NCBI GenBank assembly: GCA_030583665.1
Contig: CP129469.1
Coordinates: 1,240,001-1,304,000, forward strand
Origin: Candidatus Jettenia sp. AMX2
GTDB lineage: Bacteria; Planctomycetota; Brocadiia; Brocadiales; Brocadiaceae
DNA: 64,000 nucleotides
Reading direction: 5' to 3'
Below, in pieces: positions 1 to 64,000 of this stretch (position 1 is the stretch's first letter; each line of letters opens with the position of its first letter). A model generated the notes under the pieces. It saw nothing but the letters and a program-made list of their open reading frames with translations, searched no databases and had not been told where the DNA came from. Made by a program: the position numbers and the translations under genes.

Positions 1-726
1 GGTGATTATGGTGAATATGACTGTGTGATTTTAGACCGGATTCCCGGTCATAGCGTCCATAATGGTGGACGTATCCGGTTCGGCCCTGACAGAATGCTCT
101 ATATTACGACCGGGGATATCTGGCAAGCGCATAGAGCGCAAGACGTAAACAACCTCGGCGGTAAAATCCTGCGTTTGACACCGGATGGAGACATTCCGGA
201 TGACAATCCGTTTCCGGATTCACCGGTATATTCACTTGGACACCGTAATCCACAGGGGCTTGCCTGGCACCCGGAAACCGGTCATTTATTCATATCGGAT
301 CACGGGCCATCGGGTGAATTCGGACTCAGGGGTAGGGATATGATTAAAGTCATCCAGCCGGGCGGCAACTATGGCTGGCCGGAAACGGTCGGATATATCG
401 AAAAGAACAAATACCTTAATCCGCTCGTAATGTGGGTTCACGCGGTTCCGCCATCCGGCGTAGAATTTTATAACGGAGACCTCTTTATTGCAACCTTGCG
501 GAGTCAGGCACTTATCCGTATTCAAACCGGGCATCAGGGAGAATATAAATACGAAGTGAAGAAGATCGAACGGTGGTTTGCTACAGATGAGTTCAGGGGT
601 ACTTACGGAAGGCTTCGCGATGTTGTGGCAGGGCCCGGCGGACAACTCTACATTCTTACGAATAACCGTGACGGACGAGGCAGTCCCAGACCGGGTGATG
701 ATAAAATATTGAGGGTGTCGTTTTGA
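1..726 (+). CDS. PQQ-dependent sugar dehydrogenase-type protein, 5' partial
   Basis: The reading frame is open from base 1, so the N-terminus lies outside the window; a GTG at 25 is internal. The visible 240 or so residues are the C-terminal part of a glucose/sorbosone dehydrogenase-type beta-propeller (GSDH family). Motifs seen include HNGGRIRFGPD, YITTGD, GHRNPQGLAWHP and PGGNYGWPE, which are typical blade motifs around the PQQ and sugar site. Family members oxidise aldose sugars, usually outside the cytoplasm, but the substrate cannot be read from sequence. The stop overlaps the non-start upstream extension of the next gene; the true next start is 18 bases further on, so the two genes are probably co-transcribed. 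Confidence 0.85.
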   Translation, partial: GDYGEYDCVILDRIPGHSVHNGGRIRFGPDRMLYITTGDIWQAHRAQDVNNLGGKILRLTPDGDIPDDNPFPDSPVYSLGHRNPQGLAWHPETGHLFISDHGPSGEFGLRGRDMIKVIQPGGNYGWPETVGYIEKNKYLNPLVMWVHAVPPSGVEFYNGDLFIATLRSQALIRIQTGHQGEYKYEVKKIERWFATDEFRGTYGRLRDVVAGPGGQLYILTNNRDGRGSPRPGDDKILRVSF

Positions 727-743
727 TTGGGGAAGGTAAGCAA

Positions 744-1463
744 ATGAAAAAACTGATTATCCTGTTCATAGCTGTTACAAACCTTATATTGGTTGGGTGT
801 GAAACCCTGAGCAAGCGAATTCCAACCGTTATTTCTGAAACCAACGGTCTCACAATTGAAGAAATTGTTATAGGATTGAAGGAAGCGCTTTATATTGGCG
901 CAAAGAATTCTGTTTTATCGGCTTCTGCTGCAAATGGTTTCTATGGCAATCCTCAGATCTACGTTCCCTTTCCTCCGGAAGCCATAAAAGTGAAGCATAC
1001 GCTGGAACAAGCAGGATTCTCTCATCTTATAACGGATTTTGAGAAGTCACTGAACCGCGCAGCAGAAGAAGCTTCAGGGAAAGCCCTGCCAATATTCATG
1101 GATGCCATTACCGGCCTGACGATTACCGATGCCATTGGCATACTCCGGGGTCCGGACAATGCTGCCACTATGTATCTTAAATTAAAAACAGAAACAGATT
1201 TAAAAAAAGAGTTTATTCCAATAGTAAAAATAGCAATACAAACAACGGATGTTACCAGTTACTGGAATCCCATTGCATTAGCCTATAACAGGATAGCAAG
1301 ATTTACCGGTGGATCGCAGGTAAATCCAAACCTGGAAGAGTATATTACACAGAAATCACTTGACGGCTTGTTCCTACTCATGGAAAAAGAAGAAAAGGAG
1401 ATACGGCAGAATCCTGCATCACGGGTTACGGATATCCTCAGAAAGGTATTTTATACAAAATAA
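744..1463 (+). CDS. DUF4197 family lipoprotein
   Basis: This 239-residue protein begins at the ATG at 744, preceded by GGAAGG. The upstream alternative at 723 has no ribosome site and would spoil the signal peptide. The N-terminus is a lipoprotein signal: MKK, a hydrophobic stretch, then LVGC as lipobox at about residue 19. The mature part matches the DUF4197 pattern: LKEAL..GAKNSV near the start, a central NRAAEEASGKALPIF, then TITDAIGILRGPDNAATMYL. The family is a conserved envelope protein of unknown function. It lies directly after the sugar dehydrogenase gene, but a functional link is only a guess. Confidence 0.85.
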   Translation: MKKLIILFIAVTNLILVGCETLSKRIPTVISETNGLTIEEIVIGLKEALYIGAKNSVLSASAANGFYGNPQIYVPFPPEAIKVKHTLEQAGFSHLITDFEKSLNRAAEEASGKALPIFMDAITGLTITDAIGILRGPDNAATMYLKLKTETDLKKEFIPIVKIAIQTTDVTSYWNPIALAYNRIARFTGGSQVNPNLEEYITQKSLDGLFLLMEKEEKEIRQNPASRVTDILRKVFYTK

Positions 1464-1611
1464 AAATAGAGAATACAGCATTCCTCGGTACTATCTTGAA
1501 TGATAAAGATTTTCAGTAGCCTAAAACCGGAAAACCTAATGAGTAATTTGATGCGAATCTGAAAGCCCGTGACAGGTTGCATACTTTGTGTTCTGAAATT
1601 TCCTTTGGTTT

Positions 1612-2025
1612 CTATTCAACCTCTTTAGCGGCATTTATCATGATGCTTGAGAGGAGTTTATATGCATCACCCCATGCCTCTTTTGCTTCCCTGGTAAAAT
1701 CAGAACCCAGGGTTTGTTCTAAGGTCCAGAGTAAGGCTTCGCCTACCGTGTCATAGTACTCTTCCTTTACCTCATAATTAACATGGCGTTTTCCAAGTTC
1801 CTGAAGCGTTGGTAACAGCTCTTCGGAATTGTCTAAGTTTTTTACGGCAAAATCAATCATTTGCATGAGCATCATTCCCTGTACTTTCAGGTCTTTTTTA
1901 AAAAGCGACTTTAATGAAGGCTTTAGTTCAAATAAACGATGATAAAATAGTTCTGCTACTTTGTCAGAAACCGGCTTAATCTTTGCAAATGTTTTCCGGA
2001 TTATGGCTATTTGCTCCGCTTTCAT
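1612..2025 (-). CDS. single-domain globin
   Basis: The 137-residue protein has the length of one globin domain and aligns to the globin part of bacterial flavohaemoglobins. By counting, the B10 tyrosine is Tyr28 (ELFYHRLF), the E7 glutamine is Gln49 and the proximal F8 histidine is His81 (GKRHVNY). The Tyr-B10/Gln-E7 pair is characteristic of bacterial globins that bind oxygen tightly and detoxify nitric oxide. There is no FAD/NAD reductase domain, so it needs an external reductase. It is read in the same direction as cysS, about 100 bases downstream of it. A role in handling nitrogen oxides is inference. Confidence 0.9.
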   Translation of the reverse strand: MKAEQIAIIRKTFAKIKPVSDKVAELFYHRLFELKPSLKSLFKKDLKVQGMMLMQMIDFAVKNLDNSEELLPTLQELGKRHVNYEVKEEYYDTVGEALLWTLEQTLGSDFTREAKEAWGDAYKLLSSIMINAAKEVE

Positions 2026-2125
2026 TATTCTCTCCTTTGTTTCAATGAAATACCAAAAGACGCTATGCTCTTAAAAAATATTTTAACTACTGTTTGTCTG
2101 ATCTCCGGGTGTACGTTTTGTACCC

Positions 2126-3586
2126 CTATTGTATCTTTTTCCACACGGTACCGGTTTGTCTGTCATCAAGGGCAATACCTGTTTCTGAGAGCTTATTGCG
2201 TATAAAGTCTGCTAATTGCCATTGTTTTGCCTTTCTCAGTTCATTACGGGTGTCGATGAGCACGTTCATGACATTTTTTAAAAGGTCTGATTGTTCCTTT
2301 TGCTCCGACTCAAAGGTTTCCGGGATGATGCCAAGTACTTCACCACCCAGTTGTCCGTAAAGGGTAAGAATGTTTTCCATGCATTTTCTATTCACACCTT
2401 CATTTGAGTCGAGGAGTGCATTCACTTCCCTTGATAAGTCAAAGAGGACGGCAATTGCATCAGACGTATTGAAATCCTCATCCATCGCAGCAAGAAACGT
2501 TTTCCTGTAGGCATCCAGTTTTTCTTGCGTAATCGGGGATGAAGGATTTCCATCTGCATAGGGGAGTTGCTCCCGTAAGCGCCGTACGGCAGCGTGGAGA
2601 CGCGAAAGACCTTTATCCGCAGCCTCAAGCGCTTCATTACTGAAGTCCAGCGGGCTGCGGTAATGCGTGGAGAGGATAAAGAATCTGACCGTCAATGGCC
2701 GGTATTTCTTAAAAGCATCTTTGAGGGTGATGAAATTACCGAGAGATTTTCCCATCTTTTGCCCATTTACCGTTACCATATTATTATGGAGCCAGTAACG
2801 GACAAATGGCTTACCGGTTACCGCCTCACTTTGCGCTATTTCACATTCATGATGAGGAAAGATATTTTCCAGTCCTCCTCCGTGAATATCCAGTGTTGCC
2901 CCCAAATACTTCATGGACATGGCTGAACATTCTAAATGCCATCCTGGAAAACCCTCACCCCACGGACTCTTCCACCGCATAATATGGCCGGGTTCAGCTT
3001 TTTTCCAAAGTGCAAAGTCAGACGGGTGGCGTTTTTCGGGATTTATCTCTATTCTGGCACCTGCTTCAAGTTCTTCCGGTTTTCTTCCGGAAAGTTTACC
3101 ATACTCTTTGAACTTCTGTACTTCAAAATAAACAGAACCACCCGATACATAGGCGTATCCTTTTTCAAGGAGGTCTTCAACCAGCCCAATCTGTTCCGGG
3201 ATGTGGGCTGTCGCCCGCGGAGAGATGTTGGGTCTCAGATTATTCAATACGTCCATATCTTCAAAATAACTGCGCGTATAGATTTCAACAAGTTCTGCCG
3301 GTTCAATATGCTCTCTTTTTGCACGTTTGATGATTTTGTCCTCGCCTTCGTCTGCATCATCGGTGAGGTGGCCGACGTCAGTAATGTTCTGTATATAACG
3401 GACCTTGTAACCGAGGTGGCGGAGGTAACGGACAATTACGTCAAAACTAACGTAACTTTTGGCATGCCCGATGTGGGGATGGTCGTAAACCGTTGGACCA
3501 CACACATACATATTGACAAGTCCCTCATATTGGGGTGCAAAGACTTCCTTTCTTTTTGTTAGTGAATTATAAAGTTTTAGTGCCAT
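2126..3586 (-). CDS. cysS: cysteinyl-tRNA synthetase
   Basis: The 486-residue protein is a full-length class Ia synthetase that charges tRNA-Cys. The HIGH motif is HIGH at residues 38-41, the KMSKS motif is KMGKS, and zinc ligands are visible: Cys29 in YVCGPTVYD, the Cys in WHLECSAMS, and the His/Glu in FPHHECEIAQS. The C-terminal helical domain has normal length. The gene follows gltX on the same strand, with a 150-bp inverted-repeat element between them, so read-through from gltX is uncertain. Confidence 0.97.
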   Translation of the reverse strand: MALKLYNSLTKRKEVFAPQYEGLVNMYVCGPTVYDHPHIGHAKSYVSFDVIVRYLRHLGYKVRYIQNITDVGHLTDDADEGEDKIIKRAKREHIEPAELVEIYTRSYFEDMDVLNNLRPNISPRATAHIPEQIGLVEDLLEKGYAYVSGGSVYFEVQKFKEYGKLSGRKPEELEAGARIEINPEKRHPSDFALWKKAEPGHIMRWKSPWGEGFPGWHLECSAMSMKYLGATLDIHGGGLENIFPHHECEIAQSEAVTGKPFVRYWLHNNMVTVNGQKMGKSLGNFITLKDAFKKYRPLTVRFFILSTHYRSPLDFSNEALEAADKGLSRLHAAVRRLREQLPYADGNPSSPITQEKLDAYRKTFLAAMDEDFNTSDAIAVLFDLSREVNALLDSNEGVNRKCMENILTLYGQLGGEVLGIIPETFESEQKEQSDLLKNVMNVLIDTRNELRKAKQWQLADFIRNKLSETGIALDDRQTGTVWKKIQ

Positions 3587-3634
3587 AGTTTTCTTTTTTA
3601 ACGATTCCTTTCACGGGCAAAATCAAGAAAAAGG

Positions 3635-3784
3635 GTAACAATTTAGTTTTTTGAAAAATGCCAATCATAGCGATGTTTACCGCACAGTGTAGGGGTGAAG
3701 CATTTGCCGGTTTGGATATAAACGCATTATACCAATCTATAGCAAATGCTTCGCCCCTACTTTTTCAAAAAACTAAATTGTTAC
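3635..3784. repeat. 150-bp MITE-like element with perfect 24-bp terminal inverted repeats
   Basis: The left end (3635-3658, beginning GTAACAATTTAG) and the right end (3761-3784) are exact reverse complements over 24 bases. A second inner pair, 3689-3707 and 3742-3760 (GTAGGGGTGAAGCATTTGC against GTAGGGGCGAAGCATTTGC), differs at one base. The core is about 34 bases and has no coding capacity. It sits between the gltX and cysS genes. The nested palindrome would form a long RNA hairpin in either direction. I see no clear target-site duplication. Confidence 0.85.
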
Positions 3785-3920
3785 GAAAAAGGCGTAGCAT
3801 CTTCCCCTAATTATTTTGAATGTTCAGTAAGCCCTCAGAAGACAATAACAATACAGATATTTTCATAAATCGCTACTCCAGCATACTCCATTACCAATTA
3901 TAACATTTTTAAACCATGTA

Positions 3921-5390
3921 TCAATCCGTTGAATGGTTGAATACCTGTTTCCTGTACAAAAGAAGCTGTTCTATCCTTCTTTTACAGGTACCAGCGCCTA
4001 GAATAGAGGCAATAGAATAGAGTTCAGGTCCGTGTTCCCTCCCGGTTAAAGCAATGCGGATAGGCATATAAAGTTCTTTGCCTTTCGCAGTCGTTTGTTT
4101 TTGCACAGCCCCGAGGATATCCTTAACGGTTTCCGGAGAGAGTGTATCTGTTTTCCGGAGTTCTCTGTAAAAGTACGAGAGTACTGCCTGTGATGTTTCT
4201 GTTGATAAATATTCAATATGTTTTGTGCTGATTACACGATCTTTAAAAAAAATCTCAGCCTCCTGCACAATTTGAGATACACAAGGTAGCGTATTTCTCG
4301 TAACATCGACAATCAATCCTATCTTTGCCCGATCGTGCTTGTTTGCATCTGTGGGAACAAAACCGGCTGTCTGCAAGCAGGGTATCGCCATATCGGTAAG
4401 CCTTCCCAAATCTGCTTCCCGGATATATTGCCCGCTTAACCAATCCAGTTTTTGCTGATCAAAAAGGGAAGGGGCTTTACTCATAGCGCCGATATCAAAC
4501 GTATCAATAACATCATCAAGAGTAAATTTTTCTTTTTTGTCTTTTGGTGACCACCCTAAAAGCATGATATAGTTAAGAATAGCTTCCGGCAGATAGCCTG
4601 ATTTCCGATATTCCGTGATAGAGTACGCCCCATGCCGTTTGCTTAGCATGGTACGGTCTGCACCCATCGTAAGGGAAAGGTGTGCAAATTGCGGAGGTTT
4701 ATACTTCATGGCATGAAAGAGCAAAATATGACAAGGGGTATTCGTTAAATGATCTTCTCCGCGGATGACATGTGATATTCGCATGAGGGTATCATCTACC
4801 GTTACCGCAAGATGAAAGGACGGTATTCCGTCCGATCTCATAATAATAAAATCGCCAATCAAACTCATATCAAACTGACAGGTACCTCTGATCAAATCTT
4901 CAAAGGTAATGAATTCCTCCGGTACCTTAAAGCGGACCGTATAACTCCTTCCCGATGCCTCAAAGCCCTTTCTTTGGGCATCCGTGAAATTCCTGCACCG
5001 GTTATCGTACCGGGGCGGTCTTCCGGCTAGTTTTGCAAATCGCCTGCGCTCTTCCAATTCCTCCGGGGTACAATAACACCGGTAGGCCAGCCCTTCTTTG
5101 AGAAATCCCTGGCAGACAGTATGGTATATAGGTAATCGTTCTGATTGTAAATACGGTGCATACTGGCCCTGCACATCGGGACCCTCCTGCCAGTCAAGGC
5201 CCAGCCAATGAAGGTCTTCAATAATACCGTTGATGTATTTTTTTTCAGAACGTGTAACATCGGTATCCTCAATCCTTAAGATAAAGGTCCCTTTATGCCG
5301 TTTTGCGAATAGCCAGTTGAAAACGGCTATGCGTGCATTACCAATGTGCAGAAGTCCTGTTGGTGAAGGTGCGAAGCGAACGCGTACCAT
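3921..5390 (-). CDS. gltX: glutamyl-tRNA synthetase
   Basis: The 489-residue protein charges tRNA-Glu (and, in bacteria lacking glnS, tRNA-Gln). Class I signatures are present: APSPTG followed by LHIGNAR (residues 14-20) and MLSKRHG in place of KMSKS. A Cys-x-Cys pair (YRCYC) and a later CR support the zinc-binding insert of this enzyme class. The discriminating anticodon-binding half is normal length. No amidotransferase genes (gatCAB) or glnS lie in this window, so discriminating versus non-discriminating specificity cannot be decided. Confidence 0.96.
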   Translation of the reverse strand: MVRVRFAPSPTGLLHIGNARIAVFNWLFAKRHKGTFILRIEDTDVTRSEKKYINGIIEDLHWLGLDWQEGPDVQGQYAPYLQSERLPIYHTVCQGFLKEGLAYRCYCTPEELEERRRFAKLAGRPPRYDNRCRNFTDAQRKGFEASGRSYTVRFKVPEEFITFEDLIRGTCQFDMSLIGDFIIMRSDGIPSFHLAVTVDDTLMRISHVIRGEDHLTNTPCHILLFHAMKYKPPQFAHLSLTMGADRTMLSKRHGAYSITEYRKSGYLPEAILNYIMLLGWSPKDKKEKFTLDDVIDTFDIGAMSKAPSLFDQQKLDWLSGQYIREADLGRLTDMAIPCLQTAGFVPTDANKHDRAKIGLIVDVTRNTLPCVSQIVQEAEIFFKDRVISTKHIEYLSTETSQAVLSYFYRELRKTDTLSPETVKDILGAVQKQTTAKGKELYMPIRIALTGREHGPELYSIASILGAGTCKRRIEQLLLYRKQVFNHSTD

Positions 5391-5532
5391 AACAATATGT
5401 AATTTGCAGTTAATGATTTTTTTTCGGATAACAAATTTCGGATGCCGGAAAACAAAAGCTATCCCTGACCGTAATTTAAATTAGGCCTTCGGTGACTTTG
5501 TTTGTAGCCACACGTAGGGTCGAATGGAGATT

Positions 5533-5565
5533 AACACTGTCAGGGTTCTCAACCCTGACAGTGTT
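5533..5565. repeat. perfect 15-bp inverted repeat with 3-base loop
   Basis: AACACTGTCAGGGTT (5533-5547) is followed by CTC and then its exact reverse complement (5551-5565). No T-run follows on either strand, so it is more likely a dispersed palindromic element than a simple terminator. Confidence 0.75.
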
Positions 5566-5710
5566 CTGATCATGAACTGGGACAAACACTATCGTATCAT
5601 ATTACCATCACCAACCTTATAACTACACCTCCCCGCAAACCCGCTTCATTAAAATGAAAATTCCTATACAATCAAGTTAGGGTGGGATTTGATAATTTGC
5701 CACTTTTTTA

Positions 5711-5893
5711 ATCCCGAAGGGATGTCATGATTATAGTAAAAGATACAAAACATAGGTTAAACCCCGAAGGGGTGACAGAGAATACAGATTCTTCATACTA
5801 TCCCTTCGGAATTATCGTTGTTTTATGCCACCCCTTCGGGGTTGTTAATCTATGGTTATGTTTTGGCTATAATCATCTCACCCCTTCGGGGTT
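5711..5893. repeat. cluster of five CCCGAAGGG palindromes in a larger inverted arrangement
   Basis: Short palindromes lie at 5711-5723, 5761-5773, about 5800-5810, 5830-5843 and 5880-5893. The first two have the GAAG centre; the last three have TTCG. The DNA between them is also related: 'CATGATTATAG...CAAAACATAGGTTAA' on the left is echoed inverted by 'TTAATCTATGG...GGCTATAATCAT' on the right. A lone related unit occurs near 8845 (CTCCGAAGGGCTGAAATG). Confidence 0.75.
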
Positions 5894-5911
5894 ACCTCAT
5901 ATTTAACCATC

Positions 5912-6016
5912 AATTAGGCCTTCGGCGACTAAAAAACACATTTTCCCTCCCTTGACGGGAGGGATTAAGGGAGGGTGATCACAGATTGTTCCTTTCACCC
6001 CCACCTAACCTCCCCC
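5912..6016. repeat. 105-bp dispersed repeat, copy A
   Basis: Starts AATTAGGCCTTCGGCGAC and ends in ACCTCCCCCA. The reverse complement of 26314-26418 matches it without gaps, with only about five substitutions. Both copies lie in intergenic DNA (before sppA's 3' end and behind valS). Confidence 0.85.
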
Positions 6017-6040
6017 AAAACCCATACAAAAACGAATTTT

Positions 6041-6070
6041 ATTGCGAGGAGTGAAGCGACGAAGCAATCT
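6041..6070. repeat. 30-bp GAAGCGACGAAGCAATCT-type repeat
   Basis: ATTGCGAGGAGTGAAGCGAC then GAAGCAATCT. Related copies occur at 13290-13369 (two arms, inverted) and 19579-19608. These are dispersed intergenic repeats. Confidence 0.7.
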
Positions 6071-6083
6071 CTTATTCCATAAT

Positions 6084-7148
6084 TTAATGATTTCTTGCAT
6101 ATCCGTTCCATAAATACATTGGCTTTAAATCTTCATGTTCATAGAGTTGGGAGAGATTCAGTTTAACCGTATAATTATGAAAAAGCCCTTTTGACAGTAA
6201 TCCAAACATGCCGGCTAAACCATAGGGGCGTTCATACCGTATTACGGTTGCTTCGGTGAGTTCTGACATTTTTTTCGCCATGCTGATTGCATCTTCCAGA
6301 TAGCCGAGTTTGTCGACCAATCCTATTTCGACAGCCTGTTTGCCGGTATAAATTCTTCCGTCTGCAATCTGCTTTACGGTATCAATCTCCAGATTTCTTC
6401 CTTTTGAAACTACGGTAACAAATTGCATATACATCTCATCAATGATGCCCTTTAAAATAGCAGCTTCTTCCGGGGTCATTTGTTTCAGGGGAGAGCCGAT
6501 AGCTTTCATATCACCTGAAACGAGAGAGTTATCCTTTATGCCGTAGCGGTTAATAAGTTCAGCTACATTGATTAAAGGGATAATTACCCCGATACTGCCG
6601 GTGATTGTTGTAGGGTGTGCGATAATAGCGTCAGCAGCGGAAGAAACATAATATCCGCCGGAAGTTGCAATATCCTGCATGTATACAACGGTTTTTTTGT
6701 TCGTATATGCCTTGAATTTCAAAATCTGGTTGTAAATTACGTCACTGGCTGTAATACTGCCTCCCGGGCTGTCTACTTCAAGAATTACTGCCTTAACATG
6801 AGGATCAAGGGCAGCCCGTTCAAGTTGTTGTTTTACGACTTCCACAATACTGGGTTTTTCAAAAAATACACCTTCCCTCCCTTCACGGGTTAGCAGGCCT
6901 TTTATGGGGATGATGGCGACTTTGTTCTCTCCTCTCCCTTCTACGAAAGTTTCAATAACAGGCTTTCTCTCCCTGGGAACAGGTGCAAGAAAAGCCTTTC
7001 CCAGGATAAGAGACCCTATCAGGAGGACAAATAAAAACAAGGTACAAAAGAAAAAGAATATCGCAAATCCTGCAGCAACCCAAAAACCTGCACCTTTGCT
7101 TTTTTTTACGTATAGTGGTGTTGGAATGTTGGAATCAATATCTGTCAT
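6084..7148 (-). CDS. sppA: signal peptide peptidase SppA, S49 family
   Basis: The chosen start is the ATG at 7148 (MTDIDSN), because GAGGA lies 8 bases upstream; a GTG 15 bases further out has no better site. The 354-residue protein has a membrane anchor at about residues 23-48 and one S49 protease domain. The expected nucleophile is Ser in ATSGGYY and the general base is the Lys of SGDMKAIGSP, as in the short Bacillus-type SppA. It degrades cleaved signal peptides in the membrane. ITGSIGVI is the conserved strand after the catalytic serine. Confidence 0.93.
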   Translation of the reverse strand: MTDIDSNIPTPLYVKKSKGAGFWVAAGFAIFFFFCTLFLFVLLIGSLILGKAFLAPVPRERKPVIETFVEGRGENKVAIIPIKGLLTREGREGVFFEKPSIVEVVKQQLERAALDPHVKAVILEVDSPGGSITASDVIYNQILKFKAYTNKKTVVYMQDIATSGGYYVSSAADAIIAHPTTITGSIGVIIPLINVAELINRYGIKDNSLVSGDMKAIGSPLKQMTPEEAAILKGIIDEMYMQFVTVVSKGRNLEIDTVKQIADGRIYTGKQAVEIGLVDKLGYLEDAISMAKKMSELTEATVIRYERPYGLAGMFGLLSKGLFHNYTVKLNLSQLYEHEDLKPMYLWNGYARNH

Positions 7149-7355
7149 TATTGTTTTCCTCACATATGCAGAAAGGGTTTATCACACAACAGGTATCCTG
7201 TTGTATCATTACAAATGGTTCTTTTTATTCCATAATACCGTTTAATTTTGTAAATTCAAAGTAATAATATATTTGTTATAGAGCAAGAGGATTTTCAGGG
7301 AAGAAGGATAATTCCTGAGCAGTCCTGTCACGGATGTATTTTTCTGAAAGAACAA

Positions 7356-7991
7356 TCAGGGTTTTTTGTCAGTAACGAATTGCCGGTAATCAGGGGTAAA
7401 CTCCTCACTGTGCCACCGGGAGACAAGGGTATGTTGCATAGGTATACTGTCCAGAATCCTGGCTACAACAAAATCCACGAGATCGTATAATGTTTTTGGT
7501 TTATGGTAAAATGCAGGCATTGCGGGCATGATGCATGCGCCTGCGGAGGACAACTTTACCATCGCCTCTAAATGAATGGATGACAATGGCGTTTCACGCG
7601 GTACCAGTACCAGCTTCCGGCCTTCTTTGAGCGTTACACTTGCAGCACGTTGAATAAGATTGTTGGAAATACCATGCGCAATGGAACAGAGGGTATTCAT
7701 GCTGCACGGGACAATGATCATGGCCTTGACAGGAAACTGACCGCTGGCAATTGTTGCTCCAATGTTTGCATGATGATAATAAGCTATATTGTCAGGTACA
7801 TGACCAAGAAGATTCATAAGGTCTTGTCGATTACCATTCAAAGGTATTTCCAACTCATGCCTGGCGATAACAGCAGCGGCATCCGATATTGCTACATGGA
7901 TGCTGTATTCGCTCAGACTGAGTTCCTGTAAGAGGCGTTTGGCATAGATGATTCCGCTTGCCCCTGTGATACCAACAACAATATTTTCCAT
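7356..7991 (-). CDS. ubiX: UbiX-family flavin prenyltransferase
   Basis: The 211-residue flavoprotein fold begins with GITGASGIIYAKRLL and carries the phosphate-binding and prenyl-binding signatures IIVPCSMNTLCSIAHG and LVPRETPLSS. UbiX attaches a dimethylallyl unit to FMN, making the prenyl-FMN cofactor needed by UbiD decarboxylases. A UbiD-family gene is present in this window at 37950, 30 kb away, as a likely client. It follows sppA's start by about 200 bases on the same strand, which may place it upstream in the same transcript. Confidence 0.95.
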   Translation of the reverse strand: MENIVVGITGASGIIYAKRLLQELSLSEYSIHVAISDAAAVIARHELEIPLNGNRQDLMNLLGHVPDNIAYYHHANIGATIASGQFPVKAMIIVPCSMNTLCSIAHGISNNLIQRAASVTLKEGRKLVLVPRETPLSSIHLEAMVKLSSAGACIMPAMPAFYHKPKTLYDLVDFVVARILDSIPMQHTLVSRWHSEEFTPDYRQFVTDKKP

Positions 7992-8041
7992 AATTTGGTA
8001 TATGTTTCTCTTCCAGCCCGCTTGAGTTAGGCCTTTAACTC

Positions 8042-8755
8042 CTAAATGTGAAAAGGTCTTAACACGAGAAATACATTATAAATGGCATGCGTATAAACAG
8101 CAATACCTAATCCACGAAATATGAAAATAACAGACAATACGATCCCCGCCAGTAAACGGAACGTAAAGTTCGTGTAGGTAAAGGTATCCCCGAAAGTTCC
8201 GACATAATGCATGAAAACAAAGATAAGGGATGCCAGAAGGACACTGATAACGGTGCTGGCAGGCCTGGGTATCTTAAGAAACATTGCAAGCAGATAAGAT
8301 AATGAAGTTATTAAAATAAGGCGGAAAACAATCTCTTCATAAACCCCGGCTCCTACAGAAAGGGTAATCTGCATCAACAGATTTGGAAAATTCAAAAGAA
8401 AAGGCAGAGACAGAAGATAGGAAGATAGTATTCTGTACACAATAAAACCAAGTATATGACCAATAAAAAGAGCATAGAGCACGCTTTCTATAAACATCGG
8501 GATGAAAATAAGAATACTCAGCTTATATTCCTTTTCAATGTAAAAAAGTGATACGATAAGGGAAATAATAACTACCAGATTAAATACCAGAGAGCCGTTT
8601 CTGCCGAATAGTATGAGAGGGGTTTTTATGATAACATCAGCAGCATTTTTGATATTCGATCCCAGAAAAGCAATGCCGAACTCATAAAAAACCAGAAGAG
8701 GCAGGATGAACAAAAAGCTGTTGGCAAGATTTCTTGAATGAGGGAAATATGACAT
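8042..8755 (-). CDS. CPBP-family intramembrane metalloprotease
   Basis: A 237-residue polytopic membrane protein with about six to eight hydrophobic segments. The three CPBP (Abi/CAAX) motifs are present: YEEIVFR, FVFMH and THAIYN. These residues form the metal site in this family, which includes CAAX proteases and bacteriocin self-immunity proteins. The substrate is unknown. The gene ends about 50 bases before ubiX on the same strand. Confidence 0.87.
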   Translation of the reverse strand: MSYFPHSRNLANSFLFILPLLVFYEFGIAFLGSNIKNAADVIIKTPLILFGRNGSLVFNLVVIISLIVSLFYIEKEYKLSILIFIPMFIESVLYALFIGHILGFIVYRILSSYLLSLPFLLNFPNLLMQITLSVGAGVYEEIVFRLILITSLSYLLAMFLKIPRPASTVISVLLASLIFVFMHYVGTFGDTFTYTNFTFRLLAGIVLSVIFIFRGLGIAVYTHAIYNVFLVLRPFHI

Positions 8756-9070
8756 CTCTTTAATAATAGCAATACTTCAATACTTTGTTTGTTTGGGAAA
8801 ATTGATTCTTTGACTCTATTTCATAAGATTTTCGGTATGTGTTTAACTCCGAAGGGCTGAAATGTTTATTGATCTATTATATTTTGATAGTATAACAATC
8901 AGGTGTATAGGGTGTCAATAAAGTTTAAACATTCCGGCATCCTATAGCGGGATTAAGGTTTAAAACCAAAAAATATTTGACAAAAGGGGTTGATGTGTTA
9001 GAATTTTTGTAGCTTGCCCATGTGTAAAAGGCATATTTACTTCATATTGTTATCATGAGAGGGATTATTT
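8756..9070. other. intergenic region with promoter
   Basis: Divergent intergenic DNA between the CPBP gene and the bifunctional nuclease gene. It contains one CCGAAGGG-type repeat near 8845 and the promoter described separately. Nothing else is seen. Confidence 0.6.
8977..9004 (+). promoter_or_regulatory. sigma-70-type promoter for the bifunctional nuclease gene
   Basis: TTGACA at 8977-8982 and TAGAAT at 8999-9004, with a 16-base spacer. It lies 67 bases before the start codon. Confidence 0.75.
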
Positions 9071-9478
9071 ATGGTTCTTATGGAACTCTCAAAGATTATC
9101 ATAACAGAGACAAGTGATCATCAGATTATTGTCCTGAAAGAAAAGGAAGGCCTGCGCAGTTTCCCGATAGTTATTGGTCTTCACGAGGCATGGGCAATCG
9201 ACAGGGCAGTAAAAGGTATAACGACACCGCGTCCGTTAACACACGACTTGATTAATAATATAATCGAAGGTCTGGATGCAGGAATAGTAAAAATCATTAT
9301 CAGTGATTTGAGAAACAATACTTTTTATGCAAAAATTATATTACAGCAAAATAATGCCGCAATAGAAATCGATTCCAGACCGAGTGATGCGATTGCTCTC
9401 GCCATGTTGAATAATACTCCGATTTTTGTGGCTAAAAAGGTTCTGGAAGAAGTTTGTAAACCGGAATATAATCTTTAA
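9071..9478 (+). CDS. bifunctional nuclease domain protein (DUF151/BFN)
   Basis: The 135-residue protein spans one BFN domain. The signatures are LPIVIG-like FPIVIGLHEAWAI near residue 30 and the terminal IDSRPSDAIALAM motif. Family members show RNase/DNase activity or act in stress signalling, but function is poorly settled. The ATG at 9071 has GAGAGGG 7 bases upstream; the ATG at 9080 is a weaker choice. tRNA-Ser(UGA) begins three bases after the stop, so the two may share a transcript. Confidence 0.9.
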   Translation: MVLMELSKIIITETSDHQIIVLKEKEGLRSFPIVIGLHEAWAIDRAVKGITTPRPLTHDLINNIIEGLDAGIVKIIISDLRNNTFYAKIILQQNNAAIEIDSRPSDAIALAMLNNTPIFVAKKVLEEVCKPEYNL

Positions 9479-9481
9479 CCT

Positions 9482-9568
9482 GGAGGGATGGCCGAGTGGA
9501 TTAAGGCGGCAGTCTTGAAAACTGCTGGAGGTGAAAGCCTCCCGTGGGTTCGAATCCTACTCCCTCCG
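9482..9568 (+). tRNA. tRNA-Ser (anticodon TGA)
   Basis: The 87-base sequence folds as a class II tRNA with a long variable arm (GGAGGTGAAAGCCTCC). Acceptor arms GGAGGGA and TCCCTCC pair exactly. The anticodon loop CTTGAAA gives TGA. TTCGAATC is the T-loop. The CCA end is not encoded (GTA follows). Confidence 0.97.
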
Positions 9569-9772
9569 TATTTATTTTGGCTGTTGATGCATTGATTGAT
9601 ACGCTCTTTTGCGAATAAAAGATGTAAGATTCCGTGTTTGCGTCACAATGACGTTATAAAGCGCAGATGTTCCCATGAAACGCTGCAATAGCGACAGTAA
9701 ATGGCCGCGGGCATTCTCAAATTTATAGTCAGACGTCCGTGGTTATTTTATTTCATATCTTGATACAATCAG

Positions 9773-9865
9773 GGAGAGGTGGCTGAGCGGCTGAAAGCGA
9801 CGGTTTGCTAAACCGTTGTAGGGACAAAATCCCTACCCCGGGTTCGAATCCCGGCCTCTCCGCCA
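9773..9865 (+). tRNA. tRNA-Ser (anticodon GCT)
   Basis: Class II tRNA with a variable arm (TAGGGACAAAATCCCTA). Acceptor arms GGAGAGG (9773-9779) and CCTCTCC (9855-9861) pair exactly. The loop TTGCTAA gives anticodon GCT. Unlike the neighbouring tRNA-Ser, CCA is encoded (9863-9865). The accessory island starts directly behind it, as is common for tRNA genes used as integration sites. Confidence 0.97.
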
Positions 9866-10242
9866 TTATAGTTGTTTAATGGCAAGCACTTACGACTTTT
9901 GACCCCCCTTAAAAACTGTCACCAAACCGACACCAATGAGTATTTTACACAGTGTGGAATATTTATCGCCCATAAGTTCATTGTATAGCTTCCTCTTCCA
10001 ACATGGGCGGCAATTACAATCGGAGCGGAGGAAATTGTTGAATCCCAGGAACGCCATACATAATTATTGACTTTATTTTAAAAACAGTTAAGATGTGGAC
10101 GTATCCCCGGGGTCGCTCGCATGGTAGTCTCAGGAGTGCCACATCATATCACTCAACCTTGTAAATGTTCTTGAGCGAGTACTACACAGGCACAAACCTG
10201 GCCAAAAGGTGCCTTAAAAATAGGAATCTCCATAATTAAAGT
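9866..10242. other. non-coding, possibly decayed DNA at the island edge
   Basis: No intact gene. In one plus frame between about 10185 and 10240 there are short, weak resemblances to the region preceding the LRHSF box of integron integrases (for example GALKIGIS). This suggests the integrase remnant extends further upstream than can be shown. Confidence 0.35.
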
Positions 10243-10435
10243 ATGGTGCCCCCCAGAATTACAACATGTCGTACATTACGGCATTCTTTTGTGACGTATC
10301 TTTTGGAAGCCGGCTATGATATTCGAACGGTTCAGGAACTTCTTAGCCACAAAGACGTCAGCACGACGATGATCTTACACCCATGTCTTAAACAAAGGAA
10401 GTCATGGTGTCCGAAGCCCGGTCGATGGGTTATAG
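10243..10435 (+). pseudogene. 3' remnant of an integron-type tyrosine recombinase (intI-like)
   Basis: The frame reads [18 protein letters not shown], then [19 protein letters not shown], the C-terminal catalytic part of integron integrases. After TTMI the frame breaks. Dropping one T near 10374 restores YTHVLNKG and GVRSPVDGL followed by TAG at 10433-10435, the normal end of this protein. The lost codon is exactly the catalytic tyrosine. In addition, the usual His of the HxLRH box is Arg here (CRTLRH). The N-terminal two thirds is absent or unrecognisable. It reads in the same direction as the cassettes downstream, as in the inverted integrons reported from spirochaetes and planctomycetes. 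Confidence 0.82.
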
Positions 10436-10443
10436 GACGTATT

Positions 10444-10590
10444 ATACAGTCTGTATAAACCGGAATAGGCAATTTAGAGATAATCTTCAAATACTTGATG
10501 CAAAATAAGTTACAATAAACGAAAAGAAGACACGGCAACTTCTTATCCATACCGAAACAGTCTGTGTTTGCCGTTTTATACAGACTGTAT
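10444..10590. promoter_or_regulatory. three ACAG-N-CTGT dyads before the first cassette
   Basis: Perfect 13-base palindromes ATACAGTCTGTAT (10444-10456) and ATACAGACTGTAT (10578-10590), with an imperfect third copy AAACAGTCTGTGTTT (10555-10569) between them. They lie between the integrase remnant and the first cassette boundary, where attI and a cassette promoter would be expected. They could be operator sites or part of an attI-like region. Confidence 0.55.
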
Positions 10591-10597
10591 GATCATT

Positions 10598-10604
10598 GTT
10601 GGGC
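10598..10604 (+). other. integron core site GTTGGGC, left boundary of cassette 1
   Basis: GTTGGGC fits the GTTRRRY recombination consensus, and it is the exact reverse complement of the inverse core GCCCAAC of the attC at the end of the same cassette (12363-12369). This is the relationship expected when a circular cassette is inserted between G10598 and T10599. Confidence 0.75.
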
Positions 10605-10625
10605 ACCATTATCACGGGAGATAGA

Positions 10626-12425
10626 ATGAAAACACAAAAGCTCTCGCTTCGTAAAATCATGTCGTACCTGAACAACCCTGACGAGGACGGGGGCTTCTGG
10701 CTGCCAAACATCCAACGCCCCTTTGTCTGGTCGGAGGAGCAAATATGTCGACTGTTCGATTCCATTCTCCGGCAATACCCCATCAGCACACTGTTAATCT
10801 GGAAAACGAAAATGGGGGTCCGCCGGAGGAAGTTCATAGACAACTACAAGGAGGAGCACCGGCACAAACTCAGCATGTTCAAGGTACCCGACGACGACAA
10901 GAAGAAGTGTCTGGTGCTGGACGGGCAACAACGGCTTCAGAGCCTCTTCATCGGGCTGCGCGGCAGTTACGACGGCAAGGAACTTTACCTCGGCATCCTC
11001 AGCGGCGAACTCGCGGCCCCGGATGACATACGGTACAAGTTCAAGTTCCTCGATCCCCAGTCGGCGGTCTTCCCCCACATCAGATTCAAAGACATCGTGT
11101 TCAGCGACGAGAAGCCGCGGGTCATCGCCGACGGCATTGCGGCCAAGGCGGGTCGGGCGATGACGACGGCCGAGGCTGACAAGATCAAGGATCACGTTGA
11201 CCTTATTCGGGAGACGTTCTTTAACGAGTCCGGCATCGGCTATCAGGAACTCGACAGCATTGACCAGGCAAACCTATACAAGGAGGACGACGTTGTCGAA
11301 ATCTTCATCCGGGCCAACTCCGGCGGCACACGCCTGGGCAAGTCCGACCTGCTGTTCTCTCTGCTGACCTCCGCATGGGAAGAGGCCGATGACAAGATGG
11401 AAATCCTGCTGGACGAACTGAACATGCAGGGCTTCGCGTTTACCCGCGACTTCATTCTGAAGACATGCCTGACCCTGCTGGACCAAGGCGCGCGTTACGA
11501 GGTCGAAAAGTTCCGCAAAGCCGGAGTCAGGGACAACATCGAAAGCGAGTGGGAGAAGATCACGACCGCTATCAAAGACGTAGCCGATTTCGTGCGGGGC
11601 AGCACCTTCATCAGATGCGACAAGGCGTTACCCTCTTACTTGGTTCTGATTCCGCTGGTCTATCTGCGCTACCACTTCCCGGCGGCATGGGGCACGAAGA
11701 AGGACGTGGAACTCTACCTGTTGCGATCTCTCCTGGCGGGCGCCTTCGGTGGCACGCCCGACCAACTGATTGACGACCTCGTGACGAAACTGAAGGACCA
11801 GAAGGTGTTTGACCTGAACGAGATTTTCGGCGTGATTCGCACCGCCGGTCGCAGCCTGGAACTTACTGAGGATCGTTTCTGGGCCATCGGGTACAACAGC
11901 GAGAGCATTCACCTGCTGTTCAACCTCTGGTATCGGGACTTCAACTACACGCCAGCCTTTGCCGGGAACCTGCCGCAGATTGACCACGTATTCCCGCAGA
12001 GCCTTCTCAAGAAGGTGAAGGCACCGAACCCGAACACTGGAAAGATGAACGTCATGAAGTACCGGGAGGGCGACAGGAACCAGCTCGCTAACTGCATGTT
12101 GCTGACGGCGACCGAGAACGGGGCTGGCGGCAAGAGCGACACCCCGCCGGTAGAATGGTTCGCCGACAAGGACTCCGCCTATCTGGAGCGCCACTTGATC
12201 CCGCCCGATCCGGCATTGTGGAATCTAGATCGCTTCGAGGATTTCATTGCCGAACGCAAAAAACTCATCAAGGCGAAGTTCACCTACCTGTTAACAGTCC
12301 CGGTGCACCTTGGCCACGGAACGCAGGCTACGAATTCAATTGATTCCGGTTCTGCAAATAGTGCCCAACAACCGGTTGCAGCGGACGGCGTTCCGCCGCT
12401 GCTGAACCGGGGCGTTATGTTGTAA
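10626..12425 (+). CDS. DUF262/HNH (GmrSD-like) defence-type protein in an integron cassette
   Basis: The start at 10626 is chosen because CGGGAG precedes it. The 599-residue protein has an N-terminal DUF262 domain: NIQRPFVW near residue 30 and LVLDGQQR near 90, the ParB-like DGQQR nucleotide motif. A C-terminal HNH-type nuclease region follows: QIDHVFPQS, then NQLANC and ATENGAGGKSDTPPVEWF. This order matches GmrSD-type modification-dependent restriction proteins and relatives; the target is unknown. The DNA is visibly richer in G and C than its neighbours, showing transfer. The last 20 or so codons are the attC site itself, so the reading frame runs through the recombination hairpin to a TAA just behind it. 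Confidence 0.85.
   Translation: MKTQKLSLRKIMSYLNNPDEDGGFWLPNIQRPFVWSEEQICRLFDSILRQYPISTLLIWKTKMGVRRRKFIDNYKEEHRHKLSMFKVPDDDKKKCLVLDGQQRLQSLFIGLRGSYDGKELYLGILSGELAAPDDIRYKFKFLDPQSAVFPHIRFKDIVFSDEKPRVIADGIAAKAGRAMTTAEADKIKDHVDLIRETFFNESGIGYQELDSIDQANLYKEDDVVEIFIRANSGGTRLGKSDLLFSLLTSAWEEADDKMEILLDELNMQGFAFTRDFILKTCLTLLDQGARYEVEKFRKAGVRDNIESEWEKITTAIKDVADFVRGSTFIRCDKALPSYLVLIPLVYLRYHFPAAWGTKKDVELYLLRSLLAGAFGGTPDQLIDDLVTKLKDQKVFDLNEIFGVIRTAGRSLELTEDRFWAIGYNSESIHLLFNLWYRDFNYTPAFAGNLPQIDHVFPQSLLKKVKAPNPNTGKMNVMKYREGDRNQLANCMLLTATENGAGGKSDTPPVEWFADKDSAYLERHLIPPDPALWNLDRFEDFIAERKKLIKAKFTYLLTVPVHLGHGTQATNSIDSGSANSAQQPVAADGVPPLLNRGVML
12363..12420 (+). other. attC-like recombination site 1 (58 bp)
   Basis: The inverse core GCCCAAC (12363-12369) and core GTTATGT (12414-12420) bound an imperfect hairpin: CCGGTT (12372-12377) pairs with AACCGG (12405-12410), and CAGCGG (12379-12384) with CCGCTG (12396-12401). 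One unpaired G on one side faces three bases on the other. These are the features of an integron attC (59-base element) on its folded strand. GTTATGT departs from GTTRRRY at one base, as GTTAT-type attC sites commonly do. Confidence 0.8.
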
Positions 12426-12440
12426 TAATAAAGTCCTAAT

Positions 12441-13245
12441 ATGAACAAAACACCCGAACAAACAGCGAGAGACAATATCGACAAAATGCTTGAGCGCTCC
12501 GGCTGGGTGGTTGTTGATAAAACCGCCATCAACTGGGGACTTGGGCCGGGACTTGCGGTTCGTGAATATCAGACCGATGCAGGGCCTGCGAATTATGGAC
12601 CGCAAACCTATCGGTGTGATAGAAGCCAAAAAAGAAACCGAAGGACATCGCCTGAGCGTTTAAGAACCTCAGGCGGAGTATTATGCTAAGAGCAAGCTGA
12701 AATGGTTCGCAGACAGTGAACCTCTTCCCTTTGTGTATGAAAGCACCGGCATATTAACCCGGTTTACGGATATGAGAGACCCCACTCCCCGAGCCCGTCC
12801 GGTCTTTTCATTTCATCGTCCAGACGCATTAAGAGAGAGTATTCAGCATAAAGGCAGCCTGCGGGAGCGCCTGCAACAGTTGCCGGGTTTGCCCGTTGAA
12901 AACCTGCGGGATTGCCAGATCAGGGCAATTAACAATCTTGAAAAATCCTTCAGGGAAAACAGGCCCCGTGCGCTGGTTCAAATGGCCACCGGCAGCGGCA
13001 AAACATTCACGGCCATCACCTCTGTTTATCGTCTGCTCAAATACGCGGATGCCAAACGGGTTCTGTTTCTGGTGGATACCAAAAATCTGGGAGAACAGGC
13101 TGAACAAGAGTTCATGGGATATCTGCCGAATGACGATAACCGCAAATTTACCGAGCTGTATAACGTCCGGCGGCTGAACTCAAAATATGTGCCTCCGGAC
13201 AGCCAGGTCTGCATCAGCACCATCCAGCGGATGTATTCCGGACAA
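12441..13245 (+). pseudogene. hsdR: type I restriction enzyme R subunit, broken and truncated
   Basis: The N-terminus is intact: NKTPEQTARDNIDKMLERSG. A frameshift occurs near 12590, after which the other frame reads MDRKPIGVIEAKKETEGH, part of the conserved nuclease region. An in-frame TAA at 12661-12663 follows, then homology resumes with EPQAEYYAKSKLKWFADSE and the helicase Walker A MATGSGKTFTAI, then CISTIQRMYS. Homology stops near 13245, before the DEAD box, at a dispersed repeat. About 270 of the usual 800 or more residues remain. It begins 27 bases behind the attC core and so is the first gene of cassette 2. Confidence 0.85.
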
Positions 13246-13289
13246 ACCCACTCGTATATCGTTCTACAAATATGTTTACATATATTATT

Positions 13290-13369
13290 GTCATTGCGAG
13301 CGACAGCGAAGCAATCTTAAGGCTTTATAGAACAAGAGTTTGCTTCGTCGTTCCACTCCTCGCAATGAC
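13290..13369. repeat. inverted GTCATTGCGAG element replacing the hsdR 3' part
   Basis: GTCATTGCGAGCGACAGCGA and AGCAATC at 13290-13316 are mirrored by the complement of 13339-13369. The arms are related to the 30-bp repeats at 6041 and 19579. It lies at the point where hsdR homology ends. Confidence 0.7.
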
Positions 13370-13444
13370 ATTCGCTTTTGCATAGGTTTTTATGAAACGT
13401 TGTACTAGCTCAAAACAAAAATATTATTCAACCGAAGGAAAAAA

Positions 13445-14929
13445 ATGAACGACACGTCAAGCATTGTTTCAAGAGTATGGAGTTTCTGTCACACCCTGCG
13501 GGATGACGGTGTAAGTTACGGTGATTATCTGGAGCAACTCACCTACCTGCTGTTTCTCAAAATGGCCGATGAATACAGCAAAATCTATAAAAAGGATGTC
13601 GGTATCCCGAAGGAATACAACTGGGACAGTCTGAAAACCAGAAAAGGCGCGGACCTCGAATCCCATTACATCACCCTGCTCAGGACGCTGGGGCAGCAGA
13701 AAGGCATGATTGGGCAGATTTTTGTTAAGTCCCAGAACCAGATTCAGGACCCGGCCAAGCTGTATAAAATCATTCATATGATCGATGCGGAAAACTGGGT
13801 CATGATGGGTGCGGATGTCAAGGGGGATATCTACGAGGGGCTATTGGAAAAAAATGCCGAGGACGTGAAAAGCGGTGCAGGGCAGTATTTTACCCCCAGG
13901 TCGCTGATCCGGGCCATGGTGGAATGTGTTCGTCCAGAACCCTTAAAGACCATTGCCGACCCTGCCTGCGGCACCGGAGGGTTTTTTCTGGCGGCCTATG
14001 ATTTTTTAGTCAGAGAGTACAGCCTTGATAAAGAGCAGAAAAAGTTTTTGAAGAATCAGACCTTTTTCGGCAATGAGATCGTGGCCAACACCCGCCGTCT
14101 GGTATTGATGAACTGTTTTTTACATAATATCGGGGAGATTACCGGTGAATCCACCATTTCACCAAATGATGCCCTGATAGCCGAAGCCGGTGACCGGTAC
14201 GACTATGTCCTGACCAATCCGCCGTTTGGCAAAAAAAGCAGCATCACCATAACCAACGGCGAGGGCAAACAGGAAAAAGAGGATCTGCGTTACAACCGGC
14301 AGGATTTCTGGGCAACCACCTCCAACAAGCAGCTCAATTTTGTGCAGCATGTCCGTACCATGCTTAAAACCTCCGGCCAGGCGGCCGTGGTGGTTCCGGA
14401 CAATGTGCTGTTTGAGGGGGGAGCAGGTGAAACGGTTAGGCGAAAGCTCCTTGACAATACCGACCTGCACACCATTCTGAGGCTTCCTACCGGAATATTT
14501 TACGCCCAGGGGGTTAAGGCCAATGTGATCTTTTTTGATAATAAACCCGCGGCCAAAAATCCCTGGACCCGGGAGGTCTGGTTCTATGATTTCAGAACCA
14601 ACATCCATTTCACCAAAAAGAAAAACCTGATGGCATACGACGATCTGAAGGATTTCATTGCCTGCTACAATCCGAAAAACCGGCACACGCGTCAAGAAAC
14701 CTGGTCTGAAGACAATCCCGAAGGCCGGTGGCGCAAATTCACCTATGACGAGATTGTTGCCCGTGACAAAACCAGTTTAGATATCTTCTGGATCAGGGAT
14801 GAGAGTTTGGCCGATCTGGACAACCTGCCAGATCCGGATGTGCTGGCCGAGGCCGAGGAGATCATTGAAAATCTTGAGGCCGGTGTCCAGAGTTTCAGGC
14901 AGATCATGGAATCGATCAATGGACGATAA
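13445..14929 (+). CDS. hsdM: type I restriction-modification methyltransferase subunit
   Basis: The 494-residue N6-adenine DNA methyltransferase starts at an ATG preceded by GAAGGA. It has the N-terminal helical domain (SFCHTLRDDGVSYGDYLEQL), the SAM motif ADPACGTGGFFLAAYDF and the catalytic NPPFGKK. Length is normal and no breaks are seen. It needs an HsdS specificity subunit, but none follows: the stop is 7 bases before attC site 2. With hsdR broken and hsdS missing it cannot restrict DNA by itself; it could still methylate if a specificity subunit is supplied from elsewhere. Confidence 0.94.
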   Translation: MNDTSSIVSRVWSFCHTLRDDGVSYGDYLEQLTYLLFLKMADEYSKIYKKDVGIPKEYNWDSLKTRKGADLESHYITLLRTLGQQKGMIGQIFVKSQNQIQDPAKLYKIIHMIDAENWVMMGADVKGDIYEGLLEKNAEDVKSGAGQYFTPRSLIRAMVECVRPEPLKTIADPACGTGGFFLAAYDFLVREYSLDKEQKKFLKNQTFFGNEIVANTRRLVLMNCFLHNIGEITGESTISPNDALIAEAGDRYDYVLTNPPFGKKSSITITNGEGKQEKEDLRYNRQDFWATTSNKQLNFVQHVRTMLKTSGQAAVVVPDNVLFEGGAGETVRRKLLDNTDLHTILRLPTGIFYAQGVKANVIFFDNKPAAKNPWTREVWFYDFRTNIHFTKKKNLMAYDDLKDFIACYNPKNRHTRQETWSEDNPEGRWRKFTYDEIVARDKTSLDIFWIRDESLADLDNLPDPDVLAEAEEIIENLEAGVQSFRQIMESINGR

Positions 14930-14936
14930 CGCGTCC

Positions 14937-14996
14937 ACGTAACAAGACTAATTCATCTGACGCAAAAAACTGCGCGGCTGATTAGCGTTGTTATGC
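14937..14996 (+). other. attC-like recombination site 2 (60 bp)
   Basis: The inverse core ACGTAAC (14937-14943) and core GTTATGC (14990-14996) bound an imperfect hairpin: TAACAA (14940-14945) pairs with TTGTTA (14988-14993), and CTAAT (14948-14952) with ATTAG (14981-14985). The inverse core expected from the start of cassette 2 (core GTTATGT) is ACATAAC, so six of seven bases agree. It lies immediately behind hsdM. Confidence 0.75.
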
Positions 14997-15424
14997 GCCT
15001 CGTGCTCTGTAACTGCAACGTCCTTAAAGGCTGAATTATGAAAAAATACGATTTACAAAAATATGTTACACACACATACCGCACCGCACACATCAATAAT
15101 GAAACCTTTTTTTACGGCACACTACAAAAATACATCATAAAAAAATGAAAATGCAAAAGCGGAGTGGTAAGTTTTCAATTATTTTTCTACCCTATTAAAA
15201 ACAGGGTATGGGGGATAGGGTATGGGATATTGGTGCCAGTTGTATTTGTTAATAAAAGAGGAAAAATAATGGAATGAGGCATTAAAACAGGAAATGTTAA
15301 TACAGATTTAAAAAAAGTATTATCCGAGATTATGAAAATTATCGTAAAGTATGAATGCTGAATTCTTATTAATTTTATAGATAAAATCCGGATGGTTACG
15401 TGGTTAAAATATGAGTTAATTAGA
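14997..15424. other. island DNA without a supported gene
   Basis: AT-rich sequence behind attC site 2. A 36-codon frame starting MKKYDLQKYVTHTYR near 15038 has no recognisable relative and is not called. GTTATGC at the attC would start a third cassette, but no matching GCATAAC inverse core is seen here. Confidence 0.5.
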
Positions 15425-15825
15425 ATGAAACCATTTCATACCATTGCTGTTCCACATAAGGATATCATGGACGGCATTGTTTTTGCTAATGACCTCTGGG
15501 AGGTATAAAGGTTGCAGAATTTTCCGGACGGATAGTGCCAGAAAAGAATCTTTGAGGAAATTACTTCTCGATAACAAGCCAGCCATTATCCTGATGCCTG
15601 ATGGATGAGGTTCTGGAGTATGTGACAAAGGCCGCAGGGGTAAGGGTGGAGGCAAGCCACCTTGCTGCCCAAACCATCGCTTTTATGCAGGAGTTAACAG
15701 AAACAGCAAGCGCATGGGAAAAGGTGTGTCTTGTTATAACCTTACCGTCAAGTATTATCGAACATTATGATGAAGGCGCAGAGAAACTCTACCAACAATT
15801 TTTCAAAAGGAGAGATAAGTTTTAG
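15425..15825 (+). pseudogene. DUF499 family ATPase, internally deleted and frameshifted remnant
   Basis: An N-terminal piece (15425-15508) reads MKPFHTIAVPHKDIMDG and FANDLWEV, the start of DUF499 proteins. It then jumps to a Walker B region: KESLRKLLLDNKPAIILM, DEVLEYVTKAAG, then SHLAAQTIAFMQELTE and LPSSIIEHYDEGAEK. The stretch with Walker A is missing. Within the Walker B region CCTGATG is duplicated in tandem (15590-15596 and 15597-15603), shifting the frame. Removing one copy gives ILMDEVLEY. DUF499 proteins are large ATPases found in defence islands beside DUF1156 methylases. Confidence 0.75.
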
Positions 15826-15973
15826 TGCCCGGATACAGAATTATATCACAAGATAAACGATAAAATTATTCTTGACTCATGAGATTTTTCTCTATATAAT
15901 ATATTCATTATTGATGTTGTTATTGCAAAGAGCATATGGTAATAGTAGGAAACATAGTTGATATTCAGCTGTA

Positions 15974-16004
15974 TTACAAATTGTTATTCTATACGTGGTA
16001 TAAT
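15974..16004 (+). promoter_or_regulatory. probable cspA promoter
   Basis: TATAAT at 15999-16004 with TTACAA at 15974-15979 (19-base spacer, rather long). The start codon is about 78 bases downstream, leaving a leader typical for cold-shock genes. Confidence 0.5.
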
Positions 16005-16043
16005 AAAAAGGCTACAATAGTTGTAACTATTGTGGCCTTTTTT
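16005..16043 (+). terminator. strong hairpin with T-run in the cspA leader
   Basis: AAAAAGGCTACAATAGTT (16005-16022) pairs with 16025-16042 over about 18 positions including one G-T pair, ending in a T-run. It may terminate upstream transcripts. It also lies just behind the promoter-like TATAAT, so it may instead form the 5' end of the cspA mRNA. Confidence 0.7.
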
Positions 16044-16081
16044 GTTTTTTAATTTTTTTGTATTGAAGGGGGGTGATTAAA

Positions 16082-16282
16082 ATGGCGCATGGGACAGTAA
16101 AGTGGTTTAACGATAAGAAAGGTTTCGGGTTTATTACTCAGGATAACGGAACCGATGTCTTTGTACACCAGACCGAGATCCAGAGCAATGGATTCAGGAC
16201 ACTGGCCGAAGGTGACAAAGTGGACTTTGAAGTTATTAAAGACCATAAAGGTTACAAGGCATCAAAGGTTGTTAAATTATAA
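16082..16282 (+). CDS. cspA: cold-shock domain protein
   Basis: The 66-residue protein is a single cold-shock domain with RNP1 KGFGFIT and RNP2-like DVFVHQTEI. It binds single-stranded RNA and DNA and acts as an RNA chaperone. The ATG at 16082 follows GGGGGGTG by 6 bases; a GTG at 16073 would fall within the ribosome site. A terminator follows at 16392. Confidence 0.95.
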
Positions 16283-16391
16283 ATGTATGTAACAGCGTAC
16301 TCTTATTTTAACGTAGAACCAACTAAACAGTTATAGTATATAGAAGAATACAGAGTAACCGGCACACTATATTTAAGTATAACAACAAGAT

Positions 16392-16430
16392 AAAAACCCC
16401 AATATTTACAAAAGAATATTGGGGTTTTTT
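16392..16430 (+). terminator. rho-independent terminator of cspA
   Basis: CCCCAATATT (16397-16406) pairs with AATATTGGGG (16415-16424), followed by TTTTTT (16425-16430). The A-run before it makes it bidirectional. Confidence 0.9.
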
Positions 16431-16690
16431 ATATCCATGTCCGGGGATTTCAAAACAAAGGTTCTATGCACGTCGCATTCCTTCGGTGTCATTCAGAACA
16501 GGCCCTTGGAATGGCAACAAAGTCATTCTGCGCGAAGCGGGGAATCTCTGTCTTGAAATTCAGCAAAGGGCATGCGTCTTCCTATTCTATTGCATGCCTG
16601 ATTGAGATAAATTAAAATAAATACAAAAAGGTTTTTTGTACCAGGATATGATAGTTATTTGTGGAAAATTATTCATGGGGAATTTTCAGG
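16431..16690. other. intergenic DNA with a dispersed repeat
   Basis: A sequence of the common GTCATTCTGCGCGAAGCG type lies at about 16522-16550. No gene is seen. Confidence 0.5.
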
Positions 16691-17977
16691 GTGATTGAAA
16701 TAAAACCGTTGCAAGTAAAGATTGATGCAAGAGTGAGGGTGCCGGGTTCGAAAAGCTATACGAACCGTGCCCTTGTTACCGCGGCATTAGCCAACGGGAC
16801 ATCAACGGTTGCGAATGCCCTCTTCAGTGACGATACCAAATACATGGCTGGTGGTCTGAATGCCCTGGGCATATCTGTCGAAGAAAGACAAGAAGACCGG
16901 ATGTTTATAATACAGGGTAAAAACGGGGTCATTCCTGCAAAACAAGCGAATTTATTTGTTGGGAATGCAGGTACTGCCATGAGATTTTTAACAGCCATAC
17001 TAACGTTAGGGAATGGTATTTATGAAATAGACGGAATTGCACGTATGAGGCAAAGGCCTATTCAGGATTTGCTTGACGGATTGAAACAACTGGGGGCAGA
17101 GGTTGTATCAAAATATCATAACGGATGTCCTCCTGTAACGGTTCATGGAGAAGGATTGCCGGGTGGACAGGCTATAGTAAAAGGGGATTTAAGCAGTCAG
17201 TACCTTAGTGCCTTATTAATGACAGCGCCTTATGCAAAAAAAGATGTCTTAATAGAAATAAAAGGGGACCTGGTATCAAAACGTTATGTAGATATGACCC
17301 TCGCACTGATGCATCAGTTTGGCGTGAATGTAAATAACGATAAGTATAAGACTTTTTTTATAAAATCAGGACAACGGTACAAGGCAATACCTTATGAAGT
17401 TGAAGCAGATGCTTCATCTGCCTCTTATTTTTTTGCTGCAGCTGCTATTACCGGAGGAAAGGTTAGGGTGGAGGGAATCGGGCGCAAGTCTTTACAGGGT
17501 GATGTTCACTTTATTGATGTCCTGGGGAGAATGGGTTGTAAGGTTACGATGGAGGATGATTGGATAGAGGTTCAGGGAAATACACTTCGGGGAATAGATG
17601 TTGATATGGGTGATATGCCTGATGTGGCGCAGACATTGGCATCCGTAGCGGTATTCGCTCATGGAAAGACGAGGGTAAGAAACGTGAAGAATATGCGTAT
17701 AAAGGAGACTGACCGTATTGCTGCTGTAGTACATGAACTGCGGAGGATGGGAATTGCTGTAAAAGAATTTGAGGACGGTTTTGAGATCAGTCCTTCTCCT
17801 CCAAAACCTGCTGAAATAGAGACCTATGATGACCATCGTATGGCAATGAGTTTTGCATTGATAGGGTTGCGTGCAAATGGAATATTTATCAAAAATCCGG
17901 AATGTGTAGCAAAGACATTTCCCGGTTATTTTCAAAAAATAGAAGCGCTCAGGAATGGCTATGTTGGCCTCTCTTAA
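16691..17977 (+). CDS. aroA: 3-phosphoshikimate 1-carboxyvinyltransferase (EPSP synthase)
   Basis: The enzyme joins shikimate-3-phosphate and phosphoenolpyruvate in chorismate synthesis. The 428-residue protein shows VPGSKSYTNRALV at its start, GNAGTAMRFLTA near residue 95 and RIKETDRI near 340. Both halves of the two-domain fold are present. The GTG at 16691 is chosen because the protein then starts just before the VPGSKS strand as usual and ATGGGG lies 10 bases upstream; a GTG at 16661 is possible. Confidence 0.95.
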   Translation: MIEIKPLQVKIDARVRVPGSKSYTNRALVTAALANGTSTVANALFSDDTKYMAGGLNALGISVEERQEDRMFIIQGKNGVIPAKQANLFVGNAGTAMRFLTAILTLGNGIYEIDGIARMRQRPIQDLLDGLKQLGAEVVSKYHNGCPPVTVHGEGLPGGQAIVKGDLSSQYLSALLMTAPYAKKDVLIEIKGDLVSKRYVDMTLALMHQFGVNVNNDKYKTFFIKSGQRYKAIPYEVEADASSASYFFAAAAITGGKVRVEGIGRKSLQGDVHFIDVLGRMGCKVTMEDDWIEVQGNTLRGIDVDMGDMPDVAQTLASVAVFAHGKTRVRNVKNMRIKETDRIAAVVHELRRMGIAVKEFEDGFEISPSPPKPAEIETYDDHRMAMSFALIGLRANGIFIKNPECVAKTFPGYFQKIEALRNGYVGLS

Positions 17978-18030
17978 CAAAATCCACAATCCAAAATACA
18001 AATCCAGATAAATACTTTCTTTGGTTGCTT

Positions 18031-19140
18031 ATGATTTTGCCGGATGTTAATGAAAAATATATGGCAATTGCCCTGGAATTAGCAGAAAAAGGGCGGGGAA
18101 AGGTAGAGCCGAATCCCATGGTTGGTGCAGTGCTGGTAAAAAATGGCGAGATTGTCGGAACGGGTTATCATCAGTCTTTCGGAGGGGCTCATGCAGAGAT
18201 GCATGCAATAAAAGAAGGAGGAGATAATTGCAGGGGGGCAGCTCTCTATGTTTCGATGGAACCTTGTGCGCATTATGGCAAGACTGCACCCTGTACCGAT
18301 GCCATTATTAAGGCAGGCATTGTAAGGGTCGTGCTGGCAATTATTGATCCGAATCCTGTTACTTCAGGCAAGGGGATACAGCAGTTAAAGGATGCAGGGG
18401 TTGAGGTCACGGTCGGCGTTATGGAAAAAGAAGCCAAAAGGCTTAATACCCCTTTCCTGAAAATGATGCAAAGGGGGTTACCCTATGTGATTGTGAAGTG
18501 GGCTATGTCGCTTGATGGGAAGATTGCCACCCGTACCGGTGATTCAAAATGGATTTCCTGTGAGGAATCCCGTGAATATGTACATAAGATTCGCGGGCAG
18601 GTAGATGGTATTTTAGTTGGTATTAATACCGTGCTACGCGATGACCCGTTACTGACCTGCCGTATTGAAGGGGGAAGAAATCCCAGGAGGATTATTGTCG
18701 ATAGCAATGCTTCGCTTCCTTTGAATTGCCGCCTTATCAGTACTCTTCATGAAAGCGAGGTGATTGTTGCCGTAAATCAAAATGCCCCCCAGCAGCGTAT
18801 CGGGAAATTACAACAGTCAGGATGCCGGGTACTTCAGATAAAGAGTCCGGGAAGGCTGGTGGATCTCAAAGGACTCCTTGTGTTACTGGCTGAAATGAGA
18901 CTGACAAATATTCTTGTGGAGGGAGGCAGCAGGGTGATAACTTCTCTGATTGACGAACACCTTGCTGATAAGGGTATCATTTTTATTGCCCCTATTATTA
19001 TAGGAGGGGAGGGCGCTGATTCGCCTGTACTCGGGAAAGGCATTGAAAATATATCTGAAGCAGTTGGAATCAGCGATATATTGGTAAAGAGATTTCTGGA
19101 CGATATTGTAATAGAGGGCATCCTGAACTATAATTATTAA
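18031..19140 (+). CDS. ribD: riboflavin biosynthesis bifunctional deaminase/reductase
   Basis: The 369-residue protein performs the second and third steps of riboflavin synthesis. The N-terminal zinc deaminase shows GAHAEMHAI and MEPCAHYGKTAPC. The C-terminal reductase begins VKWAMSLDGKIATRTG and contains NILVEGGSRV. The frame is open upstream into aroA, but the ATG at 18031 (MILPDVNEKY) gives the normal length; its ribosome site is weak. The other rib genes are not in the window. Confidence 0.95.
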   Translation: MILPDVNEKYMAIALELAEKGRGKVEPNPMVGAVLVKNGEIVGTGYHQSFGGAHAEMHAIKEGGDNCRGAALYVSMEPCAHYGKTAPCTDAIIKAGIVRVVLAIIDPNPVTSGKGIQQLKDAGVEVTVGVMEKEAKRLNTPFLKMMQRGLPYVIVKWAMSLDGKIATRTGDSKWISCEESREYVHKIRGQVDGILVGINTVLRDDPLLTCRIEGGRNPRRIIVDSNASLPLNCRLISTLHESEVIVAVNQNAPQQRIGKLQQSGCRVLQIKSPGRLVDLKGLLVLLAEMRLTNILVEGGSRVITSLIDEHLADKGIIFIAPIIIGGEGADSPVLGKGIENISEAVGISDILVKRFLDDIVIEGILNYNY

Positions 19141-19222
19141 ACCGGATCTGTGAATCCCTGAACCTGTTTCGTTCAAAGTAACGATCCATATACATATCTT
19201 TCGAAGGTCAGATTGCAGGTGG

Positions 19223-19393
19223 TTACACATTATCCATTTCACCATCTTCGTCGTCTAATGCCCTCTCAATTTCAAATTCTATTTCTTTTCTGGGATCCAA
19301 TACTAATTTTTTGTATCGTTCTTTGATTAATGCGAGCCTTTCAATTTTCCTTTGCTGAGTATCTGAAGAATGATTATTAATACCTAAAATCAT
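19223..19393 (-). CDS. small hypothetical protein
   Basis: A 56-residue, charged protein (MILGINNHSSDTQQRKIERL at the start, acidic tail EDGEMDNV). The ATG at 19393 is preceded by GGAG at a good distance, which is the main reason to believe it is translated. The middle is probably one amphipathic helix rich in Glu, Arg and Lys. I do not recognise the family. It is convergent with ribD and lies downstream of guaA on the other side of a repeat. Confidence 0.5.
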   Translation of the reverse strand: MILGINNHSSDTQQRKIERLALIKERYKKLVLDPRKEIEFEIERALDDEDGEMDNV

Positions 19394-19578
19394 TTGATTT
19401 ATCTCCAAAAATAATTTCTTATGGTATAAAAAAAATACTAATGAGTTTGTAAAATTTCGGTAAAATTATATAATCAAAGAAGTTCATGTCAAGCCAAATT
19501 CCATAAAATATTTCCCTTAATACACGCGAGGGAAAAAGACCGCTTTGCTTGCAGCATGTAATACATTTTTCTATGATT

Positions 19579-19608
19579 ATTGCGAAGAGCAAAGCGACAA
19601 AGCAATCT
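19579..19608. repeat. 30-bp GAAGC-type dispersed repeat
   Basis: ATTGCGAAGAGCAAAGCGAC then AAAGCAATCT; a relative of the element at 6041-6070. Confidence 0.65.
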
Positions 19609-19647
19609 TAATTGTACCTGGAATACAGCATATTAATGCAGTGTTTA

Positions 19648-21198
19648 TTATTCCCACTCAATGGTACTTGGCGGTTTGGTACTGATGTCATAAACAACAC
19701 GGTTAACGCCTTTTACTTCATTAATAATCCGGCTTGCAATGGTGCCCAGAATTTCATACGGGATATGACACCAGTCGGCAGTCATAAAATCAGTTGTTTC
19801 CACCGCACGAATGGCAATGATATTTTCATAGCTCCTTTCGTCTCCCATAACCCCTACGGTGCTTACCGGCAAGAGTACTGCAAAACATTGTGATATAGAC
19901 CGGTAGAGTCCTGCCTTTCGTATCTCTTCGATAAGTATTTTATCGGCGGTACGGAGTATGTTCAGCCGTGGCAAAGTTATTTCACCAATAATCCTGATAG
20001 CCAGTCCGGGACCAGGAAAAGGATGCCGCCAGACCAACTCTTCCGGCAGGCCAAGCTCTTCACCAATCCTGCGTACTTCATCTTTAAATAAGAACCGTAA
20101 CGGTTCTACGAGTTCAAAACCTAACTCTTCCGGCAGCCCTCCGACATTATGGTGACTTTTAATGGTTACCGTTGGTCCCCCATGCGCAGGAATGCTCTCG
20201 ATGACATCAGGATACAGGGTTCCCTGAGCAAGGAATCTTACCCCTGATATCTTTTTTGCCTCCTCCTTAAAGATTTCTATGAATTCATGTCCGATAACCT
20301 TCCGTTTCATTTCGGGATCAGTTATTCCTTTCAGTTTCTGCAGGAACCGGTCTTGAGCATTGATGGTATGCAAATCTACCGTAAAAGTATTTTTGAAGGT
20401 TTTCACAACCTCCTTTGCCTCATAATTCCTTAAAAGGCCGTTATCAACAAAAATACAGGAAAGACGGTTTCCTATGGCCTTGTGAATAAGCGCCGCAGTT
20501 ACAGCGGAATCAACTCCGCCTGATAATCCGCAAACCACCCTTCCCTCACCGACCAGATTACGGATGTCTTCTAAAGATTTTTCTATATAAGAATGCATCT
20601 TCCAGTTGCCGGTGCATCCGCATATCTCATAAAGAAAATTACGTATGATCTGGTTCCCCTGGACGGTATGGGTTACTTCCGGATGGAATTGTATACCGTA
20701 AAATGCACTGTGTTTATGCATTGCGGCTGTGAACGGGCAATTCTGAGTGAATGCAAGGGATTCAAACTCGGGGGGCAATTCGAAAATCTGATCCCCGTGG
20801 CTCATCCATACCGTAATATTTCTGGTAAGTGATTTGAATAATTTACTTGCATTGTTTACTGTGCAGGATGTCCTTCCATATTCACGTGCAGTTGCAGGTT
20901 TTACGGTAGCCCCCAGCATCTGACACCCTAATTGCATTCCATAACAGATACCCAAAACAGGGACTTCCAGCCTGACGATTTCTTCGTCACACCGTGGAGC
21001 ATTTTCCACATAAACACTTGCAGGGCCACCGCTGAGGATAATCCCCTTCGGATGTATCTTCCGTATTTCTTCTGCGGTAATCCTGTGGGATACTATTTCA
21101 CTAAATACATTATTCTCACGTACCCTCCGTGCAATAAGCTGTGTATATTGTGATCCGAAATCAAGGATAAGAATTTTTTCATTATTTTCTTCAATCAT
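19648..21198 (-). CDS. guaA: GMP synthase (glutamine-hydrolysing)
   Basis: The protein converts XMP to GMP. The 516-residue form starts at the ATG at 21198, preceded by AGGAA. The N-terminal class I amidotransferase shows ILDFGSQY and the nucleophile in [10 protein letters not shown], with FHPEVTHT. The ATP pyrophosphatase loop is [16 protein letters not shown]. The C-terminal dimerisation domain ends in [11 protein letters not shown], as in the family. Confidence 0.97.
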
Positions 21199-21270
21199 TT
21201 TGCGTTCCTGCATATAATTCATATAAAATCGTTTGAATTTTATTCTATACTAAAACAGAATATCTACTAA

Positions 21271-23007
21271 ATGGCAATGAAAAATATTGCTTATGAAGTA
21301 CCCGGAAAGGACAAAGAAATTTTTCTTGATCCTCCAATAAACCGCATACCGGATTTACTGGCAGCAAACAGGAAAAAGATGCTTGATTACGGATTTAAAG
21401 TCGCTGGCATTCCCTTTCAGGTAGTACGTGAAAAGACAAGAAAAGACATCCTGTACATGTCTCAGCGCTATACAGCGAAGATTCAATCTCTTTTTTGCAA
21501 TAACCAGAAAGAGGGATATTTCTCTGTACGGAACGGAAATCAAAATGAAATGCGGTCCGGTGAAAGGGGGGATAAAACTCATGGAAAAGAAATAACGATG
21601 GATTGCAAGGCAATCAGGGACATTGCGATTATACAAACCGGTCACGAGCCTGTTTTGTATTACCCCGGCATATGGATAAAGAATCATCTGATCCATTATC
21701 TATCTGAAAAGCTGAATGGCATAGGCGTTAATATGATCGTAGACAATGATGCGTGTAATGCAGGCTTTCTTTTTATGCCGGTTTTATCACACGAACAGGC
21801 GTCTGTTCAGAAGGTAATGCTCGTAGAAGGTAAGGCTAAAATGGCTTATGAGGAGGTTGTGTTCAATGATCTCAGGAAGATCATGCAATTCAGAGAAGAG
21901 GTGCTGGCCTTATTCAGGAAAAATGCCACCAACCAAAGGGTGAAGACGGCAAACGAAGGTATGCAAACGATGTTTGAGTGGTTTACGGATGCTATCACAA
22001 GATACTATAACAGGGGTTGTACAGATATGGCAGGTTTACTGACTGCGGTGCGGTGTGCATTGGAGAAAGAGTTCTGCATTCATAACCTCGAAGTTCCCGT
22101 TTCCCGGATAGGTGACATAGAAGGTTTTTCTTGTTTTCTTCTGCATATTATCTATGATGCAAGCCGTTTTGCAGAAATATATAACAACACATTACATGAA
22201 TACCGGCATGTTCATAACATACGTACAAAGGCTAATCCGATGCCTGACCTGGTGATTACGGAGAACCTGATTGAGATACCTTTTTGGGTATGGACAACCG
22301 GCGGCAACAGGATGAAGTGTTTTGTAGTAAATGAAAAAGAGTCCATAAAGGTTACGGATGGTTCAGAGACCCTGATTACTTTATCGAAGAATGAAGCCGT
22401 CCCACAGCATAGAGCAAGGTTAAAGGACTTAACAAAAAAAGGGATTAAACTTCGTCCGCGGGCAATTACCACAAGCATGTTCTCCCGGCTGCTATTTTCC
22501 GATATTTTTGTTCATGGAATTGGCGGGGCAAAGTATGATGTGATTACCGATGCGATTATCAGGGAATATTTCGGAGTTATTCCTCCAGGCTTTATCACGG
22601 TTTCCGCTACGCTCTTTCTTCCGTTGGAAGCATGTGATCTTGATATTACCGATTTACAACGCCGCCAGCACGAAATTCAGGATATTTGGTATAATCCCGG
22701 CCGATATGCATCAAACGAGATACAGAGAAATACAGAATTTATGCAAAAAGCTGAAGAAAAGCAAGCACTCCTAAAGGCGATGGCTGGCTGCAGTGCAGGT
22801 GATAAGAAACAGTATTTTAACAGAATCAGGGAGTTAAATGCACAAATGCATCACCTCATGCGTGATGAAATTCTCAGGAGAGAGGAAGACGTAAAGAAGA
22901 TGGAGGACAAACGACTCTATAATGAAGTAGTAAGATTTCGGGAATATCCTATTTACCTCTATCCAATGCCAGTGTTGCAGAAGTACTTTCAGCATGTTTT
23001 TTCTTGA
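21271..23007 (+). CDS. conserved protein of unknown function, weakly BshC-like
   Basis: A 578-residue soluble protein. Two stretches recall BshC, the enzyme that adds cysteine in bacillithiol synthesis: QTGHEPVLYYPGIWIKN near residue 130 (compare the QQ/GLxTGP region) and LRPRAITTSMFSRLLFSD with FVHGIGGAKYD near 400. A charged helical region near 500-560 has coiled-coil character. The resemblance is weak and I do not assign the function. The start is the ATG at 21271 or 21277; no clear ribosome site is seen. Its 3' end overlaps the convergent next gene by 59 bases. Confidence 0.6.
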   Translation: MAMKNIAYEVPGKDKEIFLDPPINRIPDLLAANRKKMLDYGFKVAGIPFQVVREKTRKDILYMSQRYTAKIQSLFCNNQKEGYFSVRNGNQNEMRSGERGDKTHGKEITMDCKAIRDIAIIQTGHEPVLYYPGIWIKNHLIHYLSEKLNGIGVNMIVDNDACNAGFLFMPVLSHEQASVQKVMLVEGKAKMAYEEVVFNDLRKIMQFREEVLALFRKNATNQRVKTANEGMQTMFEWFTDAITRYYNRGCTDMAGLLTAVRCALEKEFCIHNLEVPVSRIGDIEGFSCFLLHIIYDASRFAEIYNNTLHEYRHVHNIRTKANPMPDLVITENLIEIPFWVWTTGGNRMKCFVVNEKESIKVTDGSETLITLSKNEAVPQHRARLKDLTKKGIKLRPRAITTSMFSRLLFSDIFVHGIGGAKYDVITDAIIREYFGVIPPGFITVSATLFLPLEACDLDITDLQRRQHEIQDIWYNPGRYASNEIQRNTEFMQKAEEKQALLKAMAGCSAGDKKQYFNRIRELNAQMHHLMRDEILRREEDVKKMEDKRLYNEVVRFREYPIYLYPMPVLQKYFQHVFS

Positions 23008-23986
23008 GTGTGAGATAAAGATAGGCACCTGTAATGATACTTAAGATACCAGCGATAATGACCAGATCAACCTTGAATGTGCGAATAGAATTGAATGCCT
23101 CATCTACATCGATTTCTACCAGCAATGCCCAATTGATATCCCGTAAATTATCAAGGGGGGTATATGCACTTATTACAGGGACATTACGAAAGTCATTTGC
23201 AATCTTAATGTCGCTATTTCCCCGGAGGGCATCAAGTGCTGCTTTTGTTCTGACTTCAAGTTTGAGAACGGTATTTTCGGTATAAAATCTTGACTTTGAG
23301 CGCATGAATCTGTCTTCTCCTACAAGATACATCTTACCGGTATTACCGAGTCCGTCCCTTTGTGATATGATGATATCAATTTTGGAGTAAGGCATTTCTG
23401 CAATAACAACGCCTATAAGCTTGCGGGCCTGGTCGTGCACGGGAGATGCCACCAGAAAGATAAAATCTTTTGCATCTTCACTCCAGAGAAGATCAGACAT
23501 TTTAACATGATCAACCGCTTCCTGAAACACTTCTCCAATAGTGAAAGAACTGTATTCACCTGTTTTTATATTTGTACCAACGTACTTGTCCTCTTTTACC
23601 CCAAACACAACATTCCCATCCGTATCGACGAGCAATATATTATAATACCCGTATTGTCTCTCAAAGTGTTCTATTAACTGGCCAAAATAGCTGTCAATTT
23701 GCCTGTATGCAGGGCTTTGTAAACCACCATTTTTAAAGGCAAGGGCATATCTGGGTAAGCTTTGAACAACTATCGGGTTCCTTGCAAGTACGTTAATATC
23801 TCCGTATCTGGCATAAAAAAAATTCTGTATTTGTAGTTTTTTAATTTCCCGCACGGAAATTAAATGATTTTTTATCTCTTCACTCAAGGCAGCAGTGAGG
23901 ATTTTAAATGCCAGCGGCCCCAGGATGACCAGAAATATCAGAAATGCAATACCAAAGGCTATGAATATTCTTCGTACCGGTTTCAA
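22949..23986 (-). CDS. Cache-domain membrane sensor without output domain
   Basis: The 345-residue protein has a transmembrane segment at residues 8-30, a large external part of double-Cache type (YGDINVLARNPIVVQSLPRY; LVDTDGNVVFGVKEDKYVG; MYLVGEDRFM; VISAYTPL; WALLVEIDVDEAF), and a second membrane segment near 305-327. Such domains sense small ligands for chemoreceptors, kinases or cyclases. Here the protein ends 18 residues behind the second membrane helix, with no HAMP, kinase, GGDEF or methyl-accepting region. It may be truncated or may signal through a partner. Confidence 0.8.
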   Translation of the reverse strand: MKPVRRIFIAFGIAFLIFLVILGPLAFKILTAALSEEIKNHLISVREIKKLQIQNFFYARYGDINVLARNPIVVQSLPRYALAFKNGGLQSPAYRQIDSYFGQLIEHFERQYGYYNILLVDTDGNVVFGVKEDKYVGTNIKTGEYSSFTIGEVFQEAVDHVKMSDLLWSEDAKDFIFLVASPVHDQARKLIGVVIAEMPYSKIDIIISQRDGLGNTGKMYLVGEDRFMRSKSRFYTENTVLKLEVRTKAALDALRGNSDIKIANDFRNVPVISAYTPLDNLRDINWALLVEIDVDEAFNSIRTFKVDLVIIAGILSIITGAYLYLTLKKKHAESTSATLALDRGK

Positions 23987-24110
23987 TGGATTGTTCTATA
24001 GTGAAAAAATGTATCAGGAATAAAATAAACAACATTGATAAAAATTATTTTTACCGATGGGAATTTGTTTGTCAAGTTTTTAAGCCGGAGTATCTTCTGT
24101 AAGAGGTAAA

Positions 24111-24153
24111 ACAAAAAGGCGTTTTTGCAGACAAGCCACAAAAACGCCTTCCA
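24111..24153 (-). terminator. rho-independent terminator of the Cys-rich protein gene
   Basis: AAGGCGTTTTTG and its complement CAAAAACGCCTT form a 12-bp stem. On the minus strand a T-rich run (TTTTTGTTTT) follows. Confidence 0.85.
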
Positions 24154-24190
24154 AATTAGCGGTCAAAGTCCGCTTTTGAACCATTCTTAC

Positions 24191-24487
24191 TTATGATTCT
24201 TTATGTTCCTTACAACAGTCTTTACCGTTTTTACATCCCTTTTTGAATGTGGCTTCGCAATTCTTACAGCATAAAACAACTGTTTTCCCTTCACATTCAA
24301 CCTGTACACCTTTGCCCTTATCTACAACCTTTCCGCAAACAACACATTTGATTTCTTTTTGTTCAGCGGCAGCAGCATCTTTTGTACCACAGCAACTGCC
24401 GGCAAAAGTCATTTTATTAGCAACAGAAGCGGTTGTTAGGGCAAAAGCAATACCTACAATACCTGCAAAATATCCAATACGTATCAC
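24191..24487 (-). CDS. Cys-rich periplasmic protein with TRASH-like metal-binding motif
   Basis: The GTG at 24487 is chosen because GGAGG lies 5 bases upstream; upstream extension would break the signal peptide. The 98-residue protein has a signal peptide, then SCCGTK, then IKCVVCGKVVDKGKG and VLCCKNCEATF, ending in a Cys/Lys-rich tail. CxxC followed after some 20 residues by CCxxC resembles TRASH domains, which bind copper or other soft metals in metallochaperones and sensors. The metal is unknown. It is a single-gene unit with its own terminator. Confidence 0.7.
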   Translation of the reverse strand: MIRIGYFAGIVGIAFALTTASVANKMTFAGSCCGTKDAAAAEQKEIKCVVCGKVVDKGKGVQVECEGKTVVLCCKNCEATFKKGCKNGKDCCKEHKES

Positions 24488-24608
24488 ATTTTCCTCCTTC
24501 AGGAATAAAACAACGAATAAAATATCCGACACTAACTACAATATAGTATAAAAGATTTATCCATATAATCAAAGAAAAATAGTAACACTTTCATGTGTCT
24601 TACTCAGG

Positions 24609-25976
24609 TTATTTTTCCTGTACATCCTTTACACAGCGAAATCCCAATGCCTGATTGTACAGATCAGGCCGTTCCGATTTTCTGGTATCTGTCCGCACCT
24701 GAAATGGCTGAGAAAAACGTGAGCCGCTCCGTATCACACGCCTGAGACCTTCGCCCGGACCTTTGGGATTTTTTGACGGGGATTCTTTGTAATAAAAATC
24801 GTGATACCAATCGGCACACCATTCATAAACGCTGCCGGCCATATCATAGCATCCGTAAATACTCTTGCCGCTTTCAATACTCCCGACAGGCTTTGGTTCA
24901 CCGGTGAGGTTGCAACGTGCAGGGTCCCATTCATTTCCCCAGGGGAACTTTCTCCCGTCCGGCCCCCTTGCGGCCTTTTCCCATTCCGCCTCGGTTGGTA
25001 AGCGCTTTCCTGCCCAGGTAGCATAAGCATATGCATCAAACCAATCAATCCGTACAACAGGATAATCCGGCATACTATAATATTCATTATCCCAGAATTT
25101 GGGGGTGTGATCCTTTCCACTTGGTTCATCTTTATGGCATTTACTGTGATCGTTTGTTCTTTTTATATAATCCAGAAATTCCCAGTATTGTGCATTTGTT
25201 ACCTCATAGCAGTCAATTTCGTATGCGTCCAGGTATACTCTGTGCTGGGGATATGCGTCATCCCTTGCATCATTTGTACCCATAAGAAACTCTCCTGCCG
25301 GTATGAGGACACTGCCATATTTTTCTTTCTGTCCGGCTAATGCCTCCTGCATGATATTGTCCCGGCTTTTGTACTCGCTCAGGATTTTTTTTCGCTTTTC
25401 CAATGCCTGTTTGAGAATAACTATGTAGCTTTGTATTTCTGTAAGGTCTTTTGCATTGGGTGCAAGCACAATATATTTTTGCATATGGTAGATGGCCTGT
25501 TCGGGATTCCCCAGTCTGCTATAAAGCCAGCCCATATTATAATGGAGCTGAGGGAAATCGGGAAATAGTTCTTCTGCCTTTTTGTATGAATTCAGTGCTG
25601 AATCGTATGCTTCCGCATCGCAGTAATCATTACCGGCCTGATAATATTTTTTAGCAAGTTCAATTTGTTGTTCCTGGTCATCTTCTTTCCGTGTGGATAG
25701 TACCTCTGATTCCGGAACAAGTTTCTTGCCGTGCTCTCTGCAAAATTTTTCTCCGGGAAAACCTTCTTTTCCACATTCAGGGCAGATCATTTTTGCTGAT
25801 ATTTCTATTAACCGGGTGCCGTCTTCGCCACAAAATTTTATTTCTTCAGGGTATATTTTATTACAGGTCGGGCATTGTTTGACCATTGTCCCTGCTGTTA
25901 CGGGACAAAGATATGAAATAAGGATAAAGCACGGGATAGCGATACAAAATAAAGGAATAGAATAGATTTTTTTCAT
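24609..25976 (-). CDS. formylglycine-generating-enzyme-like protein with zinc ribbons and TPRs
   Basis: The 455-residue protein has an N-terminal membrane or signal segment, then two zinc-ribbon-like units (CPTCNKIYPEEIKFC and CPECGKEGFPGEKFC), then TPR-like helices (residues about 105-190), then an FGE-sulfatase domain: GSVLIPAGEFLMGTN, YEVTNAQYWEFLDY, GKRLPTEAEWEKAARG, AGSVYEWCADWY and a final GFRCV. True formylglycine-generating enzymes modify sulfatases; many FGE-fold proteins do not. No sulfatase gene is nearby. The combination of zinc ribbon, TPR and FGE is unusual and suggests protein interaction at the membrane. Confidence 0.85.
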   Translation of the reverse strand: MKKIYSIPLFCIAIPCFILISYLCPVTAGTMVKQCPTCNKIYPEEIKFCGEDGTRLIEISAKMICPECGKEGFPGEKFCREHGKKLVPESEVLSTRKEDDQEQQIELAKKYYQAGNDYCDAEAYDSALNSYKKAEELFPDFPQLHYNMGWLYSRLGNPEQAIYHMQKYIVLAPNAKDLTEIQSYIVILKQALEKRKKILSEYKSRDNIMQEALAGQKEKYGSVLIPAGEFLMGTNDARDDAYPQHRVYLDAYEIDCYEVTNAQYWEFLDYIKRTNDHSKCHKDEPSGKDHTPKFWDNEYYSMPDYPVVRIDWFDAYAYATWAGKRLPTEAEWEKAARGPDGRKFPWGNEWDPARCNLTGEPKPVGSIESGKSIYGCYDMAGSVYEWCADWYHDFYYKESPSKNPKGPGEGLRRVIRSGSRFSQPFQVRTDTRKSERPDLYNQALGFRCVKDVQEK

Positions 25977-26469
25977 ATGCTCCTTACGATAAAAAATTAA
26001 ATGGTATAGAAATTTTCATTTTGTTTAAGCGTCTTTGCAGACACGAGCAAATATAAAATCCTCCTTAGAAAAGGGGAAACAAGGGGGTTGTAAAAATCGG
26101 GAGAAACCACAACCCCCTAAATCCCTCTTTGTTAAGGGGAAGTTGAGGAATTCCTCCTTAATAAAGGGGGCAGGGGGTTGTTTTTAACCTGCATGTGCCG
26201 TGTAATGAAAAAGACACTGTCAAAAGCAGCATAATTTAATTTAATGTTTAGGAATTTCAAACTGTTAGTTCCTCCCCCCTGTCTGCGTGCGGTGACGCAC
26301 AGGCAGGCTCGATGGGGGAGGTTCGGTGGGGGTGAAAGGAACAATCTGTGATCACCCTTCCTTAATCCCCTCCGTCAAGGGAGGGAAAATGTGTTTTTTA
26401 GTCGCCGAAGGCCTAATTTGAACAGTTATTTTATGACAAACCCTAACATTTATCACTGACACCCATCAC
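25977..26469. other. repeat-rich intergenic region
   Basis: No gene is seen. It holds inverted AAGGGGGTTGT and ACAACCCCCT runs (about 26089-26122), GGGGGAGG-type palindromes (near 26270-26320) and copy B of the 105-bp repeat. Confidence 0.7.
26314..26418. repeat. 105-bp dispersed repeat, copy B (inverted)
   Basis: Reverse complement of 5912-6016 with about five substitutions and no gaps. Ends in GTCGCCGAAGGCCTAATT. Confidence 0.85.
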
Positions 26470-29154
26470 TCATTTCCTGAGATCATCCAAAATATTTTTT
26501 ATTTTTTGTATTTGCTCTAACAATTCCCTTTCCCTGTTTTGTTCCATTGTCACGATATCCGCAGGTGCCTTTGTAAGAAAATTCTTATTTTCCAGCTTGC
26601 GCCGTGTTATAAGCAAATACTCTTCCAGTTGTTTTAAATGCTTCGACTGGCGTTCCTCCTCAATCTTTGGATCAATAATACCTGCAAGCGGCACAAATGC
26701 CTGTACGTTTCCGATTACCTCACTGGCGGCATTATCGGGTTTTGTAAGGTCTTTGCCTATTTCTACCTGTTTCAGGTTGGCCATCTGTTTAAGAAGGTCT
26801 GCATGTTCTTTTAAGCTTAATCCACCATTTCCTGAAACGGAAATGACCGCATTCAGTTGCTGTTTCTCCATAATATTCATTTTGCTCCGTATATTCCTGA
26901 TGGCACGAATAACATCCTGAAGGACGGCCATTTCGTTCTCTATATGGTCATCATAGGGTTTGGCAATCTCAGGCCAGGCGCTGCACATAATACTCTCACC
27001 TTGTATATCTTCCTGAATATCGATGTTATTTTCAAGAACGGCCTTTTTTACGTTTTGCCATAACTCTTCTGTAATAAATGGAACAAAAGGATGTAACAAC
27101 CGCAAAATCCGGTTGAATACGATTGCAAGCACGGTTTGTGCTGTTTTCTTGTCTTCTGGGTTTACAGGTTTATAGAGTCGCGGTTTTACGATTTCCAGGT
27201 ACCAGTCACAGAAAGAATGCCATGTAAAATCATAAATTTTCATCGCAGCGTCACTGAATTTAAACTGTTCCAGGTATGCGGTGCAGGCTTCAATTGTTGC
27301 ATGCAGCCGGTTAAGAATCCACTTGTCCTCAAATTGATATTCCGAAGGTTCTGTCCTGGTTTCTGCAGGGGATTCCTCTGTGATGTTCATGATAATAAAC
27401 CGCGCAGCATTCCAGAGTTTGTTGGTGAAGTTACGGCCCATCTCAAACTTGCTTTCCGAAAGTTTTAAATCCTGGCCTTCGGTAGTAAGGATGATAAGGG
27501 AAAACCGCACGGCATCGGCACCGTACCGGTCAATCATGACAAGCGGATCAATACCGTTACCCAGTGACTTACTCATTTTTCTTCCCTGTTCGTCAAGTAT
27601 GGTGCCATGAATATAAACGGAAGAAAAAGGAATCTTGTTCATCATCCGGAGTCCCATCATAACCATGCGTGCTACCCAGAAGTAGATAATTCCCCGGTCA
27701 GTAACAAGGGCAGACGTCGGATAATAGTATTGCAATTCAGGTGTTTCAGTTGGCCATCCCATGGTTGAGAACGGCCATAACGCAGAACTGAACCACGTAT
27801 CAAGAACATCTTCATCCTGCTTCAGCCTTGCGCTACCGCATTTTGAGCATTTTACCGGTATCTCCCGTGACACGGTAATTGCACTGCAGTCCTGGCAATA
27901 CCAGGCAGGGATGCGGTGACCCCACCATATCTGCCTGGAAATGCACCAATCCCGTACATTTTCCAGCCAGTTTAGATAGATTTTCTCCCAACGGTCAGGG
28001 AAAAAGGTTATCTGTTTTTCCCGTGATGCCTGAATAGCCGCATCTGCAAGGGGACGCATCTTCACGAACCACTGATCGGAAATATACGGCTCAATGACGG
28101 TATGACACCGGTAGCAATGTCCGACCGAGTGTTTATGGGGAACGACTTTTTCAATAAGTTTTTTTAGTTTTAATTCCTCTACCAATGCATTCCTGCATTC
28201 AAACCGGTCAATCCCCTCATAGTCACCTGCATTCTCATTCATAAACCCGTTTTCCCGTATAACAACAACGGGGGTCAGGTTGTGACGTTTTCCGATTTCA
28301 AAGTCATTTGGATCGTGGGCAGGTGTTACCTTTACCGCACCTGTTCCGAAGGACGGGTCGACAAAACTATCGGCAATTATTGGCAGATCCCTTTCAACAA
28401 CCGGAAGGGTGAGCATCTCATTGGTCATGTCCTTATATCGCTCATCTTCCGGATTAACGGCTACTGCAACGTCTCCCAGCATGGTTTCCGGACGGGTGGT
28501 TGCTACGACAAAAAAGAGATGCGGGGCATCCTTAAACGGATATTTTATATACCATAGGTTCCCTTCGTGTTCCTCATGTTCTACTTCATCATCGGCAAGG
28601 GCGGTGTTGCAACGGGGGCACCAGTTAATCATATATTTGCCTTTATAGATCAGACCCTTTTCGAACAGCCGTACAAAGGTTTCCCTGACAGCCTCCGAGA
28701 GGCCTTCATCCATCGTGAACCGCTCCCGTTTCCAGTCGCAGGAACTCCCGAGTTTTTTCAATTGTTTGATAATCGTTGAACCATACTGATTTCTCCATTT
28801 CCAGACTTCTTCAATAAAACGTTCACGTTCCATGTGGTTTCGCTTGATATATCTGGTTGCCAGTTCCCGTTCAACAACATTCTGGGTAGCGATACCGGCA
28901 TGGTCTGTCCCGGGTATCCACAGGGTATTGTATCCCTGCATGCGCCTCCAACGGATCAGAATGTCCTGAATTATCGCATTCAGGGCATGTCCCATATGGA
29001 GCATGCCGGTTACATTCGGAGGAGGGATAACAATCGTATACGGCCTCAGGGAAGGGTCGGGTTCACTATGGAAAAGCCTTCTTTCTTCCCAGAATTGATA
29101 CCATATATCTTCTATTTCTTTCGGGTTATATTGTTTCGATAACTTTCCTGACAT
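26470..29154 (-). CDS. valS: valyl-tRNA synthetase
   Basis: The 894-residue class Ia enzyme charges tRNA-Val. HIGH-type PNVTGMLHMGHALN is at about residue 45 and KMSKSLGNGIDP at about 530. The editing domain has TTRPETMLGDVAVAVNP and GTGAVKVTPAHDPND. The C-terminal coiled-coil that grips the tRNA is present (EERQSKHLKQLEEYLLITRR region). It follows the ChaN-PDZ gene by 15 bases on the same strand and is probably in its operon. Confidence 0.97.
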   Translation of the reverse strand: MSGKLSKQYNPKEIEDIWYQFWEERRLFHSEPDPSLRPYTIVIPPPNVTGMLHMGHALNAIIQDILIRWRRMQGYNTLWIPGTDHAGIATQNVVERELATRYIKRNHMERERFIEEVWKWRNQYGSTIIKQLKKLGSSCDWKRERFTMDEGLSEAVRETFVRLFEKGLIYKGKYMINWCPRCNTALADDEVEHEEHEGNLWYIKYPFKDAPHLFFVVATTRPETMLGDVAVAVNPEDERYKDMTNEMLTLPVVERDLPIIADSFVDPSFGTGAVKVTPAHDPNDFEIGKRHNLTPVVVIRENGFMNENAGDYEGIDRFECRNALVEELKLKKLIEKVVPHKHSVGHCYRCHTVIEPYISDQWFVKMRPLADAAIQASREKQITFFPDRWEKIYLNWLENVRDWCISRQIWWGHRIPAWYCQDCSAITVSREIPVKCSKCGSARLKQDEDVLDTWFSSALWPFSTMGWPTETPELQYYYPTSALVTDRGIIYFWVARMVMMGLRMMNKIPFSSVYIHGTILDEQGRKMSKSLGNGIDPLVMIDRYGADAVRFSLIILTTEGQDLKLSESKFEMGRNFTNKLWNAARFIIMNITEESPAETRTEPSEYQFEDKWILNRLHATIEACTAYLEQFKFSDAAMKIYDFTWHSFCDWYLEIVKPRLYKPVNPEDKKTAQTVLAIVFNRILRLLHPFVPFITEELWQNVKKAVLENNIDIQEDIQGESIMCSAWPEIAKPYDDHIENEMAVLQDVIRAIRNIRSKMNIMEKQQLNAVISVSGNGGLSLKEHADLLKQMANLKQVEIGKDLTKPDNAASEVIGNVQAFVPLAGIIDPKIEEERQSKHLKQLEEYLLITRRKLENKNFLTKAPADIVTMEQNRERELLEQIQKIKNILDDLRK

Positions 29155-29169
29155 GATTGTATCTTGTTC

Positions 29170-30528
29170 TTATTCCCGTTCTATTTCGAAAAGGGTAATT
29201 GGATACGATATCATTGTTCCCTCCCGGTTAATCTTGACATAACAGATGTCGCCAAATTGCTTTGTCTGGAGATAATGAATCAGGTCCATGACACTTTTCA
29301 TTTCTTTATCATCAACTGTTACAACAATATCTCCTACCATAAGTCCTGCTTTTTCTGCCGGGCTTTTGGGTACTATTTCCTGTATGACTAGCCTGTTATC
29401 GCCTGTTGTTTGAAGTTGTATTCCCAGATATATCCTTTTTTTATGCTCTTTGGTTACAGCGATTGCCCAGATGAAATCGGCTGGTTCTAAAGGGATTTCC
29501 GGCGAGAACAACGCTTCATCGGCCGTAGGCCTTCCTGCCTGAAATTCAGCCGTATAAATGGTGTAATAAGGTGAAGGGTCACGGCGAAACGCCCTTTTTG
29601 GAATACCCAAATCATAAATTATATGGCCATTTCCTGCAAAGGCCAGGAATTTTTTATCCTTTCCCTCGAGAGAGGATAAATAATCGGTAATCGTTTGCGC
29701 CATATATTCATCCCATAAGGATTGTATATCATGATATCTTTCAAAATCTGTTGCAACGTCTGCATGCTCCCCGATTGCCTTCCGGAGATAAACCTTGTGA
29801 AAGAAGACATCGGTATCAATTTCAGGTAACAGATTTCTCTCTTTATAGCTTAAATACTTCAGTCCTTTCTCGCGAACCATTTTCAGGAGATCTTTTGGTG
29901 CATTTAAGGCGATTACCGGGATTTTCTTTTCACGGGCAAAGTCAAGGATGTCCCTGTATAAATTGTAATCATATCCCCATTCCTTATCCCATCGCACATC
30001 CTCTAAGAATTTTTTTTCATCAATCTTACCTGCAACCCACAAATCCAAGACGGGTTGATAGGGACTGGTGAACATCTCCATGCCAATGGCTAACCTCTCG
30101 CCGAATTTTTCAAAACAAGCCTTGAGTACTTTTAACTGTACCTGATGGGCAGCCATATTAGCATGGATCTCTCCGACATAGAGTATCCGGGCGCAATCAA
30201 AAAAAGGGTTAAGATCAGAAAATTGCACCTTAATTCCTGTTGGAACGTGAACGATGTCGTCAAGTTCAACCTTTGAAGGGAAATGTTTTAATCTGTTTGC
30301 TTCCGGAAAGGCATGCAGGGGAAATAAGAAGTTTAGTCCTAAAAATGCCACGATTGTTTTTGAAACACCCTTTATCCAAAGGCGTTTTGCAACATTTTTC
30401 ACAACCTTGAAGGTATGATACCCGGTTGGTGTCAGTTCCGGAAGTATAAAATCCATTACTTTTTCGGAAGATGACGGTTTTCCCACGATCTCTCTCTTTG
30501 TCAAATCTTGTTCTCCTCTCGTATACAA
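29170..30528 (-). CDS. ChaN-like protein fused to a PDZ domain
   Basis: The 452-residue protein has an N-terminal hydrophobic segment (about residues 52-75). A ChaN domain (PF04187-type) follows: ILYVGEIHANMAAHQ, AIGMEMF, WDKEWGYDY and FAGNGHIIYDLGIP. A C-terminal PDZ domain follows: LGIQLQTTGDNRLVIQEI, SPAEKAGLMVGDIVVTVDD. ChaN of Campylobacter is a haem-binding lipoprotein, and related Tiki-type proteins are peptidases; GEIHAN and GNGHI carry the conserved polar residues. The fusion suggests an envelope protein that recognises protein termini. About 75 residues at the start lack homology. Confidence 0.8.
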   Translation of the reverse strand: MYTRGEQDLTKREIVGKPSSSEKVMDFILPELTPTGYHTFKVVKNVAKRLWIKGVSKTIVAFLGLNFLFPLHAFPEANRLKHFPSKVELDDIVHVPTGIKVQFSDLNPFFDCARILYVGEIHANMAAHQVQLKVLKACFEKFGERLAIGMEMFTSPYQPVLDLWVAGKIDEKKFLEDVRWDKEWGYDYNLYRDILDFAREKKIPVIALNAPKDLLKMVREKGLKYLSYKERNLLPEIDTDVFFHKVYLRKAIGEHADVATDFERYHDIQSLWDEYMAQTITDYLSSLEGKDKKFLAFAGNGHIIYDLGIPKRAFRRDPSPYYTIYTAEFQAGRPTADEALFSPEIPLEPADFIWAIAVTKEHKKRIYLGIQLQTTGDNRLVIQEIVPKSPAEKAGLMVGDIVVTVDDKEMKSVMDLIHYLQTKQFGDICYVKINREGTMISYPITLFEIERE

Positions 30529-30654
30529 TTTGCTGTTTAAAATAAAAACAATGTTAACGGGGGCAGTTAACCTGCCGGTAACGGTATAAGTTTACCATTG
30601 TTGATCATTATCCGTGTTGAGTAATTAATTAAAGTTCACGAAGGTATAGCTTAT

Positions 30655-30729
30655 AAGCTTCTGTTTTCCTGGGAAATACTGGCTAAATCTCTTGTGCTTA
30701 TTGCATTAAACATCGAAAACCTGACCTGT
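30655..30729. repeat. 75-bp diverged repeat, copy A
   Basis: Begins AAGCTTCTGTTTT and ends CGAAAACCTGACCTG. About two thirds or more of its positions match 37847-37920, which has the same ends. Confidence 0.6.
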
Positions 30730-31249
30730 TTGGCGATAATAAATACAAATACTATACTATTTTTCTGTAATTAATCAATTATTCATTTATATTCTTTACT
30801 TCACCCAGAATGACTTTGATGTTATGCAAAACAGAGTGAACCGCATCTGCTTTGGGATCGTTTGAAAAACCCTGGCTTTGAGTACAGGGAACAGAGACAA
30901 AAATCAATATGGTACCAAAAGGGACTATAATGAACAGCAAGAAGAAATAAAGCAATCTCGAAAAGTGAGCTATATCTTACGTATCATTTGATAGCAGCAT
31001 ACTTTACAATATTAACGGAAAGCCCGGGTGATTAAAAAAATGGCTTGACAGAAAGGGACTATAATTGTACAATGCTGAACAAAATTGTTAAATGGTGCTT
31101 GATTTAAGCAAAACAGTTATCAAACCAATCGTTACAATCAATCGGTTCAGGAACGAAGTCTCTTGGCGCGGCCTTTGGCCGCAACCAAATTAGAAATACT
31201 AAAATTTCCTCCCCCTTGATGGGGGAGGCCAGGTGGGGGTGAATAAGAA

Positions 31250-31333
31250 TTGAAAAAAGAACTACGGCATAGAGCAAAATTTTTCAGAAAAAGACCCACC
31301 GATGCAGAAAAAAGTCATAAGAAAAGCATTGAT
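31250..31333 (+). pseudogene. possible DUF559 endonuclease remnant
   Basis: A TTG-initiated frame reads LKKELRHRAKFFRKRPTDAE, like the N-terminus of DUF559 (Vsr-related) proteins, and then ends at a stop after KSHKKSID. No core nuclease region follows. It is embedded between GGGGGAGG-type repeats. Confidence 0.4.
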
Positions 31334-31509
31334 TGACCCACCCTCCCCTAACCCCTCCCATCGAGGGATGGGTATTTATCAAGCTTATGCATCTTGAAAA
31401 ACGAGCACAAAAAACAAGAAATTGATGGATTGTAGTACAGATTCCGGATACGAAAGAAAGGGGGATTTTAAAAGGCCAGAAAATACGGTTCTGTTTCGTT
31501 GAGAATGGA

Positions 31510-31603
31510 TAACCTGACAAGGGCAAACCCTGAGTGATCGGGGGACGCAAAGGAAAGGGTCTCTGATTGTGCACGAAGAAGAGCGTTAACCGCCGAAAGA
31601 TAG
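31510..31603 (+). ncRNA. GEMM-type (cyclic di-GMP-I) riboswitch
   Basis: The conserved core of the GEMM aptamer is present: AAGGGCAAACCC (from 31519), a short hairpin, then GGGGGACGCAAAGG (from 31540). A second helix region follows, ending in GCGTTAACCGCCGAAAG, comparable to the GGGTTACCG end of known aptamers. Aligned to the Vibrio aptamer, the base that distinguishes c-di-GMP from cGAMP binding (position 20) reads G, pointing to c-di-GMP. A terminator lies directly behind it and a secreted protease-type gene follows, as is usual for this class. Confidence 0.85.
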
Positions 31604-31653
31604 CCTTACTGCCGAAGATGTTTTAGAAAAGATCTTTGCAGTAAGGTTTTTTT
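31604..31653 (+). terminator. riboswitch expression-platform terminator
   Basis: CCTTACTGC (31604-31612) pairs perfectly with GCAGTAAGG (31638-31646), AAGAT with ATCTT inside, and seven Ts follow. It is placed so that ligand binding could decide transcription of the gene at 31747. Confidence 0.88.
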
Positions 31654-31746
31654 ATTTTAAGGCCACGGGTAAAACAACAAGTTCGGGTAAATCGGTAAGG
31701 TCGGGAAATGGGTAAGGAATTGAATTTCAGAAAAGGAGGGAGAAAA

Positions 31747-32529
31747 ATGAGAAGGAGATATGGAGTATACAGTCTTGTTGTATTGGTGTGTTTTTTTCTC
31801 TGGTGTGGGGTGGCATCAGCCCGGGAGGCAAAAGAAACCGATTATAGTTATTATTACGAGGAATCACTTATCTCGCTTACTCCGGGCAAGCGTCTTGTTG
31901 CAATAGAAGAAAGTGTCCCTAACCTCATGTCCGTTGTAAGAGAGCATAAGCTGGAGAAGGACCCCCTCAGTGAAAGAGAGGCATTAAAGAACAAGTCTCT
32001 GGGGGTTTACCGTATTCCCGCCATCAGGGATAAACAAACAGTGGTACCTGATATGAGGTCGGTAATGACCGCCCTGTCCAGGTCAGTAACAGGATAGTTT
32101 CAGCCCGTCTTTAAACAGGGAGAAGCACTATTCATCCCCGCCGAAGAGGTTATCGTCGGATTCAAAACAGCAACATCTCTTCCCGATGCACAAAAGTTTT
32201 TCGGCCCTCTCCTTCAGGACATGGGAATTCTGGATATCAGGGATCACCGGAAAGACACCTTCATCCTGACGATTGAAAATCCATCCAATGGCCGGGTGTT
32301 TGAAGTTGCAAAACGCCTCACAAAGCACGGTATGGTCTCTTTTGCGGAACCCAATTTTATTGTATTAACGCGATACGGCTTAGAAAATAGAGATTGTGGG
32401 ACTCAGATTTTAAAGAAATCATATTCGACAAACAAATCATCCTGCTTCACTATAATAAATACAACAAAAATACAGAATAAATATTCCAGTTCTTTTATAA
32501 AAGAGTTATGTATAAAATATATACAATAA
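31747..32529 (+). pseudogene. subtilase (S8) gene reduced to its propeptide, with in-frame TAG
   Basis: The ATG at 31747 follows GGAGGG by 6 bases. A signal peptide is clear (MRRRYGVYSLVVLVCFFLWC then VASA). The frame stops at TAG 32095-32097, but the same frame continues with FQPVFKQGEALFIPAEEVIV, ILDIRDHRKDTFILTIENP and MVSFAEPNFIV. These are the inhibitor/propeptide signatures that precede a subtilisin domain. After that, no Asp, His or Ser catalytic region appears; the frame ends at 32529 in sequence without homology. The protease itself is lost. It sits under the c-di-GMP riboswitch. Confidence 0.75.
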
Positions 32530-32602
32530 CAAATATCCACATTTTTTTGTATTGCTTCACGTATTAATGCCTTTCTTTGACGAATCGGGAGAAGAACTAT
32601 TT

Positions 32603-34027
32603 ATGAAAGACAAATACAAATATCTTATTGGTAACGAATGGCGGGAAAGTAAAGATGTGCTTGAGGTAAAGAACCCTTACGATAATGCTGTTGTAAGTAC
32701 CACATTTCTTGCAACGGAAAATGATATCGATGATGCAGTTCAGGCAGCCACCATCGCCTTTGAGGAAACAAGAAAATTGCCCGTTTTTAAAAGGGCCGAG
32801 ATTTTGGATAAGATAAAGGATGGTATTCGTGAACGAAGTGAGGAATTTGCGCAGATGATAACCATGGAGGCAGGCAAACCCATTAGTGACTCACGGGCTG
32901 AGGTTGAAAGGGCTATTGGAACATTCCAAACAGCATCAGAAGAATCAAAAAGAATGCTGGGAGAATATATTCCCTTAGACATCTCTGAACGATCAAAAAA
33001 CAGGAAGGGTATTCACAGACGGTTTCCCATTGGCCCGATTTTAGGGATTTCCCCCTTTAATTTTCCGCTTAATCTTATTGCTCACAAAGTAGCGCCAGCC
33101 ATTGCTGCCGGAAATCCCGTTATTATCAAACCATCAGCGAAAACCCCCATGACTGCACTGCTCCTGGGTGAGGTCATTTCCGGAGCAGGGTTACCTGCGG
33201 GAGGTTTTAGTGTATTTCCTTGCACAACAAACTTAGCCGAAAGATTGGTAGCGGATGAACGCCTCAGGATGTTAACTTTTACGGGCAGTGCAGCAGTAGG
33301 GTGGCGGCTTAAACAGATTGCCGGCAGGAAAAGGGTAACCTTGGAACTCGGTGGAAATGCAGGTGCAATTATCGATAGTGCTGAAAATTTAGATTACATT
33401 GTGAAACGGTGCATCTTAAGCGCTTTTTCCTTTAGCGGACAGGTTTGTATATCACTCCAGAGACTGTTTATTCAGGAAAAGATATATGATGATTTTATTT
33501 CCAACTTTACGGAGACCATAAAAACGTTAAAGACGGGTGACCCTAGGGATGAAGATACACAGCTTGGACCGATGATTGATGAACAGGCCGCCCAAAGAAT
33601 AGAATCATGGGTGCATGAGGCAACAGGAGAAGGAGCAATATTGCTGGCAGGCGGAAAACGCAAGGGTACTTTTTATGAATCAACAGTGATTGCAAACGCC
33701 ACTCCACAGATGAAGGTCAGCAGGGAAGAATTGTTTGCGCCTGTTGTAACAGTAACAAAACATGCCGCCTTTGAAGAGGCGGTGAAACGATTGAATGATT
33801 CTGTCTATGGGCTGCAGGCAAGTGTATTCACGAATAATATAAGGCATATTTTTTATGCATATGAGCATCTCGAAGCAGGGGGGGTGATTGTGAATGATGC
33901 GCCTTCTTTCAGAACAGACAATATGCCCTACGGAGGTGTTAAAGCGTCAGGGATCGGAAGAGAAGGTGTCCGGTATGCCCTGGAAGAGATGACAGAGTCT
34001 AAGATGCTAGTTCTCAATATCCCCTGA
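32603..34027 (+). CDS. NAD(P)-dependent aldehyde dehydrogenase
   Basis: The 474-residue protein starts at the ATG at 32603, with GGGAGAAG 8 bases upstream; the longer frame lacks such a site. ALDH superfamily residues are all present: the Asn of SPFNFPLNLIAHK, the Glu of VTLELGGNAG, and the catalytic Cys of FSGQVCISLQR. NMPYGGVKASGIGREG is near the end. The ISLQ context recalls phosphonate- or lactaldehyde-type dehydrogenases, but the substrate cannot be assigned. A short hairpin (34021-34044, CCCCTGAC/GTCAGGGG) overlaps the stop. Confidence 0.9.
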   Translation: MKDKYKYLIGNEWRESKDVLEVKNPYDNAVVSTTFLATENDIDDAVQAATIAFEETRKLPVFKRAEILDKIKDGIRERSEEFAQMITMEAGKPISDSRAEVERAIGTFQTASEESKRMLGEYIPLDISERSKNRKGIHRRFPIGPILGISPFNFPLNLIAHKVAPAIAAGNPVIIKPSAKTPMTALLLGEVISGAGLPAGGFSVFPCTTNLAERLVADERLRMLTFTGSAAVGWRLKQIAGRKRVTLELGGNAGAIIDSAENLDYIVKRCILSAFSFSGQVCISLQRLFIQEKIYDDFISNFTETIKTLKTGDPRDEDTQLGPMIDEQAAQRIESWVHEATGEGAILLAGGKRKGTFYESTVIANATPQMKVSREELFAPVVTVTKHAAFEEAVKRLNDSVYGLQASVFTNNIRHIFYAYEHLEAGGVIVNDAPSFRTDNMPYGGVKASGIGREGVRYALEEMTESKMLVLNIP

Positions 34028-34217
34028 CCCGGACGAGTCAGGGGAAAACGGAAATATACGGGAATTGCGTCTGCTGGTTCTTTCCACAAAATCTCTTTTG
34101 GTTCGTTCGGATTAGGTAGATGCTTTATGCTATTCTCATGGCAAAGCCAAAAAAAATCATGCCTCAGAAAGATATCCGAGGGAAGCGAAGTATCTTGCCG
34201 TAAAAGCGCTACCCTTG

Positions 34218-34700
34218 TTATGATTTTTCAGTTTTATGGATATGTACGGCCAGAAAATTTTCTATTCCTGTGTCTTTAATCTGCTGGATGTATGACTCCA
34301 AATCATCGGCATGGCCTTCTTCATCCACAAGGATATGTTCAAGTAATTCCCGTGAACCGGCATCATTTGTATCTATGCAAAGCTTAATGGACTTTTGAAG
34401 CCTTTGGATGGCTGATATTTCCAGTGCATAGTCATTGTTAATCTGTTCATTAACAATCTTTCCAATGGTAATCTTGTCAAGCTTGCTTACCGTTGGGCGG
34501 CCTTCTAAAAAGAGAATACGCTCCATTAATTTTTCAGCATGCCTCATTTCGGCCAATGCCCTCTTTTCAGTATCTTCATACAACTGTTCGTATCCCCAGT
34601 TATCGCACATTTTAGCATGTAAAAAATATTGGTTAATAGCAGTCAGTTCCGATATAAGTATTTCGTTTAATGCTTCTATAACTTGTGCATTTCCTTGCAT
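34218..34700 (-). CDS. bfr: bacterioferritin
   Basis: The 160-residue protein is colinear with E. coli bacterioferritin. Ferroxidase ligands fit: Glu18 (LISELTAINQYF), Glu51 and His54 (AEMRHAEKL), a later Glu in DYALEISAI, and Glu/His in LVDEEGHADDLE. Met52 is the haem ligand position. It stores iron as a 24-subunit shell with haem between subunits. It is a single-gene unit between oppositely oriented neighbours. Confidence 0.95.
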   Translation of the reverse strand: MQGNAQVIEALNEILISELTAINQYFLHAKMCDNWGYEQLYEDTEKRALAEMRHAEKLMERILFLEGRPTVSKLDKITIGKIVNEQINNDYALEISAIQRLQKSIKLCIDTNDAGSRELLEHILVDEEGHADDLESYIQQIKDTGIENFLAVHIHKTEKS

Positions 34701-34993
34701 GGTAATCCTCCTTCATTCATTTTATTTCAAAAAACTAAAGTATGGTATCATTGTTAAATTAGCTTATTTTTTCCAAAAGCCAACGGAACCGGTTCTGCTC
34801 TTTCATTACCCGATCGATATCCTCAAAGAGTAACTGTAGTATACTATAATTTTCTATCCTGTCAATTACAAGACAGATTTTACATCTTTCTTTCCTTATG
34901 GAAAAAGATTGACTTTAATTCATACATATAATAATCTAAATAGCTATTTATCAAAATTTACTCTGAAGTGAATAATGTATATTAGGGTGAAAT

Positions 34994-36235
34994 ATGGGAC
35001 TGATTGTACAGAAATTCGGAGGTACTTCTGTCGCTAATGCCGAACGCATTAAGGCTGTTGCGAAACGGATTACCGAGGCATATAAAGCCGGGAATAAGAT
35101 TATTGTTGTAGTTTCTGCAAGGGGTCAGACAACGGATGAGCTGGTGGATCTTGCTTATGAGATAACGGATAATCCTTCAAAACGTGAAATGGATATGCTT
35201 ATGGCAACCGGGGAGCAGATATCTATTGCCCTGGTAGCTATGGCAATCCATGCTCTCGGATATCCGGCAGTCTCCTTTACCGGCGGACAGGTTGGTATTA
35301 TTACTGATAGTTATCATACCAAGGCACGAATAAGAAATATTAATCCGAGCCGCATTCAAAAAGAGCTGGACAACGGTACAATCGTTATTGTTGCAGGATT
35401 TCAGGGCATTGATGCAAATGATAACATTACTACGCTGGGGCGCGGAGGTTCGGATACAACGGCCGTGGCTCTGGCTGCTATTATGAAGGCAGACAGATGT
35501 GATATCTTCACTGATGTAGATGGAATCTATACTGCAGATCCAAGGAAGGTTCCTCTTGCAAGAAAACTCGGCAGGGTATCGTACGATGAGATACTTGAAT
35601 TGGCAAGTTTAGGTGCACAGATAATGCATTCCCGTTCAATTGAATTTGCAAAAAAATATAATGTTCCGTTAGCCGTCCGGTCTAGCTTTAATGACAGCGA
35701 CGGGACTTTGATTTGTAAGGAGGTTAAAGAGATGGAAGACATTGTTGTCAGTGGTGTTACGGTAAGCAAAGATGATGCAAAGATTACCATCCGGGCTGTG
35801 CCGGATATTCCCGGCCAGGCCGCCAGGATATTCCATGAGATCGCAAGGAAGAATATTAATGTTGATATGATTATCCAGAATGCCAGCATAGAGGGCCGGG
35901 CGGATGTAACTTTTACCGTACCGAGGAGCGACCTCCGGCTCGCCCTGGACACAGCCGAGAAAATCAAGAAGGAACTCCATGCCGGGGAAGTTTTGTATGA
36001 TAGTAAAATCGCAAAACTTTCTGTTGTAGGAATCGGTATGCGAAGTCACTGCGGTGTAGCTGAAAAAATGTTCAGCGTATTAGCTGACGAAAAAATTAAT
36101 ATCCAGATGATCAGTACCTCGGAGATTAAGATCTCCTGCGTGATTGATGACGTCCATGCAGACCGTGCCTTACGGGCAGTCCATACGGCCTTTGGACTCG
36201 ATAAGGTAGAGAAAGAAGAGGTTGTTAAGGTATAG
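34994..36235 (+). CDS. lysC: aspartate kinase
   Basis: The 413-residue enzyme phosphorylates aspartate, the first step to lysine, threonine and methionine. Signatures are VQKFGGTSVAN at the start, the MLMATGEQIS region, LGRGGSDTTAVALA and FTDVDGIYTADPRKV. Two ACT domains occupy about residues 260-410 (AKITIRAVPDIPGQAARIF and LSVVGIGMRSH), implying feedback inhibition by an amino acid. No other pathway gene is adjacent. Confidence 0.96.
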   Translation: MGLIVQKFGGTSVANAERIKAVAKRITEAYKAGNKIIVVVSARGQTTDELVDLAYEITDNPSKREMDMLMATGEQISIALVAMAIHALGYPAVSFTGGQVGIITDSYHTKARIRNINPSRIQKELDNGTIVIVAGFQGIDANDNITTLGRGGSDTTAVALAAIMKADRCDIFTDVDGIYTADPRKVPLARKLGRVSYDEILELASLGAQIMHSRSIEFAKKYNVPLAVRSSFNDSDGTLICKEVKEMEDIVVSGVTVSKDDAKITIRAVPDIPGQAARIFHEIARKNINVDMIIQNASIEGRADVTFTVPRSDLRLALDTAEKIKKELHAGEVLYDSKIAKLSVVGIGMRSHCGVAEKMFSVLADEKINIQMISTSEIKISCVIDDVHADRALRAVHTAFGLDKVEKEEVVKV

Positions 36236-36361
36236 AAGCTTATTTGAAGAGTTTGAAAACGCACAATAAACCAGTTCCTCTATTATTGGATGAATTTATA
36301 ATTTTATAATAATGCCGAATCATGATAGACATTAATGAGCATAACACTTGCAAGGGATGTA

Positions 36362-36622
36362 ATGAGAATGAGTATGAAGAACGAATATACGGCCGTTATA
36401 AAACGGAAAGATGATTGGGGGGTTGGATGGATAGAGGAAGTCCCAGGGGTCAATTGTCAGGAAAAAACATACGAAGAATTAAAAGAAACATTGGAAGTAA
36501 CGTTAAAGGAAGCGTTGGCATTTAACCGTCAGGATGCACTATCTGCAAGTTTTTTTGATTACATTAGTATTCCATTTCTATTTACTATAGCTGAAATTAC
36601 TAAAAGGCAAAAAGCGCGCTAA
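36362..36622 (+). CDS. HicB-like antitoxin-type protein, unpaired
   Basis: The 86-residue protein has the HicB-type partial RNase H-like fold: YTAVIKRKDDWGVGWIEEVP, GVNCQEKTYEELKETLEV, LKEALAFNR. Among the clustered ATGs, 36362 has AAGGGA upstream and is chosen. The last 25 residues (SFFDYISIPFLFTIAEI) do not look like the usual acidic HicB end and may reflect a frameshift. No HicA toxin gene is found on either side, so a toxin-antitoxin role here is doubtful. Confidence 0.7.
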   Translation: MRMSMKNEYTAVIKRKDDWGVGWIEEVPGVNCQEKTYEELKETLEVTLKEALAFNRQDALSASFFDYISIPFLFTIAEITKRQKAR

Positions 36623-36729
36623 CAATTCACACCATTCACTCTATCGGACAGTTGAGAGCCACAGATGAGTTTTATCATTGGACGGCCGGTAATGTGATAT
36701 GCCACGGGAATATGTAAGATTAACGTATT

Positions 36730-37818
36730 ATGACAATTCTCTTTTTAGTTATGGGGCTTGCGGTCCTTATTGCGGGCGCAGAGGCATTAGTCAGAGGTGC
36801 TTCACGTCTTGCCGTATCAATTGGGATTTCTCCTTTGGTCGTAGGCCTTACCGTTGTGGCGTTTGGCACTAGCGCACCTGAGCTTGCGATAAGTATCAAG
36901 TCTTCGCTTTCAGGTCATACCGACATTGCCGTTGGTAACGTAATTGGAAGCAATATCTTTAATGTGCTGTTTATCCTTGGTTTGTCGGCACTCATTGTGC
37001 CACTTAGCGTTTCGCAACAGCTTGTACGCCTCGATGTGCCGTTGATGATCACCATCTCTGTCTTTGTCCTGCTCCTCGGTTACGACGGAACATTGAGCCG
37101 GATTGATGGATGCCTTCTGTTCTCAGGACTCATTGCTTATCTTGTGTTCCTGATCTTTCAGAGCCGGAAAGAAGAAAAGCAGGTGCAGGACGAATACGCT
37201 CAGGAGTACGGGGTAAGTAGCGGGATGACGGTAAGGCGATTGTTGGTGAACCTAGTGCTGGTGCTAGGTGGTTTTGGATTGCTCATTCTTGGATCGAGAT
37301 GGCTCGTTGACAGCGCAACTACGATCGCACAGTATTTTGGCATAAGCGAATTAATCATTGGATTGACGATTATTGCTGCAGGTACCTCCTTGCCTGAAGT
37401 TGTGACATCCGTTGTCGCAAGTATAAAGGGGGAGCGTGACATTGCTGTTGGCAATGTTATTGGCAGCAATATCTTTAATATCCTGAGTGTGCTTGGTCTC
37501 TCGGCCATTACTGCACCCGATGGACTTGGGGTCTCTCAAGCCGTTCTCCAGTTAGAGATACCTATCATGATTGCAGTTGCATTTGCTTGCATGCCCATTT
37601 TTTTCTCAGGTTATGTTATTGCCCGTTGGGAAGGAGCCTTGTTCCTGGGATACTATCTGGTTTATATGCTCTACCTCATATTAATTGCTACGCAGCATGC
37701 GTTTTTGACTTTTTTCAGTACGATTATGCTGTACTTTGTAATCCCCGTAACGGTGATTACCTTACTAATTGTAACGGTTCGAACGATACAGAAAAGAAAA
37801 GACGTCAAATCTTTATGA
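36730..37818 (+). CDS. cation/calcium exchanger, YrbG-type
   Basis: The 362-residue inner-membrane protein has about ten to eleven membrane segments and the two inverted alpha repeats of the CaCA family: AFGTSAPELAISI with DIAVGNVIGSNIFNV, and AAGTSLPEVVTSV with DIAVGNVIGSNIFNI. The Glu in each GTSxPE motif forms the ion site. It exports calcium, or another divalent cation, in exchange for sodium or protons. The central loop near residue 145 is charged and cytoplasmic. Confidence 0.93.
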   Translation: MTILFLVMGLAVLIAGAEALVRGASRLAVSIGISPLVVGLTVVAFGTSAPELAISIKSSLSGHTDIAVGNVIGSNIFNVLFILGLSALIVPLSVSQQLVRLDVPLMITISVFVLLLGYDGTLSRIDGCLLFSGLIAYLVFLIFQSRKEEKQVQDEYAQEYGVSSGMTVRRLLVNLVLVLGGFGLLILGSRWLVDSATTIAQYFGISELIIGLTIIAAGTSLPEVVTSVVASIKGERDIAVGNVIGSNIFNILSVLGLSAITAPDGLGVSQAVLQLEIPIMIAVAFACMPIFFSGYVIARWEGALFLGYYLVYMLYLILIATQHAFLTFFSTIMLYFVIPVTVITLLIVTVRTIQKRKDVKSL

Positions 37819-37846
37819 ATGACATATTTGTTAATAGTGTAGCCAA

Positions 37847-37920
37847 AAGCTTCTGTTTTTTCGAAAAATACCGTTTATATTTCTGATGTTTATTGGATTG
37901 CGCACCGAAAACCTGGCCTG
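37847..37920. repeat. 75-bp diverged repeat, copy B
   Basis: Begins AAGCTTCTGTTTT and ends CGAAAACCTGGCCTG; related to 30655-30729. It lies 30 bases before the ubiD start. Confidence 0.6.
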
Positions 37921-37949
37921 CTAAAAACCAAAAGGAAACAAACTGATAT

Positions 37950-39866
37950 ATGCATAAATCCATGCTGGAATGTATTAATGACCTGGAACGGGCCGGTTAT
38001 CTGCTGAGAATCCGGGAGGAAGTAGATCCGTTCCTGGAAATGGCCGCCATACACCGGCAGGTACACCGGGAAAAAGGTCCGGTCGTCTATTATGAGAATA
38101 TTAAAGGTTCTCGTTTCCCGGCAGTCTCCAATATTTTTGGAACTATGGAGCGGATGGAGTTTCTTTTCCGGAAATCGTTAAAACCTTTGCAACTGTTACT
38201 GGATGCATGGAGCAACCCGCTCCCGCTTCTTCGTCAACCCGGGAAATGGCTTACTCTTTCCGGAACCGCCTTTCATTCTCTGCCACGATATATACGTTCC
38301 GGTCTCCCCTTGGCAACTCGCCTGAGTGAGGTGAGGGCAGGCATGAACCCCAGATGGAAAAAGAAGATACCTGTATTGGAATGCGAATGCTGCATTCAGG
38401 ACCTCCCCCAGGTACATTCCTGGCCACTGGATGGAGGGGGTTTTATTACCTTTCCACAAGTGTGTTCCCTGCCTCCTGCGGAGAAACCGAACATTTTGCA
38501 ATCCAATCTGGGCATGTACCGGGTGCAAATGTCAGGCAATGAATATGTTCCCGGTCGGGAAGTGGGTTTGCACTACCAGATACACAGAGGGATCGGAATT
38601 CATCATACCCAGGCAATAGAATCAGGGAAGGATCTTAAAGTCAGTATCTTTGTGGGTGGACCACCAGCCCATACTGTTGCAGCTATGATGCCTTTGCCGG
38701 AAGGTATGAGCGAACTTACCTTTGCCGGCATGCTTGCCGCAAGGTCTTTCCGGTATACGTTAATTGATGGCTGGGTCATTTCTGCAGATGCGGATTTTTG
38801 TATTTTGGGAACCGTGGGGTCTGATACAAAACCGGAAGGCCCCTTTGGCGATCATCTGGGATATCACTCCCTGAAACATCCGTATCCTTATCTGAAGGTC
38901 GAGAAAGTCTTTCACCGCAAAGATGCGGTCTGGCCTTTTACTGTGGTGGGAAGGCCACCCCAGGAAGACAGTATGTTTGGTAAATTTGTTCACCGGTTGA
39001 CCGGGAATCTCCTTCCTGCCCAGGTGAAAGGTGTTCGCGAAGTACATGCAGTGGATGCTGCCGGAGTACACAGTCTTCTGCTGGCGATAGGTTCAGAGCG
39101 CTATGTCCCTTACGCCAGAAGAGAACCTCGGGAAATTCTGACTCAGGCCAATGCACTTCTTGGCTTCAATCAAATCTCTTTAACAAAATACTTGTTCATC
39201 TGTGCCAGCGAAGATAACCCGGAGCTGGTCACTTCGGATGTCAGCTTATATCTGCAGCACATCCTTCAACGGGTGGATTGGCAGGAAAACCTTTATTTTC
39301 AAACCAATACAACAATGGACACCCTGGATTATACCGGTCACGACCTCCATAAAGGGTCAAAACTTGTCATTGCCGTTGCGGGTGAAAGCCGCAGGGTGCT
39401 TTGCAGCAAGATTCCGGAAGGATTTATCCTTCCGGATGGTTATTGCAAACCCAGGTTGATCCTTCCCGGTATAGTTGTTGTTGAAGCTCCTTCCTACACT
39501 CTCCGGGAAGGGGGCTTACGATATGGTCTCAGGGAAGACCGGTCGGCAGAAGTGGAAGAATTTTGTACCGTGATGGACAGGTTAAACCCCGGCCTGTTTA
39601 CCCAGAAAGGGCTTGCCTGGATCATTTTGGTTGATGATAGCGATTTCTGCGCAAAGGAACTGAATAACTTCCTTTGGGTTTGTTTCCTGCGCTCCAATCC
39701 CAGTGAAGACACTTATGGTATTCAGGCATTTTATAAAGCCAAACATTGGGGTTGCAGGGAATCTTTGGTCACGGATGCCAGGCGGAAACCGCACCATACA
39801 ACACCTATGGAAGAGGATCCGGAGGTAGAGAGGAAAGCTGCTGAAAAATGGAAAACGACCAGCTAA
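37950..39866 (+). CDS. ubiD: UbiD-family decarboxylase, long form
   Basis: The 638-residue protein is longer than the common UbiD of about 490. Family motifs are present: NLGMYRVQM (the Arg near the prenyl-FMN phosphate), VGGPPAHTVAA and KPEGPFGDHLGYHS, which carries the acid/base residues. It belongs to the prenyl-FMN-dependent decarboxylases acting on aromatic or unsaturated acids. Quinone synthesis is one likely role; the substrate is not decided. The cofactor maker ubiX is encoded 30 kb upstream. An acidic, hydrophilic C-terminal tail (PMEEDPEVERKAAEKW) is extra. Confidence 0.9.
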   Translation: MHKSMLECINDLERAGYLLRIREEVDPFLEMAAIHRQVHREKGPVVYYENIKGSRFPAVSNIFGTMERMEFLFRKSLKPLQLLLDAWSNPLPLLRQPGKWLTLSGTAFHSLPRYIRSGLPLATRLSEVRAGMNPRWKKKIPVLECECCIQDLPQVHSWPLDGGGFITFPQVCSLPPAEKPNILQSNLGMYRVQMSGNEYVPGREVGLHYQIHRGIGIHHTQAIESGKDLKVSIFVGGPPAHTVAAMMPLPEGMSELTFAGMLAARSFRYTLIDGWVISADADFCILGTVGSDTKPEGPFGDHLGYHSLKHPYPYLKVEKVFHRKDAVWPFTVVGRPPQEDSMFGKFVHRLTGNLLPAQVKGVREVHAVDAAGVHSLLLAIGSERYVPYARREPREILTQANALLGFNQISLTKYLFICASEDNPELVTSDVSLYLQHILQRVDWQENLYFQTNTTMDTLDYTGHDLHKGSKLVIAVAGESRRVLCSKIPEGFILPDGYCKPRLILPGIVVVEAPSYTLREGGLRYGLREDRSAEVEEFCTVMDRLNPGLFTQKGLAWIILVDDSDFCAKELNNFLWVCFLRSNPSEDTYGIQAFYKAKHWGCRESLVTDARRKPHHTTPMEEDPEVERKAAEKWKTTS

Positions 39867-40175
39867 AATCACATAGTAATTGCATTCACCGGATTGTCAG
39901 AAGCTCGGTAGTCTGCCGTTCAAGGTCTATTGGTTTGCTGGTGATGGAAAACAGAATCACAGAAAGGGGGCTACGGTATAAGCTGCGAAGGCTAGGAAAG
40001 TGCAAGTATCATTTTATCGCAATGGCTTTTTTTTGCATGAACTGATATAATATAATCCATAAAACGTATTCCCTTAATCCTGCATGAATTTCCATGTGAT
40101 GTAAACGGTTTTTACGATACCCCATAAATTCCCATTTGTTAAGAGGGACTTTGAGGAACTATCTCGAATCAATAT
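39867..40175. other. intergenic region
   Basis: About 310 bases without a supported gene. A 65-codon open frame from 39848 has no recognisable relative and overlaps ubiD. Nothing else is seen. Confidence 0.5.
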
Positions 40176-40964
40176 ATGTTTGTACCAAAAATATTAATAC
40201 TCAGAACAGCCGGAACCAATTGTGATTATGAGACCCGCTATGCCTTTGAAAAGGCGGGGGCAAGGGCAGATGTAATTCATATCAATATCTTGCTGGCTCA
40301 TAAAAAATTGCTCAGGGATTATCAGGTATTGACCTTTCCTGGAGGGTTTACCTACGGGGATGATGTGTCTGCCGGTAAAATACTGGCAAATCAGATTAAA
40401 TACAATTTGGAAGAGGAGATTAAAAAATTTATTTCTGAAAAAAAACTGATTCTGGGTATATGTAACGGATTTCAGGTATTAACAAAGGCTGGGCTGTTAC
40501 CTTCCATGGAAAGTCATTCACAGGAAACTACCTTAACCTATAACGACTCAGGCAGGTTTGAAGACCGATGGGTATATTTAAAAGTCTGTTCACACAAATC
40601 CCCATTCATGAATGGGGAAAATATCACAAGGATATACTTACCGGTAGCACACGGAGAAGGAAAATTTGTAACGAAAAACGAACAAGTCCTGAGCAAAATT
40701 ACCATGAATCAGCAAATTATTTTCAAATATGTAAATGAACAGGGCGAAGAAGCGGGTTACCCGTGGAATCCCAATGGTTCCCTTCAGAATATAGCGGGAA
40801 TCTGTGACTCAACGGGTCAGGTTTTAGGTATGATGCCTCATCCGGAAAGATATATAGAACAAACACAGCACCCGCACTGGACACGTGCCGGATTGACGGA
40901 AAATGGAGGCGGTTTTTTCCTCTTTAAGAATGCCGTGAATTACGTGAAATCGGCCTTTTCATAA
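40176..40964 (+). CDS. purQ: phosphoribosylformylglycinamidine synthase subunit PurQ
   Basis: The 262-residue glutaminase subunit supplies ammonia for FGAM synthesis in purine formation. It shows TAGTNCDYETRYAFEKAGA, FPGGFTYGDDVSAGKI, the nucleophile in LGICNGFQVLTKAG, and MPHPERY with the catalytic His. It is a stand-alone amidotransferase, so a small-form PurL and PurS should exist elsewhere. It is convergent with nuoF, with a 13-base gap. Confidence 0.95.
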   Translation: MFVPKILILRTAGTNCDYETRYAFEKAGARADVIHINILLAHKKLLRDYQVLTFPGGFTYGDDVSAGKILANQIKYNLEEEIKKFISEKKLILGICNGFQVLTKAGLLPSMESHSQETTLTYNDSGRFEDRWVYLKVCSHKSPFMNGENITRIYLPVAHGEGKFVTKNEQVLSKITMNQQIIFKYVNEQGEEAGYPWNPNGSLQNIAGICDSTGQVLGMMPHPERYIEQTQHPHWTRAGLTENGGGFFLFKNAVNYVKSAFS

Positions 40965-40977
40965 AAAAAGCCTTACC

Positions 40978-42678
40978 TCATGCGACTTCTCCGGTTTTCT
41001 CCAAGGTTTCTTTTTGTGTTTCCCCGGCTGAGGGTTTATGAATAAGGGATTCATACTCTTTTCTGAAATATTTCAGGGTAGACAGCACGGGATTCGGAGC
41101 GCTTTGGCCGAGTCCACATAACGATGTTTCCTTTACGGTATTTGCCAGTTCCCAGAGGGTATCAAGATCGCTTTTTGTACCATTTCCATTTACTATTTTA
41201 TCGAGTATTTCATGCATTCTTTTCGTACCGATCCGGCAGGGTACACATTTACCGCAGGATTCATCCTGTGAAAAATTTATAAAATAACGGGCGAACTCGA
41301 CCATCGAGGTCCTGTCGTCAACGACAACCAGTCCTCCGGATCCCATAATCGAGCCAACACTTTGGAGAGATTCAAAATCTACAGGCGTGTCCAGAAATTC
41401 TTCAGGAATGCAACCGCCTGAAGGACCACCTGTTTGTACTGCCTTAAACTTTCTTCCTCTTGCTATGCCGCCACCGATATCAAAAATAATTTCCCTCAGT
41501 GTTGTACCCATAGGTACTTCAATCAATCCTGTATTGTTTATATTGCCGGCAAGGGCGAATACCTTCGTCCCCTTGCTATTTTCGGTGCCGATTTTACTGT
41601 ACCAATGTGACCCGTTTTCAATAATAACGGGGACATTTGCCAGTGTTTCGACATTATTGATACAGGTTGGTTTGCCCCAGAGACCAAAGGTTGCGGGATA
41701 TGGGGGTTTTGCCCTTGGCATGCCGCGCCTTCCTTCTATGGATGCAATAAGAGCCGTTTCTTCGCCGCAAACAAAAGCCCCGGCTCCTTTCTTTATATCA
41801 ATTTCAAAGTCAAAACCCTTTCCCAGAATGTTTTGACCAAGGATACCTTTTTCATTGGCCTGATCAATGGCCTTTTGTGCATATTCTACTGCCATGGGAT
41901 ATTCAGCACGAATATAAATATAGCCCTTCCGGCATCCCATAGCATATGCGCCGATTAGCATTCCTTCCAGCACCTGATGGGGGTTGCCTTCCAGAATCGA
42001 TCTGTCCATAAAAGCGCCTGGATCACCTTCGTCTCCGTTACATATTAGGTACTTTATGTTTCCGGGGGCATTCTTCACTATGTTCCATTTCTTTCCGGTT
42101 GGGAAGCCGGCGCCACCCCTGCCTCTGAGTCCTGAGGTTGTTATTTCTTCTAAAACCTGAGATGGGCTCATCCCGTCAAGCATCTTTTCCAGGGATGTAT
42201 AACCACCGATTGCAATATAATCGTGGATGTTTGTGGGATCAATAAAACCGTTATAACGCAGTACAAGCTGAAGTTGTTTTTTATAAAAAGGAATTTCAGT
42301 ACGATTGGTAATTTTCTGCCGTGTTTGAGTATCGGTATAAAGGAGCTTATCTACTATCTGATTATTGATCAGGGTTTCCTCGACTATTTTTTGAACATCG
42401 GATGTTTTAACTTTCTGATAGAAGATATTTGCCGGCTGAATGCTGACGAGAGGCCCTCTTTCGCAGAAACCCTGGCATCCCGTCTTCTTAAGAGAAAATT
42501 TATTTTCGAGGCCTTTTTCTTCGATTATATCTTTAAACGTATCATAAATGTCATGCCCGCCAAAGGTCTCACAACCAGTACCGCCGCAGACAACGACGGA
42601 GTTACGCTCTTTATCATGATTTTTTCTGAGATTTTCCCTTAAATTTCTGAGATCTTGTATAGATTTGAGTTTATCCAT
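40978..42678 (-). CDS. nuoF: NADH dehydrogenase subunit NuoF/HndC-type
   Basis: The 566-residue flavoprotein starts at the ATG at 42678, with GAGGTG upstream; it overlaps the nuoE stop by 8 bases, so translation is coupled. An N-terminal thioredoxin-like [2Fe-2S] region (CGGTGCETFG, GCQGFCERGP) precedes the NADH/FMN domain (GRGGAGFPTGKKW, CNGDEGDPGAFMDR, GAGAYI-like GAGAFVCGEETAL) and the [4Fe-4S] motif ESCGKCVPCRIGT. The N-terminal fusion is typical of HndC or hydrogenase/formate dehydrogenase-linked diaphorases. There is no terminal ferredoxin domain. No other complex I gene is adjacent. Confidence 0.93.
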   Translation of the reverse strand: MDKLKSIQDLRNLRENLRKNHDKERNSVVVCGGTGCETFGGHDIYDTFKDIIEEKGLENKFSLKKTGCQGFCERGPLVSIQPANIFYQKVKTSDVQKIVEETLINNQIVDKLLYTDTQTRQKITNRTEIPFYKKQLQLVLRYNGFIDPTNIHDYIAIGGYTSLEKMLDGMSPSQVLEEITTSGLRGRGGAGFPTGKKWNIVKNAPGNIKYLICNGDEGDPGAFMDRSILEGNPHQVLEGMLIGAYAMGCRKGYIYIRAEYPMAVEYAQKAIDQANEKGILGQNILGKGFDFEIDIKKGAGAFVCGEETALIASIEGRRGMPRAKPPYPATFGLWGKPTCINNVETLANVPVIIENGSHWYSKIGTENSKGTKVFALAGNINNTGLIEVPMGTTLREIIFDIGGGIARGRKFKAVQTGGPSGGCIPEEFLDTPVDFESLQSVGSIMGSGGLVVVDDRTSMVEFARYFINFSQDESCGKCVPCRIGTKRMHEILDKIVNGNGTKSDLDTLWELANTVKETSLCGLGQSAPNPVLSTLKYFRKEYESLIHKPSAGETQKETLEKTGEVA

Positions 42679-43234
42679 TATTAGCACCTCGATAGTGTTC
42701 TATTATTTCCTGAACTTTTTCCGGGGTTACCTGGCCATAAAACTTATCTCCGAGTGACATATTGCGATTTGTTTTAACCGGACCGCCGCAGCATTCCCCG
42801 GATTTTTTACTTGTTCCGACAACCACAATAGGTCCCAAAGCACACGTACCCACACACCCAACTGAATTCAGGGTAAATTTGTAATCTGCGGTCGTTTCCC
42901 CGTTTTTAATACCAAGTGTCTCTTCCAGCTTTGTAGTGATCTTGTCGGCGCCTCTTACATGGCACGCAGTGCCAATGCAAACCTTAACGGTATACTTTCC
43001 TTTGGGGACAAATGAGAACTGGCTATAGAAGGTTGCAACCCCGTAAATTCTGCTTACGGGAATATAGAGTCGTTTTGAAACTAATTCCAACGCCACATCG
43101 GGTAAGTACCCATAAGTATCCTGGATATATTGAAGCACCGGAATAATATCGGAGTTGTCAAGCCTATGATGAAAACTTTTTATATAATCCTCTACATATT
43201 GCAATTCTACATCAGTAGATTCCTGTTTTATCAC
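42671..43234 (-). CDS. nuoE: NADH dehydrogenase subunit NuoE/HndA-type
   Basis: The 187-residue protein carries the [2Fe-2S] thioredoxin-like fold with ligands in CIGTACHVRG and CVGTCALGP. The N-terminal helical part (ILQYIQDTYGYLPDVALELV) is normal. An unusual short insert with further cysteines (GECCGGPVKTNR) lies after the last ligand pair. With NuoF it forms an NADH-oxidising module, which may feed complex I, a hydrogenase or a formate dehydrogenase; the partner is not in the window. Confidence 0.92.
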   Translation of the reverse strand: MIKQESTDVELQYVEDYIKSFHHRLDNSDIIPVLQYIQDTYGYLPDVALELVSKRLYIPVSRIYGVATFYSQFSFVPKGKYTVKVCIGTACHVRGADKITTKLEETLGIKNGETTADYKFTLNSVGCVGTCALGPIVVVGTSKKSGECCGGPVKTNRNMSLGDKFYGQVTPEKVQEIIEHYRGANNG

Positions 43235-43466
43235 GTTTTTCTTGTTCCTCCATTACGATTAGTTTTGGAAATACCCGCTTTATGCACATCTGTAGTCTAT
43301 GATAGATGTTAAAATCTGAAGTTTATAAGGTAAGGCGGCAAATATCAATGAAAAATTTAAAATAATAAGAAATTGTGTACGTTGGTAAAAAATGGTATAC
43401 TTTATAGTAACAGAAATCATTTGTTGAAAAACAGAGAAATTTCTTTCAAAAAGGTAAAGCCTGGTT

Positions 43467-44150
43467 ATGAGAATACTATCTATTACAGGAACCGCAAGCG
43501 GCGTAGGGAAAACGACTGTCGGCCAGTTTCTTTTAAGGCATTTTAATAAACTGTCAGCCTTGAAAATTACGACCAAACATGAAGGTAACTGTTCCCGGTC
43601 GGGGCGTTCTGACTGCGATGTTTGCGATAACATGACATTTCCGTACAAGATTACGGACGATCCGGTTCAGATCAATCAACCCGGTAAGGATACGGCACTT
43701 TTTAAGAATGCAGGTGCGCGAAAGGTAGTATGGCTGCAGACACAGTCTATGTATCTGGAAGCGGGAATCGAAGAGGCATTACGGCACTTTGACAAAAACA
43801 GTCAGGTGCTTGTAGAAGGTAATAGTTTCCTGCATACCCATAATGCAGACCTTAACATACTGGTAACTACACTAGGAGAACCGAAGATAAAGCGTTCAAC
43901 AAAACAAATTATTTCCAAGATTGATATTGCTGTAATAAACATATATCCGGATGATAAACGTGATGATATTGTGAAAACAGAAGCAAGGCTATATCAGATG
44001 GGTTGTTATGCTCCTGTTTTTATAGTAAATCCGCTTGCGAAAAATTTCATTCCAAACGAAACCTTTTTGAATTACGTCAGAGAGGTACTGAAGGGACATT
44101 GGCCGGAAGGCTTTCATCAGGCAAAAAAAATACTTTCCGTCGAAAATTAG
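43467..44150 (+). CDS. MobB-like P-loop NTPase
   Basis: The 227-residue protein has Walker A GTASGVGKTT at residues 8-17, then ALKITTKHEG, a Cys-containing insert (GNCSRSGRSDCDVCDNM), PGKDTALFKNAGARKVVW and VLVEGNSF. KDT...AGA and the LVEG strand are as in MobB, the nucleotide-binding partner in molybdenum cofactor guanylylation. The cysteine cluster is not typical and might bind metal. It is divergent from nuoEF with 230 bases between. A link to a molybdoenzyme is possible but not shown. Confidence 0.65.
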   Translation: MRILSITGTASGVGKTTVGQFLLRHFNKLSALKITTKHEGNCSRSGRSDCDVCDNMTFPYKITDDPVQINQPGKDTALFKNAGARKVVWLQTQSMYLEAGIEEALRHFDKNSQVLVEGNSFLHTHNADLNILVTTLGEPKIKRSTKQIISKIDIAVINIYPDDKRDDIVKTEARLYQMGCYAPVFIVNPLAKNFIPNETFLNYVREVLKGHWPEGFHQAKKILSVEN

Positions 44151-44267
44151 TGAATGTAGCATTTTCTTTATAACACAGCAAGTCCGCAATCAAAAAGACG
44201 GTAACTCTAGGGTATGTACAGAGAAATTTATAAAACTCGAAAGAAGATGTGAAACAGGGTCTTAGAT

Positions 44268-45332
44268 ATGCAATTCAAGCCTTTTGAGGATAGCGTAAGG
44301 GAGATGGTAAAGGGTTTTTCTCCGGCCTATTTTGCAATGGTTATGGCCACGGGCATTATATCGATTGCAGCTCACTTGTTAGGAATTTCCGTTATTGCTG
44401 TTTCCCTGTTCTGGCTGAATATTTTTGTTTATCCGGTACTCTGGTTTCTCAGTATCCTGCGTGCCATCTGGTTCACGAACCATTTTTTCGGTGATATGGT
44501 TGACCATAAGCGTGGGCCGGGGTTTTTTACGTCCATTGCCGGCTCCTGTGTTCTTGGCAGTCAATTTGTATTGATTCCGGGAAACTATTGGATTGCAATA
44601 TCGTTGTGGGTTATAGGAATTATTCTCTGGATATGCCTGACCTATACTATTTTTACGGCATTTATCATTAAGGAGAATAAGCCCTCTCTGAGTGAAGGCA
44701 TTACCGGAGGATGGCTGCTTGCGGTTGTTGCTACCCAGTCAATTGCAGTCCTGAGTGCCCTTATTGCCTTACACTGGGAACAGCCATACAAGCTCGAGGT
44801 GAATTTTTTCGCCCTGTCTATGTGGCTGTGGGGTGGCATGCTTTACATCTGGATGATTTCGCTTATTTTCTACCGTTACACCTTTTTCAAATTTTCTCCT
44901 GGTGACCTGACACCGCCATACTGGATCAATATGGGTGCAATGGCCATATCTACCTTGGCTGGTTCTCTCCTTATTGCCAATTCTCATGATGCTCCCTTCC
45001 TGCAGTCGCTGCTCCCTTTCCTTAAAGGTTTTACGGTATTCTACTGGGCGACCGGTACTTGGTGGATTCCCATGCTTATTATTCTGGGTATGTGGCGGTA
45101 TGTTTACAAGCGATTTCCCCTGGAGTATGATCCCTTATATTGGGGAGCGATTTTTCCCCTTGGTATGTATACTGCCTGTACATTTCAGATGGCAAAAGCG
45201 ATGGATCTGGAGTTTCTCTATGTGATTCCCCGCTTTTTTATCTACATAGCGCTGTCTGCCTGGATGGCTGCGTTTGCCGGGCTGGTTTATCTACTGACGT
45301 CCTGGTTGAAAACGTTTATTTCGGCAGAATAG
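44268..45332 (+). CDS. TDT-family (SLAC1/TehA-type) membrane transporter
   Basis: The 354-residue protein has about ten membrane segments. FSPAYFAMVMATGIISIAAH at the start and the glycine-rich helices match the tellurite-resistance/dicarboxylate transporter family, which includes TehA and the anion channel SLAC1. Members move monovalent anions, sulfite or malate. The ATG at 44268 has no strong ribosome site. The 3' end overlaps the convergent cyclase gene by 17 bases. Confidence 0.85.
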   Translation: MQFKPFEDSVREMVKGFSPAYFAMVMATGIISIAAHLLGISVIAVSLFWLNIFVYPVLWFLSILRAIWFTNHFFGDMVDHKRGPGFFTSIAGSCVLGSQFVLIPGNYWIAISLWVIGIILWICLTYTIFTAFIIKENKPSLSEGITGGWLLAVVATQSIAVLSALIALHWEQPYKLEVNFFALSMWLWGGMLYIWMISLIFYRYTFFKFSPGDLTPPYWINMGAMAISTLAGSLLIANSHDAPFLQSLLPFLKGFTVFYWATGTWWIPMLIILGMWRYVYKRFPLEYDPLYWGAIFPLGMYTACTFQMAKAMDLEFLYVIPRFFIYIALSAWMAAFAGLVYLLTSWLKTFISAE

Positions 45333-46110
45333 CCCAGATGCGGCACTGTCCGCCTGAGCCACCTTCAAGCTTGATTGGGGCTATAATGAGCGTCGCTCCT
45401 TTCGGAGGTAATTTGTCGAGATTGGCTACGTTCTCAAGGATGAATTTTCCTGCACCGTTTATAATATGATGGACAGCAAAATCTGAACAATTTCCGCAAT
45501 CTGCGCTCAGGGTATCAATTCCAATACCTTTAATATGTCTCTTTTCTGTCAGGAAGCGGGCTGCTTCTTTTGAATAGCCCGGGAAATGCATGCGGTCATT
45601 TTTATCACGGTTTTTATAGTCTTCAAAATTAACCCACCGGCTGCTCCACCCTGTATTAAGCAAGACAATTGCTTCATCCGGTATTGGTCCATTGGTCTTT
45701 TCCCAGAGAGAGATGTCTGATAAGGAAAGTGCATAATCTGCGTCATGAACTACCTTGTCGGTGATAGTGATAACAACAGCAGGTCCGACCAGTTGTTTAA
45801 AGGGAATCTGGTCTACCGAAGGTTGATTTTGCACAAAATGATTCGGGGCATCAATATGGGTACCGAGGTGTTCAGGAGTACTGTATTTGCCTGAAAAAAC
45901 CATGTCTTTTTTTATCGTTGCAATGACTTCATACCTGAACGGGGTGTAGGTACCAACCGGCCAATATGCATTCTTTTCATTTAAAGGGTAAGTTAAATCG
46001 ATAACGGATGTTTTATCTTCCATGACATCTTCAAGTATGCCAGCTATTAAAAAATATTTTTGAAAAAACAATAACGCGACAAAAATGAATATCCTTAAAA
46101 AAATTACCAT
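45316..46110 (-). CDS. cyclase-family metal hydrolase, exported
   Basis: The 264-residue protein starts with a hydrophobic signal or anchor (residues 3-25). The cyclase/kynurenine-formamidase motif is HLGTHIDAPNHF, preceded by DLTYPLNEKNAYWP and followed by IGIDTLSADCG. The histidines and aspartate bind zinc or manganese. Family members open or close amide rings, as kynurenine formamidase does. It follows pyrF on the same strand by 19 bases, behind trpG/pabA, so it may share their transcript. Confidence 0.85.
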   Translation of the reverse strand: MVIFLRIFIFVALLFFQKYFLIAGILEDVMEDKTSVIDLTYPLNEKNAYWPVGTYTPFRYEVIATIKKDMVFSGKYSTPEHLGTHIDAPNHFVQNQPSVDQIPFKQLVGPAVVITITDKVVHDADYALSLSDISLWEKTNGPIPDEAIVLLNTGWSSRWVNFEDYKNRDKNDRMHFPGYSKEAARFLTEKRHIKGIGIDTLSADCGNCSDFAVHHIINGAGKFILENVANLDKLPPKGATLIIAPIKLEGGSGGQCRIWAILPK

Positions 46111-46129
46111 TGCTTATCTCCCTGATGCA

Positions 46130-47083
46130 TTATTTGTTTTTAGTAACAGTACGTACAATTTCCCCTATCTCCTGGTTCATGTTAAGAACTGCCTCCCTGC
46201 TAGCTTCTTTCCAGGCACTCATACCGTATTTTTCATTCCAAGGCGGTGTGTTATAGGCATAAAGGATAGAACGTGAAGCATTAATGATGGCTCCAAGGCC
46301 ATCCGGATTAAAACAGCATGCAAGATCTTTCGCTGTGGCACCCTGGGCACCGTAGCCTGGCACAAGAAAGTAGGCGGAGGGTATGATTCCCCGCAGGGTG
46401 GCTATTTCCTGCGGAAATGTTGCTCCAATAACTGCCCCGACAGCGCTGTATCCCTGTTTGCCTATTAATTCTTTTCCCCATTCCTGTGTCTTTTTTGCAA
46501 TAACCTCATGAAGCCGTCTGTTTTCACACATCAGATCCTGAAATTCTCCGGAGAGCGGGTTCGATGTTTTTACCAGAATAAAAACGCCTTTATGGTATCT
46601 TTTCGCTGCATGAATAAACGGGAGAATGCTGTCGGTTCCCAAAAACGGGTTAATGGTGACAGCATCACAGGGAAACGGGGTTTCAACCGCATTATTGATA
46701 CAAACCTCTCCAAGGTGAGCGTTGGCATAAGCCTCTGCGGTACCGGGCACATCGCCTCTTTTGATATCTCCGATAACAATAAGTCCTTTTTGTTTTGCAT
46801 ATTTGATAGTCTCGGTGTATGCCCAGATTCCCCACCAGCCATACAATTCATAAAACGCAATCTGTGGTTTTACGATGCCAACAAACGGCACAATAGTATC
46901 GATCATTTCCAGATTAAATTCAAGAATAACATGTGCTGCATATTCAAAGGAATGTTTTTTTAAAACAAGAAACCTTTTCTTAAATGATTCTGGAATAAGT
47001 TTAAAATAAGGGTCCAGTCCTACTGCGATGCAGCTTTGTTTTTTTTGAATGGTACTGATAAGGTTGTCTGCGAAATTTTCCAT
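46130..47083 (-). CDS. pyrF: orotidine 5'-phosphate decarboxylase, long (type 2) form
   Basis: The 317-residue enzyme converts OMP to UMP. IAVGLDPY at the start, KPQIAFYELYGWWG, and the catalytic Lys-Asp stretch GDIKRGDVPGTAEAYA identify the longer subgroup 2. FLVPGYGAQGAT is the phosphate-binding loop. The gene lies between trpG/pabA (46 bases upstream) and the cyclase gene. Confidence 0.95.
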   Translation of the reverse strand: MENFADNLISTIQKKQSCIAVGLDPYFKLIPESFKKRFLVLKKHSFEYAAHVILEFNLEMIDTIVPFVGIVKPQIAFYELYGWWGIWAYTETIKYAKQKGLIVIGDIKRGDVPGTAEAYANAHLGEVCINNAVETPFPCDAVTINPFLGTDSILPFIHAAKRYHKGVFILVKTSNPLSGEFQDLMCENRRLHEVIAKKTQEWGKELIGKQGYSAVGAVIGATFPQEIATLRGIIPSAYFLVPGYGAQGATAKDLACCFNPDGLGAIINASRSILYAYNTPPWNEKYGMSAWKEASREAVLNMNQEIGEIVRTVTKNK

Positions 47084-47129
47084 GTGGGGAGATGCGATTC
47101 ATTTCAAATGAAGTTTTTCCAGAGCAATA

Positions 47130-47693
47130 TTACATTGCTAAAAAATTTTTCAGAAGTTTTGGTCCCTCTTCTGTCAAAAAAGATTCGGGGTGAAACTGGA
47201 CTCCTTCCAGGGGATAATTCTTGTGGCGTATCCCCATGATTTCATCATCATCAGCCCTTGCCGTGACCTCTATGCATCCGGGGAGGGTATCTTCTCTTAC
47301 AATAAGAGAATGATATCGTGTTGCAAGAAATGGATTGGCAAGTCCCTCAAAAATGGTTTTTCCGTCATGGGTAATCAGAGATGTTTTTCCATGCATAAGT
47401 CTGCGTGCACGGACTATTTCTGCACCATAGGTATAAGCGATACATTGGTGCCCCAAGCAAACCCCAAGAATCGGTATTTTACCGGAAAAGTGCTTTATGA
47501 TATCGTTGGAAATACCTGCTTCTTTCGGTGTGCAAGGGCCGGGAGATATGATTATATGCGTTGGCTTTTTTTCTTCAATTCTTTCGGTTCCAATCCTGTC
47601 ATTTCTAAATACTTCCATTTCTGCGCCAAATGCACCTATTTGCTGTACAAGGTTGTACGTGAAAGAATCATAATTATCAATAATGATTATCAT
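47130..47693 (-). CDS. trpG: anthranilate/aminodeoxychorismate synthase glutaminase subunit
   Basis: The 187-residue class I amidotransferase has IIDNYDSFTYNLVQ, the oxyanion strand ISPGPCTPKEAG, the nucleophile in LGVCLGHQCIAY and FHPESFLTEEG. It serves tryptophan synthesis, folate synthesis (pabA), or both. No trpE or pabB is adjacent, so the two names cannot be separated. Confidence 0.92.
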   Translation of the reverse strand: MIIIIDNYDSFTYNLVQQIGAFGAEMEVFRNDRIGTERIEEKKPTHIIISPGPCTPKEAGISNDIIKHFSGKIPILGVCLGHQCIAYTYGAEIVRARRLMHGKTSLITHDGKTIFEGLANPFLATRYHSLIVREDTLPGCIEVTARADDDEIMGIRHKNYPLEGVQFHPESFLTEEGPKLLKNFLAM

Positions 47694-47823
47694 GGCAGTT
47701 TCTGTTTTTCCTCAGAAGACAGATGGTAACAAAATACATTGAGAATATCAAAGAGATTTTTAAACGTTAATAAGATATATTACCACAGAAACTTACAATA
47801 AATATCCATGTCGTAAAAAGAGC

Positions 47824-47851
47824 TTGACAATAATAATTTATTTGTTACAAT
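47824..47851 (+). promoter_or_regulatory. sigma-70-type promoter
   Basis: TTGACA at 47824-47829 and TACAAT at 47846-47851, with a 16-base spacer. Confidence 0.8.
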
Positions 47852-47857
47852 TCCATT

Positions 47858-47987
47858 CTGGGAACCCATCGATTTCCGATAGAGGAATAACCAGGGGGCA
47901 GACCTTTTAAAAAGGATTTTAAGTAGTCGTAATGAGCACGGCAAGGGTAGATTTCAAACAAGATAAAGTGGGGTAACCCACTTTTTT
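47858..47987 (+). ncRNA. candidate small RNA or nusA attenuator leader
   Basis: A transcript from the promoter at 47824 would be about 130 bases long and end at a good terminator. It can form CTGG/CCAG closing a stem that holds TTCC/GGAA, and a CCTTTT/AAAAGG stem. It has no convincing reading frame. It does not match the motifs of 4.5S RNA, TPP, FMN, cobalamin, fluoride or GEMM elements that I can recall. Confidence 0.55.
47966..47987 (+). terminator. rho-independent terminator
   Basis: AAGTGGG (47966-47972), loop GTAA, CCCACTT (47977-47983), then a T-run to 47987. Confidence 0.88.
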
Positions 47988-48143
47988 GTTTTAATAACCT
48001 GAAGTTTTTATGGAAAAAATTAAAATTTCATGTTAAGCATATTATTTTATTAAAGAGATTGCACTTATACTTCCTCCTTTAATGCCGTACCGCAGAGCAA
48101 GGCAGGGCTATTTTATCATTCATTTGGATTGTGCAGAATATTT

Positions 48144-49220
48144 ATGGATAAGGAAAGTTTATTACGTTTAGTAGATAGTTTACACAGGGATAAAGAGATT
48201 GCAAAGGATGTTGTTTTTCAGGGAATAGAGGCCGCTTTAACTACTGCTGCGAAAAAACATTTTAGGTCGCAAGGCGCAATTTCCGTCAGGATTGACAGAA
48301 ATACCGGGGAAATTATTGCAATGGAGGGAGATCACAGGATCGACCCTTCCGAATTGGGAAGAATCACTGCTCAAACTGCCAAACAGGTTATTATCCAGAA
48401 AATACGGGAAGCTGAGCGTGATGTAATTTATGAGGATTTTACCGGCAGAAAAGGTTCCATTGTCAGCGGTACGGTGCAGAGGTTTGAGGGGTCTGCAATT
48501 ATTGTCAATCTTGGCAAAACGGAAGGAATCTTACAGAAGTCAGAGCAGATTGCAGATGAACATTACAATGTAGGTGAACGCATCAGGGCAATTGTCCTTG
48601 ATGTGAAGAAGACCGGATCGCGGGTAAGAATATTATTGTCAAGGTCACACCCTGATTTTGTTTACAGACTTTTTGAACTGGAAGTGCCTGAGATTGCAGA
48701 GGGCACCATTGAAATAAAAGCGCTTGCAAGGGAACCTGGCCACAGAACGAAGATAGCGGTAATATCAAGTGATCCAAATGTTGATAGTGTTGGTGCTTGT
48801 GTTGGCATTCGCGGAGCCAGGATTAAGAACATTGTTGACGAATTAAATGGTGAAAAAATTGATATTATCAGATGGTCTGACGATCCTGGGTTATTATTGC
48901 CGAATGCGTTGAAACCAGCCGAAGTTTCCGGAATTATGTTATCTTCGGAAAACAAGGTTGCAACGATTGTAGTGCCGAACGAACAGCTTTCGTTGGCAAT
49001 CGGGAAGCGGGGACAGAATGTGCGCCTTGCATCACGTTTGACATTTTGGGATATTGACATAATAACAGAATCAGAACTTGAAGAGCGGCAGAAGCAAAGC
49101 TCCGGAGGGCTTGCAGAGATAACCGGAACGGCAAAGGATCTCACAAATAATGAGAAGAGAGTAAATAATGAAGAAATTCATAAGACTCTTGAAACAGGTG
49201 ATGAAATAAGAGAATTGTAA
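48144..49220 (+). CDS. nusA: transcription termination/antitermination factor NusA
   Basis: The 358-residue protein starts at MDKESLLR (48144). It holds the N-terminal RNA polymerase-binding domain, the S1 domain (GSIVSGTVQRFEGSAIIVNLG) and two KH domains (VGIRGARIKNIVDELNGEKI; LAIGKRGQNVRLAS). It modulates pausing, termination and rRNA antitermination. The usual upstream partner rimP is absent. The gene starts the plus-strand cluster with infB 37 bases behind. Confidence 0.95.
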   Translation: MDKESLLRLVDSLHRDKEIAKDVVFQGIEAALTTAAKKHFRSQGAISVRIDRNTGEIIAMEGDHRIDPSELGRITAQTAKQVIIQKIREAERDVIYEDFTGRKGSIVSGTVQRFEGSAIIVNLGKTEGILQKSEQIADEHYNVGERIRAIVLDVKKTGSRVRILLSRSHPDFVYRLFELEVPEIAEGTIEIKALAREPGHRTKIAVISSDPNVDSVGACVGIRGARIKNIVDELNGEKIDIIRWSDDPGLLLPNALKPAEVSGIMLSSENKVATIVVPNEQLSLAIGKRGQNVRLASRLTFWDIDIITESELEERQKQSSGGLAEITGTAKDLTNNEKRVNNEEIHKTLETGDEIREL

Positions 49221-49257
49221 ATTTTTTAAAAAATTCAGTTTTTGATTGGGAGTCTAA

Positions 49258-51483
49258 ATGGAAAAAATCAGGATCAGTTCACTTGCGAAAGAACTAGGAG
49301 TAAAGAGTTGCCTATTAATCGAGAAATGTCATGAGAAGGGGCTGGCTCATATTACTCATCACGCAAATACCCTAGCACCTGAGCAAGCAGAAATGATACG
49401 TCAATTGTTCCAGCCAGGTAAAAAGGCAGCTCCCGAAAAAGAAGAAGGTAAAGTAAAGGAGGTTGTTCCGCAAGTTGCTGAACAAAAAAAAGATGTCAGG
49501 GATGTATCCCAGGTCACTCCGGTTGCAAAAACCGTCCAGCCGAATAGGGTTGTCAGTATCCATAAGGGAGTCACTTCCCAGCAGCAGCTTGTTAAGGTAA
49601 CGCCTGTTAAAACGCTTTGGAAAAGAAAACATCGGCCGGCCCCAGTGACGTCCAGGAAGAAAGATCATATGCGGGTGGTTGCTGAGACGAAAAAACCGGT
49701 ACCGAAGGAGAAAGGGACAGTAATTATAATGGAGCCACCAATAACCGTAAAAGATATTTCTTTCAGATTAGGGATCCGTGCCAATGAAATTATTACCAAG
49801 TTGCTTCTTGGGTATAATATTCGTGCCACAATAAATCAGATATTAAAGGAAGATATTGTTGAATTATTAGGTGTTGAATATGGAGTGGAAATTAAAGTAA
49901 AACGAAGAGAAGCAGTGGGGGAGCAGGATTTTATCGGTCAACAGATATCCACGAATGTTGAGGATATGGTATATCGTGCACCAATTGTAACATTCCTGGG
50001 GCATGTTGATCATGGTAAAACATCCCTTCTTGACAGTATCCGCCAGACTGATGTTGCTGCCGGAGAAGTGGGCGGGATTACCCAGCATATAGGCGCCTAT
50101 AAAGTAGAAATGAACGGAAAGCATGTGGTATTTCTGGATACGCCAGGTCACGAGGCTTTCACCGCAATGCGGGCAAGGGGAGCGAATGTTACCGATGTTG
50201 TAGTGCTTGTTGTGGCTGCTGATGACGGGGTAATGCCCCAGACGGAAGAGGCGATAAATCATGCCAAGGCTGCAAATGTACCGATTGTTGTCGCTGTGAA
50301 TAAAATTGATAAACCGGGTGCCAATCCGCTGCGTGTAAAACAGCAGCTTTCAGGTTTGGACCTGATTCCGGAAGATTGGGGCGGGAAAACCCAGTTTGTT
50401 GAAACTTCTGCGGTAACGAAAAAAGGTATTGATGTTTTACTGGAAAGGCTTCTTCTGGAGTCTGAAATCCTTGAATTGAAAGCGAACCCGAAAAACCCTG
50501 CGAGAGGTGTGGTACTGGAGGCCCATTTGAGTGAAGGAAGGGGTGTTGTTGCCAACGTCCTTGTACAAGACGGTACTTTACGTCACGGAGATATTATTCT
50601 GTGCGGGAAAACATTCGGAAGGGCACGTCTCATGACAAATGACAGGGGGGTGGAAGTAAAGGAGTCCGGCCCGTCAACACCAGTATCTGTCTCTGATTTC
50701 TCAGAAGTTCCTGAAGCAGGCGACAAATTTTTTGTTGTCAGTGATATCCAAAAAGCAAGGGAAATTGCACAGGAGAGACAAAAGAGGGAGCGGGAAACTT
50801 TTTTGACAAGGTATCAGCATGTTACCCTGGATAACCTTTACTCTAAAATTGCAGAGGGGAAGGTTAAGGAAATCAAAATAATATTGAAGGCCGATTATAA
50901 AGGTTCGGTTGAAGTACTTAAAAAAGCATTGGAAGTACTGTCAACGACTGAGATCAAAGTAAGGATTTTACATTCTGGTGTAGGGGGAATTACTGAATCC
51001 GACGTGCTTCTTGCTGATGCATCAGATGCGTTTGTAATCGGGTTTTATGTTACTGCGGAAGACAAGGCTCGGATACTCGCGGAAGAGAAAGGAGTAGAGA
51101 TAAGGCTTTACAAAATTATCTATGATGCGACAAACGAAATAAGAGCCGCCATGGAAGGCATGTTGGAGCCTGAATCTAAGGAGGTTGTATTAGGCCAGGT
51201 TGAAATACGGCTTGTTTACAATATATCGAGAGTTGGCAATGTCGCAGGCTGTTATGTAAAATCAGGCAAGATTACAAGAAATGCCCTTGTTCGTTTAATC
51301 CGCAATAATATTATTATCTATGACGGGAAACTGGAATCGTTAAGGATTGTTAAGGAGGATGTCAAAGAGGTGAGGGCTGGTTTTGAATGTGGACTAAAGA
51401 TTGCTGGTTATGACGATATCAAAGTAGGTGATATTGTAGAGGCATATGAGGTGCAAAAAATTGCACGTACCTTAGTCGGATAG
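49258..51483 (+). CDS. infB: translation initiation factor IF-2
   Basis: The 741-residue GTPase places initiator tRNA on the ribosome. The N-terminal IF2_N domain ([20 protein letters not shown]) is followed by a Lys/Pro/Val-rich linker and a second IF2_N-type unit ([20 protein letters not shown]). The G domain has [20 protein letters not shown] and VNKIDKPGA. Domains II to IV complete the protein ([12 protein letters not shown] near 650). The length is at the short end for the family because the linker is short. Confidence 0.97.
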
Positions 51484-51553
51484 CAGTACCATATACATCC
51501 TGTTCGCATCATAATATCAACGAGGTAAAATCACAAGAAGACAATTCCGGGAT

Positions 51554-51865
51554 ATGAATCTTGAATTTTCTGAATCGGATAATGCAGTTGTCGGTTTTTT
51601 ACATATTCGCCTGGTAATGAGGAGCGCAGGCACTTTAAAAGACAAACGCCGTATTATTAAGAGCCTGAAAGACCGTCTTCAAAACAGATTTAATATATCG
51701 ATTGCAGAAATCGGGTCTTTAGATCATTGCCAATATTCTGAATTAGGGATTGTTATGGTAGGAAATGACAACAGGTATGTGAATGGTGTTTTATCAAATG
51801 TGATAAAAATAATCCGTTGTGTGGCCCTTGTGGAACTTGTAGATTACAAACTGGAGTTTTTGTAA
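51554..51865 (+). CDS. DUF503 (YlxP-like) protein
   Basis: The 103-residue protein matches YlxP, a small ribosome-associated or RNA-binding family often between infB and rbfA. MRSAGTLKDKRRIIKSLKDR, RLQNRFNISIAEIGSLD and YSELGIVMVGND are the family strands. An N-terminal 15 residues (NLEFSESDNAVVGFL) are slightly longer than usual. The position in the cluster supports the call. Confidence 0.88.
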   Translation: MNLEFSESDNAVVGFLHIRLVMRSAGTLKDKRRIIKSLKDRLQNRFNISIAEIGSLDHCQYSELGIVMVGNDNRYVNGVLSNVIKIIRCVALVELVDYKLEFL

Positions 51866-51939
51866 AATCGCTTAAATAAAATAAGAATTCCTGTATAATA
51901 TAATTATGGTTTCTTTCCCGGCAAAAGAAAGGGGACGGG

Positions 51940-52314
51940 ATGTCTTCGAGAAGAATCGAGAGATTGTCCGAGGCAATCAAACAGGAAGTAAGTAAGGTAA
52001 TTCTTTACAAACTGAAAGATCCTCGGGTAAGTTTCATTACGGTTACAAAAGTTGAAGTAACGTCTGATCTGAAAAGGGCCAGGGTATATATTTCTGTAAT
52101 GGGTGATGAAAAGGTGCAGCAAAAGACGCTGCTGGGTATAGAGCGTGCGAAAGGCTTTATCCAATCTGAGGTTGGCGCACAATTGCACATACGTTATACC
52201 CCGGTATTGACATTTTATCTGGACGAATCGGTTAAAAAAAGTATTCGTATTTCAAAACTTATTGATGACGCTGTTAAAGGGAGTGAGGTAAATAGAGAAG
52301 GTGAGTCAGAATAA
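51940..52314 (+). CDS. rbfA: ribosome-binding factor A
   Basis: The 124-residue protein assists 16S rRNA maturation in the 30S subunit. RRIERLSEAIKQEVSKVI, LKDPRV, VTVTKVEVTSDLKRARVYISV-type strands and the RYTPVLTFYLDESV end are present. GGGACGGG-like purines precede the ATG. The stop TAA overlaps the hisG start by one base (TAATG). Confidence 0.95.
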   Translation: MSSRRIERLSEAIKQEVSKVILYKLKDPRVSFITVTKVEVTSDLKRARVYISVMGDEKVQQKTLLGIERAKGFIQSEVGAQLHIRYTPVLTFYLDESVKKSIRISKLIDDAVKGSEVNREGESE

Positions 52315-53186
52315 TGAATAAACTGTGTTTGGGTTTGCCGAAAGGTAGCCTTCAGGAGGCTACCATTGATATGATGAAAAAAGCAGGGTATACAGTACGG
52401 GTCAATCCACGTTCGTATTATCCAACTATTGACGACGAAGAAATTACGGTAAGATTGATCAGACCGCAGGATATGTCACGATATGTGGAAAAGGGCATTG
52501 TTGATACAGGCCTGACGGGCGCAGACTGGGTGAAAGAAGCAGGTTCAGATATTAAGATTGTGGTAAGTTTAGTCTATGCAAAACAACAGTTAACAAAGGT
52601 AAAATGGGTTTTGGCTGTTCCTGAAGACTCGGTGATAGCGTCTGTAGCTGATTTGCAAGGAAAAAAAATTGCAACGGAACTGGTGAATGTAACGCGGCAA
52701 TACCTTGCAGAGCGGGGAGTTGTTGCTGACATCGAATTTTCTCATGGTGCAACAGAAGCAAAGGCACCTGATCTGGTAGATGCAATCGTGGAACTTACGG
52801 AAACCGGCAGCAGTTTAAGGGCAAACAGACTCCGCATTGTGGAAACTATCATGGAATCCTCTACACTTCTTATTGCGAATCACAACGCATGGAAGGATGA
52901 GTGGAAACGTAAAAAAATAGAGAATCTTGCGATGCTTTTTGAAGGGGCTATTATTGCCAGGGAAAAGGTCGGGTTGAAGATGAATGTGGCAAACGGATCT
53001 CTTGATCTGGTATTAAAAATATTACCGGCATTAAGGAAGCCAACGATTTCTACTCTGGTAGAGGGGGCCGGCTATGCGATTGAAACCGTGCTGGATGAAA
53101 CTATTGCAAGGAAGATTACCCCTGAGCTCAAAAGGGCAGGAGCAGAGGGAATTATTGAATATCCTTTAAACAAAGTCATTCTTTAG
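52314..53186 (+). CDS. hisG: ATP phosphoribosyltransferase, long form
   Basis: The 290-residue enzyme starts histidine synthesis. GLPKGSLQEATIDMMKKAGY, the substrate-binding YVEKGIVDTGLTGADWV and the PRPP loop region DAIVELTETGSSLRAN are clear. The C-terminal ACT-like regulatory domain (LVLKILPALRKPTISTL) makes it the HisZ-independent long form, sensitive to histidine. Its place directly behind rbfA, with start-stop overlap, is an uncommon gene order. Confidence 0.95.
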   Translation: MNKLCLGLPKGSLQEATIDMMKKAGYTVRVNPRSYYPTIDDEEITVRLIRPQDMSRYVEKGIVDTGLTGADWVKEAGSDIKIVVSLVYAKQQLTKVKWVLAVPEDSVIASVADLQGKKIATELVNVTRQYLAERGVVADIEFSHGATEAKAPDLVDAIVELTETGSSLRANRLRIVETIMESSTLLIANHNAWKDEWKRKKIENLAMLFEGAIIAREKVGLKMNVANGSLDLVLKILPALRKPTISTLVEGAGYAIETVLDETIARKITPELKRAGAEGIIEYPLNKVIL

Positions 53187-53233
53187 TGAAGAGGTGATTA
53201 TCGGTATGGATATTCAAATACAGAATAAAAAGT

Positions 53234-54793
53234 ATGAAATATCTTGTTATGAAAACTTTTAAGATCTTTTCCATAACAATCCTATCCATAAGTTATTTGG
53301 GATGCAATGGCATTTCTGCAAGGCAGGTTATTCAACCCGATAATACGGAGACAGCTATGGTAAACATGCAGGAAAAGGCGTATGCACACTTTTGTACCGG
53401 CTATTTTTTTATGCTGGATGGGGATTGGGAAAATGCAGCAGAGAATTTTGAGAAAGCATTACAGTTTGATAATTCGTCAGAGAGGATTATCCGTCATTTA
53501 GCTACCTGTTACTTTCGACTGGGAAATGAAGAAAAAGCGATTTCCTTTATTGAAAAACTGGCCAGGATGAAGCCGGATGAATTCAGTATCCATTATTCCC
53601 TGGCAACCCTTTATGAGCTCGCTGGCAGGAGCGACGATGCCATTGTAGAATACGAACGTGCGCGACAGTGTAAAATTACACCGTTTGATTCTGTTTTTTT
53701 GACAGATATTTTATACAGACTTGCCAATCTCTATATGCAAAAGGGGATGACAGAAGAAGGGGTAGAATGTTACAAAAGCATGCTGGACACGAAATTGGTA
53801 AGCGAACCTGCAAAGATATATTATGAAATAGGTCTGAGATATTTTGAAATAAATAATATGGAAAAGGCCGTGGAGTATTTTTTGTTGGCAAAACAGGCCG
53901 ATCCGAACTTAAACCACGCCAGTTTATATCTTACTTTTAGCTACGACGGGCTTGGTGATTATGAGAATGCAATTCGTGAGGCAAATAAATTTTTACAAAA
54001 AGAGCCTGACAGTTGGATCATTCATCTTACTCTATCTGAAATATATGAGAAAATAAAAGATAAAACGAAGAGGGATGAAAATATTGAGAAAACCAGGGAA
54101 ATTCTGAAGAGAAATATAAATACCGGAAGTATAAATCCAAGAGAATACTATATATTAAGCCACATATACAGAAATCAACAGGAACTAAGCAAAGCAATTG
54201 CTGTTGTTGAAAATATGAAATTAATTCCTCTTGATAAAGAAACCTACCGGGATGTTCATTTCCTGTTAGCAAATCTTTACTACGAGAATAAGGATTTCGA
54301 TAAGGTTGAAAATGAGTTACTTATGACCTTAAAGTATGACCCTGATTTTCACGAGGCAAATAATTTTCTTGGTTATTTCTTTGCCGAAAATAATAAAAAT
54401 CTGGATAAGGCAATACAACTTATTCATAAGGCATTACAGGCAGAGCCTGAGAACGGGGCATATCTTGATAGTCTGGGTTGGGCCTATTATAAGAAAGCTC
54501 AAATGGATGGAGAAGATTACTATTTAACTATGGCGCTGCAAAAACTCAGCGAAGCTGTGCAATTTACAGAGGAACCTGATATCTATGAGCATATTGGAGA
54601 AGTTCATTATAGTCTTGGGAATTGGGATGAAGCAGTTAAGGCTTACGAGAAGGCTGAAGCTTTATATAAAAGGATACCTGGCCAGAGCGAAAAAGCAGAT
54701 GATATAACATACAAGCTGGATAAAATAAAAAGATTAATTTCAAAAGAAGATGCAAGCATGAGAACGGTAGAAACAGGTAAAATGCAAAAATAA
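53234..54793 (+). CDS. TPR-repeat lipoprotein
   Basis: The 519-residue protein begins with a lipoprotein-type signal (MKTFKIFSITILSISYLGC; the start may be the internal ATG at 53252). About ten tetratricopeptide units follow, for example AHFCTGYFFMLDGDWENAAE, RIIRHLATCYFRLGNEEKAI and PDIYEHIGEVHYSLGNWDEA. LGYFFAENNKNLDKAIQLI and YLDSLGWAYYKKAQ match the well-conserved C-terminal TPRs of outer-membrane assembly-type proteins in many phyla. It is likely a periplasmic scaffold. Its partner is unknown. Confidence 0.85.
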   Translation: MKYLVMKTFKIFSITILSISYLGCNGISARQVIQPDNTETAMVNMQEKAYAHFCTGYFFMLDGDWENAAENFEKALQFDNSSERIIRHLATCYFRLGNEEKAISFIEKLARMKPDEFSIHYSLATLYELAGRSDDAIVEYERARQCKITPFDSVFLTDILYRLANLYMQKGMTEEGVECYKSMLDTKLVSEPAKIYYEIGLRYFEINNMEKAVEYFLLAKQADPNLNHASLYLTFSYDGLGDYENAIREANKFLQKEPDSWIIHLTLSEIYEKIKDKTKRDENIEKTREILKRNINTGSINPREYYILSHIYRNQQELSKAIAVVENMKLIPLDKETYRDVHFLLANLYYENKDFDKVENELLMTLKYDPDFHEANNFLGYFFAENNKNLDKAIQLIHKALQAEPENGAYLDSLGWAYYKKAQMDGEDYYLTMALQKLSEAVQFTEEPDIYEHIGEVHYSLGNWDEAVKAYEKAEALYKRIPGQSEKADDITYKLDKIKRLISKEDASMRTVETGKMQK

Positions 54794-54811
54794 TCAGAAG
54801 AGAGAAAGAAA

Positions 54812-55570
54812 TTGGCTGGACATTCACACTGGGCAAGCATAAAGCATAAAAAAGGTGCTGCTGATGTTAAAAAGGGTAAAATATTTTCTAAACTCGCCCG
54901 CATGATTACTGTGGCAGCCAGGAAGGGTGGTGGCGATTCAGAAATGAATCCGAAACTACAGCTTGCCATAAGTAAAGCCCGTGCTGTCAATATGCCGAAA
55001 GAAAATATTGAACGTGCAATTCAGAAAGGTATAGGAGGAACAGCAGATGAGGGAGAATTATATGACTTATTATACGAGGGGTATGGACCTCATGGGGTAG
55101 CACTTATGGTTGATATCTTAACCGATAATAAAAACAGGACTGCACCTGAAATAAGAAAAATATTTGAACGTTTTGGGGGAAATTTGGGTGAATCAGGCTG
55201 CGTCTCATGGATGTTTGAAAAAAAGGGACTTATTGTTATCAGCAGTGATAATCTTAGTGAAGACGATTTGATGATTTCGGCACTGGAGGAAGGCGCCGAT
55301 GACTTGCAAAAAGTTGGCGATGCTTTTCAGGTGATTTGTTCACAGACTGATTTGTATGCAGTAAAAAAAGCCCTTGAAAGCAGAAACATTACGGTTGAAA
55401 GTGCTGAAGTATGCTGGATACCTAAAACAATCATCGACTTGGATGAAACAGCAGCAAGGAAAGTGTTCGGTCTCATACAAGCGCTTGAAGAACACGATGA
55501 TGTACAAGATGTATATCCAAACGTTACCGTTACGCAAGACCTTCTGAAAGAATTACAATCTGAACAATAG
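54812..55570 (+). CDS. YebC/PmpR-family regulatory protein
   Basis: The 252-residue protein starts at TTG 54812, the only position that gives the family N-terminus (AGHSHWASIKHKKGAADVKK); AGAGAGAAAG-like purines precede it. Conserved blocks are MPKENIERAIQKG, YEGYGPHGVALMVDILTDN and FGGNLGESGCVSWMF. Members act in translation of proline-rich stretches or as transcription regulators. It follows the TPR gene by 18 bases and converges with ftsH. Confidence 0.93.
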   Translation: MAGHSHWASIKHKKGAADVKKGKIFSKLARMITVAARKGGGDSEMNPKLQLAISKARAVNMPKENIERAIQKGIGGTADEGELYDLLYEGYGPHGVALMVDILTDNKNRTAPEIRKIFERFGGNLGESGCVSWMFEKKGLIVISSDNLSEDDLMISALEEGADDLQKVGDAFQVICSQTDLYAVKKALESRNITVESAEVCWIPKTIIDLDETAARKVFGLIQALEEHDDVQDVYPNVTVTQDLLKELQSEQ

Positions 55571-55588
55571 ATACCTTCCTCATTACCA

Positions 55589-57532
55589 TCATTCTTTTTT
55601 CTTGGAATCTTTACCCATGTAGGGCAGGCCTTTTTGCGGCTGTGCCCCTTCCGGAGAGACACCATCGTGGTTGTTCTGGTTTTTGGGATGTTTCTTTTCT
55701 ATATTGAGCAATTCAAGTATCTTATCACCTTCCAAAACCTCTTCTTCCGTTAGTTTTCTGGATAACAACTCTAATTTATCCCGGTTTTCCAGAATTAATT
55801 TTTTTGTTTTTTCGTAACTTTTCATAATAATCTTGGTAACTTCTTCATCGATGACCATTGCAGTTTTTTCGCTATACTCTTTTTCCTGAACAAGGTCATG
55901 CCCGAGGAATATATTCCCTGATTGCCTGCCAAAAGTTTGAGGTCCCAGTACCTTGCTCATACCAAACCGGCATACGTAATTTCTCGCCAATTGTGAGACC
56001 TTTTCCAGATCATTTTGAGCACCGGTAGATATTTCTTGTAAAAATATTTCTTCAGCAGCCCGGCCTCCCAGCAGTACGCATAATGTATCGAGAATTTCAG
56101 ATTCACTTGTTAAATATTTATCTTCCGTTGGCAGTTGCATGGTATATCCTAATGCTGCTACTCCCCTCGGGATAATAGAGACCTTGTGGACAGGATCCGT
56201 GTTGGGAAGCAGCGCAGCTATTAAGGTATGGCCTGATTCATGTATTGCAACCGTGTTTCTTTCATGCATACTCATGATCCTGCTTTTCCTTTCAGGACCA
56301 GTCAGTACTCTGTCAATGGAGGATTCAAGCTCTTCCATTCCTACATATTGCTTATTATGCCTTGCTGCAAGGAGGGCGGCCTCATTAATAACATTTGCCA
56401 GATCCGCTCCGGAAAATCCTGGTGTACGCTTTGCGATAATTTTTAGGCTTATATCAGATGCCAGCTTTATATTTTTTGCGTGAACCGACAAAATAGCTTC
56501 CCTTCCGGAAACATCAGGCCTGTCGACCGTTATTTGTCTGTCAAAACGGCCAGGGCGTAACAATGCACTGTCAAGAACGTCCGGCCGGTTAGTTGCAGCA
56601 ATTACAATAACCCCTTTTTGTGAATTGAAGCCATCCATTTCTGCCAGAAGCTGATTGAGTGTTTGTTCACGCTCATCATGGCCTCCACCAAGACCCGTAC
56701 CCCTTTGGCGGCCAACACTGTCAATTTCATCTATGAAGACGATGCAAGGCGCCTTTTCCTTTGCCTGTTCAAACATATCCCGTACCCTTGCGGCACCCAT
56801 GCCCACAAACATTTCAACAAAATCCGAACCGCTGATAGAGAAAAAGGGTACCCCTGCCTCACCGGCAACAGCCTTAGCCAGCAATGTTTTCCCAGTACCC
56901 GGAGGTCCTACAAGGAGCACGCCTTTGGGAATTTTCCCGCCGAGTTTCTGGAATCGTTCCGGATAAGAGAGAAAGTCTATAATTTCCCGTAGTTCTTCTT
57001 TTGCTTCGTCACACCCTGCTACATCTAAAAAAGTTGTTTTCTGTGATCCGTTTTCAGAATAAAGTTTGATTTTTGCCTTCCCAAACGACATGAAAGGAGA
57101 TCCCATTCCGCCAACCTTCTTCAAAAGAAATACCCAGACCAACACCATGACGCCAAAAGGCAGAATCCACCACATGAGAAGGTTTTTAATGAAATTGTTT
57201 TCTGCAAGACCTTTAAATTTAACCTTCTGCGACTCTAGCTCATTAACGAGCTCATTGTCAGAAATCGGTACCGTGAAGAATGCAACCTTTTCTTCCTTAC
57301 TGCTATCCTCTGATAACCTTCTGTAATGTCCCCGGATAACATTAGACCCGACAGTGCAATCAGAGATATAGCCGTTTTTTAAATACATCCTGAATTGGCT
57401 ATAAGATATTTCTTCGGCCCTGGGGGATAAAAACATCTGTGCAATATACATAATGGCAAGAAAAAGAAGGATATATCCGATTGAAAATGGTGGTTTCTTT
57501 GTTTTGCCTGAATTTTTATTTTTCTTAAGCAT
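55589..57532 (-). CDS. ftsH: ATP-dependent membrane metalloprotease FtsH
   Basis: The 647-residue protein has two N-terminal membrane segments (about 18-35 and 112-135), an AAA+ domain (Walker A GPPGTGKT, Walker [29 protein letters not shown]) and an M41 zinc protease domain (HESGH, with Ala of the usual HEAGH replaced by Ser). It degrades misfolded membrane proteins. The C-terminal tail is hydrophilic ([17 protein letters not shown]). Confidence 0.97.
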
Positions 57533-57660
57533 AATTTATAGAATTAAGGTAATTGAACCTAATAAATAAAGATTTTCAAAGTATTTTCTTTACTACAAAG
57601 CTCTTTAAGTATATTAGAAAACAAGAATAATGTCAAAATATTTCACAAACAGGATTTAAG

Positions 57661-57688
57661 TTGATAATAGTTCAAAAGATACTATAAT
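57661..57688 (+). promoter_or_regulatory. tRNA-Pro promoter
   Basis: TTGATA (57661-57666) and TATAAT (57683-57688), 16-base spacer, ending 12 bases before the tRNA. Confidence 0.75.
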
Positions 57689-57700
57689 AAAGCTTTGCGT

Positions 57701-57778
57701 CGGGGTGTAGCGCAGCTTGGCTAGCGCGCTTGAATGGGGTTCAAGAGGTCGTGGGTTCAAATCCCGCCACCCCGACCA
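57701..57778 (+). tRNA. tRNA-Pro (anticodon GGG)
   Basis: Acceptor arms CGGGGTG and CACCCCG pair exactly; CTTGA and TCAAG enclose ATGGGGT, giving anticodon GGG. TTCAAAT is the T-loop. CCA is encoded (57776-57778). Confidence 0.97.
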
Positions 57779-57949
57779 GTATTTTCAATGGCTTTAAGCA
57801 TTTGATACATTTTTGTTTTCTCCGATGTGACCAAATTGTGACCAACTTCTAAAATCTGTATTCCAGCCCAATATGAAGAACATAAAGCAACAAAGGGTTT
57901 AAGTGGATTAAAAAATAAGATAAAATATAATAACGAACTTAAAAAGAAA

Positions 57950-58894
57950 TTGAAATCAATCATCAAAAATGGGATTTGCAGTTTAGTGCACCTGGCGTTG
58001 CATTTTCATCTTGGCTTTTTAATCAAAGTGCTGGCGGAAGTAATTTTGTATTCTCCGTTCAGCCGGTATTTGCATCTTATAACCAAACCTGTAGCCGAAA
58101 GAGATATTCCTTTGGCTACAACAATAGCGCAAAGAGGCATCAAGCGGCAAGTCCGTGAAAAGTTATCAGATGTTGTGAATACATCAACAGTAAAGAACTT
58201 TAAGGTTCTTCCTGAACTCAATTATGTCAAAAAGGAAAAATTCAGAGTACTGGACAAGGTTTTAAGTGTCCTTGAAGGGAATGGTATTCGTCCTTTTTTG
58301 TCTTTCGGCCTTCTTCTTGGAATGGTTCGTGAAGCGGATATTATGAATCATGATAAGGACTTGGATATAGGTGTTTTCACATCGGAAGCTTTGAGTGGAG
58401 ATGTGCGGGGCATACTCTTATCGGCCGGTTTTGAGGTAAAGCATTTTGAGGGTGGGGAATGGCCCTGCCGAATTAAAGTTTTTGATCCGTTATTTCCTGT
58501 TTCCATCGATATTGTATTTTTCCACAGGGAAAACGACACCTTGCTTACGTACGTCAAATATGCCGGTTATACCATAATACGGAAGCGTAAACCATTCGGT
58601 CTGCGTCAAGATACTTTTTTGGGAAGGCATGTTTGGGTTCCCTCACATCCTGAGGAATTTCTTATTGAGAACTATGGCCAATGGAAGGTAAAACCGGACT
58701 ATTATCATTATATCCTTAGCTCTCCTTTGACAGATTTTTCTCAACCTGTAATACACTATTGCCTTCTCCAGGAACTTTTTCTTTCACTAGCCGTTAAACG
58801 ATTTCATCATGTCAGAAGCCTCTTGAAAATAGCGAGAACACATTTCAAGGAAGACACATTCTTTAAGAATATCTGCCTTTATGAAAGATCTTAA
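57950..58894 (+). CDS. LicD/fukutin-like nucleotidyl- or phosphotransferase
   Basis: The 314-residue protein has the LicD core: LDKVLSVLEGNGIRPFLSFG, LLGMVREADIMNHDKDLDIG (with the Asp-x-Asp metal site) and PVSIDIVFF. LicD proteins attach phosphocholine or similar head groups to surface glycans. The frame opens with TTG at 57950 and has no ATG before the core, so the start is uncertain. A hydrophobic stretch near residues 15-40 may bind the membrane. It overlaps the cytidylyltransferase gene by 14 bases, which fits a shared pathway through a CDP-linked donor. Confidence 0.8.
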   Translation: MKSIIKNGICSLVHLALHFHLGFLIKVLAEVILYSPFSRYLHLITKPVAERDIPLATTIAQRGIKRQVREKLSDVVNTSTVKNFKVLPELNYVKKEKFRVLDKVLSVLEGNGIRPFLSFGLLLGMVREADIMNHDKDLDIGVFTSEALSGDVRGILLSAGFEVKHFEGGEWPCRIKVFDPLFPVSIDIVFFHRENDTLLTYVKYAGYTIIRKRKPFGLRQDTFLGRHVWVPSHPEEFLIENYGQWKVKPDYYHYILSSPLTDFSQPVIHYCLLQELFLSLAVKRFHHVRSLLKIARTHFKEDTFFKNICLYERS

Positions 58895-59339
58895 AATTGT
58901 TTATACCAAAGTGGTTGCCGATTTATTTCATTATGGCCACGTCAACTTTTTTCGCCAGGCGAAGAAGTTGGGGGATAAGCTTTATGTTCATGTGGTAGAC
59001 GATGAGAGAATCAGGAAGCATAAATGCCAGCCCATTATGACTCAACAAGAGAGAATAGCCGTCGTCGAAGCCTGCTGGTATGTAGATAAGGTGTTTGCTG
59101 AGGGACCTAAGGTCATCACAAAGGATTTCATGAGAGAACGGGGATATGCTGTATATGCCTTTTCTTATGTTGACGAAGAGGAATTGAAAACGAAGAGAAA
59201 CGATTGCCTGGATTTGCCTGAAAGCATGCTTGGCGTTATTCCATACACTCCCAACATTTCGACGACCGCTGTCATTCAGCGTATTCTTGATCACCATTCC
59301 AGCCGCGATCGAATTGAAGGGAAAGGGTATCGAAATTGA
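58881..59339 (+). CDS. cytidylyltransferase-like protein (TagD/GCT type)
   Basis: The 152-residue nucleotidyltransferase has ADLFHYGHVNFFRQAKKLG, with the HxGH motif as HYGH, and the ISTTAVIQRI end corresponding to the ISTTxI signature. Such enzymes make CDP-glycerol, CDP-ethanolamine or CDP-choline type donors. The family's usual GTFD strand reads KVVADLF here, a deviation near the active site. It is translationally coupled to the LicD-like gene. Confidence 0.85.
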   Translation: MKDLKIVYTKVVADLFHYGHVNFFRQAKKLGDKLYVHVVDDERIRKHKCQPIMTQQERIAVVEACWYVDKVFAEGPKVITKDFMRERGYAVYAFSYVDEEELKTKRNDCLDLPESMLGVIPYTPNISTTAVIQRILDHHSSRDRIEGKGYRN

Positions 59340-59615
59340 GAGTGTTTATGAATAGAATTTATCTTTTTTTCTATAAGTATGCCGGTGCAATAGACTATTA
59401 CCCTTCGCAATGACGATGATAATTGAAAGACATCGGGTCTTTAAAGTGGAAAAGGTGATCATATCTTTTACTATTGGTTTTTATGTCATCTCACAACTGA
59501 ATCATCTGCTTGGCACCCCAAAATCATAGTATTAACATGGTAAAACAAGGACGCGTACTGTTTGAAAACGATTGATGCAATACCGCTTAAATTATGAATT
59601 ACAACGAGAATTGCT

Positions 59616-60362
59616 TTAATCCTGTTTTTGGAGGTGTTTAAGCATACCCAGCATTTCCACCGGGAATAAAATAGTGGTATTTTTCTCTTTGGCAGCTTCC
59701 GTTAACGTTTCCAGATATCTCAGGACAATTGGTTCTGCACTCAAAACTTCTCCGGCAGCTTTAAGTTTCGTGGATGCCAAATATTCCCCTTCTGCCAGAA
59801 TAATTTTGGCTCTTTTCATTCTTTCCGCTTCTGCCTGCTTGGCAATAGCCCTCTGCATTGCCTCGGGGATTTCTACGTGCTTTATCTCTACTGCAGTCAC
59901 TTTTATCCCCCAGGGATCCGTAGCTGCGTCAATAATTGCATGAAGTTTCTGGTTCAGTTTTTCTCTTTCAGCCAATAATTCATCCAATTCAGAAGCTCCG
60001 ACAACCCCTCTTAAAGAGGTTTGCGAGTTTTGAGAAGCGGCCATCAGGTAATTTTCCACCTCAATGGTTGCCCTGCCGGGATCTGACACCCTGAAATATA
60101 AAACTGCATCAACCCGTACCGGAACATTGTCCTTGGTGATGACATCCTGTGAAGGGATATCCAGGGTTACAACCCTCAGATCCGTTTTTACCATCTTATC
60201 AATGATTGGAATTATCAAAAACAAGCCCGGTCCCTTTATACCGGCAAATCTTCCCAGCCTGAAAATCACTCCCCTTTCATATTCTCTGCAGATTTTGATT
60301 GCCTGTGGAATAATAATTAAAGCGAACAGTATTAACCCAAACCAAAAATACATGGTCATCAT
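59616..60362 (-). CDS. slipin/stomatin-type SPFH protein
   Basis: The 248-residue protein has one N-terminal membrane segment (residues 4-22), then the SPFH domain: EYERGVIFRLGRFAGIKGPG, DIPSQDVITKDNVPVRVDAV and RGVVGASELDELLAERE. A helical tail with AKQAEAERMKRAKIILAEGE follows. It forms membrane scaffolds. It stands directly behind nfeD (53-base gap), the classic prokaryotic slipin-NfeD pair in which the protease cleaves the stomatin tail. Confidence 0.93.
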   Translation of the reverse strand: MMTMYFWFGLILFALIIIPQAIKICREYERGVIFRLGRFAGIKGPGLFLIIPIIDKMVKTDLRVVTLDIPSQDVITKDNVPVRVDAVLYFRVSDPGRATIEVENYLMAASQNSQTSLRGVVGASELDELLAEREKLNQKLHAIIDAATDPWGIKVTAVEIKHVEIPEAMQRAIAKQAEAERMKRAKIILAEGEYLASTKLKAAGEVLSAEPIVLRYLETLTEAAKEKNTTILFPVEMLGMLKHLQKQD

Positions 60363-60415
60363 AGTTTTACTTTCTATAAATAAGAATTATTTTTATTATA
60401 ATACGGTAAATTATA

Positions 60416-61705
60416 TTAATCTAAAAATTCCGGTTTTTCAACAAAAAGAGTATTGCCCCTGACCTCCCTTATCTTAACCCTTGATTTTTCAGGTATGGGT
60501 TTTCCGTCAAAACTTTCGGCCTGCCAGATTTCCTGTCTCAAAATTACCTGGCCGATGGGATTAAGTTCTTTTATCACTTCACCTTCCAGACCAATTAACG
60601 CTTCAACACCGGTTATTGGTTTCGTCTTAAAGACCTTCACCACGCCCCTTCCAATAATAATAAAAAGGAGGCCGATACCAACCAAGGTTCCTAATACAAC
60701 CATGGTTACAGCATCAAAAATTTCCGGGCGTAAAAATGGTTCTCCTTCCAGGGTAAAGATTCCAAAAACAAGGGAAACAATACCCAGAAAACCGAAAACG
60801 CCAAAACCCGGCTGGAAGATTTCCAGAAACAAGAGAAAAGCTCCAAGAACAAGAAAAATGATACCCAGAACGTTAAAAGTAATTACCCCTATTCCCCAAA
60901 GGCCTATGAAAAGAAAAATCAGACTTACGAATCCCGTCAGCTCAAATTCACCCGTCCTGAAAGCTAAAATCAAGCCCAGGCCGCCCAGGGTTAAAAAAAG
61001 GGAAATCAAATAGGGATGAGAGAGGAAGTCAAAAAAACTTTCCACCATTGTCGGCTGGATTCTGATTATTTCGGGTTCGGTAATTTCCAACCCGGAAAAT
61101 AATTCATCCAGGTTACGGGCTGTGCCGTTAATAATGCCGGTTTCCTGTGCTTCCCTGCCAGTTAAGGTTAAATTTTCTCTGACGAATTTTTCAGCGATTT
61201 CCGGATCTCTTCCCTTGGCCTCGGCCAAACCTTTTATCCATGAAACCATTCCCTCCTTTACTTTATCGGAGACCTCCGCTCTGCCAAACATCTCCACGGG
61301 CTGGGCAGCGCCGATGGATGCGGTAGGATGAGCAAAGGCAAAGTCGGCAGCCAACAAAATAAAGGTGCCTGCCGAATATGCCCAACCTCCCTCTTTATGA
61401 ACAAAAACAACTATTTTGACGTTACTTGTTAAAAGTAAATCAACGATGTTTTGGGTTGCTTTCAGAAGTCCACCCGGTGTGTGTAGTTTGATAACCAGAT
61501 AATTTGCCTCTGACTCTTTGGCTTTTCTCACCACTCTTTTCAGATACTGCAAGGTTCCGGCCTTAATTTCTCCGTCAATCTCAGCCAGAAAAATTACGCT
61601 ATCTTTTGATTGTGCAGTTATTTTTTGTAATGGGAAAAGGGTGAAAAATACTATACACAGCAGCGCCAAAAGAATTATTTTCTTAATGTTCTTAATGGAT
61701 TTCAT
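60416..61705 (-). CDS. nfeD: NfeD-family membrane serine protease
   Basis: The 429-residue protein begins with a signal or anchor (MKSIKNIKKIILLALLCIVF); the ATG at 61705 is chosen over an upstream frame without signal. A ClpP-like domain follows with the nucleophile in GWAYSAGTFI and HPTASIGAAQPVE. Four or five membrane segments lie at about 235-350. A C-terminal OB-fold ends it (GLEGEVIKELNPIGQVI and SRVKIREVRGNTLFVE). It processes the partner stomatin. It follows the archaemetzincin gene by 38 bases. Confidence 0.93.
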   Translation of the reverse strand: MKSIKNIKKIILLALLCIVFFTLFPLQKITAQSKDSVIFLAEIDGEIKAGTLQYLKRVVRKAKESEANYLVIKLHTPGGLLKATQNIVDLLLTSNVKIVVFVHKEGGWAYSAGTFILLAADFAFAHPTASIGAAQPVEMFGRAEVSDKVKEGMVSWIKGLAEAKGRDPEIAEKFVRENLTLTGREAQETGIINGTARNLDELFSGLEITEPEIIRIQPTMVESFFDFLSHPYLISLFLTLGGLGLILAFRTGEFELTGFVSLIFLFIGLWGIGVITFNVLGIIFLVLGAFLLFLEIFQPGFGVFGFLGIVSLVFGIFTLEGEPFLRPEIFDAVTMVVLGTLVGIGLLFIIIGRGVVKVFKTKPITGVEALIGLEGEVIKELNPIGQVILRQEIWQAESFDGKPIPEKSRVKIREVRGNTLFVEKPEFLD

Positions 61706-61743
61706 TTTTAAATTGTAACATAACGATCCGCAACAAGGAAACC

Positions 61744-62301
61744 TCAATTTTCCAAAAGGAATTGGTTGAGCTGCATTTTGCATTTTTTACAGAAACCGGG
61801 ACCTTTGATGTCGGTGTCTTTCAGTGAATTTGAAAAATGCATGATACATTTCCGGTCTTCACAATGGCCTAATCTATATGTATGACCTATCTCATGGATT
61901 GCCTCTTTAGCAGAGCGTTCCAAAAAGAGTTTTTCATTCTTAGGTAAACCATAATATTCCTGCCGGAGTCTTGTAAAAGAAATTATACAAACACCGTCAA
62001 CCGTATCCGCCTCTCCAAAAATAAAGTTTAATTCAGGTACAAACAAATCTGCATCGATAACGCCAAGAATCAGTTCTTCCTTTGTTCTTATCTGTTTTAG
62101 CCTTTTCAGGATTTCTGTGGAGTGGTATTGATTTCTTCCCGGATTAAATGCGTAGCGGGGGACGGGTTGCACTTTCCCTATCCTTACCTTGAGTCCAAAT
62201 CTGCCGGAGAGCTCCACCTGCAAGTGATCTGAAACATTTTTTGGGATTGAACCAAACGGAATAATTGAAAGGAATAAGACTGTTATCGGTTTCATATCCA
62301 T
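61744..62301 (-). CDS. archaemetzincin-family zinc metalloprotease
   Basis: The 185-residue protein has the complete signature: AIHEIGHTYRLGHCEDRKC, CIMHFSNSL, KGPGFCKKC. The three histidines bind catalytic zinc and the four cysteines a structural zinc, as in archaemetzincins (AMZ). The start among three close ATG/Met choices is uncertain. Members are found in archaea, some bacteria and vertebrates, but the bacterial role is unknown. It is upstream of nfeD and slipin, forming a three-gene, probably membrane-proteolysis unit. Confidence 0.92.
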   Translation of the reverse strand: MDMKPITVLFLSIIPFGSIPKNVSDHLQVELSGRFGLKVRIGKVQPVPRYAFNPGRNQYHSTEILKRLKQIRTKEELILGVIDADLFVPELNFIFGEADTVDGVCIISFTRLRQEYYGLPKNEKLFLERSAKEAIHEIGHTYRLGHCEDRKCIMHFSNSLKDTDIKGPGFCKKCKMQLNQFLLEN

Positions 62302-62643
62302 AATATAACATATCATTTAAAGAACCCAGAACAAATTATATGCAAATTCTAAGATCTCAGGGTTGTAAATGTGATATTGGTAGTGACGTATTACCATACA
62401 TTTTAATCATTTGAATAAATCGTAGTTTGATATTGATATATTTCTTTTTCTAAGAAGAAAATTTGTAATCAGAAAAGTTAGCAACTATGATACCATTGTA
62501 TGAGAGTAAAGGAAAATAAATATTGTATGAAAATTGAATCTGTAGTAGAATGCCGCCTAAAACCAAAAGGGGGAGTTTTTTAGTTTCAGAAAAAATGCAG
62601 AATTCTAATAATTAAATCAACGTAAAGAAAGGATCTGTTACAT
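62302..62643. other. intergenic region before cas3
   Basis: About 340 AT-rich bases. No CRISPR repeat, promoter with good consensus or small gene is evident. Confidence 0.5.
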
Positions 62644-64000
62644 GTGAAAGAACTATACGCACATTCCGCCAACTCAGAAGGTCAAAAACACAGACTTGAT
62701 GAACATCTAAAAGAGGTTGCTAGTCTGGCTAAAAAGCTGGCAGATAAATTTGGTGCAGGCAATCTGGCTTATTTGGCTGGTTTGTGGCATGATCTCGGTA
62801 AAATTAATCCACGGTTTCAAGATTACCTTGAAATATGCAATCGCGATCAACAACCTGGAAAAGTTCCACATGCGATTTGGGGCGCTGCTCTGGCATATAA
62901 TATCACTTCTAGAATTGGTGGTGGGAACCGTTGGGAAGAAATCTCTCTAATAATTGCAGGACATCATAGCGGTATTGATCAGCCAGGGTCTTTGTCGCAA
63001 CGTATGGAACAGCGTATTCAGCAAGAGACAGGATTTCTACAAAGTATTGCTAAATACCTTCATCAACTTCCGTCGCCCCCTTCTTTCAAGATTTCTGAGT
63101 CAACCAGAACAGAAAGAGAACTGTTCATCCGCATGGTTTTTTCTGCACTTGTTGATGCCGATTATCTGAATACGGAAAAACATTTCAATAACAATCAATA
63201 TGAATTGAGGCAATATCAGTTGCGACTGGAAGACTTGCTTGAGCGATTCTACGATAGCCAAACAAAGTTAATGAAAGACGTGGATGCCAAACTTAATGTC
63301 AATCGTGTTCGTAAAGATGTTTATGAATTTTGTGATAAAGTCGCAGTAGAAAAGCCTGGTATCTATCGCTTGACCGTTCCGACTGGCGGCGGGAAGACCA
63401 GAAGCAGTTTAGCGTTTGCGTTGAAGCATGCTATCAAATGGGAGATGGACAGGGTTGTTGTTGCAATACCCTATACAAGCATTATAGATCAGACAGCCAG
63501 GGAATACCGTAAAATTCTTGGGAATGATGCGGTACTTGAACATCATAGCCAGGTAAATGTGCCTGCTGATGAAAGCCAGGATTTGCAGCATGTTTTCCTA
63601 AAGCTTGCCAGTGAGAATTGGTCGGCACCGCTTGTAGTAACAACAACTGTACAGCTTTTCGAAAGCATATTTTCGAATCAACCTGGCAAGGCACGTAAGC
63701 TTCATAATTTAGCAAAAAGTGTAATCCTTATTGATGAAGTTCAGGCATTACCGCCTGAATTATTAACTCCGACACTTGATGTCCTCAAAGAACTTGCAGT
63801 CAGATATGGTGTTTCAGTTGTTCTCTGCACCGCAACACAGCCTGAATATGAAACTGTGGCTAACTCCATTTGGAATGACGTCCTGGTAACCGATATCGTG
63901 CCTAAAGAGGTATATGCACGTCATTTTAAAGAATTGCAACGTATCAAATATTGTTATCTGCCACCAATTACATGGCATGATTTGGCTGCAACAATCAGAG
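62644..64000 (+). CDS. cas3: CRISPR-associated helicase/nuclease Cas3, 3' partial
   Basis: A GTG at 62644, with AAAGGA about 10 bases upstream, opens a frame that runs to the window end (452 codons). An N-terminal HD nuclease domain is followed by a helicase domain. HD residues are AHS at 6-8, LWHDLGK with His49 and Asp50, PHAIWGA with His76 and AGHHSG with His107/His108. The helicase has TVPTGGGKT (244-252), LIDEVQALP (DEVQ as DExH box, 364-367) and CTATQPE. Cas3 unwinds and cuts DNA marked by Cascade. The HD-helicase order and sequence resemble subtype I-C, but only the next genes can show this. Confidence 0.93.
   Translation, partial: MKELYAHSANSEGQKHRLDEHLKEVASLAKKLADKFGAGNLAYLAGLWHDLGKINPRFQDYLEICNRDQQPGKVPHAIWGAALAYNITSRIGGGNRWEEISLIIAGHHSGIDQPGSLSQRMEQRIQQETGFLQSIAKYLHQLPSPPSFKISESTRTERELFIRMVFSALVDADYLNTEKHFNNNQYELRQYQLRLEDLLERFYDSQTKLMKDVDAKLNVNRVRKDVYEFCDKVAVEKPGIYRLTVPTGGGKTRSSLAFALKHAIKWEMDRVVVAIPYTSIIDQTAREYRKILGNDAVLEHHSQVNVPADESQDLQHVFLKLASENWSAPLVVTTTVQLFESIFSNQPGKARKLHNLAKSVILIDEVQALPPELLTPTLDVLKELAVRYGVSVVLCTATQPEYETVANSIWNDVLVTDIVPKEVYARHFKELQRIKYCYLPPITWHDLAATIR

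What the first reader, a model, noticed from the sequence alone, without database searches (positions are those of the whole stretch)
31510..31747. Intact c-di-GMP riboswitch and terminator in front of a ruined protease gene
The GEMM core motifs GGGCAAACC and GGACGCAAAG, a terminator with a perfect 9-bp stem, and a ribosome site are all preserved. The controlled gene keeps only a signal peptide and a subtilase propeptide. Either the switch is newly orphaned, or the secreted propeptide itself is useful, for example as a protease inhibitor.
Basis: partly seen in the sequence, partly recalled or inferred. Interest (0 to 1): 0.68.

Follow-up and report, generated by a model that had tools for sequence, protein, structure and literature searches.

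The report
c-di-GMP riboswitch before a broken protease
An ordinary, apparently working RNA switch for the bacterial signal c-di-GMP sits in front of the leftover first quarter of a secreted protease gene in an anammox bacterium; a genome rearrangement seems to have broken the gene and left the switch behind, in a bacterial family that carries up to about 56 such switches per genome.

Summary
Window 31513-31617 is a c-di-GMP-I (GEMM-I) aptamer (Rfam 59.4 bits, E 1.7e-11). Its 3' strand is also the 5' arm of an intrinsic terminator, so ligand binding should prevent termination: a transcriptional ON switch. It is one of 14 in this Brocadiaceae (anammox) genome. The same aptamer/terminator composite recurs in 20 of 33 family genomes, with zero control matches.

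The gene is ruined. It matches only the first ~208 codons of intact 816-1000 aa secreted S8 subtilases of relatives, has an in-frame TAG after codon 116, and loses homology at ~32370. The only recognisable prodomain (a weak hit) lies after the TAG, so "useful secreted propeptide" is not supported. "Newly orphaned" is: in the same-genus genome the ALDH and DUF362-ChaN genes are 228 bp apart with no switch; here they are 2.1 kb apart and the DUF362 half is gone. A diverged copy of promoter/switch/first codons lies 1.23 Mb away. Between the copies, aptamer core plus terminator arms changed at 1 of 82 sites against 53 of 496 in flanks (P=0.002): constrained for part of the time since duplication.

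New member of a known kind; the family-wide riboswitch expansion is more interesting than this locus. Expression and ligand binding are untested.

The parts
31045..31073 (+). promoter-like site TTGACA-17-TACAAT (11 of 12), the best upstream candidate
   Evidence: number of such sites in the region not above shuffles; conserved in the paralogous copy as TTGAAA-17-TATAGT
31162..31438 (.). ~277-bp interspersed repeat inserted between the promoter-like site and the riboswitch; absent from the paralogous copy
   Evidence: many further copies in this genome, full or partial, up to 95% identical
31513..31617 (+). c-di-GMP-I (GEMM-I) riboswitch aptamer; P2 31528-31543 with GUGA tetraloop, P3 from 31551 to 31610, short P1 31513-31516/31613-31617
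31603..31655 (+). intrinsic terminator: 5' arm AGCCUUACUGC(C)GAAGAU overlaps the aptamer's P3/P1 3' strand; 3' arm AUCUUUGCAGUAAGG; U run
31735..31739 (+). Shine-Dalgarno GGAGG
31747..32097 (+). remaining ORF of the truncated subtilase: signal peptide and N-terminal ~90 residues, ends at in-frame TAG 32095-32097
32098..32370 (+). in-frame continuation homologous to the rest of the subtilase N-terminal region, including the weak fervidolysin-type prodomain match (32143-32355); homology to intact genes ends at about 32370
30641..31777 (+). region with a paralogous copy at contig 2501239-2502132 (90-91% identical in the long segments; not all stretches are shared)
32603..34027 (+). aldehyde dehydrogenase gene, co-directional, with no predicted + strand terminator between it and the riboswitch terminator: possible read-through target
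29170..30567 (-). ChaN half of a DUF362-ChaN fusion gene whose N-terminal ~250 codons are missing here, marking the rearranged junction

Best explanation
A bona fide c-di-GMP-I riboswitch of the transcription-antitermination (ON) type whose original target, a secreted S8 subtilase gene, was truncated by a genome rearrangement. Without c-di-GMP the strand 31603-31621 pairs with 31632-31650 and RNA polymerase stops at the U run near 31655. With c-di-GMP the aptamer holds that strand in P3/P1 and transcription continues into the gene. (Shown: the aptamer, the overlap of aptamer and terminator, the truncation, the duplication, the changed junction. Inferred: ligand, direction of control, transcription.) The segment with promoter, switch and gene start exists in two diverged copies; no full subtilase of this family remains in the readable part of the genome. 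The RNA core stayed nearly unchanged while the flanks diverged by about 10%, so the switch is probably still able to work, but its product is now at most a 116-residue truncated secreted fragment.
For: Rfam hit, E 1.7e-11, parent model 20 bits over cut-off. Thirteen further c-di-GMP-I hits in the same genome and 11 GGDEF domains, so the ligand can plausibly be made. Mutually exclusive aptamer and terminator folds. The same overlapping terminator in most sibling switches, and as an exact pattern in 20 of 33 family genomes with 0 matches to the reversed control. Intact homologues of 816 and 1000 aa with Peptidase_S8 domains in two relatives. Homology ends at about residue 208 of the fragment and there is an in-frame TAG. 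Same-genus genome G022 has ALDH and DUF362-ChaN 228 bp apart with no switch; here the DUF362 part is missing and found nowhere else above 31% identity. Core against flank substitutions 1/82 against 53/496, Fisher P 0.0018. Other switches in the genome precede secreted or surface genes, including another secreted protein that looks like a subtilase (R1, 585 aa), type IV pilus genes and a GGDEF gene.
Against: No expression or binding data. The constraint test pools both copies: if only one copy were constrained, about 4.4 changes would be expected against 1 seen (P about 0.07, my Poisson estimate), so it does not prove that the window copy itself is still selected. Gene conversion among the similar switches could also keep the core alike, although loop changes (4 of 49) argue against wholesale conversion. 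The TAG rests on one assembly. The intact homologues in relatives have no switch directly upstream, so that an intact subtilase was ever under this switch is inferred from the fusion itself.
Confidence: 0.78

Rival explanations
1. The switch has been adopted by the next gene: c-di-GMP-dependent read-through runs through the 0.95-kb remnant into the co-directional aldehyde dehydrogenase gene (32603-34027).
For: Same strand, 74 bp from the end of the in-frame remnant, no predicted terminator in between; no strong promoter directly upstream of the ALDH (best 9 of 12, 174 bp upstream); switch core conserved since duplication.
Against: ALDH in 13 relatives has no such switch; its upstream regions there show no better promoters by the same crude scan, so lack of one here means little. 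About 500 nt of untranslated RNA after the TAG invites Rho termination. ALDH has no known tie to c-di-GMP control.
Confidence: 0.14
2. The encoded signal peptide plus ~90-residue fragment (or the prodomain by read-through of the TAG) is a functional secreted product, e.g. a protease inhibitor.
For: Start site, Shine-Dalgarno and signal peptide are intact; no frameshift in 208 homologous codons.
Against: Prodomain match is weak and lies after the TAG; no solved-structure relative; more unique residues than the nearest intact homologue (27 against 13) and the same number as the other, so no sign of extra constraint; the paralogous copy keeps only ten codons.
Confidence: 0.05
3. A chance likeness or dead relic: the RNA no longer binds or switches.
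For: Short P1, one non-standard P3 pair, a 277-bp repeat inserted upstream.
Against: E 1.7e-11; ligand-contact positions canonical; terminator arms intact; one change in 82 core sites since duplication. Siblings have equally short P1.
Confidence: 0.06

Closest known systems
c-di-GMP-I (GEMM-I) riboswitch, Rfam RF01051, with transcription-terminating ON platform (compare the pilM ON switch of Geobacter metallireducens, PMC9262584)
   Same: P1-P2-P3 aptamer, GNRA loop on P2, conserved joining strands, terminator made from the aptamer's 3' strand so that ligand prevents termination
   Different: The pilM switch responds to cGAMP; here position 20 is G (c-di-GMP type). The controlled gene is broken.
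c-di-GMP-I-GGC riboswitch, Rfam RF03167
   Same: Highest-scoring Rfam model for this stretch (59.4 bits against a threshold of 59)
   Different: The RF03167 consensus reads GGGACGCGAA; this RNA reads GGGGACGCAAAG, i.e. the usual A at the position stacked between the two ligand guanines (Vc2 A47), so it does not carry the base that I take to set the variant apart.
Secreted S8 subtilases of Brocadiaceae (Planctomycetia H5_AMX3, genome G018)
   Same: 54% and 48% identity over the N-terminal region, same signal peptide and pre-catalytic region
   Different: They are complete (816-1000 aa with Peptidase_S8 domain); the window keeps only about the first 208 codons, and no c-di-GMP-I switch stands directly before the intact genes.

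Membership tests
c-di-GMP-I riboswitch (RF01051) | Covariance-model score over gathering threshold | tested here: met
   55.1 bits against 35; E 1.7e-11 for the sister model
c-di-GMP-I riboswitch (RF01051) | Ligand-contact bases G20, A47, C92 (Vc2 numbering, from memory) | tested here: met
   GGGCAAACC gives G20; GACGCAAAG gives A47; CUGCCGAAG gives C at the 3' contact by alignment; numbering transfer is mine
c-di-GMP-I riboswitch (RF01051) | Expression platform downstream in the same transcript | tested here: met
   Overlapping terminator, mutually exclusive with the aptamer
c-di-GMP-I riboswitch (RF01051) | Binds c-di-GMP and changes gene expression | not testable with these tools
   needs in-line probing and transcription assays
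c-di-GMP-I-GGC (RF03167) | Covariance-model score over gathering threshold | tested here: met
   59.4 against 59
c-di-GMP-I-GGC (RF03167) | G at the A47-equivalent position (GACGCGAA consensus) | tested here: not met
   alignment: window has A; filed under the parent class
S8 subtilase gene | Catalytic Peptidase_S8 domain | tested here: not met
   Only PF22148 (weak) is found in the read-through frame; intact homologues have PF00082 at residues 487-765 and 488-764
S8 subtilase gene | Continuous reading frame | tested here: not met
   TAG at 32095-32097; homology ends ~32370

The most novel reading that the evidence does not exclude
Brocadiaceae have turned one stereotyped c-di-GMP-I aptamer/terminator composite into a genome-wide antitermination regulon (up to 55 matches over threshold in one genome). 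Duplications carry the switch with a gene start around the genome, so that switches without intact targets, like this one, are snapshots of how the regulon gains and loses members.
Probability: 0.4. Interest if true: 0.6.

Novelty: new member of a known kind. Interest (0 to 1): 0.36.

Why it matters
The locus itself is a clear small case of regulatory RNA outliving its gene. The surroundings matter more: anammox bacteria appear to be exceptionally rich in c-di-GMP-I riboswitches (all 33 Brocadiaceae genomes have them, 20-56 matches in each genome of genus g3, against 0-5 in 76 sampled genomes of other families of the phylum). I found no paper in the library that reports this. If it holds, c-di-GMP becomes a testable global switch for surface proteins, pili and secreted enzymes in the granule- and biofilm-forming anammox organisms.

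Tried and rejected
A structural relative of the fragment in the PDB: none. Naming the genome through genome contigs: only relatives were returned (Planctomycetia H5_AMX3, Candidatus Brocadia pituitae). Promoter scan: too few and too weak to place the transcription start. Relative-rate test on the fragment: inconclusive. The c-di-GMP-I-GGC label: rejected on the A47 position. Propeptide as inhibitor: rejected (see rivals). No structure prediction was run, as it would not separate the explanations. The region downstream of the paralogous copy is partly withheld (runs of N in L029), so its present target could not be read.

Full report
WHAT IS THERE. The stretch 31513-31617 (+) matches the c-di-GMP-I clan of Rfam: RF03167 at 59.4 bits, E 1.7e-11, and the parent family RF01051 at 55.1 bits against a gathering score of 35. 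Mapping the Rfam structure on the sequence gives 21 pairs, 20 of them standard. RF03167 wins narrowly, but its consensus has GACGCGAA where this RNA has GACGCAAA, so it has the ordinary A at the position that stacks between the two guanines of the ligand (Vc2 A47; numbering from memory). Position 20 is G, as in c-di-GMP rather than cGAMP sensors; PMC9262584 describes that position as a selectivity factor. I therefore file it as c-di-GMP-I, not as the GGC variant.

HOW IT SHOULD WORK. The 3' strand of the aptamer, AGCCUUACUGCCGAAG (ending at 31617), is at the same time the 5' arm of a terminator whose 3' arm is AUCUUUGCAGUAAGG followed by U's. Folded freely, the whole leader takes the terminator form (-46.3 kcal/mol); with the aptamer enforced it is -20.6, so the two exclude each other and the ligand must pay for the aptamer form or act during transcription. 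This is a standard ON design. It is not an accident of this copy: most siblings in this genome have the same arrangement, and the exact pattern CCTTACTGCCGAAGA-N(3,33)-TCTTTGCAGTAAGG occurs in 20 of 33 family genomes, up to 25 times in one, with no match for the reversed control pattern. Three siblings (R4, R5, R6) differ: their terminator has its own 5' arm further downstream that copies the aptamer strand.

THE GENE. ATG 31747 has a good Shine-Dalgarno. Its frame ends at TAG 32095-32097 after 116 codons. Read past the TAG, the frame is 54% and 48% identical to the N-terminal region of two complete subtilases (1000 and 816 aa, Peptidase_S8 at 487-765 and 488-764) in G010 (Planctomycetia H5_AMX3) and G018. 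Likeness ends at about 32370, well before the catalytic domain. Another remnant occurs in G004, Candidatus Brocadia pituitae. The remaining 29 family genomes besides this one have no match. The weak prodomain match (PF22148, E 0.0025, under its cut-off) lies after the TAG. The idea of a secreted inhibitor therefore has no support.

HOW IT WAS ORPHANED. In the same-genus genome G022 the order is ALDH, 228 bp, DUF362-ChaN fusion (713 aa), valyl-tRNA synthetase, with no c-di-GMP-I switch at the ALDH. Here the same genes flank a 2-kb insert, and the DUF362 half of the fusion is missing (homology starts at residue 251). A 40-bp piece from upstream of the DUF362 start survives at 30749-30788. So the switch and gene fragment sit at a rearranged junction. 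A second copy of the upstream region, switch, leader and first ten codons lies at 2501239-2502132 in the same contig, 90-91% identical; it too lacks the subtilase. A 277-bp interspersed repeat was inserted between the best promoter-like site and the switch in the window copy only.

IS IT STILL UNDER SELECTION. Comparing the two copies, the aptamer core plus terminator arms show 1 difference in 82 sites (an added C at the U run), loops 4 in 49, flanks 53 in 496; Fisher one-sided P 0.0018. The RNA was thus constrained for at least part of the time since duplication. Whether both copies were is not settled: one constrained copy alone would give about 4.4 expected changes (my Poisson estimate, P about 0.07).

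CONTEXT. The genome has 14 matches (13 over the cut-off) and 11 GGDEF domains. Downstream genes include another secreted protein that looks like a subtilase (R1; my reading of its N-terminus), PilM-type pilus genes (R4), pseudopilins (R5, R6), a GGDEF protein (R3) and large surface proteins (R11). All 33 family genomes have c-di-GMP-I matches; the genus of Candidatus Brocadia pituitae has 20-56 per genome (56 in G006 confirmed with more candidates scored, 55 over the cut-off). In 76 other genomes of the phylum the number is 0-5 (stricter filters). The library holds no paper linking Brocadia or anammox with c-di-GMP riboswitches as a subject; the number of 30 switches that I recall for Geobacter uraniireducens could not be checked here. 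In G006 a second case of the same kind was seen: a switch with the first 79 or so codons of a secreted 519-aa protein exists in a 99%-identical copy, and the copy breaks off into other sequence. Orphaning by duplication edges is thus not unique to the window.

VERDICT. The locus is a new member of a known kind; the family-wide expansion deserves more attention than the locus.

Noticed in passing
Genomes of genus g3, e.g. G006: Up to 55 c-di-GMP-I riboswitches over threshold in one 4.1-Mb genome, far more than in other Planctomycetota sampled (0-5).
   Followed up: partly
L004, L005, L006 (contig 2350278, 1629098, 1592469): Sibling switches whose terminator has a separate 5' arm that copies the aptamer's 3' strand; the logic may be different from the window's ON design. 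They precede pilus and pseudopilin genes.
   Followed up: partly
L012, contig 2068166-2068264 and downstream: Riboswitch-controlled secreted protein with a run of nine C at the end of the signal peptide that puts signal peptide and mature part in different frames: phase variation, decay or assembly error.
   Followed up: no
window 31162-31438: ~277-bp interspersed repeat with internal inverted repeats; many full or partial copies in the genome.
   Followed up: partly
window 29170-30567: ChaN-like gene that has lost the DUF362 half of the fusion found in G022.
   Followed up: yes
L074 and L076, upstream of the subtilase genes: In G010 and G004 the subtilase (or its remnant) follows genes that look like type VI secretion sheath components.
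   Followed up: no
G006 L142 and L144: 99%-identical duplicated switch plus gene start, one copy with a 519-aa gene, the other broken after about 79 codons.
   Followed up: yes
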